A stretch of 64,000 bases of DNA, taken from Watersipora subatra (Eukaryota > Bryozoa > Gymnolaemata > Cheilostomatida > Watersiporidae). Positions within the stretch are counted from its first letter, which is position 1, and every line of letters begins with the position of its first letter. The notes under the pieces were generated by a model. The model saw only the letters and a list, made by a program, of their open reading frames with translations, did not search any database and was not told the DNA's origin. A program made the translations under genes and the position numbers. The DNA is taken from assembly GCF_963576615.1 (NCBI RefSeq), contig NC_088714.1:33512643-33576642 (forward strand), read 5' to 3'. This document shows positions 1 through 64,000 of the stretch, piece by piece.

Positions 1-2940
1 GTTATGCAAAGCATGTGTGACTTCTTTAGTGTAGCATGGATTGCAGACTTCAGAAACGATTTTTTTTCTTCATGTTTTTCATTTATCAAAACATTTTATG
101 ACTAGAAACTTTCTTTTCCTGTGTCCACGGTTCAACCGCCATGGTTATTGCTACTCTATGGCAACTTTTATTTAAGCATTAGGTCAATCTTTTAGACCAC
201 CCATGAGCAATATCTTCATGACAGAAATGACCTTTTAAATTGTATCAGAACAATAAGGTCAGCCCAATTTCTGTCATCTTTGTTGACATGTCGGTCCATG
301 GGTATATTTTTACTGAACTTTTAATTTTAAAGCATGAACTTTTTGTAGATCAACTTTGTGTCAAGGCCAGCAGCTGAAGGATGGATTTATCACCAAGTTG
401 CTATGAACCAGAATCTTTAGAACATTGTTAGTTAGGCAGTGAATGATTTGGGATGTGGGCATTGGCTTGCACCTAAATAAAAAAAATAATTCCTATGAGT
501 GTTTCCAAAGATGGAGTTGTCTCCACTAACTAATAGTGTTAATTTACCGCAGCTACTCGCGTTGCCTTTGAAGTGTCACTCTGTCAGTTTATCAAGCAAT
601 AGCGCCAAGTATCAACTAAAGCTCACATTCCCCAAGTATAAGCATATGGTGAGGTCGGTGACAATCTAATCTTGTTAATATAGTGATTTACAAAATACGG
701 TGTTCTCATACCAAAATTATATCTTTCAATAACCATACCCGCTCAGGCAAAATGTTACATTCAAATGATTTCTTTTTGAACACTTCAACGCTTATTTTAT
801 TCACTTGAGCAAGATCTTGAATTTTGAAAAAACTTCAGCTCTTGGAAACCTGGCTAGCACGCAGTAATCTGGCAGCAAACCTATAGTATTGTAGTCATGT
901 GTTGGTAGGCAGCAGACAGCATACCGAAAATGATGTAACCGCATAGTTATGTCAAAAAGTAGGCATCATAAGGCAGAATACGAGTAGAAAACCAGCTTCA
1001 ATGCTGTGTAATAAGCTAGCCAAAACAGTCCAATCAAACAGGCATCATTCTCTGACCTTTGGCCTTTGACAGTTCATAAGGAAACAACAGAGTGGCGGCT
1101 ACAGCAGAGGCGCCTACACATTCATCTGCTTACATGATTTTACTTCTAATTTCTGCTAAATAAACTTTTTAGATTACCATTTCAATAAAGCACACATTTA
1201 GCACCTCAATGAATCCTAACAAACTTTTTGATAGTCAAAAGGAAGACTTTGTGTTGATCATATCACTTCTACTAATATCATTGACTACCAAGTTTTCAAG
1301 ACGTGGTAGGTTGATCAGCAAGTTTGTTTCACTCGCAAGATGTAATCGGCCCAAAGCCTGCAAGTCAAGCGAGTTTTGACCCTCGCAAATTCTTACTGAA
1401 TGTTTCATGCTTGTGAAAGATGAAAACTGCGCCAATGAATGATGCAGAAGGAGATGCCAAACAAGCTATTTCATTTTAACATTTTCTACACTTTAGCCAG
1501 TCCTATTTTGAAAGTGTACTATTAAGCAAGACAGGAGTGCCGCTATGACCTCTGGCATAAAATTTCTTACTTTTTTTAACAAAGTGACTGCGTTAATCCG
1601 TACCATGCGAATGGTCGCAAGAAAACCCTTGTCACACGGTAACTCAACGTGCACACAACTCCTAATCCACATGATGAAAACATAGCTAGCAAAGCATCGG
1701 AGTTTCAGACCGAGGGTAAAAATATTTGTTTGATAGGCCCATACGTTCTTTTGTTCCTTTTAACATAACAATAAATTGAATGAATACTAATTCTAATAAC
1801 GATGTGCACTAAACTTCAACTGCTGACTAGCTAGGAATTCCAGATTGACAGCAGCGCAGTCATGTTGACGAAACAGACAGCAAGTTATACGGGTCAATAG
1901 CAAACAAACGTACTGACGGGTAATGATTGAGCTATCGATAACTTCCTAATTGCTATTATTCAATAAAACTTCCAGACTGAGCTAAAGAATATAAAGTACA
2001 TACGGCGAGTTAACTAGGTGTAGAGGCAATGTCGGTGATACGGTGTTACTGATTTCTATTATTCTATCAAACTAGATTCAATTAAAAATTTAGGAAGATA
2101 TCAAATTCTGACAATTCTTTATCAAATATTAATGAATGATGTTTTGTTAATATTCGTTGGCTAAAATATTTAATGTTGTATAGAAGAATACCAGAAAATA
2201 AATCTGGCGCCTAAAGAAATAACTTATATGCAAATTCATGTCTCTCGCGGCAATATGGGAGGTCAATTATCTTGAAATAGTTGTAGTGAGAGCTGGCAGT
2301 GATTCAACCAGTAGCAACTTTTGTTAATCTTTTACTCGCCAATAGGATTGGTGATTAGAACATTAATGCTACCGATGTAACGGATTCATTTTTAAATTTC
2401 ACTATAAACAAGTCAAACAGTACTTGGAGGCACTGATCACATGTTAACACCAGATAATGTGCTAAACACAACCGCTAAACACAACATATTTAGCTGCTGA
2501 CCAAATATTTTTATACATGTATATGGGATTCTTGAAGTCAGCGAATTGCGTCTGTACAATCGCTCGTGAAACCAGCCTACTGAGGTCAAATATTTGCACT
2601 GATCTGGGAACTTGACGCCTGACTTGAATCACATCAGATTCAAATGAACATAGCTTGCTTATATTTATGTCGATATATTCAATATTTTTTATATTTCATT
2701 TAAAGCTTAGCGGTAAGACTGACGATGCTTGAAATTTTTTTTATAAAATTTCGCTTCAATTCTAGGCGTTGTCTTCTCTCTTCACTCTGAAGTATTCAAA
2801 TTTTACATCATATGTTGACAAAAATGGTAGGCCTATGTTGGTGATACCATCAGCTGAGGTTTAACTGTTCATGAGCACTATGAATAGCGAATGGGCAGTA
2901 ATCGCGATAATGGGCCGATAGCAAAGTGTTAAAATTTTCT
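1..2940. other. Unassigned AT-rich stretch
   Basis: No gene, RNA or clear repeat recognised. The segment at about 200-365 has weak similarity to 14270-14410 (GAGCAATAT, CAATTTCT, ATATTTTTA, TTGTGTCA in the same order), perhaps an old repeat. Confidence 0.4.
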
Positions 2941-3821
2941 TAAAGGTTGACTTGCAACAAAATTCACATTACAGTTATTTAGTATCAAAAGATTCACCAT
3001 GTCTTACTCTGCTGTGTTGTAAGTGCAAAATATGTGGAAATGTGATTACAAGCTCTTAAAAGCTCAAAAACGAACAGTTAATCGCCGCCATCACGAAACC
3101 GCCATAGATTAGAATCTCTTTCCAAAACGGCTCAAATGGGACGTACTTGTACAATATAGCTTCTGTTTACACTTTCATGCAACCTTATTCGTCAAAATAT
3201 TTTCACAAATATACTTCACGCATTCAATAAAACCATGCCTATTGTTCTTACGCGTCTGTTTTATCGTCATTGTAATGCTGTCACTTTTAGCACTGATATC
3301 TTATAAATTACAGTAAAAATTCGTTTAATTTTTCAACCTTAGCTCGAAGGAGTACATATCATTGTCTGACAATCATGACGAACCTGCTGGTCACCTGTGA
3401 TAATCGAAAATCGCTGCAGAAATTATTTGCGAAGTATACACATTGGGTCACATGATCAGATTACGACTAAACGATTAGATCAAGCCAAAACAAGACTGTA
3501 AAGTAGCGAGCATCTATATTTGATACGGGGTCTTTGGTAAAACCCGATATGTTTGTCATAAACCAGTGCTACGAGAAGTTTTATATTGAGCCTTTTATTG
3601 GCCTTTCAATATACGTGAGAACATCACGTGACAAAACAATAACCAAATGGAATGACAACGTCAGAGAAATAAACAGATTCCAATCTACGGTGGTTTTTCA
3701 TTTTTGAGCTTATAATCGCATTTCCAAATATTTTGCACCTACAACACAACAGAGTAAGACATGGTGAATCTTTTGATACCAAATAACTGTAACGTGAATT
3801 TTTTTGCAAGTCAACCTTTAA
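2941..3821. mobile_element. Long-TIR MITE (GGTTGACTTGCAAC family), copy 1
   Basis: The left end TTAAAGGTTGACTTGCAAC is repeated inverted at the right (TTGCAAGTCAACCTTTAA). The inverted arms continue well inward through matching TCACCATGTCTTACTCTG sequence. Length is about 880 bp with no coding content. Full copies are at 10258-11146 and 46505-47387, and a partial one at 19602-19754. TTAA at the ends could mean a piggyBac-type target, but the family is not certain. Confidence 0.82.
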
Positions 3822-6800
3822 GATTACAGGCTTTATTACGTTGAGTCAACAATTTGATGAAAATTTTTCTATTACTCAGCAACACAAACTCCAGTGAGCA
3901 ACGGACTTTGCTAATTTTTCTAACAGGAAAAACAAAAAAATCACAAGTAGTAACAAAACTGGTTGCTGATTTAACTTTGCTTTACGAGTTAGACTGTTTA
4001 TTTTAAACCAAAAAATATGTGACAGACTCATCTCTCCAACTTGTACATGTATATTAAAAATGGTAAAACTCATGTTATTGAGTTAGCAGTGTTCTCACCA
4101 TTATTCAGAAAACAACGTTCAGCAATTGCGAAAGTTCAAGCCAGGTTAGAATGACAAAGACAAAAGCATGAAGGCGGCAACACTGTTCTTTCCTATCCAC
4201 CTTATAAATAAAATAGAACTCTCTAAGTCCCCCTAGCCAAAGTGTCACAAATCACCTGATAGTCGGCCTATCAAACACCCAAACGTACGTATCCAATCAA
4301 TATGCACAACAGACCTTAAGTTGTCGAGGTGTGAAAATGTGAGGCTAAGATTCACTAGTTGAGTGTCCCAGTGGAACCCGAGTTGAAATGGACTCAACAG
4401 ACTGGAGAAGTTGATGGGCCATACGGATGACTACAACGTATGTTACCCGCACTCACCCTAGTCTATTATTCATGGCTCTCCTGCATCCTCTCGCTATATT
4501 AATAGTTCATAACCACTCGCCTGCAGTGGCTAATTAGGGCTGTAAAATATCTTGTCTCTCATCCCACGGCTTACAGCTCAGTGAGAGCAGTATACACACA
4601 TGTAATGAAGTGCTCACCGATGGCACAAGCCCAACCAGAGCTAGCCAGCCATTATAGGAGTGTCGATTAAAATGTGACGCCTGACATTGTTTCCCGGTGT
4701 TTCATTTGTAAAAATACACACAAATTTAGCGATTCGTTCGCTGGTAAACATAAAAGCCTTTGGAAAACATCGATGGATAAGATCTTTTTGGCTTTTGTGA
4801 AATACTTTCTATACGAATATTTCATGATAACTCTATACTTGTTAGGTGCATATAGCATAAATGCTACACGTACCTGCCATGATAGCTAGAGATCAAAACA
4901 TTCACAAAGTCGAAGCCAAATCTGAAAAGTAAAATCATAGAGAAAAAGGGCCATACGATCAGGTAATAAAACGCAAACCATAACAGAAATTTTATCAGCA
5001 AAGAAATGGACATCGTACAAGGATAAATCAACAGTCAGTGCAATTTAGTTTTGAAAGTTTGAGTTTAGAATACTGTCTATAAAAATTGGATTTGAAATAT
5101 TGATCCAAAACACTGCAGACAGGTTTGCCCAAACAATTTAGATTACAAAATGTTTTGGTAAATGACAAAGCTCAAAAATAAAAGACCAAAATGAAAGAAA
5201 ACATTTCAAAATCCTGTTCAGCATCAGCACAGATCTAAATTCAATAAGATCTAAGATTCATCAATATCTAAAAAAAGATATTGCGGTGGATTCACGGAAA
5301 ATAGGTCAATTTTGCAGATAGCCAAGGTCAAATCGACAAATATCACTATATTACATGTTGGCCAAATTGATCCTTCAGCAAACCAACCCAATTTTTGGGA
5401 TAAACAGTTAAATGGGTGGGAAATAGCTTCACGCAGAACTGTTGACTCACAAGTAAACTAGTGAAAGAAATTGAATGATGGTACATATGGAACCAAATTG
5501 CTATGATTTACTAGCTACAAAATGGCGTAGCGATAAAAAGAGATACAAATAGCGTAAATTAACACCCTTGACACTATTTCGCCACCAGCAACGGCGCAAT
5601 AGTCATTCAGTATCTGCGCCAGCTGCTAGCAGGTACTTGAAGCGCTAATGTCATAATCAACGATATAGAGGAAGCTCAACATCTACAAGTTACCACTTTA
5701 TCTCATTTGCATAATAACGGCCAATCAGAGAGCACTTGAATGGACACCGCAGATGAAGCTCTAGTTTCCAAATCTGGTGGTTGAAAGCTAGTTGCATAAC
5801 AGTCCATATTTACTCACTGTTGTTAGTGATAATCACTGCTTGGTGTCACTCACTTTCTAAACTTATCAACTGTTATTTGAAGCTGACAATTACAATCTGG
5901 TAATTTCACCGACTCCTTGGCGTCACTTGATTTCTCAACTTGCCAAGTGTTGTCTGACAACGCTACTCACTTTCTTAGCTTGTCAACTGTTGCCTTGGGG
6001 GTGACACTTACCCTCTAACTTGACACATGTCTGATTAAGACACCACCTGTCAGTGTCACAGTTTATTTGAGAATGTCAATCGATGTATGACATCGTCACT
6101 AGCTATATAACAAGGCCTTACTTTATGAGAAAGACACTAGTTGACAGAGTATAGGTAAAGCCCTCGCTCTAGTAAAAAGTAATCTTATATACGATGTAAA
6201 GATTTTAGATGTGGCTTGGCAAGGAAATATCATAAAAGTTATGAAGAATCTTTCATTGCTGATATTGGTTTTATACTGACCGAAGGTAATAAAAACATAA
6301 ACACGCAGTCAGAACAACAAGATAAACAAAAGAGAAGTAATAATTAGTTACCTGCGTGTAGTGGAGAGAACAAGAGAGCGATATATCCCTGGTTTCAAAC
6401 TTCCCTGCAACAGACTAGGCAGAATGCTCTCAAATATCTCAGAGAGAGCAAGTATATGACATTTTTTCAAACTTGAGCGATGTGTCAAACGATAGCTAAT
6501 AATACGACTGGGAACACATATGGATAGAAAGAAAAGTGACAGGCGAGTCGCTAATGCTGATCCAGCAGCTACCGCTGAACTGCGAGCGTGTCTATGCGTA
6601 TGTTCGTCCAATTATTCCACAGCTTTCAATGATAATGAAGCTAAAAATTACTCTCGATCTCGTGCTCCCTCAGGATATCAAGTCAATGTGGCAGCAAAAG
6701 AATGACAGCGTGACTTGACAAGAACAAAGCGCTGGAGTTGATGAAGAAGTCTATGCAGCTAGACGCAACTGGTGTGTGAGACCAGAGTGATAGGCAAGCG

Positions 6801-7760
6801 TTTGAACACAGAGTAAGGAGTAGCAATGTCCTGTATTGATTTGTGTCAATGGTAAAGGCGGCTAAGCGGGCAAGCAACTGCCAGCGCACATGGCCTTAGA
6901 TGCGCATAACTAAGTAAGATATACATTGATATGCCTAAAAAATGCTGCCTCAGTCTTTATGTAATGTATTTTGCCTAGAGCGTATAATAATTTGGGTTAT
7001 TGCTATTCGATGGCCTACCAGCCTAGCACGAGATGGCGAAAGTGGCAGATGAAGCGATTATGTAGGGATTTAGGAAGAAAGCTGTGTGTATGCATGAGGA
7101 TCAATAATACAGTCATACAGAAAACACTTCAAATGTGATAATTGCAGTGAAAAGCCAAGGGAAAAAGCCTCTTTAGAAACAGTTCGGTAGAGAAATTCAG
7201 AGAATAACTCATTGTTAGGAAAGCTGATCACTATGCTATGTATTAAAAGCCAGTCATTTTCCGATATGATCGCGTGATGACAAACAAGTGGCGGATACTT
7301 ACGCCTGCCGGCTTACCAGGATCAAACATAACTTGATAATTAAAATTATAGGTAAACGAAGGGATGAACTCCCATTTCAGTGATTGTCTCATTGACTAGT
7401 ACTCCGCCCAATACTAGTGTAGACAGTTAAATTTTTTCAGCAACAGAGTGAACTGTGATTAGCATTACCGTAGCTGATACACAAATCTCTCTTGCAGTCC
7501 GGCGTTTTGAGAATGACCGTCTTATGGTTTAGGCTTTACACAAGTACTTACGAATGATACAGCTATGATTTCACTGCAAGTGTCACCAAAGATTGCGATT
7601 GAGGTTATTTTTGGTCTGAAGCATACTTCAAAGATCACAAGCACTTGCGCTTGAGAGAAGACGACTCTAATGCCACATAACATTACAAATATAATAATTA
7701 CAAATATATAATGCGATGTATATTAATAGTTAACTGACAGTAAAATTTGTATTGCATTAA
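3822..7760. other. Unassigned stretch apart from the degenerate repeat at 5.8-6.1 kb
   Basis: Short overlapping ORFs on both strands near 4.7 and 6.5 kb have no recognisable domain. No RNA gene seen. Confidence 0.4.
5815..6110. repeat. Degenerate tandem repeat of about 50 bp
   Basis: Diverged units around GTGTCACTCACTTTCTAAAC, TTATCAACTGTT and then GACAA-like sequence recur about five times, with TTGGCGTCACTTGATTTCTC and CTCACTTTCTTAGCTTGTCA as further versions. A related stretch lies near 9925-9990. An old, decayed array. Confidence 0.5.
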
Positions 7761-8231
7761 AAATGAACTTATACAAAAATTTAGTAGATTTTACCAGAAA
7801 GTATTGGTATTTTTTTATTAGTTGCGATTGTTTTTGGTTTGCGATGATCTGACTGCCGCGATGTTTTAAGATTAAAATCGACAAAACTTGACAGCAGTGA
7901 AACTCTCAGGAAAAAAATATGCGTCGAAGTGATATCACTAGTTTCGCGACTGCCAGTGTCTCGTGTTATCGATATCGATTATTGCATTCAAGTTGCAGCG
8001 TTATACCTCTCTATTTTGTTAGTCTCTTTTACCAAAGTGCAACTATAGATGTCATAACGACACTTTCGCTTGAACTTGAGAGTTTTAACCACGATAGTTT
8101 TATTGATTTTAATCTTGAAACATCCTGTCAGTCAGAACACCTCAAACATCAAAAAACAATCACTAATGATAGAAAAATTTTGATACTTTCTAATAAAACC
8201 AACTAAAATTTTGTGCAAGTTGATCTTTAAC
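7761..8231. mobile_element. Core MITE family, copy joined to the 58-bp satellite
   Basis: An imperfect palindrome with ends AATGAACTTATACAAAAATT and TTTTGTGCAAGTTGATCTTT. Inner blocks are TTAAAATCGACAAAACTTGA on the left and its diverged inverse on the right. Full relatives are at 11479-11944, 21168-21623 and 25966-26419. Its right terminal 20-odd bases recur in every unit of the following array. Confidence 0.72.
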
Positions 8232-9150
8232 AGTGGCAGATAACATTACGGATTGGGGTTTGAACATTTGGTGTAAGTTGATCTTTAACAGTGGCAGATA
8301 ACATTACGGATTGGGGTTTGAACATTTGGTGTAAGTTGATCTTTAACAGTGGCAGATAACATTACGGATTGGGGTTTGAACATTTGGTGTAAGTTGATCT
8401 TTAACAGTGGCAGATAACATTACGGATTGGGGTTTGAACATTTGGTGTAAGTTGATCTTTAACAGTGGCAGATAACATTACGGATTGGGGTTTGAAAATT
8501 TGGTGTAAGTTGATCTTTAACAGTGGCAAATAACATTACGGATTGGGGTTTGAACATTTGGTGCAAGTTGATCTTTAACAGTGGCAGATAACATTACGGA
8601 TTGGGGTTTGAACATTTGGTGTAAGTTGATCTTTAACAGTGGCAGATAACATTACGGATTGGGGTTTGAACATTTTGTGTAAGTTGATCTTTAACAGTGG
8701 CAAATAACATTACGGATTGGGGTTTGAACATTTGGTGTAAGTTGATCTTTAACAGTGGCAGATAACATTACGGATTGGGGTTTGAACATTTGGTGTAAGT
8801 TGATCTTTAACAGTGGCAGATAACATTACGGATTGGGGTTTGAACATTTGGTGTAAGTTGATCTTTAACAGTGGCAGATAACATTACGGATTGGGGTTTG
8901 AACATTTGGTGTAAGTTGATCTTTAACAGTGGCAGATAACATTACGGATTGGGGTTTGAAAATTTGGTGTAAGTTGATCTTTAACAGTGGCAAATAACAT
9001 TACGGATTGGGGTTTGAACATTTGGTGCAAGTTGATCTTTAACAGTGGCAGATAACATTACGGATTGGGGTTTGAACATTTTGTGTAAGTTGATCTTTAA
9101 CAGTGGCAAATAACATTACGGATTGGGGTTTGAACATTTGGTGTAAGTTC
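8207..9150. repeat. 58-bp tandem repeat, about 16 copies
   Basis: The unit runs from GTAAGTTGATCTTTAACAGT through GGCAGATAACATTACGGATT to GGGGTTTGAACATTTGGT. Copies are nearly identical. Variant units (GAAAATTTGG, GGCAAATAAC, GTGCAAG) recur 464 bp apart (8 units), so a block of units has itself been duplicated. The first 20-odd bases equal the end of the neighbouring MITE. No coding content. Confidence 0.95.
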
Positions 9151-10257
9151 AACCAAATATAAAGTTTTATCAATATTTTCAAGTCATGAAAATGGATAGA
9201 AAGATTCGTGATCTTGGCATCGCTATATAATTGTACTAAAATCGCTCATTCTTTGAAGTAAGTGATCTATATCTTGTCTACTCAAAATCCATATTCATGA
9301 AAGTAGAGCAGGCGTTGATAGGTTTTCAACAGATAACCTCTGAGAACAGCTATTTTCTACAGATAATTTGAAAGTTTCCTATTGTATGAAATAAGTTTTT
9401 TGCTAGCGCACTCAACAAGGTATATGCACATGCTGATTGGTGCAAGCCTATAACCAACCCTGAATGTTAATGCGGCACATATAAATAGGGGGCATATTTT
9501 TTTGGTATTTGTTGAACCTGCTTTGACCTTGCGTTATAAGCATCCGCCATGTTGGGCAACCAAAAACATGTAGCGTGGAGACTAGATGGCAACCCATAGC
9601 AAGTGCACTATTAGAATGGTGACCAACAGATCTGCGTTTGTCTTGCATTCACACATTGGCTAATTGTTGGCATTGACATCATATATCTTCTTGTATGTCC
9701 AGGTTTGTCAAAAAATGACCTTATGTTAAAGCTTCGAGCTCGTATTGCAAGTTTTTCATCTACAAAACTGGTTTTTTGTTCTTCTAACATCAAGCTCATG
9801 GCTGAAAAAATGGAATATGATTATTATATTGGTAGAACTTGACGTAATTTTAAAATACTGTAAATTAAACATACTTTACTGTGAACTAGACGCGCATTAC
9901 AAGTCTCTTCTATTATCTATCATGCACTGACTTTTCAGGTCATTTAGTTTCTCAACATATCAAGCATTGTCTGATGTCACCTACTGTATGGGAAGGTCAC
10001 TTACCATCTTCCTCGCTGCTTCCACCTCTGAACCTTGCATCGCTAAGCCTACAATCTATGGTACAATTGCCAAGGTACAGCAACGACAAAAGCTCTCTTT
10101 TATTGACTACCATTATTTAATTAGGGTTGTATATAAAATATGGTTTGTCCCATAGTACTATGTAATGTAATTGTTTAATGCTTTGTGTAACTATAAATGT
10201 AGAAGAGATTAAATGAATCACGGTAAATTCTTAAAATAGTTTTGGCTTCAATGTACC

Positions 10258-11146
10258 TTAAAGGTTGACATGCAACAAAATTCACATTACAGTTATTTGG
10301 TATCAAATGATTCACCATGTCTTACTCTGTTGTGTTGTAAGTGCAAAATATGTGGAAATGTGATTACAAGCTCTTAGAAGCCCAAAAACGAAAAGCCACC
10401 ATACATTGGAATCAGTTTCTTTTTCTGACGTTGTCATTACATTTGGTTATTGTTTTGTCACGTGATGTCCTCACGTAAATTGGAAGGCCAATAAAAGGCT
10501 CAATATAAAACTTCTTGTAGCACTAGTTTATGACAAACACTTCGGGTTTTACCGAAGACCCCGTATCAAATATAGATGCTTGCTACTTTACAGTTTTGTT
10601 TCGGCTTGATCTTATCGTCTAGTCGTAATCTGATCATGTGACCCAATACTTCGCAAATAATTTCTGCAGCACTTTTCGATTATCACAGGTGACCAACAGG
10701 CTCGTCATGATTATCAAACAATGAAATAAATGCACTCCTTCGAGCTAAGGTTAAAAAACTAAACAAATTTTTACAGTAAGTTATAAGATATCAGTGCTAA
10801 AAGTGACAGCATTACAATGACGATAGAATAGATGCGTAAGAACAATAGACATGGTTTTATTGAATGCGTTAAGTATATTTGTGAAAATATTTTGACGAAT
10901 GAGGTTGCATGAAAATGTAAACAGAAACCATCTTGTACAACTACGTCCCATTTGAGCCATTTTGGAAAGAGAATTCAAACTCCGGCGGTCTCGTGTGGCT
11001 GCGATTAACTGTTCGTTTTTTAGCTTTTAAGAGCTTGTAATCACATTCCCACATATTTTGCACCTTCAACACAACAGAGTAAGACATGGTGAATACCTTG
11101 ATACCAAATAACTGTCATGTGAATTTTGTTGCAAGTCAACCCTTTA
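10258..11146. mobile_element. Long-TIR MITE (GGTTGACTTGCAAC family), copy 2
   Basis: Ends CTTAAAGGTTGACATGCAAC and GCAAGTCAACCCTTTAA, with the same interior order as copy 1 (TTCACCATGTCTTACTCTG arms and a GCACTTTTCGATTATCACAG centre). GTAC lies close outside both ends and may be part of the target duplication. Confidence 0.83.
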
Positions 11147-11428
11147 ACGTACAAACAGATCTCAGAACTAACTAACATTGTACGTGGAAGTTTGGTTGCA
11201 CATTTTATTTTATTTAGCACACGAAATGAGACGGAATCCAAGTGCTTAATTTATTCACTTAATAAAAATAGCCATCATGTTTGTGTTTTACTATGCATGG
11301 TAGTCAAACAGGGGTTGTATGTTTTATTGTTTAGTATAAACAAGCATTATCTGTTTTGTTACTGTAAACGCATAATAGCTGTATGATATATAAAGTGGTC
11401 ATTAAAGTTCACGATGCTTTTTCAGATT

Positions 11429-11470
11429 GCCTTTTCGCCTCAATTCTTTATTGAATTCAGGCGAAAAGGC
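11429..11470. other. 42-base near-perfect hairpin
   Basis: Two 18-base arms, GCCTTTTCGCCTCAATTC and GAATTCAGGCGAAAAGGC, pair with one mismatch around a 6-base TTTATT loop. It lies just left of a core MITE copy. Its function is unknown; it may be the end of a foldback element. Confidence 0.7.
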
Positions 11471-11478
11471 CTGAGTAG

Positions 11479-11944
11479 TTACACAAAGTTCTAGTATATT
11501 TTATCCAAAAATATCGGTATTTTTTTATCTTTTACAATTGCTTTTGATGTTTGAAGTGATCTGACTGCCAGGATGTTTCAGGATTAAAATTGACAAAACT
11601 TGATCGCCGTTAAAACGATCAGAAGAAAAATACATGCCAAAATGATGTCACTAGAGGCACGCCGGCTTGTCTTTCCCATTATTGATATTGGCTATTATGT
11701 TAAAGTTGCAGCGTTACATGTCTTTATTCTGTTGGTCTCTTTGACGAAGTGCAACTATAGACGTCGTAATTGAACATTCGCTTGAATTTGAGCGTTTTAA
11801 CGGCGATCAAGTTTTGTCAATTTTAATTTTGAAACGTCCTGGCAACCCGATCACCTCAAACATCCAAAACAGTCGCGAATGATTGAAAAATATCGATACT
11901 TTATGACAAGATCTACTAGAATTTTGTTTAAGTTCACCTTTAAA
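11479..11944. mobile_element. Core MITE family, copy 2
   Basis: Begins ACACAAAGTTCTAGTATATT and ends TTGTTTAAGTTCACCTTTAA. The inner palindromic arms contain AAAATTGACAAAACTTGATC on the left and GATCAAGTTTTGTCAATTTT on the right, a clear inverted pair. Confidence 0.75.
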
Positions 11945-13423
11945 GATAAATGAACTATTTCCTGCCCTTCTAGATGACTAGATACTATAGAGACTGCCAG
12001 TTGAGGTTGTAAAAACGGATGATTCATCAAACATATTATGCACAGATTTCATCAATATATGGCAGCTTTCATACATTTAATATGTTAGCTCTTGTCTAGT
12101 AAAGCCTATCATAGTAAATGTCTTGTTAAGAATTTGTGTTACAAACTTAGCCTACAGATTGCCTCGCATTAATCAAAGCCGTTATCATCGCTGTTGCCTA
12201 TTGGTTTTATTCTTGACCCATGAAAGAAAGGTCAATGCTAACAATGAAGACTTAACAAAACGAAAATAACAGGTTTTATTTTAAATAGCATAAGCTTGCA
12301 TCTAAGGGATTATTGCAGCCTAGAACTAAAAAACACAAACTATACGCTACCAAATCTGTGAGAGTTGTGCTGGTTTATTAGCCAATTATGGATGCTTTTA
12401 AACTCTCTCCACGTAGGGGTAACGTACACGTACAGAGTACACGTGTGGTGCTCAGATCCCAATAGCATACCCCTTTCAGTTGTAGAAGATATACAGTAGT
12501 TTGTGCTTTAATTTGGTATTCAATGGTAGCGTACCAAGTCCTGTGAGCCCACTGCATTGACAAGGGATAAGTCCTTGAGTGTCAGAGTACCATTAAAAGT
12601 TGTGACCTGTTTTAATAGTTTAAAGTTGGTCTGCTACAATAACTAAATGATCGCAGCATAACAAATACGTCCTAATTAGATTAATTATTATTGGCACATA
12701 ACTGAAAATGGTATGTAGAGGACAACTCCAAGTGTATGGCTATGGGAAGTACTAATGTAATGCTTATTGCTTACATCATCCAACAAGGTTACAGATGTTT
12801 TATGATATTTTATCATTGTTACTACTCGGGTAGGAATTTAAAAGCGCCCTATATTGAAATCAGTAGATGGGAAGGGGGTGAAAATCAACACGCTAGAAGT
12901 GGTACCGTACGATGGCCAAATGAGTATTGGAACAGCTCCAAGACAACTTTTTCTCATCAAAACACCTATGGCATAGACTTTAAAATAACGACATTAAAAT
13001 ATGTTGACCTTACGTCAAAAGTGCCCACCTGCTGACGCAATAAGGCAGCGTTTCGTATGCGTAATCATATGATGAAATCATTAGAGATTTCAATATTGTG
13101 CCACAATGAGTAAAAAATATGGACATTTTTAGCCTGCAGTGCATGACCAAAAGCTGATCGATCTTGATAAAACGAAAAGTTACGTATATTGTCTATTAAT
13201 CAACTGCATTTCATAAGCTGGAAATTTTAAAATCAAATCCATGACGTCTCATCTTATAGACTGATGAGCAGCAAAGCAATAATTGTAGCAGCCCATATTG
13301 AGTACTTCAGAAATTGCACAATTTTATTTTGCTCCTTTACTGTTTTAGTTTTATTGTAACATTTTATCGCTGGACAAACGCTTTCGCACGTACACAAATC
13401 GTCCACCATATTTATTGCTTTAG
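11945..13423. other. Unassigned stretch
   Basis: No recognisable gene. A 99-codon + reading at 12736-13035 has no domain and no splice context that I trust. CACGTGT-type palindromes lie near 12440 (GTACACGTGTGG), without further support. Confidence 0.35.
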
Positions 13424-13425
13424 TA

Positions 13426-14220
13426 CAGACGATCCCCAACTTACGAACGAGTTACGTTCCGAACAATCGTTCGTAAAGTGAATTCGTTCATAAGTTGCTT
13501 CAGTGCTATATTTTGTATTATAATTTATGTTCAAGGCCTATATAAGTATATTGAAGGTTTATATAAGTATGTTTAAGGCTTGTATAAGTAACCTGTATTG
13601 GTTTGTACTGAAAAAACATTTAATAAAATGGAGAGAATACTGTGGTGGACGCCGGGCCATGACGTTGCATTTCTTATTTTATTGTATGTGTTGTCCTTCT
13701 TATTATATCGTTGTTTCACTCGTTACGCTATCACTTATCGTCACTTATATTGTTGTCATACCAATGCACTAGCGATCCTATTTATTCACTTTGTTAGCCG
13801 GTGTTCTTACCATTTGCCGGAAGGGTTGATATTATTGTATAAAAAGGAGCGCGGTCACTTAGTTGAGCAGAGCAGATAACCGTACACTCCTCGGCTAGTG
13901 AAATTTCCTTCACTAATAAAAAGCTGAATGAAACTACACGCACTCTCTTCTCTTTTATTTATTAGTCTAGATCGTGCCAAGTAAAGGCCAGCAAATTCCT
14001 TTACAATACTGGAGATACGTTCACGCACATATGCACTGCAACGAACTGGGCAGAGGAAGGTGGATGCTGGGTGGTGCTTCCGAGTAGTACCTCTTTCTGC
14101 CGTTAATACGTCGGTAATACCGCCACTAATAGCGTCGGTATTAGCGGCGGACATTCGCGCAGACATGTTCATATGTACCGTTGTTCGTAACTCGAATGTC
14201 CGTAAATAGGGAAGCTTCTG
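13426..14220. mobile_element. Tigger/pogo-like nonautonomous element
   Basis: TA lies at each edge. The left end CAGACGATCCCCAACTTACG is matched inverted at the right by CAGAAGCTTCCCTATTTACG. TA targets and CAGNNNNTCC-ACTTACG ends resemble pogo/Tigger relatives, as does the element at 52722-53146. No intact transposase is seen. Internal short repeats of TATATAAGTAT lie near 13540-13600. Confidence 0.65.
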
Positions 14221-15764
14221 TACCGTACTCTTTGCTATCTTTTAGGTAAACTTTTCAGAGCCAACTTTTTTTCATGAGCAATATTTGTAAAACAATAATT
14301 GTATAAATCCAATTTCTATTGATCTTTGCTGGCGCAATGTCGATCTATGACTATATTTTTATTGAGTTTCTAGCATATCGACATTTTGTGAATCAAATCT
14401 GTGTCATGGATCGTGAATCATTAAATGGGGTAGAGAAAAAACTTTTGTTTAAGTTGACGTGTGCCCATAAACTATAAGCTATATTCTATATGTCGCTTTA
14501 AATGATGCAGGATCAACAAGGTGATTATTCTAATGATTAAAAGATGAGTTCTAGGAACTGAACACACAGTGAAATGGTAATATCAATCCAGTTCTTAGAC
14601 CTATCTGTTATTGAAAAGTGTGTAATCACGTCGTGTATCCACATGAGTAACGGAAGTTGCCATATGTTTTTATTCATCTAACATATAATGTTGTCTAAAT
14701 GGAGGCATTGACACCGTACAGGCCCTGACAAGCGGCCTAACAATTCGCTGTTGCAACAGTGACCACAGACATGTAAGAATAGACACAGATTACAGGAATA
14801 CTACACCAACAGTAGACAACTCCACAAAGGTTTACTAATAATTATTGCTTCTAGCCAAAAGAGGAAAAGGCGCCATTTTTAGCATTGAGGAACCAGGTTG
14901 TAACGCAATATCAATTTTGCTGATGACTTAACGGAGACCAGACTAAAACTTCACTACTAGTCCCGCCTACATGCGAATATTGCCATTCGAATAACCATTT
15001 CGTAATCCTCCACCATGTAAACAATGTGATTAAATTTGGCTTACTAAGACTTGGAGGATAGGGAAGAGCAATGACAGTAAGAAGTGACCAGAAGGGTAGC
15101 TATTGATTGTTGATGCCAATTAGGTGTTATGTATGCAGTGTGTCATCCTCAGTGGCAGCGATAGGCACATCTAGACCTACCTCAGTAGATGATAGCAAGA
15201 CTCATGATTATACATGTAAGTGATAAGTTGAACTCATTGACTAATTATAAAGTTTTAGTTATGAATAACATCAGCTCACCAGCAGTAAGAAAAAGCTATG
15301 GTTTCAAGGTGCTACCTTTATAAACTTGAGAGAACTGGCTAAATGAGAATATTGAATATAAAACATATGTTTCAGCTATTACCACTTCAATCCAGTTCTA
15401 AATCCGACACAAAACGCTACAAAGCTATCGAGTCTGACCTGTATTGAAATAAGGCTTCAAATATATAAAATGTCACATGCTAGCTTGTTAAAGCGGCCTT
15501 GTTTTTAACACTTCATAATATGCAAAAACTAAAGAAAACATTCTGTCACATCAAGTTCAAGCAATTTAATTGATAGGCAACTCACAAACTTACAGTTAAA
15601 AAGACAAGACAACTCCAATTAGATTTTGTGTCTGCCACAACAACTGTTTACATATATACACATAAATAGCTAAGTGTTTTTTCCGCACAACCATTAAAGA
15701 TCTTTCCCACACACCTCATACTTCATCAAGCAACACGAAAAACCCGGCAAAAATAAAAACTGTG

Positions 15765-16055
15765 CTACTTGGGTTTGTCTTGCCCTGTCAAATTTTTACC
15801 GTCTGATGCCGGTGGCTGCACTCCAAAGAATACTCGTTGAATTTTGCGGAATGTGTCTCCAAGTAACCCCCTATTGTTTGCTACAGACTCGCTCAGCCAA
15901 TCAGATAGCTTTATCGTTCCCCGAGTAAAGCTGTCTACATCATATTCAATTTCTTTCCGAAGGGACAATTGAGGAGTTTCATCGTCACCAAGAGGTCTGT
16001 AGATGCCAAAGCCGAAGAGGTAAGAATAGGTGGCATAGCATATGCCTACAAGCAT
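15765..16055 (-). CDS. Probable terminal exon of an unrecognised small membrane protein
   Basis: The minus-strand reading encodes 96 residues from an ATG and could extend 11 codons upstream before a stop, where AG acceptors are available. Residues 1-22 (MLVGICYATYSYLFGFGIY) are hydrophobic enough for one membrane segment. A charged region follows (LGDDETPQLSLRKEIEYDVD), then an amphipathic stretch with LSDWLSESVANNRGLLGD and a polar end GKNLTGQDKPK. Composition is balanced and higher in GC than the flanks, unlike the chance ORFs nearby. I do not recognise the family. The coding sequence probably begins in exons at higher coordinates that I could not identify. Alternatively it is a complete small protein, or a pseudogene. 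Confidence 0.55.
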   Translation of the reverse strand: MLVGICYATYSYLFGFGIYRPLGDDETPQLSLRKEIEYDVDSFTRGTIKLSDWLSESVANNRGLLGDTFRKIQRVFFGVQPPASDGKNLTGQDKPK

Positions 16056-16516
16056 TGGAGCGATGGAAGAACCACTGTTATGCCGCCACTACACCTTCAA
16101 TGGGTCACTGAACATGACCAAAATTAGGCCAATCCTTTATACAATCAATTACAGTTGTTACATAGACCACTCATAAGCGTCTGCAGTGCCAACTTATTAT
16201 AAATTGTGCAGACAACTCCCTCATTCACATATCCTAGGACACTTATATTTCGCTAGTATTTAGTTTTGTGAGTAGCATACAGAGTAAAATTTCGCAGCAA
16301 CTTAATTTCGCAGCTCTGATGAGTGCGAAAATATAGTGATGTGAAAATAAATGCAGTGGAACAAACATAATTAGATTTCTCAGGTTCAGTTCACCGATAA
16401 AAAAAAGTTTCAATTTGCGACTAGTTTGTAATTGTGAACCGCAGGTAGAATGGTGTGGGCAAGGTCGATAATGCAATTTGATCGCTTGCTGCCATTTGTT
16501 TCTTGGACTATCATTA

Positions 16517-17299
16517 TAGGCCCGTATTCCCTAGGGCGGCTGGCCGGCTGAGCCGCCCCAACTTTTTGGGAATTTTTCACGGCTAAGTACAGTCCAACTC
16601 GGATAACTCGCCCTCGGATAAAATGTAACATTTCATCTCAAACACAAGGTTAACTCGAATGGATTTGTTTGGTCAGTTCCAACGCAATGATAAATTGCTT
16701 CAGATAACTCGACCTCAACATCATTTATTCGAAAAGTTATTTGCCCAACAGCCATGGACACGGTTTTTATCGCTGTAGAATATCACTTCATTCCAAGCCA
16801 TAGAGACAAACATCAACTTTTAGTAGTTCTTAGGGGTCATTATTATCATCATCAGCGGCAAAATATTCTTGTTAACGACTTTTATAAAGGTTTGCAAAAA
16901 ATCAAGTTTCAACAAACACCCGCTTGGCCATTTCCCATCGAACGCGTAAAAACCTCCGAATGAACTTAAAATAAAATCCGCAAAATTGATCTTTGTTAAA
17001 ACGCTCAAAAGAAAAAGATGTCTTTTTTCTGAGGGTATTAAATGCGGTCAAGTTTTGCCTATTTTAATTTAAAAACGTCTCGTCAGTCACATCACCTAAA
17101 ACAAAACAAATCTCAAAAAATAGAAAAATGTTGATACTTTCCGATAAAATTTTTTAAAACTTCACACGAGAGGCCCGGCTGGAGGCCCTACATGAGAGAA
17201 ACCTGTTGGGGGCTTACACCACCCCTCCACACCCTAGGTGTTCTTAGCTAGTCGCCTAACATTAGCCGCCCCAACTTGCAACCAGTGAATACAGGCCTC
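16517..17299. mobile_element. Second copy of the hAT-like MITE
   Basis: Ends are TAGGCCCGTATTCCCTAGGG and, on the reverse strand, GAGGCCTGTATTCACTGG. The flanks CTATCATT and CTATCAAT are a near 8-bp duplication. The interior begins with a piece like the element at 22606-23366 (GATAACTCGCCC, CAATGATAAATTGC) and continues into the common MITE core (about 16975-17165). Its orientation is opposite to the copy in the LTR. Confidence 0.8.
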
Positions 17300-17817
17300 A
17301 CTATCAATGAACAAAGCTATTTAATTTCGCGTTTTCGCTCGTTTGTTATGATAGTTTAGTTTCGCACATGAAATTTTCGCGAGAGGATGACTCCACGAAA
17401 ACGCGAAAGTTAGATGAGGCGAATACATAAGTGTCCTAGGGTAGGGTGCTCCAAGCAAGACTACTAAATTTGTAAATAGGTTGCGATCTGATGTTTGAAG
17501 TGCACGTGAGAGGTCGATGCAACACTGCTAAATCACACTAAAACAAATAAAAGTGCAATACGTGTCTGTCATACCATAAAACTTCATAAGATGGACCAGT
17601 TTAATCAGCTCCATGTTGTCATGTAATGAATGCCAAAGTAACACCGAGTGTCCCTGCTAGAGCTGTGTGTAAAGGCCAATAGTAATTAGTATGGATTGCA
17701 GAATTTAGCAAATGACCGTGTTATTAGTAATGCAGTTAGTCAAACGTATCCTCTTTGAAAACTTTCATTTCTAATCTACCTCAAATATTCTTTCCAGAAA
17801 AAATAACAATACCATCA

Positions 17818-18290
17818 CAAGAGTGCGTGAATCCTGAGTTATCATTTCTTACCCAAAGGGATAATAACTCTTACCTACTGATTTGATAACAATTTCATTT
17901 TTGTGCAAGCCAACAAAGGATGCAATTAAATATATATTCTTTATTAGTACCAAGGTGATATAGTAACTACATCAGTTAACAACCATACATAAATAAATAC
18001 AATTCAAGTACATAGTAAAGCTGAAAGTGCCCTCAAATATGTAGATGCCCTTTAAAATGTTTGTAGAGAAACTACACAAAACATTAAATGTTGCCCTGTT
18101 AGAGATAACACATAGGAACATACAAAGTAAAAAAATCTTTAGAATAACAAGGAGATGTTTAAAAAAAACTGTGATTAAGAAAAGATTGTATTTATTACTG
18201 TTGTTTCAAACATTGAGCTATCAGAATATTCCAACTGAAAATTTTGCCTTTTTTTACTTGTTTTATCATTTATACAAAACATTTTATTAG
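17818..18290. repeat. Dispersed repeat, member A of a local pair
   Basis: Diverged similarity to 20092-20530 in the same order: CTGAGTTATC, ACAAAGGATGCA, TAGTACCA, ATAGTAA, GCCCTCAAA, GTAGATG. AT-rich, with no gene recognised. It runs directly into a partial core MITE. Confidence 0.6.
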
Positions 18291-18540
18291 AAAGTATAAA
18301 TAATTTTCTATCATTTGAGATTTTGTTTGTCGTTTTAGGTGTTTTGACTGCCAGGATGTTTCATGATAAAAATCTACAAAACTTGATGGCAGGTAAAAAA
18401 CTTACCTCATAATAAAAGAGATAAAAAAATGAAATGCCCGACTTCCCCAGAGTGCTGTCAACAGTTGGGCTTCCTGTTTGTCCCTTCACTATTGACATCG
18501 GCTATTGCGTTCAAGTTTACAGAGTTACGCGTCTCTATAG
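18286..18540. mobile_element. Partial core MITE
   Basis: Contains TTAGAAAGTATAAATAATTT, ACTGCCAGGATGTTTCATGA and CTACAAAACTTGAT, then a centre with ACATCGGCTATTGCGTTCAA. The right arm is missing. Confidence 0.6.
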
Positions 18541-19601
18541 ACATATATTTGTGTCATGATTGTTAGAATAAAAATTCAAATATAGCCTCTGATAAATTGC
18601 TAGATGTCTCAAATGATTTAAAGATAGGATGGTTAGAACTTGTCCCAAAATTTTTTTTAAATGCTGTGTAAACATACGAGTAGCAGATGCTGAGGACTCG
18701 CTAGAGAAGAGACTATATTCATCAGTTAATGAACAATAATAAGCCAATACGCGCTATATATCAACATTTCTGCCACTCACTCTATGACAGCACTAAGGCA
18801 CTACTAAACCTAAACTTTCATTTGTGTGTCACTAAAATAAAATAATATAAAAGCCTCTTTTCAATGATATAGTTTCCTTTACCCATTTAGGTTTTACATA
18901 TGACTGTATTTAGATTTTTACACTTCAGTTTCACATAGTTTCATATCTTGCATTTGTTTTCATGATGGAAGTAATTATGGACATGAAATATTCTCCATTG
19001 TTTCTGGGAATTGGAACGGATCTAAGAAATTACACGACATTCTTTTGAAAAAGAACTAGCTCACATATGCGTTGATCTTGCGGCAGATGCCAGAATGGAT
19101 TAATGTAGTATGCTGAGGTTTGACTGCATAAGGCAAGTCAACAAAATTTAGGACACACAACTAAAAAATTAAGTTTATCTAGGTGCAAACCGGGATTTAC
19201 TGAGCAGATCACCGTCTCCATAGATCTACTTACTGAAAGGCACGATGAAGCACATGTTCACTCGATGGGCTTGAAGTTTCCACGCCTTTTTACCAGTCCA
19301 GTTAGCTGCTACAGGGCTGTTGCGAATTCTCTCGATGGATTGATGCTGGTATATGAGATATGCAGAAATAAACAGAGGAGTGGTGAAGGCTACAGCCTTG
19401 CATCCCATACATTCCGGTCTTTCCTCGGTCAACCCTTTGTTTGTATCCTGCATCAGCAATTTGCAATCGATTCTGAGCATACTGTGTAGGGGCATAAATA
19501 TATTCTCATATCAAATAATTAGCCATCGTAGCAGGACAGAATAGCCTTCCTTTAATGCCCAAGTAAGAAAATGTGGACTTTTAGACAAGTACAATTTTTT
19601 G

Positions 19602-19754
19602 TTAAAGGTTGACTTGAAACAAAATTCACATTACAGTTATTTGGTATCAAAAGATTCACCATGTCTTACTCTGGTGTGTTTTAGGTGCAAAATATGTGGA
19701 AATGTGATTACAAGCTCTTAAAAGCTCAGAAACGAACAGTTAATCGCCGCCATC
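19602..19754. mobile_element. Truncated copy of the GGTTGACTTGCAAC MITE
   Basis: Only the left arm is present, from GTTAAAGGTTGACTTG to AATCGCCGCCATCA, where similarity to the full copies stops. Confidence 0.75.
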
Positions 19755-20091
19755 AGTATATTTGAAGTCATGAAATGATAATAAACAAGTGCACAATGGA
19801 TATGATGCCACTGTAAATGTTTTTACAAGTTTTAGAAAACCGTACAAACCTTTATAGTTTAAGCTCGCATAATGGTGAAGTATTGTTTTTTTTCTGTTTG
19901 ATGACAATTGCTGTGGGTTGCCCGACTTTTTTACTAGTGTTTTACCAAATATCATTGTATTATGAGCACGTTTAGATATATTTAATAAAAGTTTAAAAAC
20001 TTCAGATCGTAGGACAGATTGCCCAGGTTTACTAACACACATTGACAAAAACGGCCAGGGTTCAAAGGGTTAATTACAGCCTAAGTCAGTC

Positions 20092-20530
20092 GCATTATAG
20101 TGCATGAATACTGAGTTATCTTCTCTTACTCAAAGAGATAGCAATTCCTATTTGTAGTTTTAAAACATGTTTTCGTTTATGATAACAAAGGATGCAGTAA
20201 ACAATATATTTTTTTTTCACTAGTACCACTCCAATATAGTAATTACATTAGACAACAATCACAGTTACATGCCCTCAAACATGCAGATATGTACTTTAAA
20301 GTTTTAGTAGGACAACTCGATTAAGCATTAAAAGTTGTACGTTTATTCATTACAGATGGGAATCTATGAACTACAAAGATCTTTACAAAAACAATATTTG
20401 GAAAATATGAGAGAAAAAGTTATATTTGTTACTGCTATTTCAAATATTGTGCTATCAGAATACTTACTGTGCTTCTCATTAGTTGCTCGCATATGTGTCA
20501 GTGCTCAACAAGTGTCGGTTGCGTAAAAAA
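20092..20530. repeat. Dispersed repeat, member B of a local pair
   Basis: Matches 17818-18290 at a spacing of about 2.27 kb on the same strand. Shared blocks include TACTGAGTTATC, AACAAAGGATGCA and CATGCCCTCAAACATGCAGAT. Either a local duplication or two copies of an unnamed element. Confidence 0.6.
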
Positions 20531-21167
20531 TAATTTTTTTAAACTGTTGAAATGTTGTATCCAATGGTCAGATTAGAACTTGTAAATGGGCCTCATTGTG
20601 TTTTTTGCATATCATCAAGTCCGCAAATATAACACTTTATTTTATTACTAGTATCTTGTAAGTACTACTAAAACATAAATATACTAATTCACAGCAAAGG
20701 TAACAATACCACTTGGGAACTTTTTAGATGAGCAACTTGTAAGAATCAATGTGTACAACCATGACCCTTTAAATATTTTGCTAAAGTAATGTCTTTATAG
20801 GTCTTTTATGAAAAGCTGAAATCCAGGACAAATAGCTCATAATTTAGTGAGATGAACGAGGTCAACAAAAACTCGATATTTTAAAGTCATTGCAATCGTT
20901 TGACTATGGATTGTTAGTTTTCTCTTTCGGTAGACTGTAGAATATTGCCTTTAGTACATTAAAATAAAAAAGTAAACCCTAAACACCTCTGTTGCAACCA
21001 ATTACACCACATTACCATTATTAGCGCTTTTGAATAATGTATTATCGTTTTCAGACCCATAACTGGCTTTGCTGCTCCTAAGCATGAAAAAAGCAAAAAT
21101 GTAGCACTAATGCGAAGGTTAATATTTAGTCTTTGAACAACTTTTAATCTTATCAAAAACTACACTT

Positions 21168-21623
21168 GAAGATGAACTTACGCAAAATTTTAGTAGATTT
21201 TATTAGAAAGTATTAAAAATTTTCTATCACTTGCGATTGTTTTTGAAGGTAATCTGATTGCCAGCAATGTTATTTTAAGATTTTTTTATTTCAAGATTAA
21301 AATAAAAAAAAACTTGATTGCGGTTAAAATGCTCAGATGAAAAATACGCGCGAATTTACGTCACTAATTGTTATTGTTGCGATAGTTGATATCGGCTATT
21401 GCACTCAAGTTGCAGTCATGGGTCTCTATTCTGTCAGTCTCTTCGCAACTATTAGACGTCATAATCACATCTTCATTTGGTATGTGCATTATTACCGCGA
21501 TGAAGTTTTGTCGGTTTTAATCGTGAACCACACTGGCATAGGCATCCCAGCATAGATCACCTCAAACAATCGCAAATGATAATTTTTGATAAATGATAAA
21601 ATTTTCTGCAAATTCATCTTTAA
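21168..21623. mobile_element. Core MITE family, copy 3
   Basis: Starts GATGAACTTACGCAAAATTT and ends GCAAATTCATCTTTAAG. The centre carries GATATCGGCTATTGCACTCA, shared with the copies near 8.0, 11.7, 18.5 and 26.2 kb. Confidence 0.75.
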
Positions 21624-21865
21624 GTTCAGCATTATGATATTGATTTGGATCTATTCTCACTTGGTTGTTCGATTCAATCATCTTTGGGAGAAATAATCTA
21701 AAAAATTTCTCTAGAATTATGTAATGTTTCTGTCACCAACAAGTTTATTGACAGTAAGAAAAGCCATACATTGTGTGCTGACCTACTGGTAAGATTTATC
21801 GAGAATTTAAAACAAACTGACGTATAAGCAGCGTGAACATATTAGCAGAAAGCATAGTTAGCTTA

Positions 21866-24051
21866 CAGTAAAACCTCCAATTTAATGCCACCTTAATTTG
21901 AACCCTACCTTTATTTGACCGCCACTATAGGAGAAGAGTTGAAAAATAGAGCGCCACCCTTTAATTCAATGCCACCTCTATTTGAATTCCACTTTGACAT
22001 TCTTTGATCTTTATGAACCAAATAATAGCAAGTGATCAGTAGAAAAGTGCCCACAAACTCGTACTAACAATGTCTCGGTTACATCAATAACAATTAATTC
22101 TTTCATTGTTTCTGTTTATATTGAAGTCCATTTTCCAACTTCTGAATACTACTTCTCCAACTGTGAAAACACTACCATAGAAATAATTAATAACTGTATT
22201 GGGCTAATAGTAGTTCCTTGTTTAACGCGGTCTTGATACTTTGATGTATGTGAAAAACGGTGTACATTTACCATGGTATATGAACGACTAGTTTTAGGCT
22301 AAAATTGTTCTTAACGCCCATCCGGCTAAAAGATTATTATTATTTGAGCGAAATGCAACTCGTAAAAGTTTTGCTCTGCTAAAAAATTATTGAGACGCTA
22401 GTATCGACTAGTTCAGCAGTGCAGAAGAAGAGTTGATGTGGACATTGTAGAAAGTATTGAAGGGCCAAAAAATGTTCATTCCATGGAATCAGAACGCAAC
22501 TGGCCAAGCAAATAATGCAAATATTTTGTTTTCAACAATTTTAATTTTTGTTTCTGCATGCATTATAAGTATGGTTTGTTTATGTCACTTGTTCATGAAT
22601 ATATACAGTCAAACATGGATAACTCGCCCACGGATAGCTCGAACACATGGTTAATTCGAACGGTTTCTTTGGTCCGTTCCCACGTAATGATAAATTGCTA
22701 TAGATAACTCGAACTCAACACTGTTAACTCGAACTGTTTTTTGCCCAACGGCTACCGAAACGGTTGTTATCGCTTTAGAAAATCACTTTATTCCAAGCCA
22801 GAGAGGTAAACCTCAACTTTTCGTAATTCATAAGCATCGTTATTACCACCATCGGCAAAATATTTTTGTCAACGACTTTTCTAAAGGTTTGGTGAAATTT
22901 GATTTATACCAAACATCCGCTTAGCGATCGCCCTTCAGAAGCAAGGTAAAGTGAGGTAGTCTTTGCATAAACTTCAAGAAAAATCGGCAAAATTGATCGT
23001 GGGTAAAACGCTCAAAAGAAAAAGATGTCATTTCTTTAGAGCATTTCAACAACGATCAAGTTTTGCCAATGTCAATCTAGAAAACGTCCTGGCAATAACA
23101 TCACCTCAAACAACAAACCAATCTCAAGTGATAGAAAAATCTCTATTCTTTTTGATAAAAACGTTTTAAACTTTACATTAGAAGCATTTAATTTGAAACA
23201 AGCCATTTGTGCTTTTGATTTATATTATAGTTTGTATATGTACATGTATCTACTAATAAATAAATAAATACATGGACTTCTGACAGTGCTCTGATAACTT
23301 GAACGCTCTGATAATTCGAACACTTTCGCTCGGTACCGTGAAGTTCGAGTTATCCATGTTTGACTGCATTTGTAGCATTTGATAGATTATTATTTTATAA
23401 CTTATAAATTTGCAGATTTGTAGCACATTACTTAATAGCATGCTTGCGGTTATCCTAAATGAAATCAGGTTTACAATGGATCAACACTCGCAACTCCTCT
23501 TCTATTGCACATAAAAAGCTAGTTTTGGCTGCCAACTGTAGCAAACATATCAATGAGTGCAATGAGCGGTGCAACATGGTTAATAAACGTGCAGCATACT
23601 TATGCAACGTGATTAAACATAAGTATAAAATGAAAATATGCCTTCAAATTTAGAAAGAAATAAAACAAATTAAAGCTCCAACAAATTGCAAAGCAGGACA
23701 CAGGCTATAATATCATCGCAGGTTAATTCAAAGCAATAGATATCAACTCGTAGAGATATTTCTCGGATTCCTAATGCATTTATTATTTAGAGATCTATGA
23801 CAAGTTCAAGGTAAGTTAGGAGATTTATTTCAGCCAAAAGGGTCAATGCCACACCACCCGAAGAAGAGTGCAAAATATAAGCGACATTCACTTCGTCCAT
23901 AAAAGGGTTAAATTTATTTTCCCAAAATTCTAATGAGCTATTTTAAAAATACAAGGTCAGCCTCTATTTGAGCACCACCTTTATTTGACTGCCACTATAA
24001 GGAAAGGGTTGCAAAATAGAGCGCCATGGCGTTCAAATAGAGGTTTTGCAG
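21866..24051. mobile_element. CAGTAAAACCTC-TIR element, interrupted by a second element
   Basis: The left end after TA reads CAGTAAAACCTCCAATTTAA and the right end reads CAAATAGAGGTTTTGCAG followed by TA. Both ends also share the block ATAGAGCGCCA. A relative lies at 36325-37004. The copy is long because 22606-23366 is nested inside it. No transposase is recognised; probably a TA-target nonautonomous element. Confidence 0.7.
22606..23366. mobile_element. CAGTCAAACATGG-TIR element nested in the previous one
   Basis: The ends are a perfect inverted pair, CAGTCAAACATGGATAACTC, followed at the right by its complement before CATT. The left flank is TATA. Inside are ATAACTCG-rich arms and then a core MITE-like segment (about 22965-23185, with GATCAAGTTTTGCCAATG). 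The type resembles Tigger/pogo relatives. Confidence 0.72.
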
Positions 24052-25163
24052 TAGCTTAGTTTCTAAATAAATACTGGAAAAGTTGAATGATCCCATGCGT
24101 CCATTACAATTAATTTAAAATGTTGTCGTAAGGTAAGTTTGGATGAAGTTTTGTAATTTGGGTGACTTTGACAACACCCTACTTAGTATTGCATCAGCTG
24201 ATGCTGAATAGGACTTGTACTGTAGATGCAACCTCTGCTTACAGATTATTTTGAACTCAAACATACTTTTTTGACATTCCTGCTGAAAATGTTAGATGGC
24301 GAGTTTCCATCCATTGTGGCATTTTTTTGTTTTCTATTTATCATAACTATATTTGCAACAAAATATTGGTGTGGTTATAGAGACAGAGAGACGAATGGGA
24401 AACTTCAAATGCTCCACACTAATAGAGATTTCAGAAGTCAGTCTTAAATAAACAGTTTCAATCTATTCGACATTGTTTTGTATACAAATGTTTACAAAAG
24501 CAGTATACAAGTAGCAGTATAGACGCACGTACTGTCAAAAATTTATCCGAAATGTATTAAATTTTAAAAAATATATTCAAACTAATTTTGGTTTTAAGCC
24601 ACAGTAACATTTATAAATAGCAACAATGAAGGATTGTAGAAGCAAGCTTTAGATTAGCTATAATCTCTACATCGTGAACTAATTGTGGAGAAAACATAGC
24701 CTCATTATGATCAAAATGTTTGATTCCCTGTTTTACTCTATCTGTCTGAAAAAGTAGTTTAGACCCTCAATTGCTTGTCTATTTTTTCACAAGGAAAATG
24801 CTGCAACGAAATTGTTCTTGCAAATTATCTTTGCCTTGTATAATTGGAAATATAACGGCCAGCTATTGAGGAACCTTGTCAACTAGGTGAAAGCTATGTA
24901 TGACAGGCTACAGTTTACGAGTGATGTTGTAGCCTATATTTCTCAGGTTTGTCTACCAAAAAACTACAAGCATCACAGTTTCTACATCTCCCTCTCTGTC
25001 AATGATAAAGCTACTCTATAGATGCCTTGTTAGGTCATGAGGATAGCTTCAAGCACAGTGGAGCTCTATGATTGCAATTGACAAACAAGAAGAACTCTCA
25101 CAGTATTTATTGAGCATAGGAGTACACACTAGTGGTATAACTTGTCAAAAAGGAATACGAAAA
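24052..25163. other. Unassigned stretch between the nested elements and the 35-bp array
   Basis: Contains a 73-codon + reading at 24226-24447 with one hydrophobic segment (IVAFFCFLFIITIFATKYW), but no family match or convincing splice sites. Otherwise nothing recognised. Confidence 0.35.
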
Positions 25164-25620
25164 TGGGACTAGCACGTGCTAAGGTGGCATGTAGTTGGTT
25201 TGACTAGCACACGCTAAGGTTGCATGTAATTGATGAGACTAACGCATGCTAAGGTTGCATGTAAAAGGTTGGACTAGCACATGCTAAGTTTGCATGTAAT
25301 TGATGGGACTAGCACATGCTAAGGTTGCATGTAATTGATGGGACTAGCACATGCTAAGGTTGCATGTAATTGATGGGACTAGCACATGCTAAGGTTGCAT
25401 GTAATTGATGGGACTAGCACATGCTAAGGTCGCATGTCATTGATGGGACTAACACATGCTAAGGTTGCATGTAATTGATGGGACTAGCACATGCTAAGGT
25501 TACATGTAATTGATGGGACTAGCACATGCTAAGGTTGCATGCAATTGATGGGACTAACACATGCTATGGTTGCATGTAATTGATGGGACTAGCACACGCT
25601 AAGGTTGCATGTAAGTGATG
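25164..25620. repeat. 35-bp tandem repeat, about 13 copies
   Basis: The unit is GGGACTAGCACATGCTAAGG followed by TTGCATGTAATTGAT. The first copies are the most diverged and the middle ones nearly identical, the usual pattern of unequal exchange. Non-coding. Confidence 0.93.
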
Positions 25621-25965
25621 GTTATACTTGAAGGTACTTTTTCAATATCTAACAGCAACCCATTGCTGTAGCCACACAAGGTTTACTGAGGTTGGCAACG
25701 AGTGTAACGGGTTTGTAATCCTAGGCGGCTTAAAGTTGGGGCAAGTAAATCGTGGTTATGTTCACAGTTGTATATAAAACTTAACTGGACAAGTGTTCTG
25801 AAACAGCGAAACAGCCATTAACTTCAATAGCACGACAACATAAAATAGTATTGGGCTATTATAATATGGTTTACAAATATGGTTTCTTAAAGGGTCGTCA
25901 AGTCCAGCAAATTATTTATACTGAGAGCTTTGGGTGACTATATTCAGCCCATGACAACTGGGATT

Positions 25966-26419
25966 AAAGATGAACCTACACAATTTTTTAAAATTTTATC
26001 AGAAAGTATAAGTATTTTTTATTATTTGCGATTGTTTTTTTATGTTTGAGGTGATCTTATTGCCAGGATGTTTCAAGATTAAAATCGACAAAACTTGATC
26101 GCGATTAAAACATTAATATCAATCGAAAGCGAGACTATGACATCTGTTATTGCAAAGAGACCAACAGAATAGAGACGCATAACGCATAAACTTGAGTGCA
26201 ATAAGCCGATATCGACTATCGCAACAATAACAACTAGTGATGTCATTTTGCACGTATTTGTCATCTGAGTGTTTTGATCGCGATCAAGTTTTAGCGATTT
26301 CAATCTAGCAATATCCTGGCAATCAGATAACCTCAAACATTGAAAACATTCGCAAACGATCGAGAAATACTAATAATTTCTGATAAAATCTACAAAATTT
26401 TTGTGTAAGTTCATCTTCA
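25966..26419. mobile_element. Core MITE family, copy 4
   Basis: Begins AAAGATGAACCTACACAATT and ends TTTGTGTAAGTTCATCTTCA, a nearly matching inverted pair. Inverted inner arms (AAAACTTGATCGCGAT and GATCGCGATCAAGTTTT) make this the clearest palindrome of the family. Confidence 0.78.
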
Positions 26420-26706
26420 ACTTCAGACTACAATAGTTAGGCCAGATTTCAGTCTGAGACAGCTGGGCTGTCTTTAGTCAAAGACAGCTAGGCCTGACTT
26501 CAGTCCAAAAAAGCGAGACAAGCATTTAGTTCAACACAACCAGACTGTTTTCTATTCACAAGTCTACGTGAGACTCAAGAACGCCGATATAGTATTGATT
26601 TACTAATAATGTTGTTTGCATTTGCAAACCGAATTAAAATTAAACCACCAACAAATAGCAAAAACGATTATTAGAATCAACATTTTAAAAAAGTCTCAAC
26701 ATTTTT

Positions 26707-27000
26707 CTAAAAATCTATAAAAAATAAATAAGTGTCTATAACTTTAATGGCTTGAAGACTGTGGCTAAATGCTGTCAGCAGTTCTTTCTTTAACTTGGCG
26801 TAGTCACCTTTAATGTCCTCTGAGAGCTGGTCATACAATGAAAATGCTGGTCCATTTAGAAACAATGGCACAAATGACTTTAGATCGTCTATTTTCTGTA
26901 ACTTAGCCACCAGCTCAAGCTTACTAATCCAAGACCTAAACTCTCCACTTGTGTTGCTGTCCTCATAGGTTTTTATCAAATAGGATAATTTAACTGACAT
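26707..27000 (-). pseudogene. Retrotransposon gag-like fragment
   Basis: A 97-residue minus-strand reading with SGEFRSWISKLELVAKLQK, FVPLFLNGPAFSLYDQLSED and YAKLKKELLTAFS. This order (a polar FxxWxxKLELVAKL helix, then PLFLxGPAFxxYxQL, then LKxxLLxAF) is typical of gypsy-type gag capsids in invertebrates. No adjoining pol or LTR was found, so it is probably a relic unrelated to the element at 29-34.6 kb. Domestication is possible but unsupported. Confidence 0.65.
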
Positions 27001-29128
27001 ACTGTAACACCGCCAAAATAGCTTGTGATAAGTAAACTTTCTCCAATGACCGCATGTATTCGAATGAAATTCTCATATCTACCAGAAAGCTAAATAATGA
27101 GCCAAATCCATAATGAGACAATGTAGCCACAAGTGATAACAAAGACACAGCCAATTAAACACAACAATTTAGTGCAAAGGTAGCTAAGACAACAATATTA
27201 TATATAAATACAATAGACTCACGGAAAGCAGAAGGTTTACCTTATATACAATTATTTAGCCACAAAGACTGAATTTAAAATGCTGAAACTTAAGAGGTAC
27301 CTTAAAACAGGTACTTTTGAAGCTTTATTTGTAGAAATCAGTTAGTTACAGAGCAATCATCCGTTTTATTGTGTGTTTTTATTTTGCATTGCTCAACCTA
27401 TGCTTCCCATCCCTAGGATCTACCACTAAGTATAACATCGCCAAGTTGGGCCTAAATCGAGTTATTTCTTTAGAGACACTGTCTCTGCAAAATCATGCAA
27501 GCTACCAACGAAGGGCCCTTTGTAAAAACAAGATTAAATTTGCTAATTGTAATCATTGTATTACAAATTATTTGTTCCTCGATAAGCCGTTTAAAAGTTG
27601 GTGAGCTGCGACTAAATAGTTTGACTAGGTCTGCTCTACTAGTTGTTGAATTTTTGTTGCAAATTTAGAACATCATTAGCCTTCAATGTTTTTGATGAGC
27701 AAAGCTGCTTTAATGCTAAACAGCTTAAACCATAAATATCAATACTTTATATAAAAATATTTTTGTAGCTAACAATTGCAAGAAATATTTCGTCAAGGCA
27801 TAACCTGTTACACATTAGCCGGCAACAGCGAGACAAGTGCGTAAGCTACATTAGTTAGTAATATGAATTATAATACTAATACTTTTTAATTAAACTAGTA
27901 AACCCTCCGAGTATTGTTTGCTTCGCTTTTTAACATTCTAGCAAACGGATAGGCATGCTTACAGCGTTACTTTCTTGTCCTTTCGGCATGATTCTGCATT
28001 GTGGCTACGCAACACTATTACCAGCGAATAGTTTGTGAAAATATAGCCTGTGTAACTGATTTCTTTTCTATCTGGAAGATTTTACAAACTTGCTAAACAA
28101 GCTGTTCTATGCCAAGGCTATAGCTGTTACATTTGCTAAAATAAGGAACTGGAAATAACGCATACATTTCGAAGGCATCAATCGTGCTGTCTATGATATC
28201 TGTTGAGTCACCTCGCTGTTTGGTTAGTCTGATACATTTTGTATTCATTGTTCATTAATATATCTGTTTTTATTTATTATTTTGCGTAAAATGATAGCCA
28301 ACTGACTTGCCAGTCTTCTGGGGTGAGAAAAATTAAAGTATTACTTCAAAGTTACCTCTGATAAGAAAGGATACTCTTGGTCACCGTTGGTGTAGTGAGA
28401 ATGCTTTATATGTTTTACAGTGTGCTATGATATATTTGGCCCGGGTTCAGTAATACCACTGATCTTATTGTCTAGCCGTCAGCTGGACAGCCTTTGAATT
28501 CGCGTATTATCTTAGGTGGTGTCGTGTGTTATTTAAGGAATTTACTCGCTTGAACACCGCACTAACATCATTGATTAGTAACTACTATGTTCTCATTTTA
28601 TTCTGAGTATGCTCTTATGGTTGGCTACTCGAAGAAAATCCGCCTTGGTTTGATATGGCTGTCGAGAGTTGAGAGTTCAATTTATAGAGCTTGACCCAGA
28701 TCTTTAGTGCAAGTCTACTACGCTATTTCTCCGATGTTTAATGTTGCAATAGAAATGTTCTTTGTTCTCATGACCAAAACCTAATACATAAGTAGCAAAA
28801 TTCTAGAGTAAGCAAAGATAATCAGAAGTAGTTAAAGCTAAGTAATATAAAGTATATAGGCCTATCTTACGCCAACAGCTGTGTCTGCTTTTAAGCCCAG
28901 TCTTGCACGTCTACAAGGCTTTAACATCGAAAGAAGATGAACTATTATAATTGTTATCTTTTATAGGCATGTGATTCGCCTGAGGGTAGATGTATAAGTG
29001 TTCAGTGTCTTAATGTTACTGAGGTTGGTCATTGAAGGGGGTACTGTCATTGGGTACGTCATCGGAAATTCACCAGATTAATGAGATGGTATATTCAAGT
29101 TATTTTGTCAATGTCCAGTGTTAGCTGG
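27001..29128. other. Unassigned stretch between gag relic and retrotransposon
   Basis: AT-rich, with only short ORFs. No repeat period or RNA gene seen. Confidence 0.35.
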
Positions 29129-30113
29129 TGTTATGTAATGGCTATTACATTCAGGCCTCTATTCACTGGTTGCAAGTTGGGGCGGCTAATGTTAGGCGAC
29201 TAGTTATGAACTGATAGGAGGGGGGCGGTGTAAGCCCTCAACAGTTTTCTCTCATGTAGGGCCTTAGTCGGGCCTCTCATGTGAAGTTTTAAAAAAAATT
29301 TATCGGAAAGTATTAACATTTTTCTATTTTTTGAGATTTGTATTAGGTGATGTGACTGCCAGGACGTTTTCAGATTAAAATAAGCTAAACTTGACCTCAG
29401 TTGAAACGCTCAGAAAAAAGACATCTTTTTTTCTTTTGAGCGTTTTAACAAAGATCAATTTTGCCGATTTTATATTAGGTTCATCTGAAGGTTTATACGC
29501 TTTCATTGGGCCATTGCAAAGCGGTTGTTTGTTAAAACTGACTTTTTGCTAACCTTTTATAAAAGTCGTTAACAAAAATATTTTGCAGATGATGATAATA
29601 ATGACGCCTAAGAACTATTAAAAGTTGACGTTTATCTCTATGGCTTGGAATAAAGTGATATTCTACAGCGATAAAAACCGTTCCCGTAGCCATTGGGCAA
29701 ATAACTGTTTGAGTTAAAGATGTTGAGGTCGAGTTATCTAATGCAATTTATCATTGCGTGGGAACGGACCAAACAAATCCGTTCGAGTTAAACAAGTGTT
29801 CGTAATAAAGTTTTACACTTTATTCGAGACCGAGTTTTCCTAGTTTGACTGTACTTGCTCGCCAAAAATTTCTAAAAAGTTGGGGCGGCTCAGCCGGCCA
29901 GCCGCCCCAGGGAATACGGGCCTGATTACATTCAACTTTGGAGTTATCATTCTTTTATTATTCATTTCAACTATTTGCTGTTTGCTTCATGCCTATGTTT
30001 TTGAGTTACTTGCGTTTTATAAAAGACGCGCGGTCTGTGTGTCCACTTTCATCGGTAAATAAATATATAATTTGTGCTCATGCAAATTACACCTAAAACC
30101 ATTGGACAACACA
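29129..30113 (+). repeat. 5' LTR, split by a hAT-like MITE
   Basis: The LTR starts TGTTATGTAATGG and ends GGACAACACA. It carries TATAAAAG at 30018-30025 and an AATAAA-type signal near 30057, matching the 3' LTR. Removing the MITE at 29152-29924 and one copy of its target duplication leaves about 204 bp, equal to the 3' LTR. Confidence 0.88.
29152..29924. mobile_element. hAT-like MITE inserted in the 5' LTR
   Basis: Terminal inverted repeats read CAGGCCTCTATTCACTGG at the left and, on the reverse strand, CAGGCCCGTATTCCCTGG at the right. A perfect 8-bp duplication ATTACATT flanks it (29144-29151 and 29925-29932). CAGG ends with an 8-bp duplication indicate hAT. It has no transposase. A second copy lies at 16517-17299 in the opposite orientation. 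Confidence 0.88.
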
Positions 30114-30131
30114 TGGTGGCATCGGTAAAAC
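30114..30131 (+). other. Probable primer binding site
   Basis: The bases TGGTGGCATCGGTAAAAC directly follow the 5' LTR. TGG is the complement of the CCA end of a tRNA, as expected for a minus-strand primer site. I cannot name the tRNA. Confidence 0.5.
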
Positions 30132-30259
30132 TATGTTATGACGGATTTTTGAGAGACATTTTCAGTGACATAACAATCGATTGCGGAGACAACAGGTCAC
30201 AATATGCCTCTAAAGGCAGCTATTCCTATCATACATCCACCATCAGAATTGGTTCTAGA

Positions 30260-31020
30260 TGAAGATAAGGAAACAAATTTTAGAGACGTTAAAAGTCGTT
30301 GGCTCTCAACGGCTTGCAACCTATTTCATACTGTCTAGAATCTCAGATAAATCTGCAGAATATTAACAGGCTTTGTTAAAGTATAGAACTAGTGCTGAGG
30401 CCACTAAGATTGTAGAGTCATCTGCCAAATATGTTGAAGATAAATCCTATGACACAATTCTAGAAATCCTGGAACTGTTTTGCATAGGTGAAACAAACGT
30501 TATTCCTGAAAGATATGTCTCACACCCGATCACAACTTTCAGGTAAAACCTTTGATTGTTTCTATTCTCAGCTACACACCTTAGCCAACAAGTGTCAGTT
30601 TGATTATAAGCCAGCCGGTACAGGCTCCCAACCTCCATTTAATGAAATGCTGAGAGACAGGATTGTACTGGGCATTAAAGAAGATAGTTCAAAAAAGAAA
30701 CTAATCTCCTTACGCAATGCACTCACATTTGAGGTGGACATGAACACATGAAGAAATGAGGAAACAATATCGTCTGCAATGAAGTCTATGGGAACTACTA
30801 GCCATGCAGTAGATGCAGTATCGCAAAGATTTAGAAAATCACGCTCTGCCAGCGACCAAAGGTTTGTGATGAGTAAAGCCTCGTTTGGTAAAGAAAAACC
30901 CGCAACACAATGCAGACGATGCGGGCGCGGACCGCATTCAAGAGAACAGTGTCCAGTAAAAGATGCCGAATGTCAAAATTGCAAAAAATGAGGGCACTTC
31001 CAGGTGTGCTGTCGAAGCCA
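30260..31020 (+). pseudogene. gag remnant with CCHC zinc knuckles
   Basis: Gag would coat the retroelement RNA. The stretch 30488-30751 holds capsid-like sequence (SGKTFDCFYSQLHTLANKC, then EMLRDRIVLGIKEDSSKKKL). The next open segment, 30779-30991, holds a complete knuckle C-X2-C-X4-H-X4-C at about 30911-30952. A second knuckle, beginning CQNCKK, is cut by a stop at its middle. Two knuckles of this spacing are common in invertebrate gypsy elements. The upstream part of gag is scattered across frames, so this copy is not functional. Confidence 0.82.
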
Positions 31021-31049
31021 AAGGGTAAAAAAAATCAAGAAATATTCGG

Positions 31050-33770
31050 GAACTGAGGACTCTGCAAATAGATTTCTGTTCACTGGCGAGCTAGTGATCG
31101 GTGAAGTTAACGAATAAAAAGCTAAAATCGAAGTAAACACACATCCGTGCGTATTCAAGCTCGACACTGGAGCGAACGGAACAGTGATCAGCGATGCGGA
31201 ACCTTGGATAAAGCAGATTGTTCTCTCTCAGTGTTCGTAAAAGCTTTACCGACCAGGCAAGAAACTACGAGAAATAATTGGAACATTTCAAGCAAATATG
31301 GAATACCAAGAAAGAAGACCCAGTGAAACTGCGTATGTCCTACAGAATCAACAAGTGTTACTGCTGAGTCGGAAGGCTTGTTCCAACTTTGTGTTAATTA
31401 CTTGCAACATTAAAGAAATTAAACAAGTAGACAAGGAAATAATCAGCGAGTACCCAGACCTGTTTAAAGGCTTAGGCCTGCTGAAGAAGTACACGTATGA
31501 AATATCGTTGAAGCCCGGCATAAAGCCAGTACACATTTTCACACCGAGGTCTATTCCACACTCACTTAGAGAAAAAGCAAAGTCAAAACTAGACGAGATG
31601 GTAAAGAATGGCGTCATTTCACCTGTAACCAGTCTACCGACTGGTGTAGCAGGCTAGTCACGGTATTTAAGCCTTCTGGAGACGTGAGGATTTGCGTCGA
31701 TATAATAGGACTGAACAAAGCAGTGAAACGATAAGCTCATCCTATTGCTACTGTAGAAGACAGTCTTAGCCAACTTGCCAGCAGCAAAATTTTCTCTAAA
31801 CTCGACGCAAACAGTGGTTTCTGGCAGATTAACTTCAGTCAAAAATCTAGAAAACTAACCACTTTCCTTTCACCCTTTGGATGCTACTGCTTTAATCATT
31901 TACCATTTGGCATTTCTAGCGCCCTGAGATTTTTTTTAGTGCTATGACCAGAGTGCTATCTGGAATAGATGGAGTGATTTGCCACATGGATGGTATCCTC
32001 ATTCATGGCAAAGATCTTTCGAGCCACGACAAGGCACTCAAACAAGTCTTGACTGCTCTACAGGGCTCAGGACTAACACTCAATCGCAAGAAGTGTGAGT
32101 CTAGAAAACGATTGGTAACCTTTCTTGGCCACATCATTGACAGCCAGGGTGTCATACTCGACCCGGCCAAACCCGTGCCATTTTTCGGTTCCTCAACCCG
32201 ACAGATAAGATGGAATTAAGAAGAATTAATGGCATGCTCAACCAGATGGCGAAGTTTGTGCCCCACCTAGCTACACTGAACACTCCAATGAGGGAGCTAC
32301 TCAAAGAAAATCGAGAATGGATCTGGGGACCGGCTCAGGAAGACGCTTTTAGAAAGATTAAGCAAATTCTGGTATCTGTGGAGACCATGGCCTACTACAA
32401 TCCAAAGCTGGAGACCATTGTTGCCACTGACACCAGCAACTGTGATATTGGAGCTACGCTGTTCCAGATCCAACCTGATAGCTCAAGGAGACCTGTGTTG
32501 AATGCATTTCGTTCTCTGACAGACACAGAAAAAAGTGTGCCATCATTGAAAAGGAGGCATTAGCAACCGTCTGGGCAATGGAGAATTTTGGCCAGTGTGT
32601 GAGGGGATCACGGGCCACTATCGAGACGGACCATAAGCCGCTGGTGCCACTAATGACCACGAAGGACCCAGACCGAGTGCCTGCGAGCATCCTTCGAATG
32701 TGTTTGAGAATGATGCGGTACAGTCTGGTGTTTATTCGTGTACAAGGCACACAACATCATGTAGCTGACTCTCTGTCTCGTGCACTTATGTATGCTCTTG
32801 ATAAAACTGTCGATCGTTTTATCGATGAACTAGAGATAATGGCACACTACATTATTTCAACAAACCAGCAAATACTTTCTCTGAAAGAAGCACAGAAACA
32901 GGATGCAGTATGTCGATAATTAACTCAGTTTAACAGAGAAGGCTTGCCCGCTTACAAGACTGGTTCAAACCAAACCATTCACTCTTACTGGGATGCACAA
33001 GTTCATCTGGCAGTCATTGATGATTTGCAGCTGTAAACAACAGAATTGTGATTTCTACAGATCTGAGGTTTACGATGCTACAGAAAATCCACCAAGCCCA
33101 TCAAGGAATCGTTAAATGTTGAATGAGAGCTAGCAAGGCAATATGGTGGCCGCACATGTCTAAAAAGATCGAGGAGATGGTTAAAAGTGTGAGGCGTGCA
33201 GGTTACAGGCTCTGGAGCAAGTAGAACCACTCTGTCCATCCACATTGCCGGAACGCAGCTGGGAAAGAGTAGGGGCAAACTTATTCCACTTTCAGAACAG
33301 AACTTTTCTGCTGGTTGTAGACTACTACAGCAGATGGATAGAGGTAAAAAAAACTTTCTTCACCTGGCTCCCACACCGTGATTGAAGCAATTAAGTCAAT
33401 TTTCTCAGTGCATGGCATCTGCGAACTGCTAGTGTCAGATAATAGACCACAATTTGCGTCCAAAGATTTTTGTGACTTTGTATCTGAGTAAGGGTTCTGC
33501 CATGTGACAAGTTCTCCTGCCTATTCTAAAGCCAATGGCGAAGCTCAAAGAGCAATTGGCATCATAAAAAGGCTATGGAAAAAGACCGCCGACCCTCAAC
33601 TGAGTTGGATGATCTACCCAGCCACTCTTCTCGAAAACGGATATACGCCATCTGAGCTTCTGATGGGTCGACAAATCAAAACTACTTTGCCAGCTAATCT
33701 CCGACCTAACCAATCCAGACGCGAAGACATTATCGACCTAGAAAAGCACCGACGTCAATGAGCTAGCCAA
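31050..33770 (+). pseudogene. pol remnant: protease, reverse transcriptase, RNase H, integrase
   Basis: Order along the strand: a retropepsin DTGA motif at 31163-31174; the RT start at 31298-31657 (KYTYEISLKPGIKPV, LDEMVKNGVISP); an RT core with KLDANSGFWQ near 31800; the RT active-site box at 31986-31994; RNase H at about 32400-32790 (ATDTSNCDIGATL, EKEALATVWAMENF, ETDHKPLVPL); and an integrase core at about 33420-33680 (LLVSDNRPQF, then SPAYSKANGEAQRAI). The segments lie in different frames with several stops. The RT box reads HMDG where the family has two adjacent Asp, so a catalytic residue is lost. It would encode the replication enzymes in an intact element; here it is a fossil. Confidence 0.9.
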
Positions 33771-34382
33771 AACCATGACGGTAGGCACCGGGCACGAGTT
33801 CCGCCAGAACTTGACCCCAAATCGTGAGTCTTCATCCGAGATATGGCGAAAGAAACAGTTGTACTTAAAAAGGCAGCCCCTCGTTCTTAATATGTTGAAA
33901 CCCCTATCGGTGTCGTTAGGCATAACAGAAGTACACTCATCAATTAGAAGACCAGCCAAGGGGTGAGAGGAATGAGACAGAGGGCACCGATCAGCGTCAA
34001 ATGACCAACTATGCCACTCAAACCTCTAATTCGCCTGATATTCGTAGTGCGGAGGGCACCGGTCAACGTTACATGACCAATCCAGCCAGCACGAGTATTC
34101 AGGTACCTGAGAGTATTGTCACCGAGGGTACTGGTCAGTGTCAGACGACCACAGGGAGGCAACTACTCTCGAGTTCGGTATATAGCAAGCCAATTCCTGA
34201 AAAACAACCAGAACCTGAGCTGATCGAGCTGTTCTGATTGGCCAAACGCTATCGATGACTATTTGGCAATCAATTTATAAAATATAACGGAGAAACCGTT
34301 AACTCAGAATACTCGCGTTACTATATACTTTATAGTCGATGTTTTTTATGTTATGTAATACTTAGTTCTGAACTTGAAGAGA

Positions 34383-34582
34383 TGTTGTGTAATGGCTATT
34401 ACATTTATCTTTGCAGTTATCATTCCTTTATTATTCAGTTCAACTATTTGCTGTTGACTCTATGCTTATGCTTTTGAGTTACTTGCGTTTTATAAAAGAC
34501 GCGCGGTCTGTGTGTCCGCTCTCGTCGGTAAATAAATAATTCAGGCTTTTGCAAATTACACCTAAAACCACTGAACAACACA
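34383..34582 (+). repeat. 3' LTR
   Basis: About 200 bp aligned to the 5' LTR, with shared blocks such as TTATAAAAGACGCGCGGTCT and AAATTACACCTAAAACCA. It starts TGTTGTG and ends AACAACACA, followed by ACTGG. The TATA box is at 34491-34498. Confidence 0.9.
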
Positions 34583-35269
34583 ACTGGCAGGGGGATGGAT
34601 TTCAACTTCTCTTGGCGGTTTCTCTGATTTGTGATTAGCTCATCTTCTGTGGTTGATTCTTCTCAGTTTGGAGTTCCTAATTAGCTTGTATCTGCTGTCT
34701 AATTATTGGACTTTGGATGCCTTCTTCGCTATCTGTACGTTACGTTGCATGTATTATTGTATGTATATCTTCTGGTCTTATTCCATTTTTGTCAGTGTCT
34801 TGATATCTCCAAGCAACGGCATATTGTATGTATATCCAGTGGTCTCACTCTATTCCCTGTCATTATCATGTTTTAGTGAAATTTTCAAATAACCGTGGAA
34901 AGCATTGGTGGTAGCATCTGGAGTTCGCAGAAATTGATGTTGGCTTGCCACGAGCTGCTGAGCTGTCATGAGAGCTGTCATTGTATGATCATATACTATC
35001 TCGTCCTAGGCTGATGAGAGTGCACTGTGATTGTCCTTTGCTTGCCGGATTTGGATCAGCAAGTTCAACCTGTGACTTTTCCGTCGCTTTTGAAGTGTTT
35101 GCAGGCCTAGTTCATTTTGCACGTCACTTACACTTTCCCCTTGCTTAAGTTCTCTTATTGACTTGTATGAATTCGTACTGGCATATGACGTCCAAATTAA
35201 GTCTGTTTCGTGCGAAATAAAGCAGTCTATCTGCACAATGATGGTAGGGCGTCAAAAGAATGCTAAAGC

Positions 35270-35729
35270 CAGGGTTGGAAACATGATTTTTTTAAATCGA
35301 AAAATCGGATGTTTTTTACTTAAATCAGATTTCTTTTTATTTAATTCAGATTTTTTTAAAAACGTCAATTACCAGCTTTTTTCATAAACGCTAACATAAT
35401 ATTATTTTATTTTGTTGAAGTGTGCCACATGAAAACATTAGCAACATAACAAAACAACTTTGCATCACTTTAATCTATTAAAAGACATTTGTATTTTAAT
35501 TTTGACCAAGTTGTGCCGTTCATATTCACAGTAGACCTTCCATAAGTCCCATTTTGAGGGTCAGCCCTTGAGATGGGAAAGTGCTGAAAAAAATAAATCA
35601 AACCTGGTATTTTATGACGATATAAATCGCATTTGACATGAAAAAAAATTTTAAAAATCATCAAACAAGATTTTTTTTAAATAATTTAAATCCTAATTTA
35701 AATCATTTGATTTCAATCGGCCGACCCTG
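35270..35729. mobile_element. hAT-like MITE with perfect 8-bp target duplication
   Basis: Ends CAGGGTTGGAAAC and, on the reverse strand, CAGGGTCGGCCGATTG, flanked on both sides by GCTAAAGC (35262-35269 and 35730-35737). The interior is AT-rich with inverted ATTTAAATC-like stretches and no transposase. The identical duplication suggests a fairly recent insertion. Confidence 0.88.
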
Positions 35730-36324
35730 GCTAAAGCACTTTTCTGTCATAAGACTCGACATTTTCACAAATCTTTTTAGTGACTTACCTAAAAGTGTTT
35801 TGCTTTCACAAATTCAGATTTCAATTAGTTAAACTATTTGCATATGCACTAGGCAATAATGGGAGTGAGAGAGGTGGCTATCACTGCCTCTTCATCGGTC
35901 TCAAAAGTGTGTTTATTAAATATGTGTTGGAAAGTTTTCAAAATATGGTTTCACGCTTTATGCCAGCTTTTGGCTCATAATGCTGTAGGCAGATAATAAT
36001 AACATAATCTCTAATACGACAAATCTAGGCAGCAATAACAAAGTCAAGGGTACAAAAACTTACCATGCTATTTAAGTTGCTATTAGCAGAATATGTATGA
36101 TGTGAGACTGGCAAGTAAAAGCTCTAGCTAAAGGTAGAGAAGAGAATCTAAAATAATTGAAGATGATAAGAGCCATTTTTGTATTCTTCTTTTTCACCGA
36201 CAAAAATGTTTTTAAATGGATCGATAGCGCGTAATGCTACATTTATAGCTATATGTAATGATGTCCACCAGCTGCATAAAATTTCAGTATGCTTTGATTT
36301 CTACCTTTGGATGGTAGGTTAATG

Positions 36325-37004
36325 CGGTAAAACCTCCATTTGTCCACAAAACAGTGCTAATAGTGGCTCGGTTTCGTCAATAACAATTAATTCTTTTGAT
36401 GTCTCTGTTCGTATCGAAATTCATTTTTTAACCCTAATGCATTACGGTTCTTCATTAAAACATCAAAAGCAATACCAAATAAATAATTAATGATTGCATC
36501 AGGCTAATAATAGTTCCTCGTTTGACGCGGTCTAGATACTTCGACGTATGTGAAAAACAGTTTAACATTTACCAGGGAATTTGTACTACAAATTTTAAGC
36601 TACGACTTCTTTTTAACACACGTGTGCAAGATCGCATGTGGTTTCTCTTTATTTTCGCGACGAGTGTATTTTAAATGGCAACACGTAAAATTTTTGCATG
36701 GCTACAAATGGTTTGGATGCTAATATCGACTAGTTTATCTGTGCAGAAGAATAGCTGAAGTCAGAAGACACTGTGGGAGGTATTAAACAGCTAGAAACAG
36801 TTGAAATGGGTCCAAATAAAAGCAGCAATCGGAATGCAACTGGCCAAGCAAACGATGCAAATACTTTGGTTTTAAAAATGTTACTTATTGTTTATGTTAT
36901 TATATGTTATATTTGAGCGTCACTTTTAATTAAGTGCCACTGTAGGAGAAGGATTAAAAAATAGAGCGCCATGGCATTGTGGCATTCAAATAATGGTTTT
37001 ACGG
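36325..37004. mobile_element. CGGTAAAACCTCC-TIR element, relative of 21866-24051
   Basis: Left end CGGTAAAACCTCCATTTG; right end CAAATAATGGTTTTACGG followed by TA. The interior shares ACAATTAATTCTTT, TTTGACGCGGTC-like and CAACTGGCCAAGCAAA with the 22-kb element, which confirms one family. Confidence 0.7.
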
Positions 37005-37802
37005 TAGATATTAAATTGTAATGGAAATGAAGAATGCTTTTTGCCCAGTCTAAAGATCCATTGTGGTAAACAAGCTACAAGAAGCAGCTGACCTTGAAAC
37101 CTGTGTACGCCACGGTCTTTATAGTGTGTCTCTTCAAGCGCGCTACGCATGGATTCACTGTTTTCTGTGCATCTGATTCTTTTTCTGTGCATCTTCGATA
37201 CACTTAGAGTCTGCTCATAAAGACGGAATGAAGGTAAAATAAGAGGCTTTATGAAACTCTGAAAGTAGCTCAATCTTGTAATGAATTCTGAGGTGTTCTA
37301 AAGCATCCTAAGGTGTCTAATACGTGCGAAATATTTTACCCTTCCTTTTATACGAATCAATTTTCATGTCCAAAATATAAATGATGCTGGTGGTAGCCAG
37401 AAGATCGTATGAACTTCACTCGTGATAGTTCCTATGAGTCCTTGTGAACATGTTCATTGTGTTTCTCACTTAAGTATCACAGATAGTTTGAGTGCTTGTC
37501 CATTAGTTTGGGTGATAAGCGGACGTTATTACATATAAGATTTAATAAAAAGCTAGACAAGACAATAATCTACAGTTTGTCAATGCACACTATCTCACCA
37601 GAGTATGAATGTTGGAATTGCTTTCCCTTGGAATGGTAACAATAACTACCATCATATGTAGCGAGTATTGCCCGTGTTAGTGTTCACGTGTCTACGGGGA
37701 ATGAGCCTATTTAGGGCAGTAGATTTGTTTAAAGTATTTATGGCTTTTTTTTCTACCAAGTGAACTCGCCAATACTAGTTTTTGCTAAACATGGAGTATA
37801 TT

Positions 37803-39629
37803 CAATCCTTCACAACACGCAACATCAACACAATACGTATTTATAATGCATACTCCATACATTTTCAATCCTTCACAACACCCAACATCAACACAATACG
37901 TATTTATAATGCATACTCCATACATTTTCAATCCTTCACAAGACCCAACATCAACACAATACGTATTTATAATGCATACTCCATACATTTTCAATCCTTC
38001 ACAACACGCAACATCAACACAATACGTATTTATAATGCATACTCCATACATTTTCAATCCTTCACAACACGCAACATCAACACAATACGTATTTATAATG
38101 CATACTCCATACATTTTCAATCCTTCACAAGACCCAACATCAACACAATACGTATTTATAATGCATACTCCATACATTTTCAATCCTTCACAACACGCAA
38201 CATCAACACAATACGTATTTATAATGCATACTCCATACATTTTCAATCCTTCACAACACCCAACATCAACACAATACGTATTTATAATGCATACTCCATA
38301 CATTTTCAATCCTTCACAAGACCCAACATCAACACAATACGTATTTATAATGCATACTTCATACATTTTCAATCCTTCACAAGACCCAACATCAACACAA
38401 TACGTATTTATATTGCATACTCCATACATTTTCAATCCTTCACAACACCCAACATCAACACAATACGTATTTATAATGCATACTCCATACATTTTCAATC
38501 CTTCACAACACCCAACATCAACACAATACGTATTTATAATGCATACTCCATACATTTTCAATCCTTCACAAGACCCAACATCAACACAATACGTATTTAT
38601 AATGCATACTCCATACATTTTCAATCCTTCACAACACGCAACATCAACACAATACGTATTTATAATGCATACTCCATACATTTTCAATCCTTCACAACAC
38701 CCAACATCAACACAATACGTATTTATAATGCATACTCCATACATTTTCAATCCTTCACAACACGCAACATCAACACAATACGTATTTATAATGCATACTC
38801 CATACATTTTCAATCCTTCACAACACCCAACATCAACACAATACGTATTTATAATGCATACTCCATACATTTTCAATCCTTCACAACACCCAACATCAAC
38901 ACAATACGTATTTATAATGCATACTCCATACATTTTCAATCCTTCACAAGACCCAACATCAACACAATACGTATTTATAATGCATACTTCATACATTTTC
39001 AATCCTTCACAAGACCCAACATCAACACAATACGTATTTATATTGCATACTCCATACATTTTCAATCCTTCACAACACCCAACATCAACACAATACGTAT
39101 TTATAATGCATACTCCATACATTTTCAATCCTTCACAACACCCAACATCAACACAATACGTATTTATAATGCATACTCCATACATTTTCAATCCTTCACA
39201 AGACCCAACATCAACACAATACGTATTTATAATGCATACTCCATACATTTTCAATCCTTCACAACACGCAACATCAACACAATACGTATTTATAATGCAT
39301 ACTCCATACATTTTCAATCCTTCACAACACCCAACATCAACACAATACGTATTTATAATGCATACTCCATACATTTTCAATCCTTCACAACACGCAACAT
39401 CAACACAATACGTATTTATAATGCATACTCCATACATTTTCAATCCTTCACAACACCCAACATCAACACAATACGTATTTATAATGCATACTCCATACAT
39501 TTTCAATCCTTCACAACACGCAACATCAACACAATACGTATTTATAATGCATACTCCATACATTTTCAATCCTTCACAACACCCAACATCAACACAATAC
39601 GTATTTATAATGCATACTCTATACATTTT
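37803..39629. repeat. 63-bp tandem repeat, 29 copies
   Basis: The unit runs CAATCCTTCACAACACCCAA, CATCAACACAATACGTATTT, ATAATGCATACTCCATACAT, TTT. Three main variants occur (ACACGCAAC, ACACCCAAC, AGACCCAAC). Units 8-17 and 18-27 carry the same variant order, including a rare pair with ACTTCATAC and TATATTGCAT exactly 630 bp apart. Because 63 is a multiple of three and the unit lacks stops in some frames, ORFs of 610-655 codons arise on both strands. They have no start context, domain or codon bias and are not genes. Confidence 0.97.
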
Positions 39630-40093
39630 TGCTCTTTCTGGGCCACAAACAGATCAGAATTTTTTTGTAAGAAACTGATGAAAAGTCAAGTAAACATATT
39701 CATTTTCTCATTTCCCTATGGTTTTATCTTGTGCATATGCGAAAGTTGAAGTTCTTCATTATGTTTGATATAATGACAGGCTTCTTAGATCAGTCTAAAG
39801 CCCATGATATAAATGGATGCTGTCGCTATCATAACCTTATACGAAGGGCGCTAGATGAAAGTGACCCACTGTTATCACCAACTAGATTGTGTGTATTAGT
39901 GTTTTACTGTGTGGGTCAGATTGTCTAATCTTCAATCTATGCTAAACGTATGTATTTTCTATTATGTGTATCCTAGAAGGATCTGTATTACCTCTTCCAG
40001 CTTTAAATTTATTTCTTATAGGCTTATCTAATAGTAGATTTGTAATATATTGTATAGTCAAGAATTTCCATGGCAACAGTTTGGCACGATTGA

Positions 40094-40159
40094 ATGGGTA
40101 ACAAACAAGGAACCGAGTCTAGATCAGCGCATAGACCTCAGTCAGCGGGTGCACAGCAG
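40094..40159 (+). CDS. Candidate initiating exon starting MGNKQG
   Basis: An ATG opens 22 codons starting MGNKQGTESRSA and rich in polar residues, ending exactly at CAG|GTAAAC, a good donor in phase 0. Gly2 would be available for myristoylation, and MGxKQ starts occur in some myristoylated proteins, such as ZNRF ubiquitin ligases. Joined to LRRC57 exon 2 (also phase 0) it stays in frame. Joined to the acceptor just before the LRRC57 ATG it reaches a stop within five codons and would act as an upstream ORF. It could also start another gene or be chance. The Kozak context is weak at -3 (T) with G at +4. Confidence 0.3.
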
Positions 40160-40253
40160 GTAAACTAATGTCAACGTCTATTTTGTTAACGAACCGCGTT
40201 CTACTGACACAGCTGTTGCTGGTGATAAGCGAGAGATTTATTCCTATAACAGT

Positions 40254-40770
40254 GGTTGTATTCATTGCTAGAGGTGAAGGCTGTATTCATTGCTAGAGGT
40301 GAAGGCTGTATTCATTGCTAGAGGTGAAGGCTGTATTCATTGCTAGAGGTGAAGGCTGTATTCATTGCTAGAGGTCAAGGTTGTATTCATTGCTAGAGGT
40401 GGAGGCTGTATTCATTGCTAGAGGTAAAGGCTGTATTCATTGCTAGAGGTGAAGGCTGTATTCATTGCTAGAGGTGAAGGCTGTATTCATTGCTGGAGGT
40501 GAAGGCTGTATTCATTGCTGGAGGTGAAGGTTGTATTCATTGCTAGAGGTGAAGGCTGTATTCATTGCTGGAGGTAAAGGTTGTATTCATTGCTGGAGGT
40601 GAAGGTTGTATTCATTGCTAGATGTGAAGGTTGTATTCATTGCTAGAGGTGAAGGCTGTATTCATTGCTAGAGGTGAAGGCTGTATTCATTGCTAGAGGT
40701 GAAGGCTGTATTCATTGCTAGAGGTGAAGGTTGTATTCATTGCTAGAGGTGAAGGTTGTATTCATTGCTA
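40254..40770. repeat. 25-bp tandem repeat, about 21 copies
   Basis: The unit is GGCTGTATTCATTGCTAGAG plus GTGAA, with C/T and A/G variants. It lies between the candidate MGNKQG exon and LRRC57 exon 1, in the likely 5' region of that gene. Confidence 0.94.
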
Positions 40771-41334
40771 GCTCGGTGAAGATGTGAGTCCTCATTCATG
40801 CTTGTGTGTCTGTATAACCTTTTATTAGCATTGATAATTTTGCTACATTTCTAAAGAAAAATAGTTCTTGTATGTTCTGGAAACATTTTCAAAACTATAT
40901 TAAAAAAGTTTTATACTTTTTGTTTTATTTAAATCCAGAATTGCACAAACTTGCATTTTAATGTAAAGCATTAAAGTGAAAAAACCACTATTCATACTTT
41001 TGTGGCTTTTAAGAATTTCAGAAACTGGTTTTTAGCAAAATGTAGCAAATCCTGAAGCGAATCTCCCATCAAGAGAGCAATTACTGTATTCATGGCATGT
41101 TGAGCTGGAGATATTTTTTCATTTCAAAATCCAAATTTTTGATTATTTTAGAAGTTTGACTGAGTTTCTCTGGCACTTCTTTAACCTGGCTTTAACTGGT
41201 TGAATTTTGTTGTTAATGATAATCCCTTGTTAACATAATCATTTATAATAAAATACTATATATAACACTCTTCGAAATATCTACTGTTATACATGGTTGT
41301 TTAGTCGAACCGGAGTTCTCTCCCCTTTTCAAGG

Positions 41335-41421
41335 ATGGGCAACTCTAACACTGTGAGGAAGCATGTTGACATGGCAGCAAAAACAGGAGCTTGTCAATTG
41401 ACCAAACTAGGCTTAGAGGAG
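41335..41421 (+). CDS. LRRC57: LRRC57 coding exon 1
   Basis: Encodes residues 1-29, MGNSNTVRKHVDMAAKTG through LGLEE, and ends in phase 0 at GAG|GTAGGT. Gly2 with Asn3, Ser4 and Thr6 suits N-myristoyltransferase. The upstream tract ctctccccttttcaag ends one base before the ATG, so this exon may begin at 41334 as an internal exon carrying one base of 5' UTR. Confidence 0.92.
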
Positions 41422-44400
41422 GTAGGTCTTCTCTGAAGGTAGTTATAGCTTGTTAGGGCTACCCAGTCGGATTCTTAACATGAAGTGCTCTGTTGGATTT
41501 ATAATTGCACAGGTCTCCAATCATCACATTTTCAAAGGATCTTGCCATTACATACCGTTGCTAAATCAATTTATCTAAGTTATACTAATATAAGTCTTTC
41601 TATAATATACTTAGGATAAAGACTGTTTTTGCAAGCCACCTTTATGGCAGACATTGTGACTATAAAAAAATTTATAAAAACACATTTTTAAAAATCTGTT
41701 CTAGTGGATTAATCAGTTTCCTTAAAAATCATTATAGTCAGTTTCCTTGAAAATATAAAGTTTTTTACCTTATTCATTTTAAAGTTTTCGAATGCTTTAA
41801 ACTAATAGTGGTTATGTTCAATGCAATATTTGTAAGCTTGAGTTATTTCTAATCTATTGACAACCATATATGTCATCTATAATACTGGACAACAAGATAT
41901 TTATATATGAACATTAGCACATGTTTGTTTGGTATGATTGGTGTTGCCATGAATTTTATAAGTCATTTTGATAACATAATTTTGTATGACTAAAGGTCAA
42001 TAATAAATTCCAAGTCGTGCCACTACAGCTGACCCTCTACTTGACTAACTGCAGCCTTCATGTTTAAAATTAGTTTAATTTTGTTTTGTGTTTTATTAAC
42101 CCATTTAATCATCACAAAAATAGCAGATGGAAAATCTGCAATTTTTAACGACACTAAGTATATGACAGCCCATATTTTCAATTGTTGCTTTATTCTCGTG
42201 TGTCAACTATCATATAATCAGCATTTAAAATGTGTAATGGTCAGCATTTCAACTTGCTATCACACAGCGGCAGATCGAAAGAGGCAAATCTATGATCAGT
42301 TTTGGCGAATACAGTTGTTAAATTTCGGTGTCACACCTCCTTTAATGACGCGTAACACAAATCCTTTTAGCACCTCATAACACATCTCTATAGTTTAAAA
42401 TAGACATCATTAAACCGTATTTTGGCTAATGGTGCTTAATGACAAAAAATGATGTTGAGGTCGTAGAAACAACTTCGATTAGTCGACAGTATCATGGTTA
42501 AAGTTAGACTTATGAAGAATTGTTAAGGAATGACTGGAAGGCAAAAGTCGATGGTACAAATCGGCCGTTGGTTGGTTAGAACGCAAGTTATCAATAACCA
42601 GTAGAGCCCATCACGGAAGAAGAACACAAAGTTCCATAACCATGTTCTCTGAACTTTGTGTTCTTTTTCTTGGATGCACTAGCCTGTCTTCAAGCCAAAC
42701 AGTGGTATATATACAGGCTAGCGATGCACAGGTTGTTGCGGTCGATTCATCAATTTACAACAAAACTCCACTCAGCAACTACTCGTTTCAGCTTGGCCTA
42801 GTGGCAAATGAAGACGATGGGCTATTCTAGATAGATCATGGTTATTTATGGTTTTTCCAAACAAGTACATACAAAATGGGAATGAAAAAGAATAAGGCGG
42901 GTTTTTGCAAGACTTCTGATGGGAACTAGCTTTTACCCAACTAAAATGACACCGAATAAGTCCGTCAGTGAACGGCATACATAAACTACTTGCAAATTGT
43001 TGCTGTTTTCATCTAAGAGTTATAAAAGTTACAGATATAGGTTATCTCTATCAGCCTTGACACACTTCTCTATAGTTGGTGTGCTACTCACCTTCCTTAA
43101 CCCTTTGGCTGGGTTAAAGCCCCGCAAAAACACCCGAAAGTCGTGTAATTTATTTTTGAAAATTCAATAAAATCGATATTTTATGAACATGCATAGCTCA
43201 AACTGAAATGTATTTCTATGAACAAAATCTTTTGTACACAAACGTTCATTTACATATCTACTACTACAAAAAAACTACAACTGTTCCTGCATGAAATGCT
43301 TGGAAGCATTCTTTTCGGTAGAGTTCAACGCTATAACGTAGCCGTGCGAGCTATCGTAACGATCGTTTTTCTCTGTATATTCCAAGTGTATTAAAAGTCC
43401 AAAAAGTTTACATCACTTTTATCATCTGAATTATTTTTATTCTGATCAGACAAATGATCACTAATGATCGCAGGATCAAATAAATTTTTATTTTACCGCT
43501 TTGAACGTCGAGGCGATGTTGACTGGTTTTTCCAACTTTTATTCTTTTCCAAGGAGGTGCGACTTCTTTAGCTTTTAGCACAAAGCAACACTTCTCAGAT
43601 AATCGTTTCATATGGTAATTCATCGACTAATATCTTGTTGATGATATTTAAAACTTACTAGTGTTCATATCCTTTGTTTAAAGTTACTAGGCGACAGCTT
43701 TATAAACGTCTACCGAAAATGACATAAATGTCGTTTCCCCACGCAACCGATAAACGACATTTTTGTCGTTTCCTTAGCCAAAGGGTTAAGTAACTGTGTA
43801 CCCTACTAACCCTTGTGACTGTACTACCCTGTGAGTTCTGTGAAGTGAATAGTTCTAATGTTTCCAGGTACCACCAGAGCTCAGCTCTATTGCAGCAAAT
43901 CTTCGCACTCTAGATCTCTCAGAGAATAGAATTGGAAGACTGCCAGCCACTATTTCTCAGTTTGGCTTGCTCAAATCGCTTCAGCTCAGTTTCAACAGCT
44001 TGAGTACGTATGACAGTATTCTTTCTTGCTATTTATCCTTGAGTACGTATGACAGTATTCTTTCTTGCTATTTATCCTTGAGTACGTATGACAGTATTCT
44101 TTCTTGCTATTTATCCTTGAGTACGTATGACAGTATTCTTTCTTGCTATTTATCCTTGAGTACGTATGACAGTATTCTTTCTTGCTATTTATCCTTGAAG
44201 CTAAGACTAAATATAATTTCACACACTTGCTGAAGGTTGTTTGTTGATAGATTTAGGGCTCCTGTGGTCAAGGCTTAATCAATTTTGTCCTTCTGGCTAC
44301 TTGCTAAAAACTCGGGCGCACATATATGAAATCAAACATAGCAACACTGTTTAAAATTTTGTGAATCCTTTACATTTTTTGTGATTTAAAACTGTTTGCT

Positions 44401-47400
44401 TTTGTTTACTTAGAAACAAAAACACTCAAAAGCATGCCTGAAATGTATTATTTATTATACACTAATAAAAATTGTTGGTTATGTTATTAGTATTTTATAT
44501 GGGGTAAAAAAGTATTGCGTAGTAACAACCTATTGACGAAAACTAACAATTTTCACTTATTTTGATACCAAGAAGGTCAGTCATATGGTAGACTGAGTAT
44601 TTACGTATAGGTCATGTGCCAGACAAGAAAGGGCTTTGGTTAAAACTATTCTTTTATTTATGATACTATTTGTAACCAGTTGACTAAAATGTGTCAACTG
44701 GTTGCTTTGTGATTAAACATTGTTGGTATTTGCAGTGCAGTTATAAATTTGTTCCTTCAAGCATTGTGATACCATGATTTAAAAGGGGATCAATGTCTGC
44801 TTTGAGTTAAGCTGCAAAAATACTCATTTTAGCAAAGATTTGCTAGTTTAAAAAATGTTTTATGTAAACGGTTTGTGTAGCATATGAAATTTCACATAGC
44901 GTCCTACATTTTAGTTGGTTCACCGATGTTAGATATTTTGTGAGGTCCTTAAAGGTGGCTGTGTAGTAATCGAACTGCTCTGGTCATGGTCAGTTTGTCC
45001 TGGCGCAACCAAAGCTCTTAATTGGCTGCACAGCTTATTATTCCCTCTATGTTTACAAACAGTTAATTCAATCGCGATTTAGAAAAATTACATCGTTCAA
45101 CAATAGGACAGAAATTAGCTGGAACGATGTTAATTTTCTTAGCTCGTTTTGAACTCATCGCCAACATTGGTTGAAATATGCAGTCGTCAAAATGTGTAGG
45201 TGCTTTGTTACCACATGTGTCGAGTTTCTGCTTTGTAAGTGCTACTGTTACTAGTATTGTACGTCTGTCAGTCCTGTGCACTGTGAGAGATGGATATGAG
45301 TGATCAGTATAGGGTGAATTATCCAATGAAATGGTAAGGTGGCCAAGTGGTGTAGTGCTAGTGCGCTTGCCTTTGCATGAGATGCCCCGGGTTTTATTCC
45401 CGTGCAAGGGAATCTTTGTCCCCACGCCAATGATTTTGAATGTACAGACATACAGACAGACACCGCTCGTATTATAGTAAAGATTACTAATACTTGGACC
45501 CTTTAGCTGACTATTTGAAAAAAGATCGTTTCTTTTATGAATGAATGTTTTTGTATTTAGCGACAAACTAGGTTCAAGGTTTTAAAATGGCGGTTCCTGA
45601 ACAGATAGATGAGTTGCCGCGGTAGCTGTTATAGGCATTTCACTTCTGTTCTTTCCTACCTCTTTTTCATGCACTTCAATGAAGTTTACTCAGGATTTTT
45701 TTATGTCCCAATTGTAAAAAAACTATAATGCTTAGCTATAAGAAAGCATGATTTATTTTGTCCTCACTTGACTGCTGCCTTGTTTACAAGACAGCGGAGT
45801 CAAAGAGTCTTGTACAACTCTACTATGGAAGAGGTGTAGTTATGATGAAATACAAATCTAACCTCAATTTTAAAATGGTCTTCTAAGGCTGGTTTACACT
45901 ATATCGCTGTATCTCAGTGTTGCTGCTACAATACTGAGATACTGATGATACTGAGATTTCGGCGTTGATGCCACAATACTTCGGTGATCGTCGATGATAA
46001 CAATGTTCAGACTATCACAAACCCATCCCGTTTTCATCAGCAAATACTCCGTGGGGTAGTGTTCTCATCTCCTTATTAATTTTTTCTCAAAGAAACCCCT
46101 TTGTTTTCGCGTGCTTTAATCCAATACTAGTCCCGCAGCAACTATAATAAACAGAAATGAATAAATCACGCTATTCGCAACCTCTAATTACTATCGCCGA
46201 AATGGTTCACATCGTATAGGCAGTTGTTGATGCACGGCGAAATATCGAGAAAGTTTGCATCTGTCAAACTTTCCCAACGTGTCCGCGTTGCTTCGTCGAT
46301 GCCATCGGTTTACCGTTCGCATAGTTGATGATTAACACCGAAAGAAAAACACGGAAATACGACGATATAGTGTGAAGCAGCCTTTAGTTTGTGATGTCCT
46401 CCATTGGTTTGTGTACAGTGATACTGGAGTCTAATTAGCCCACCTCAGTATCAGCTGACGAGTTACAATAGTTTTGAAGGGATGTTCATCCATTATCTGA
46501 CTATGGTTGACTTGCAACAAAATTCACATTACAGCTATTTCGCATCAAAAGATTCACCATGTCTTACTCTGTTGTGTTGTAGGTGCCAAATATGTGGAAA
46601 TGTGATTACAAGCTCTTAAAAGCTCAAAAACGAAAAACCGCCGTAGATTGGAATCTCTTTATTTCTCTGACGTATTCATTACAGTTTGGTTATCGTCTTG
46701 TCACGTGATGTTCTCACGTGAATTGAAAGGCCAATAAAAAGCTCAATATAAAAATTCTCGTAGCACTAGTTTATGACAAACACTTCGGGTTTTACCGAAG
46801 ACCCCGTATCAAATATAGATGTTCGCTACTTTACAATTTTGTTTCGGCATTATCTAATTGTCAAGTCGTAATCTGATCATGTGACCCAATACTTCGCAAA
46901 TAATTTCTGCAGCACTTTTCAGTTATCACAGGTGACCAACAGGCTCGTCATGATTATCAGACAATGATATGTACTCCTTCGAGCTAAGGCTAAAAAGTTT
47001 ATTAAGTTTTTACGGTAAGTTATAAGATATCAGTGCTAAAAGTGACAGCATTACAATGACGATAAAACAGATGCGTAAGAACAGTAGACATAGTTTTATT
47101 GAATGCGTGAAGTATATTTGTAAAAAATATTTCGACGAATGAGGTTGCATGAAAGTGTAAACAGAAACCATCCTGTAACAACTACGTCCCATTTGAGCCG
47201 TTTGGGAAAGCGAATCCAAACTATGACGGTCTCGTGTGGCTGCTATTAAATGTTTGTTTTTTTGCTTTTTAGAGCTTGTAATCACATTCCCATATATTTT
47301 GCATCTACAACACAACAGAGTAAGACATGGTGAATCTTATGATACCAAATAACTGTAATGTGAATTTTGTTGCAAGTCAACCTTTAAGAGCTTATAAAGG

Positions 47401-50400
47401 CATCTATCCTTATCAGCTCTGCCAGGCTGTCAGCCTTATAAAAAGTTAGGCAGCTTTTGTAATAGGTGATTTCTTATTGTAATTGATTAAACAGCATCTT
47501 TGATAGAGGTGCTCCTTTTCTGTAGCAGATTATGCAGTTTTTATAACATGATGCTGCTGATTTGGTAGGCAGATTCATGTTTCTATAGCAGGTTATGTAG
47601 CCCCTATCAATCTTTGTGGCGGGTGTTCATTTTATGTAGTCAGGGAATAATCTGTATGGTAATTGTTGTAGTTTTCTTTTTAGATGTAGCAGGAAAACAC
47701 ACATTCATCACTATTTTTGTAGTCATGTAGTCAAAATTGTGCGTAAACTATGCCCAGAATATTTGTATTTATCCTTCCACACTTCCTTGACAAACATTAT
47801 TTGCTTTTCCACCAACATTTTTTTTCTTTATGACACCAACATACTACATCCACCATCATATGTTTCAGTTTATGAACTTCCTGTTACTACAACCTACAAT
47901 TCGCTATTCCGACTCCTTCGCAGTGCTATTAGATTATCAACTTTTAAAACACTTGAATTAATTCAACTCACTCAATAGTTCCTGAATTCTACCTTATCAT
48001 TTTGGTTTTGACATATAATGAAAAATACATTTTGTTGATTATCACTAATGTATACCTATACAGACATGTTTGTGCATTATATTGTTTTGGAGTTTTGTAT
48101 ACATAGTTGAGGAGGAAAGACAACTTTAGCCATTTGTTGCATCAGTCGCCAAAATTGCGAACGTGACACTTTGCACAAAGAAGTTGTTTCTTATCAATTT
48201 TAACGATTGTGAAAAATTTGGAGTCGAAAATAAGTTACTCGAATTCATGAAGCTCCAATAATCTGACCTCTGACCTGGTAACTTCCTCATTTTAATAAAT
48301 TCAAGGTTTTTGCTAGTAATCTTGCCAATTTGGTCTAACACAATTGATTCTTGTTACTTACATGTGCATTGAATAAAATGAGTCATTACCTTTTTCATAC
48401 GCTGTACATTTTCCATGACATATATATTGTACAGTTTGTATACACTAGCGATGTGTTGCAAAGCAGCGCTTTTCTGTGTTTATGCAAACGATATCTGATC
48501 CACATTTGCCTCTCGGCGTTGAACGTTTCACATGTTATTGAGGCTTTACTTACGTAAATGTACAGAACACCTTTATTAAAGGTAGTGCCAATTAGTTCCC
48601 TGCTCATTCATAAATATTTCCTCATCAATCTTCTATGTTCTGTTTGTATAGGAAATTTGCCTGATGAGATTGGAGATCTTGCAAGGCTGGAGACGCTCGT
48701 TTTGACAGGAAACCAGCTCTCAGGCTTGCCAGAAACTTTGGCCAAGATAAAAACGTTGACGACTCTAACGGCTTCGCGTAACCAGTTTGTGGTGTTTCCG
48801 ACAGTTGTATATTCATTACGTAGGCTTGATGTCCTTGACCTTTCTGCCAACAAGATAACTTCAATTCCGGATGGTATTAACCAGATTCAGGCAATCGAGA
48901 TGAACCTCAATCAGAACCAGGTCTGGTCAGGGCGGTTATTGCTAATTATAAGCTGGAATTCCTTCTCCAATAGTTTCTTCTTAATAAATGAAATAATCAC
49001 AAGTTTTTAAAAATTTCTTTTCAAAGCTAATAGGAAACTGACACCTACAGTGATACTGATTTTAAAAAAAGTTTTAATTTGTTTAAAACTTTAAAAAACT
49101 TTAAAACCAGCAGAAAGTAATATTGTTATATTTGCCAAGCAATTAAATCATCTACTGGTAGTCTTCAAGATTAAACTTGTTTATTTATCATTCCATAGCC
49201 ATAAAGTTATCAGCCATAAAGTTATCAGCCATAAAGTTATCTTATAAAATTGCAGCTGTTATCATTGGTACAGCAAAACTTATATCTAGGTAGTTGGGTA
49301 GGTTGCTTCAGTGAATATAGCAGTAAAATCCTTTTTTCACAAAATGCGGTGAGCTGCAACCTTCACCACTTTAACCAAACACCTACCCAAAAACTATTTC
49401 CTCCTAAATATTATCATCCTAACCAGTTATGATCGATTACCTTTCGAAAAAAATCTAGTTCTCAGCCTACATGTTATTTCACAATATTGGAGTTGCTCTT
49501 TCAGGTTTGGCTGTGCAATCAGGTAGAGCAGCAAAGTATCTAACTGGAGTTCCATGTATGCTTTTTGATTCCAACCAAAACATATTTACAGATGATTGTC
49601 GTTAAACCAGTTTAAACCAGTTCAAACCAGTGTAAACCATTTCAACTAGGTGACAGTTCTAAATTAGAGCATTTTCGTGCATAAAAATATAACAAGTGCA
49701 ACCAGCTGCTAGATTTTTTATCTAGTAATTTTATGATAGAGCGTTCTACTTCATTTTCATTCAAATTATACAGTAAAAGAAATACTTCTCTTTTAAAAAT
49801 TCAAAATTATAAAGAAGTATAGCTTTAAAGGCGCCAAATTGATCTGCAGCCAAGGGAATTCTAGTGGCCCATTTTTCTGATGCAACCTTTTCAGAAATTT
49901 TCCTTAGTTTCAACATATCTAATTATGTTTTGTTTTTGGTGCTATCTTCATAGGTAAGGTCGGCAGCAGGGGCTATAGACGGATGCAGCAGCTGACTACA
50001 CTACTTAGTTGTTACTTTGTACTTCTGTTAATTTCAGCACATACCAGTTTGCTGGCATTTGAATATCTTATTTAGCTGCATCTCATCAAACCTTTTATCA
50101 TAATTACAAGTTTTGCTTGCTCACTACTGCTAGCTAATTGTCAGGTCAGGGTCATAGTTCATCGCAACAACAGCGTGTTAATGTAATGAGCTTTGTAAGC
50201 TTTTGTGAAACAATCATTTCGAGTGTTATTAAAGTGACCTACATAACTAGGTCAAGTTAATAACACTTACAATGAAACTATCATTTCGAGTGTTATTAAA
50301 GTGACCTACATAACTAGGTCAAGTTAATAACACTTACAATGAAACAATCATTTTAAGTGTTATTAAAGTGACCTACATAACTAGGTCAAGTTAATAACAC

Positions 50401-53400
50401 TCACAATGAAACAATCATTTCGAGTGTTATTAAAGTGACCTACATAACTAGGTCAAATTAATAACATTTATAATGAAACAATCATTTTAAGTGTTATTAA
50501 AGTGACCTACATAAATGGGTCAAGTTACCGTACTTTTCGGACTATTAGCCGCTACTTTTTTTCTGACGATTTGAGCCATACGGCTTATATAAGGGTGCGG
50601 CTATTCTGTGGCTCTTTCTTTCACCGCTAGGGCGCATTAACCAGAATCTCCAGTTAGTACGCCTCTAGCGGTGAAAGAAAATCTGAAACAATGCCTAACG
50701 GTACTGTTTCGTTAGACACTAGGTTAAACAGCGTCGGTTAATACGAAACAGTGTCGTTAGGCACTGTTTCGTTTTAAACAGCAAAGTTACTGCCGCCTTA
50801 AAAAGTACCGACCTGAGTTCTGCGGCCTACGTATTGTTTTATTATTGTTTTTTGGAAAATAAAGCAGATGCAGCTTATATAGGGGTGCGGTTTATAGTCC
50901 GAAAAATGCGGTAATATAACACTTACAATGAAATAATCATTGTAAGTGTTATTAAATTGGCCCACTTAACCAGGTTCAAGGTTTCAAAATGGCAACTCCT
51001 GAACAGAGAGATGAGTTGCCACTATGGCTGTCATATGTGTTTCATATGCATTTCATATGCTGTTATATGCGTTTCATATGCTGTTATATGCGTTTCATAT
51101 GCTGTTATATGCGTTTCATATGCTGTTATATGCGTTTCATATGCTGTTATATGCGTTTCATATGCTGTTATGTGCGTTTCATATGCTGTTATATGCGTTT
51201 CATATGCTGTTATATGCGTTTCAGATGCTGTTATATGCGTTAGGGCAACTTAGCCGGTAATTTGCTCTGAAATGGATGTTGGTAAATCATGGAGTTTATA
51301 GATTAACGTCTTCACTCGTTTCCATAGTTATTATTTGATATGTAGTTTTTTTCAGTTGTATGTATTATCAGCAAAAATCTGAAGAATAGCAAATTTTAGT
51401 ATAACAACCAATAAAACTTAGAAAAAATTGCACTTTTAAGAATAAAGCATTTTCAAATTCATAAAAGATATGATTGTCATTGCTATTTACTTTCTGCGCT
51501 TCAAAGAGCTTTCTTGAGATCTTTGCACAAGTTAGCTTTTTCGTATCTATGATGGTTATTATCATTTATAATCCAAAGTAAACAGCTTGCTCTGTTGCGA
51601 CGCCAGTGCTTGTTATGTTAGCTAAAAGATTTTACCAATTTTAAAATTATAATTCTCAAAGTCAGTTGAAAATAATTTGTCTCCAGTTTAATTGCGCGTA
51701 GTTTCTTTCTCATGATTTAAAATGTTGTGATTACCATTTATGACTTGATTTTTATTCGAGTCCCTCGCACACTTCTCACTGCTCCTGTTCATCTCATTCA
51801 CGTAATTGTGTGGGCCTCACACGTCAGCATATTCATGTGCTCATTTGCATATGGCTTCACCTATGGGCACGCGAAGGTAGAAGTCCTGTATTACGTGTGA
51901 TGTCTCGGCAGCATTCTAAACTTTGACTTGTCCCGAGGTGACTACGCTTAGTCCAACCCCCACAATGACATATGGCGACTGTCACGTCATAACCTTTTAC
52001 CAAAGGAACGAGGCGACAGTGGCCCCTTAGATGCTGCCGACGTGAAATGCCTCTAGAGGCAGCGCTCCCACGCAGCCAATCTTCCGCTTATGTCTGTCTG
52101 CTAGAGTTGACATTTACACTTATGCAAGGGCTTCCTTTACGCCCTACTCGCGTAATGCCAAGGCTTGCAAGGCGTTTTTACCTACCCCAGACACGTCTTA
52201 ACTGTAAACTGACATTTGTTGAAATATTATATATTTTATACACTCACTCCGCTAGCGCCAGCATGACATGGAATGTTTCTTCGCGCATTTTTCAAATATT
52301 TTAATAATGTTTAATTTTGTAAGCAACAAAATTGTCTCTATGCTGTCCTGTTTGCAGTACTAATAGCTCCTTAGAGTCATAACCTATTTTTAAATTCGGC
52401 TGACGAATAGCATTCTAGCGGGTCAAAAGGTTATCAAGGATCTCGGATGCTGCCAGGGGCTAGCAGTGACCTCTTGACTTGTGTCTCTGTTATGCTTTCA
52501 TCGGATCAACATAGCTTTTAAAATCTAATAGCAACATGATATACATTTCCTTGCCCTTATAGGAATATTGCTTAGATGTCTGGTCTGAGTCAATAATAGC
52601 GAGTGTTGACAGTGATGTCATTAGCTATTGCCATGGTGGCAAAACAGCCATGCCTCAATTGTAAAAGTGTTCATAGACCACAAAATTGAACTCTAATAGA
52701 ACAAACCAATCAATGACCATACAGGGGGTCCTCGACTTACGACATTGATTCGTTCTCAAGATGCGGGATAACTCGAATTTCTCTGTAAGTCAAAACTTCC
52801 TGAATAAATTACTCCACACTCTTATTAGTATCTAGTTTCACCTTCATGGTGATGGCCCTTCTTATGTAACCATTATGTAGAGCAAAAATTTAATAAAGAA
52901 TTAAACGGGTGACAGAGCGAGAACTAGCGCCGGCGCAGCCGAAATTGTGTCACACTAAAACTGAGTGATGCACTGATGCTATCTTCCTCCCTATAAGCAC
53001 AACAGAGCGTATTCATCCTCTCCATGCTGAATAATAGTTTACAATTGTTAGCATTGCTTACATCGTAAATATCATTTTATATATTTTCAAGGGGTCAGTT
53101 CATAACCTTGAAACAACATAACTCGTTGTAGCCCGACGACTCCCTGTATTCATGTACAAATTGCTCGTGCTTCTACCAGTCTTATTATGCTTAGTTCATC
53201 CATAGAAACCAGTTTGTTTTTTTAATGTGCAACCACTCGAGTGTTTATGTAGCCCTGCAGTCAGTTGTATGTATGTGCGGCAGATAGCGGTGCTGTCAGA
53301 AGACATCTCCAACTGCCCTAGGCTGAAAGTGCTCAGGCTAGAGGAGAATTGCCTTGAGAAAAAGATGATTAGCCCGAGGCTCCTTATGGAGTCCCAGATA

Positions 53401-53872
53401 GCTTTGCTCACGATTGATGGGAACCTGTTCCCAGCCAAAGACTTTCCACACTTTGATGGATATGATGAGGTGAGACGAATCTGCAGGCCGCTCGAGCGAT
53501 TTATATACATTTGCTCATCTATAGTTGGAAATAGCTGTTTGATTTGTTCTTCCTGTTATGCATCTTCGTTTCTGCTAATTGCTGATATTATTTATAGTGT
53601 TAATTGCGTGGTTATATCTGGATCCCTTTAGGCAAAACATGTGTTAAAGTTGCACAAACATTTATTCTTTGTAAGTGTCAAGTTTAACACAAAATTAGGG
53701 CCCTTTATGAGCGAAGAGTTTGTTTTCTGTCTATATTTACACCTATGGAAGTTCATAGAATCGCTCTAGGGATCTAATACTCATGGTTAGATCTATGTAT
53801 GTTCATAACATTGTTCTATGAATTTTTTAGTATCAAGAGAGGTACACCGCTACGAAGAAAAAGATGGGATGA
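41335..53872 (+). CDS. LRRC57: LRRC57 orthologue, five coding exons (join 41335-41421, 43868-44003, 48652-48920, 53284-53469, 53831-53872)
   Basis: The joined exons encode 239 residues, the length I recall for vertebrate LRRC57. The N-terminus MGNSNTVRKHV has Gly2 and Thr6, fitting N-myristoylation, so membrane attachment is likely; the family's molecular role is poorly known. From about residue 40 to 200 there are successive leucine-rich repeats of the LxxLxLxxNxLxxLP type, for example NLRTLDLSENRIGRLP, RLETLVLTGNQLSGLP and RLDVLDLSANKITSIP. These are followed by the family-specific EMNLNQNQ, CPRLKVLRLEENCLE and GYDE-YQERYTATKKKMG tail. Intron phases are 0, 1, 0, 0; introns are about 2.4, 4.6, 4.4 and 0.36 kb, all GT-AG. 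The start has a good context (A at -3, G at +4). A pyrimidine-rich stretch ending in AG lies just before the ATG, so the 5' UTR may itself be spliced. I could not identify a promoter. The reading is intact, with no stop or frameshift, so the gene is probably functional. Identity is very likely; exact splice sites are inferred from family alignment and phase. Confidence 0.95.
43101..43785. mobile_element. piggyBac-like MITE in LRRC57 intron 1
   Basis: TTAA lies at both ends (43097-43100 and 43786-43789), next to CCCTTTGGCT and, on the reverse strand, CCCTTTGGCTAAGG. TTAA targets with CCC ends are the piggyBac signature. The inner ends hold the palindromic motif ACGACATTTTTGTCGT. A minus-strand stretch rich in Asp and Ser near 43400-43450 may be a relic of the acidic transposase N-terminus; that is weak. 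The element ends about 80 bases before exon 2. Confidence 0.82.
43868..44003 (+). CDS. LRRC57: LRRC57 coding exon 2
   Basis: Follows the acceptor tgtttccag and encodes residues 30-74 plus the first base of codon 75. It carries the first LRRs (NLRTLDLSENRIGRLP and LLKSLQLSFNSL). The natural donor is TTGA|GTACGT. The last four exonic bases are the start of a 39-bp tandem repeat that runs into the intron, so the donor exists in five identical copies. Confidence 0.92.
44000..44198 (+). repeat. 39-bp tandem repeat copying the LRRC57 exon 2 donor
   Basis: Five identical units starting TTGAGTACGTATGACAGTAT run from the last four bases of exon 2 into intron 2. Each unit recreates TTGA|GTACGT, so donors lie after 44003, 44042, 44081, 44120 and 44159. 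A sixth partial TTGA is followed by AGCT and has no GT. The 39-base period is 13 codons with no stop, so every donor keeps the same phase. Confidence 0.95.
45336..45420 (+). mobile_element. tRNA-derived SINE head in LRRC57 intron 2
   Basis: A box A-like TGGCCAAGTGG (45340-45350) and a box B-like GGTTTTATTCC (45390-45400) are spaced as in a tRNA gene. Box B has two changes from GGTTCGATTCC. The arms CCCCGGG and CCCGTGC do not pair as a clean tRNA, so this is a SINE head or tRNA pseudogene. The body may extend to about 45640. Confidence 0.65.
45570..45645 (+). repeat. Short dispersed repeat, possibly the SINE 3' part
   Basis: The stretch GGTTCAAGGTTTTAAAATGG through CAGATAGATGAGTTGCC recurs at 50973-51020 with few changes. 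It ends GCTGTTATAGGCATTTCA, a single copy of what becomes the 21-bp array in intron 3. Confidence 0.65.
45895..46384. mobile_element. MITE with AAGGCTGGTTTACACTATAT ends, LRRC57 intron 2
   Basis: The left end AAGGCTGGTTTACACTATAT is matched inverted at the right by AAGGCTGCTTCACACTATAT. The inner arms hold repeated GAGATACTGAT-like motifs. I could not settle the target duplication or superfamily. Confidence 0.72.
46505..47387. mobile_element. Long-TIR MITE (GGTTGACTTGCAAC family), copy 3, in LRRC57 intron 2
   Basis: The same inverted arms as the copies at 2.9 and 10.3 kb, including GTCTTACTCTGTTGTGTTG on the left and its complement on the right. The leftmost TTAAA is lost or replaced by CTAT. 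Confidence 0.83.
48652..48920 (+). CDS. LRRC57: LRRC57 coding exon 3
   Basis: Follows the acceptor ctgtttgtatag and completes codon 75 as Arg. It encodes residues 75-164 with LRRs reading NLPDEIGDLARLETLVL, GNQLSGLP, LTASRNQFVVFP and LDLSANKITSIP, and ends with EMNLNQNQ before GTCTGG. The donor is weaker than consensus, but the phase and the family alignment support it. Confidence 0.93.
50208..50527. repeat. 67-bp palindromic tandem repeat, five units, LRRC57 intron 3
   Basis: Each unit is AATGAAACAATCATTTCGAG followed by a palindrome: GTGTTATTAAAGTGACCTA on the left and TAGGTCAAGTTAATAACAC on the right, around CATAAC. Units start exactly 67 bp apart. The fifth is cut by the MITE at 50528, and more sequence of this type follows at 50914-50955. 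Confidence 0.9.
50528..50911. mobile_element. TA-target MITE inserted in the palindromic array
   Basis: TA lies on both sides. The ends are CCGTACTTTTCGGACTATTA and, on the reverse strand, CCGCATTTTTCGGACTATAA. Inner repeats include GCTTATATAAGGGTGCGG near the left and GCTTATATAGGGGTGCGG at the right. It splits the last array unit, which dates it after the array. Confidence 0.78.
51027..51242. repeat. 21-bp tandem repeat, about 10 copies, LRRC57 intron 3
   Basis: The unit is GCTGTTATATGCGTTTCATA plus T. It begins where the dispersed repeat shared with 45570-45645 ends. Open frames through it are a by-product of the 21-base period. Confidence 0.93.
52722..53146. mobile_element. Tigger/pogo-like element, LRRC57 intron 3
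   Basis: Flanked by TA on both sides. The left end CAGGGGGTCCTCGACTTACG is matched inverted at the right by CAGGGAGTCGTCGGGCTACA. It ends about 137 bases before exon 4. Similar ends occur at 13426-14220. Confidence 0.75.
53284..53469 (+). CDS. LRRC57: LRRC57 coding exon 4
   Basis: Encodes residues 165-226, from IAVLSEDISNCPRLK through NLFPAKDFPHFDGYDE, and ends at GAG|GTGAGA in phase 0. An upstream AG at 53259-53260 (ccctgcag) has the better pyrimidine context, but it would bring an immediate in-frame stop. The acceptor gcggcag is therefore chosen from reading frame and family alignment. Confidence 0.9.
53831..53872 (+). CDS. LRRC57: LRRC57 coding exon 5 (terminal)
   Basis: Short last exon after the acceptor gaattttttag, encoding YQERYTATKKKMG and a TGA stop. 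It matches the basic family tail (ERFTATKKK-type), which makes this very small exon credible. A possible AATAAA lies 17 bases after the stop. Confidence 0.9.
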   Translation, partial: YQERYTATKKKMG

Positions 53873-53888
53873 GACTTTTTTTCTCTTG

Positions 53889-53894
53889 AATAAA
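53889..53894 (+). promoter_or_regulatory. Possible LRRC57 polyadenylation signal
   Basis: AATAAA starts 17 bases after the LRRC57 stop codon. It would give a very short 3' UTR, so a later signal may be used instead. Position is the only support. Confidence 0.4.
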
Positions 53895-56400
53895 TGATGG
53901 CAAAAGGGTGCTCACTTCCGTACTATCAGACAGTCATTTGGTTTTTTACTAAATTCTTAAAATGGCATGCCATGTGCTCATCCTGTTTGTTGTGCTGTTG
54001 TATGTAGTGTATTCTTGGCCTTGACGTCTGACTGGGAAATGCACTATTATGGATGAGCTGCTAGCTGGTTGTTGTCTGCTGTATAGCCTCTAATTCAGCT
54101 GGTGGTTAACCAAATGACCGGTTTCAGACCTTGGTATGGAGCGTGTCGTTGGTTTCAAACCTTGGTATGGAGCGTGTCGCTGGTTTCAGACCTTGGTATG
54201 GAGCGTGTCGCTGGTTTCAGACCTTGGTATGGAGCGTGTCGCTGGTTTCAGACCTTGGTATGAAGCGTGTTGCACTATATTTATTGCTATTTAAATGTTG
54301 GGCTCATTGTGCTTTGTAAGATAACTCCGGCATTTGGTTCTTGGGTGGAATCTTTCACACCGTACTATTCAAGCCCTTAGTATTTATGTGACATCTATTG
54401 TAGCTGGCAGCTCGGGTATCTGGCTGTCGGACTATCACACTGAAATGTATATCAGGTAGTCCCGTAGTAAGAATGTTTTATGCAGTATGAATCAAACATT
54501 TTTATAGAGCAGCTTATTTTAAATGTGTTGGCATTGAATCTCCTTTATTACTAATGAAAGGGGTTATTCTAGCGGCTTCGTTCCTTTCAGTTTAGTTTGT
54601 TACACGCTTGAGTAGCTTTTCATGACTAGAATTCTATTTCCTAAATATAATATTACTTTGAAGATTCTTTCTATCTTGGGCAGCTTTCTTGTTCCTATTC
54701 AATACATTGTATCATTTAAATTTAATAATGTGTTTGTTTATTACATCTATGATTGTCGCCTGTCATTTAGTGCGTCTATAAATCATCACACAATTCTACT
54801 CTGTTGGTTATCATATTCTAACCGTCTTTGTGAGATGGTGATGTCAGAGAAATTGGCATTCATCATGCCCGTCCATCAGATGGTCCATGTATATCACTCA
54901 ACGGTTGCATGCATTTCATTGTATTCCTTTTGTGTCTATTACCTGTTCACTCGTGCTGGTTTCCTTAAAGGGATTAAACATGTTAGAGAAAAGGTGTTTA
55001 AAATAATTCAAACTTAAGGTTAATGAAAGACCGATATCATCTCAATGAAATCTGCAAATGAGTCTGTTTATACCATTCTACAACTTCGCAGTACAGTAAC
55101 ATCGATTTGGCCGTATACATGCGGGTATAACCAAGAGTATTTTTAAATGCTGAAAAGTATCACATATGTTTTGTTTTTATTCACACGCTTCACAAGCCTA
55201 GCGTGTTTTACTATAAATGCAGTATATTTGCACCGCAAGCAAGTGTCAACAATAGGCCCTATTATTTGCAAGGATTTATCTTCTGCCGTACCTTTCTGTG
55301 CCCACTACATTTTGGCATTTTTCCAACACATGTATTGACACCCTGGGCGGTGATACCGTTTAGTAATTTAGTAGAACAAAGAAAAACAAAAACTGAGTGG
55401 CTTTGTTTCACGCCATCAATCACTCTCAAGCTGAAATCACAAAGTTGTGACAGAGACTTTCTCTGACATGAAAAATTTTATTGCACCAAATACAGCTTGA
55501 CTCTGGTCTGATTATACGCATAATCATTGTTATTACAAAACATAAAAATATATAACAGTTTGTCATAGAGATTTAACCACTGGATAATACTTCCTCTCGT
55601 GAGTTGTCGAACAGAAAATAATAAGACGAGTACACTGGCTGGTTCGCTATTAACTCCTATCAACTTGTGAATGCGAGTTTTGGGACCTGAATAACTTTAC
55701 AAAGCTTCTCACTTTTACGAATGGCAAAACAACATTTGCACCACAACAACATGTTGACTTAGGCTTCTTACACTATTGTATGATCAAGACATCTAGGAGA
55801 AGGAGGTCATCCAATCAGGTGGTAGATAAGAAAGGTCACTTCTGGCTGGTAGTCGCAACACTTCCAGAATCGTTGAGGCACATATTTCGACAAAATGTGA
55901 ATGTCATAGTATACTTCACCTTACTTCAGTTCAGTTTTAGTAGCTAATTTATTCATAACAAAAAGTGCCCAACAATTCTAGTGAGTAGCGTGACCTCGGG
56001 TGACTTTTGCTGGTAGTTAGCCGGTAAAAGACGTTACTTATGTCATATCTTTTCCGTAGACTGGTCGGTATCTGTTGTGTACAGCCCGAACTGGCCTGGT
56101 AAATGGAAGAAATGAAGTAGCCTCCTTTCTATTGACATGCTCGAGTTGTGATGCTGTTCACAATTCTCTGTTAACAAAGTTGGAAAGTAACTGGAGAATG
56201 AAATGGCTACCATCAAGGAGTCGTCTGTTCCGACTCAAATCTACTTCTGTGTCGTATTACTGAGTTTCTAATCCAGTTCTACAATATATAATAACATTGT
56301 GTCAAAATCTATCAAGTTATTGACCACCAATCACATCTCGGCAGCAGTTTTTTTGAAGTTGCTCCAAGCTACTGTTGGAAAGAAATTGTAAATATGCCAA
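53895..56400. other. Region downstream of LRRC57
   Basis: Apart from the 31-bp array, nothing recognised. A 131-codon + reading at 54622-55017 is hydrophobic and AT-rich, without a domain, and is probably chance. Confidence 0.35.
54120..54272. repeat. 31-bp tandem repeat, five copies
   Basis: The unit is GTTTCAGACCTTGGTATGGA followed by GCGTGTCGCTG, 250 bp beyond the last LRRC57 exon. Non-coding. Confidence 0.93.
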
Positions 56401-56836
56401 ACTCGCAAATCTGTACCAACTCAGAGAGCCGTACCACTCATAGAGCAGTACCAACTCATAGAGCTGTACCAACTCATAGAGCCGTACCAACTCAGAGCTG
56501 TACCAACTCATAGAGCCGTGCCAACTCACAAATCTGTACCAACTCATAGGGCTGTACCAACATACAGAGCTGTACCAACTCATAGAGTTGTACTCATTGA
56601 AAGAGCTGTACAAACTCATAGAGCTGTACCAGCACATAGAGCTGTACCAACTCATAGAGCTGTACCAACTCACAGAGCTGTACCAACTCACAGAGCTGTA
56701 CCAACTCACAGAGCTGTACCAACTCACAGAGCTGTACCAACTCATAGAGCTGTACTAACTCATAGAGCTGTACCAACTCACAGAGCTGTACCAACTCATA
56801 GAGCCGTACCAACTCACAGAGCTGTACCAACTCTCA
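56401..56836. repeat. 18-bp tandem repeat, about 24 copies
   Basis: The unit is AGAGCTGTACCAACTCAC with T/C changes. The period of six codons gives low-complexity readings on both strands (THRAVP-type and YELVQL-type). No start context or flanking coding sequence suggests translation. Confidence 0.95.
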
Positions 56837-59800
56837 GAGTTCTCTAAAAATACATTAAGCTGTCTGTGCTCTGCACTGTACCATCCCATCTGTATTTATA
56901 AATCCCACTCTGTCATTGTGTCTGTCTGTTAGTCTACATAAACTCTATGCTGTTCCACATCTTTGGCCGATTTCATCTAAACTTTGCAAGCGTATGTTCC
57001 GTGCCTTTTGCCAGATCGGTAAAAATATTTGGTTTCAAAATTCTGTCAGCTTCTAAAAAACCAGCGCCTTAAACATCTACGTGCGAGCTATCGGATGAAA
57101 AGTGAAAGAAATCTCGAGTTTTTTCCGGGTTTACAGTGATAAGCTGAACTTTATTCGTTTGATAAAGGTTCGAATAATTGGTTAGAAAAATTTTCATTTC
57201 TTCGTTGTATGAATTATTTTATTAACATAGACACATAGACATGCAATGTAAACTGAAAGTTTAGGCAACTCTTGAAACAGCAAAATTTGTAGATTTAGAG
57301 TAGGAAGTGTAGCATTTAATTAGTGTTTATTGAGGAGACTGTGAATCTTTAAATCTGCATTTAATGACATTCAGAGACTGGTGAAAAGATTTGAGCATGA
57401 AATATCATTTACGTTTCAAAACCTTTTGATACGCTTAGATAAGCTGAGCTTTTGCTAATCGTTTTCTGCCTATTTAGTTCACACGATATTCTCATAGAAG
57501 TTTGCCATTTAGGGCAAAGATGAACGGTCGATCAAATTGCACTCAAAGCGTGAAACTGTTCACGATCTGCTGACTACCCCTCATCGCTTTTCGAAACTGT
57601 TTTACTTTATTGTTTATAGAGTGATGAAAAAACAAAAAACCTGCCCAAAAACTGACTCAAGATTATTTTTATAGAAATATTATGATAATCCAATTGAGTA
57701 ATTCTAAACTCTTGCTTGTGACTCGATCGCATTCGTTGGTTTGAATTAAAACGATGATTGACAAGTCAATTTTTGTCGATGACCAACTTTAGCGAATTTT
57801 GTAATTTGAAAACCTGGTGAGTCGCTAAACAGGTAATTTATAAACCCATCCACACTTTCATCGTAAACAAATTACTTGGTATTTGAAAGCTTAGCCGGTG
57901 TCATTACAGAAGCAATTATTTATAATGTCCTTTGTTAGACTGGTACAAGCCTCTGAGCTTTCTCACCGCGCATCCTCCAGCACACATATCTCTATTTTAC
58001 ACGCCTATCTAATTCGCTTTAGTTACCTGCATCTCTTACTCTTTTGAGAAGAGTGTTAAATCACACCACAGTCAGTGCTTCGTGACTCATTTACATCCTC
58101 GGTTCAACCAGAAAAAGTTGGGCGACTCCTACTCAACTATATTAGTTAAAATCTTTTTCAAAAGCAAATCGGCATCGAAGAGCTCCATGATATCTTTTTC
58201 GTTGATACGCGATGTCTGCACACGAAGAGTTTTCGGTGATTAGAGCACTGTCTGAATCTTCGGCCACTGAGTGCGATGTCTGCTGGCAGCAACACATAGC
58301 GAATCATTTCATGAGTCATATCGGCATCCAGTAGAGAAGTTACAAAGCACTAATATCGCAATGCACATGCACTGAGTTTTTATCTTGCGTTCAGCATAAT
58401 CGTATATGCTGATAATCACTTATCTTAGGCCTGTTTTAACTCTTGTATTTCAAGGCAGTCATTAGCTGATAATGACACCGCGGAATTGCTGCTAGTAGCT
58501 TTACTTGTCACAAACTGCAGTTTCAAGAAACAAACTTTTTGAAAGATTGCTTGTCGCATCAATTCACAAAAGTACTCGTGTGGTTGGAATTCCATCGTCT
58601 GCTCCTCCCTATCGAGTATCCATCAAGTATCTTTCAGTTTCGTCTCTCATTTGTTAGTAGAGTTTACCACACAGCTATTGTTTTGCTGGACTGTAACGAT
58701 GTGACACAATAGCCTGCGGTTTTATCATGTTTGACTGTTAAGGAGGAATGATTTCCAAATGGCAAAGAGCGCTATGAAAGCTGGGTGGTCCAAAAGCGTA
58801 CAGCATGGCTTGACAGAGCTTATATGAAGGTATACTGCAGGTACGAATGCAAGCTGCTGTCAAATATGCGTACTGTAGCATATAGCATGATATGCATACT
58901 GTAGCATATGGCATGATCGCACTGAGCATGCACAAGACATATCAAACATGCGAATTAATTATACATGTAATAGGGTGAGAGAACAGACACAATTGCTGTT
59001 CAAAATAGTAAGAAGAAAGACAGACGCGTATCTTTTGGTGTAGAGAATGTTAGAAACCATGTTCATGCGTAGATGAGTTGGCAGAGATGGACAAGTGCAC
59101 CTGTTTTAGTTGCTCAGTTAGTAAGTGCTAGAGTGTATACACTCCCCGACTACAACAGCGATATAGCATTGGCATCAACATTAGTAACTATGACGATACT
59201 GCTTGAGAGCTGCGGGTAAATATGGATTCGTTACCTCCTGCATCAGTTGAACTTCGAGTCGAATTATATGATGCATCCTAGTCAAATGATAAGAGTGCAT
59301 TATGTTGACAGCCTAAGAAACGCGGAAAGAAAACTATACGCTCAGACCAAATTGCATGTGACATATCGACTTCTAATCAAAGAACAAACAAAACTGCATG
59401 CACAGAAGTCGGCTACTCACTGAATATTCGTCGTAAGGACTGTCGTAGAGAGGTTGGTGTGACCGAGATGTTTGCTGGCACCTATTGCCGGCTCTCCCGC
59501 TCTGGCATCTACAGAAGGAGATAAAAACTTTTAACAAATCTATTTCGTTTGTTCAATTAAATGTTTGTATATTCATTCTGTGGAAACATTATCCTCAGTT
59601 CTAATTGGAGTCAAGTGAAGATACTATCATCGAAGTTAATTCGGTCAAGACGGCTGCGCGTGTCTAGATCATAGCAGCAGCTTTTTTTGTAGCAACATTT
59701 AGCCGCAAGGGTATAGTGAGTGGATAAAGATAATAACGAGAGAAAAGCAAAAAAAATTGAAAAATGAGAAAAGTGATGAGACGAGGAGATACCAGAATAA

Positions 59801-60043
59801 ACTTGTTTAGAAAAACGTTTAGTAATAGAGTGGGGTGATTGCAAGGGTAGAAAAATGTTTTAAAATGTAGAGAAAAATGTGGCCTCAGATAACAGACAGT
59901 GATATGAAGAATAAGGTGAGGATGAGGTAAGTGTATTACAAAAGGTCCTGTAAGAGCGGTGTGCGGGTATATTGAAGGTGGCAAAGAAAAGGCAAAAGCA
60001 GTGCAAGAATAGAACCGGTGTAAAGTGGGGGTGGATATGGGAT
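56837..60043. other. Unassigned stretch between minisatellites
   Basis: No gene recognised. A short direct repeat (ATGCATACTGTAGCATATGG-like, two copies) lies at about 58857-58915. The + strand becomes purine-rich from about 59700 toward the 44-bp array. Confidence 0.35.
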
Positions 60044-60463
60044 CAGATAAGGGTACAGTCAGTGTACAGTAGTTGTAGAAAGGGGTTAAGATAAGGGTAC
60101 AGTCAGTGTACAGTAGTTGTAGAAAGGGGTTAAGATAAGGGTACAGTCAGTGTACAGTAGTTGTAGAAAGGGGTTAAGATAAGGGTACAGTCTGTGTACA
60201 GTAGTTGTAGAGACGGGTTAGGATAAGGGTACAGTCTGTGTACAGTAGTTGTAGAAAGGGGTTAGGATAAGGGTACAGTCAGTGTACAGTAGTTGTAGAA
60301 AGGGGTTAAGATAAGGGTACAGTCAGTGTACAGTAGTTGTAGAAAGGGGTTAAGATAAGGGTACAGTCAGTGTACAGTAGTTGTAGAAAGGGGTTAAGAT
60401 AAGGGTACAGTCTGTGTACAGTAGTTGTAGAGACGGGTTAGGATAAGGGTACAGTCAGTGTAC
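60044..60463. repeat. 44-bp tandem repeat, about 9.5 copies
   Basis: The unit runs AGATAAGGGTACAGTCAGTG, TACAGTAGTTGTAGAAAGGG, GTTA. A variant with AGACGGGTTAGG recurs 220 bp apart (five units), showing a block duplication. Confidence 0.94.
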
Positions 60464-61449
60464 AATGAGGGTAAAATAAAATAACTAAAAATATATAACT
60501 TTAGAGCTGGAATAAATATAAACCAACAAAAGTGTAATAGCTTGACAAAGCTAAGACAAGGCAGACAAAGAAAGGACCACTGAGGTAGGAGGACTGCAAG
60601 TGAACCAAAAGCTTTCAATTTCAGAAACTTCTGTCTGAAGATGCCAGTAGGAAAACACTTGCTATAGAACAGCTTTGAACTCGCTAAAGTTGGTTCATTA
60701 GACACAACTAGAGCTCAAATTTGATTGGTCAGTTAAATGCTAGCGAACGCATTCGTGACATTTTCAATATTGCTTTATTCACATTGTTTATTCCTAAAAT
60801 GAAATTACCTAAAAATAAAACATGAAAGTTGAGCTCAGTACCATTTGTTTAAGCTAGTAATTTTTATACAAAATATTATTGTCTGATTTATTGTTGTCAA
60901 CGGAATACGCCTTCAAACTCAAAAATATGTAGGACACTCATTACAAACACCGATTAGTTTGGTTGAGTTACGTTCATTCTAGGAACTTCCCGTTTGCCAA
61001 TTTTTTATAGTGAGCTTTGGAATAAATCTAAGTCAACACTAAACTTGAGTAATCATAGTTTAAAAACAGAGTAAAGGTAGGGTAAAATTAGAGAAGGAAG
61101 GTGGCATGGGTAAATTGAACCTAGCATGACAAACAGTCAAGGATATAGTGAACATATAATAGAAATATAAATATGAACATATAATAAGTAGATGTTGGAA
61201 ATAGTTCTGTAACAGGGGTACCAAAGGATACAAAAAGGTTATGGAAGCGCTGTCACCAAGGATTACTTAAAGTTGAATATTATCATGGTAAGAACTTGGT
61301 CCAAGGTGGGTACAGAAAATGCAGCTGTATGAGACAGTCAATTTATGAGTAAGGTGTAAGTTTAGTAAAGGTCGGGGAGAATAAGTCTAAAGTGAGTGAA
61401 GCACTAGGGGAAGGCTACTTTAAGGTCGGAGTAGGGTAGTCAAGATTAT

Positions 61450-62210
61450 AATAAAATAGAGTAAGGCTGGTTGGTATAAATTAGAGTAAGGTTGGAATAA
61501 GATAGAGTAAGATTGGGATAAGTTAGAATAAAGTTGGGATAAGATAGAGTAAGGTTGGGATAAGGTAGAATAAGGTTGGGATAAGGTAGAATAAGGTAGA
61601 GTAAGGTTGGGATAAGGTAGAATAAGGTTGGGATAAGATAGAGTAAGGTTGGGATAAGTTAGAATAAGGTTGGAATAAGATAGAGTAAGGTTGGGATAAG
61701 GTAGAATAAGGTTGGAATAAGGTAGAATAAGATTGGGATAAGTTAGAATAAGGTTGGAATAAGATAGAGTAAGGTTGGGATAAGGTAGAGTAAGGTTGGA
61801 ATAAGGTAGAGTAAGGTTGGGATAAGGTAGAATAAGGTTGGAATAAGGTAGAGTAAGGTTGGGATAAGGTAGAGTAAGGTTGGGATAAGGTAGAATAAGG
61901 TTGGAATAAGGTAGAGTAAGGTTGGGATAAGATAGAATAAGGTTGGAATAAGGTAGAGTAAGGTTGGGACAAGGTAGAGTAAGGTTGGGATAAGGTAGAG
62001 TAAGGTTGGGATAAGATAGAATAAGGTTGGAATAAGGTAGAGTAAGGTTGGGACAAGGTAGAGTAAAGTTGGAATAAGGTAGAGTAAAGTTGGAATAAGG
62101 TAGAGTAAGGTTGGGACAAGGTAGAGTAAGGTTGGGATAAGGTAGAGTAAGGTTGGGATAAGATAGAATAAGGTTAAGATAAGGTAGAATAAGGTTAGAG
62201 TAGGGTTAGG
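61450..62210. repeat. 21-bp G/A/T-only tandem repeat, about 36 copies
   Basis: The unit is GTAAGGTTGGGATAAGGTAG plus A, with GGAATAAG and GATAGAATAAG variants. The + strand is nearly free of C for more than 700 bases. The minus-strand reading (STLFQPY repeats, 198 codons) reflects the period and not a protein. Confidence 0.95.
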
Positions 62211-64000
62211 TTGAGGTTAAAGAAAGGTGAGGGTAAAGTGTGCAGCGTGAAAAGATGGAGCAGAGGAGTCAGTGACTAAGCTTTGAAGGAGAAAAGAAGC
62301 TATTGTTCTATTGTTTGCCCTACTGATAAACTTGCGACTTCTCACGCCAGCTCATTCACGCTTCTCGCCATGCTCGACTCAACCAGTGTGTTTGTTTGAT
62401 TTTCAAGGCCGCAATACACACAAATTGCTGCTAAAAGCCAACATCACATTCATTCACTAGGGAAAAAGGAAAATGTTTTGTCGGTTAATTCGCGGAGGGG
62501 GACCCGATCTCATTTAGCAATTGACTTCCAATTAATCATCTCAGTGGAGCCTGTTCAAACCTATTGTTCTTCCATCTTAGTCTTTAGCCAACAATCTACT
62601 CTCTTATGCTTTGCTGCACAGTTGCAGTTTTTCCACCGGAAATACTGTCGTAGTTACAAATGCACAGGCAAAAGACCGCACATAAAGCACCTTACAATAG
62701 ATATGCACGGTCTATTGGCATCTACTACTATTATTGGAAAAACATAGTTGAATGTGTTTGGACGTTGTATAAGCAATAAGAGGGCTGGTGTGGCACGCAC
62801 TCAGCCTATTCATACCCTGGCTGCAGCAACTTGGCTCTTTATTCCAGCACCGTTATATGTACTAATTGCATTATAGCGCATACAACTGCTAGCCCATTAC
62901 GCTCTATTGTACCAGAGTCTAATGAACTTCAGTACAACTGCATCTTAATAACTCTGTTTTAAGAATATTAAATGCGCTACCTATACTTAACTGCTTTTTA
63001 ACATCTACCATCTGCTGTAGTACAGGAGCGTGTGCGAGTTTAGAGTCATTTGACAGCGAAGGTTTAATGATGGTGTCATGTGCTCTCGCGCAGACCCGTT
63101 TGTTGAATCTCGTTTTAAACCAGTGAACCATTTGGCTTGTTAGTTTAGCGCGCTGGTACTGAACATCCATTACCCATCATGCATTATTCAATTTTGCTAA
63201 GAAGTTTTAAATTATTAAGTAAATCATAATGTACTTCCTACATTATAATCTGAGGTATTGTAAGCATTCTCTGCACTAAACCTACATTAAAATTCATGCA
63301 TTATGGGTGTTGCATATCATGCGCTCCATGTATTTATTATCCTTTACGGTGTGATACATTTCTTGAATTAAATTTAATGGGTATTGCTTAACGTTTGGTG
63401 CTGATATGGGTTAGTTTGCTAATATATTTCTATTAATAGTTTCTATAGGTGTAAAGGTGAAGTTATGCATATGTTAGCTATATTCAAGTTTTCTCAAGCA
63501 GTAAACAGATGTTTTCTTGATAGCAAGTGGGTTCAGTAGCATTTATATAACTACACTGAACTTAAATTGTACTTTCTTAGGAAGCTCGTAAATGCACTTG
63601 TAATTTGTGAGGCTCAATCACGCTTGTGTCTTATGTAAGTCAAGGACTAACTTGTTTGGTAAACTAAAATTATGATTTCACTTTCTAGATATCTGTCAAA
63701 GGTGCTACTCTTGCAGAACAGACAAATATCTCTCACACACGGAATCATCAATCATCTCGACTCTATTATTTCATACATGCACATTCTAAATTGTCAAATT
63801 CTCACCGTCCATTCACTTTACCATAAGATAATTGAATGGATTTCATACCACCGTCCTCTCGCTAGAAGAAGTGCGGTGAGGCTACCAACTCTCTTCAAAC
63901 CTCACATACCTTTAGTCGAAAACTAGACACCCATTTGAATATTTGACCGCAAAACTTGAATTTTGTCAGGACGCAATATCTGTGCCCATAATACTGTAAA
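62211..64000. other. Unassigned right end of the window
   Basis: Short ORFs at 62478-62747 (+), 62919-63170 (-) and 63672-63926 (+) show no recognisable domain. No repeats seen. Confidence 0.35.

Follow-up and report, generated by a model that had tools for sequence, protein, structure and literature searches.

The splice donor of exon 2 in an LRRC57-like gene is repeated five times, in frame, by a 39-bp minisatellite, and this ladder of donors is most likely a by-product rather than a designed switch, since elsewhere in the genome similar arrays lie over a few per cent of sampled exon ends. The account that we favour, and consider probable, is that a minisatellite born by slippage copied the donor, that donor 1 is mostly used, and that copies 2 to 5 are used less, as a common and unselected by-product. 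The LRRC57 array is one member of a class rather than something peculiar to a single gene, because arrays were found over 8 of 147 exon edges, some of them frame-shifting or stop-bearing. The in-frame ladder needs no selection. What is new here is this context, namely arrays lying over exon edges elsewhere in the same genome.

The window (the whole stretch of 64,000 nucleotides that was analysed) belongs to an assembly of 784 Mb in 239 contigs. A tblastn search with an approximate human LRRC57 query gave matches in all five exons of a gene on the + strand. Joining these exons through donor 1 predicts an LRRC57-like protein of 239 residues (Table 1), in which the Pfam models LRR_8, LRR_14, LRR_4 and LRR_1 scored over their cut-offs. 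Exon 2 has a phase-1 end, and the codon AGA that follows Leu74, which is Arg75, is completed by exon 3. With donor 1 joined, the LRR register is ungapped relative to SHOC-2 over the exon 2/3 junction, which means that the donor at 44003 gives the family register. The initial annotation had identified the gene as LRRC57 and had attributed the family-length protein to the first donor; the tblastn matches, the splice-joined product and the SHOC-2 alignment agree with an LRRC57-like identity and with the family length. Homology is also compatible with a lineage-specific insert, which may be the normal form of the LRRC57-like protein. No second LRRC57 copy or haplotig was found, the junction DNA matching the assembly once. 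Among the 150 of 261 candidates that were scored, LRRC57 matches above 90% identity lay only at this locus, and the rest were at 48% or below.

Table 1. Positions of the features discussed. Numbering is that of the window, except for the last four rows, which are numbered on the gene strand of each locus.
Feature	Position	Strand	Details
LRRC57-like exon 1	41335..41421	+	Start codon; donor GAG|GTAGGT; tblastn and splice join
Exon 2	43868..44003	+	Phase-1 end at donor 1, TTGA|GTACGT; SHOC-2 LRR alignment gap-free over the junction
Exon 3	48652..48920	+	Acceptor TGTATAG|GAAATT; splice join
Exon 4	53284..53469	+	Splice join
Exon 5	53831..53872	+	Coding end; TGA stop at 53870-53872
Minisatellite, 39 bp x 5 + CTTGA	43999..44198	+	TRF; unit-by-unit comparison
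Donor 1, GTACGT	44004..44009	+	Predicted protein of 239 residues
Donor copy 2, GTACGT	44043..44048	+	Would add 13 residues, giving 252
Donor copy 3, GTACGT	44082..44087	+	Would add 26 residues, giving 265
Donor copy 4, GTACGT	44121..44126	+	Would add 39 residues, giving 278
Donor copy 5, GTACGT	44160..44165	+	Would add 52 residues, giving 291
Terminal CTTGA (microhomology)	44194..44198	+	Followed by AGC
L048 array	428-725	- strand of locus	
L052 array	449-734	- strand of locus	
L078 array	152-276	- strand of locus	
L086 arrays	1-262 (acceptor) and 424-677 (donor)	- strand of locus	

The array takes in the final 5 bases of exon 2 and runs on into intron 2. TRF scored it at a period of 39 bp, 5.1 copies and 100%, a head-to-tail arrangement within the range of about 10-100 bp that defines a minisatellite, and all five units are without any difference between them. 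The junction TTGA|GTACGT and the five identical units had been described in the initial annotation, and both stood. As for the extent given there, 43990-44198, the end was right and the start was moved to 43999 by TRF. The word CTTGA is present at each end of the array, which is the expected trace of slippage between short direct repeats, a probable origin for the array; the terminal one is not a donor, since AGC, not GT, comes after it. Within the window, the + strand has five occurrences of TTGAGTACGT and the - strand has none. Perfect identity had been read as suggesting a recent expansion. This reading fits, but homogenisation fits too, and of the 42 TRF rows that reached 4.5 copies or more, a second one (L013) was also at 100%; the identity of the units fits an array that is either recent or homogenised. 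Other large minisatellites of the window are located at 37801-39629 (63 bp x 29), 8208-9149 (58 bp x 16.2) and 60045-60464 (44 bp x 9.5), with 96-97% matches.

The exon-side ends of TTGA|GTACGT fall at 44003, 44042, 44081, 44120 and 44159, one per 39 bases, and every unit holds both the exon end and the donor GT (CTTGA|GTACGT), as in a donor VNTR of the CBS type. Each unit corresponds to 13 codons with no stop in the exon 2 frame, as proposed initially. The splice joins also returned the anticipated inserts between Leu74 and Arg75, in sequence and in their four lengths (Table 1), each 39-base step inserting STYDSILSCYLSL in the predicted protein. A stop is met when the exon 2 frame is read on beyond the array. 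Two further GTs are present per unit, at 44007+39k (out of frame) and at 44015+39k (in frame, ACA|GTATTC); the pairing of those at 44007 and 44015 with U1 is -2.1 and -2.3 kcal/mol, compared to -3.9 kcal/mol for donor 1. They were rejected as exon 2 donors, the former giving a frameshift and the latter 4 added residues. Recursive (zero-exon) splicing within the array was rejected as well: it calls for a juxtaposed polypyrimidine-AG|GT, and the site reads TTGAGTACGT, in which a single G serves both the AG and the GT.

Donor 1 is weak. Its U1 duplex, at -3.9 kcal/mol, compares with -10.4, -6.9 and -9.7 kcal/mol for the other donors of the gene, and 57 of the 322 GTs in 43868-48600 pair better with U1. 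The repeated donor also scored under every one of the 61 donors called in the survey described below, with a matrix built from them, a rank which is biased low because this set was filtered at -4 kcal/mol. Given this weak U1 pairing, dominance of donor 1 is not assured.

Arrays of period 10-100 were found to cover about 9.2% (9.25%) of 200 kb of sampled genome (20 arbitrary stretches of 10 kb), and 10.4% of the window. With a coverage of about 9%, an array over a donor is not a rare accident in this genome. Exon edges were surveyed in 80 other exons of protein kinases and myosins found by profile match (60 of 142 kinase matches and 20 of 75 myosin matches). These exons were selected from the match tables, before sequence inspection, as having no stops and a profile end within the domain. 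Their edges were taken as the ends of the profile match, and a donor was called in 61 of the 80. Thirteen starts were dropped because a match beginning at profile position 1-4 marks the start of the domain and not an exon edge, which left 67 usable.

Arrays lay over the donor side at 5 of 80 exon ends (exact 95% range 2.1-14.0%) and over the acceptor side at 3 of 67 usable exon starts (0.9-12.5%). Combined, this is 5.4% of the 147 edges (2.4-10.4%), which is not significantly low compared to genome coverage (p = 0.12; p = 0.07 for 8/160). Under a strict rule of +-20 nt, the donor-side overlaps were L035, L048, L051, L052 and L086. L035, whose likely donor (by eye) is about 40 nt before its array, was swapped for L034, where the array starts at a donor 31 nt beyond the match end, and the donor-side total stays at 5. 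L069, with a 10-bp x 2.2 repeat by the donor at a laxer TRF score of 30, was left uncounted. The first 40 exons, with 4 ends and no start overlapped, hinted that arrays might favour donors, but this did not hold at 80 exons (Fisher p = 0.73). In two zones upstream of the exons, arrays made up 8.1% and 8.0% of the sequence. The share was 3.5% at exon starts (4.2% when only the 67 usable ones are counted), 0.6% in exon interiors and 5.0% at exon ends, and it reached 10.3% and 13.5% in two downstream zones. Exon bodies are thus strongly depleted of arrays, with the edges intermediate.

The arrays at these edges differ widely. In the OSR1-like L034, a 45-bp array begins at TTG|GTGAGT; the remaining four copies have GTGAGT or GTGAGA, copy 2 being shifted by one base, and a TGA is in frame at the start of unit 2. 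The 111-bp unit of the MAP3K2-like L048 consists of an exon piece and the donor, in 2.7 copies that are in frame and open (copy 3 has HRG instead of HRD). L051 has AAG|GTACTT six times at irregular spacing, the donor being set by eye. In L052, nearest to MAP kinases and CDK2, the donor array is 32 bp x 9; CAG|GTTGGT is found in copy 1 only, and the matching extra donors are dead, since copies 2-9 read CAG|ATTGGT, with A at +1. A single exon of the MELK-like L086 has arrays at both sides, with seven copies of the acceptor ACAG|G about 38 bp apart and, at the donor, nine positions spaced by 28 bp, of which 8 are GT. On the acceptor side, the GSK3 exon L078 has a 48-bp repeat of 2.6 copies that takes in its acceptor together with the first bases of the coding part, giving three TTGTTGCAG acceptors 48 bp apart, in frame and open, of which the outer ones could add 16 or 32 residues, and in the STK11-like L074 a 58-bp array spans the approximate exon start. 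Where homology can tell, the predicted family-length exon ends at the copy adjoining the exon body.

Among the eight arrays of the survey, L048 and L078 are open and in frame, which becomes 3 of 9 once LRRC57 is added. By chance, this was the case for 57 of 252 combinations of unit, strand and phase (42 array rows, which take in overlapping rows and the LRRC57 array), and the 3 of 9 did not differ significantly from it (p = 0.33). As open in-frame arrays do not exceed the chance expectation, the in-frame period is no evidence of selection.

We propose that the minisatellite probably arose through slippage between two copies of CTTGA, one of them being the end of exon 2, and that its growth would have copied the intron 2 donor fivefold. 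The exon-side donor 1 would serve most transcripts and yield the 239-residue protein, while the four downstream donors would leak at some lower, unselected rate and lengthen the protein by 13 residues at a time, in frame. No part of the LRRC57 array would be adapted for isoform production. For arrays in general, the simplest account would be an outward growth from the exon, in which the inner site is kept and the outer copies are tolerated. We suggest more tentatively, as a possibility on which we would not rely, that several per cent of the splice sites, spread across thousands of genes, lie under minisatellites, that the resulting standing pool of isoforms differing by length steps is altered at each slippage event, and that the spliceosome of this lineage would have to select among many adjacent identical sites, picking the exon-side copy.

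Leakage may not occur at all. Donor 1 alone would then be used, with copies 2-5 being plain intron without effect on the protein. The restoration of the family length by donor 1 would agree with this, and so would the donor-like extra copies seen in other conserved kinases (L034, L051, L086): some outer copies sit at a frame-shifting spacing or with an in-frame stop, which suggests that they are often ignored. We nevertheless consider complete silence unlikely. The five donor sites are identical, donors 1-4 being also followed by all the same unit bases, and in C. elegans a donor doublet that was duplicated by engineering is used (see below).

The opposite reading, in which the copies of a weak donor jointly raise U1 capture, or the STYDSILSCYLSL steps are useful, and copy number is selected, seems improbable. 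It could draw on the low score of the repeated donor (under 61 of 61 called donors, in a set filtered at -4 kcal/mol) and on five identical copies open in frame, but it has to face the absence of enrichment in in-frame open arrays even with LRRC57 included, and sister arrays whose period shifts the frame or whose extra donors are dead, as in L052. An error of copy number in the assembly, which the perfect identity of the units could suggest, is very improbable, as contigs are long (66.3 Mb for C7, 79.4 Mb for C1) and the other exon-edge arrays show varied divergence between units. We retain slippage, with a predominant donor 1 and a lesser use of the extra donors, as the preferred explanation.

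If this is true, one genome contains many natural experiments in splice-site choice: donors or acceptors that are identical, or nearly so, are set in competition at a fixed spacing, and this in conserved genes (GSK3-, STK11-, MELK- and LRRC57-like). RNA from one individual would reveal which copy is picked by the spliceosome, and how the preference falls off with distance. Caution is also called for with gene predictors, which may pick the wrong copy of a splice site in such genomes.

No survey of a genome with several per cent of its splice sites in minisatellites was found in a search of mainly open-access literature, nor did passages on the repeats of earthworm metallothionein and of a prawn lectin describe an array over a splice site. 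Splice signals are also copied when tandem genomic duplication gives rise to an intron (PMC4974935, PMC3443670), but the LRRC57 array copies the donor of an existing intron and makes no new one. In human segmental duplications, exons and introns are altered by variable minisatellites (mean 30 bp x 4) at exon-intron boundaries, for some of which alternative transcripts have support (PMC2812944); those 80 modifications came from a comparison of recent primate paralogues, whereas single-copy conserved genes are concerned here.

An array of the same kind is the human CBS VNTR, whose 31-bp unit, named c.1444_1467+7(16_21) (PMC2630376), can be read from this name as 24 bases of the exon followed by the first 7 of the intron, which means that it too repeats a splice donor. 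The CBS unit is not a multiple of 3, and it is polymorphic with 16-21 copies (PMC2630376), whereas the LRRC57 array has five copies of 39 bp, in frame, in one assembly. Longer CBS alleles have been linked to lower enzyme activity (review, PMC5188458).

Three cases bear on our expectation that donor 1 dominates with some leakage. Two favour it. In C. elegans unc-73(az100), which like the LRRC57 array has identical donors a short distance apart, the duplicate 18 nt downstream is used and the upstream one is used more, although there the site is engineered and consists of two /G/UU doublets (PMC8865678). With the 68-bp duplication of the intron 7/exon 8 junction of human CBS, splicing strongly favours the copy that omits the added exon piece (PMC2630376). 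The third opposes it: of two donors in human DOK7, the intron-proximal one is favoured by SRSF1 (PMC5585400), a rule which, applied to LRRC57, would favour donor 5.
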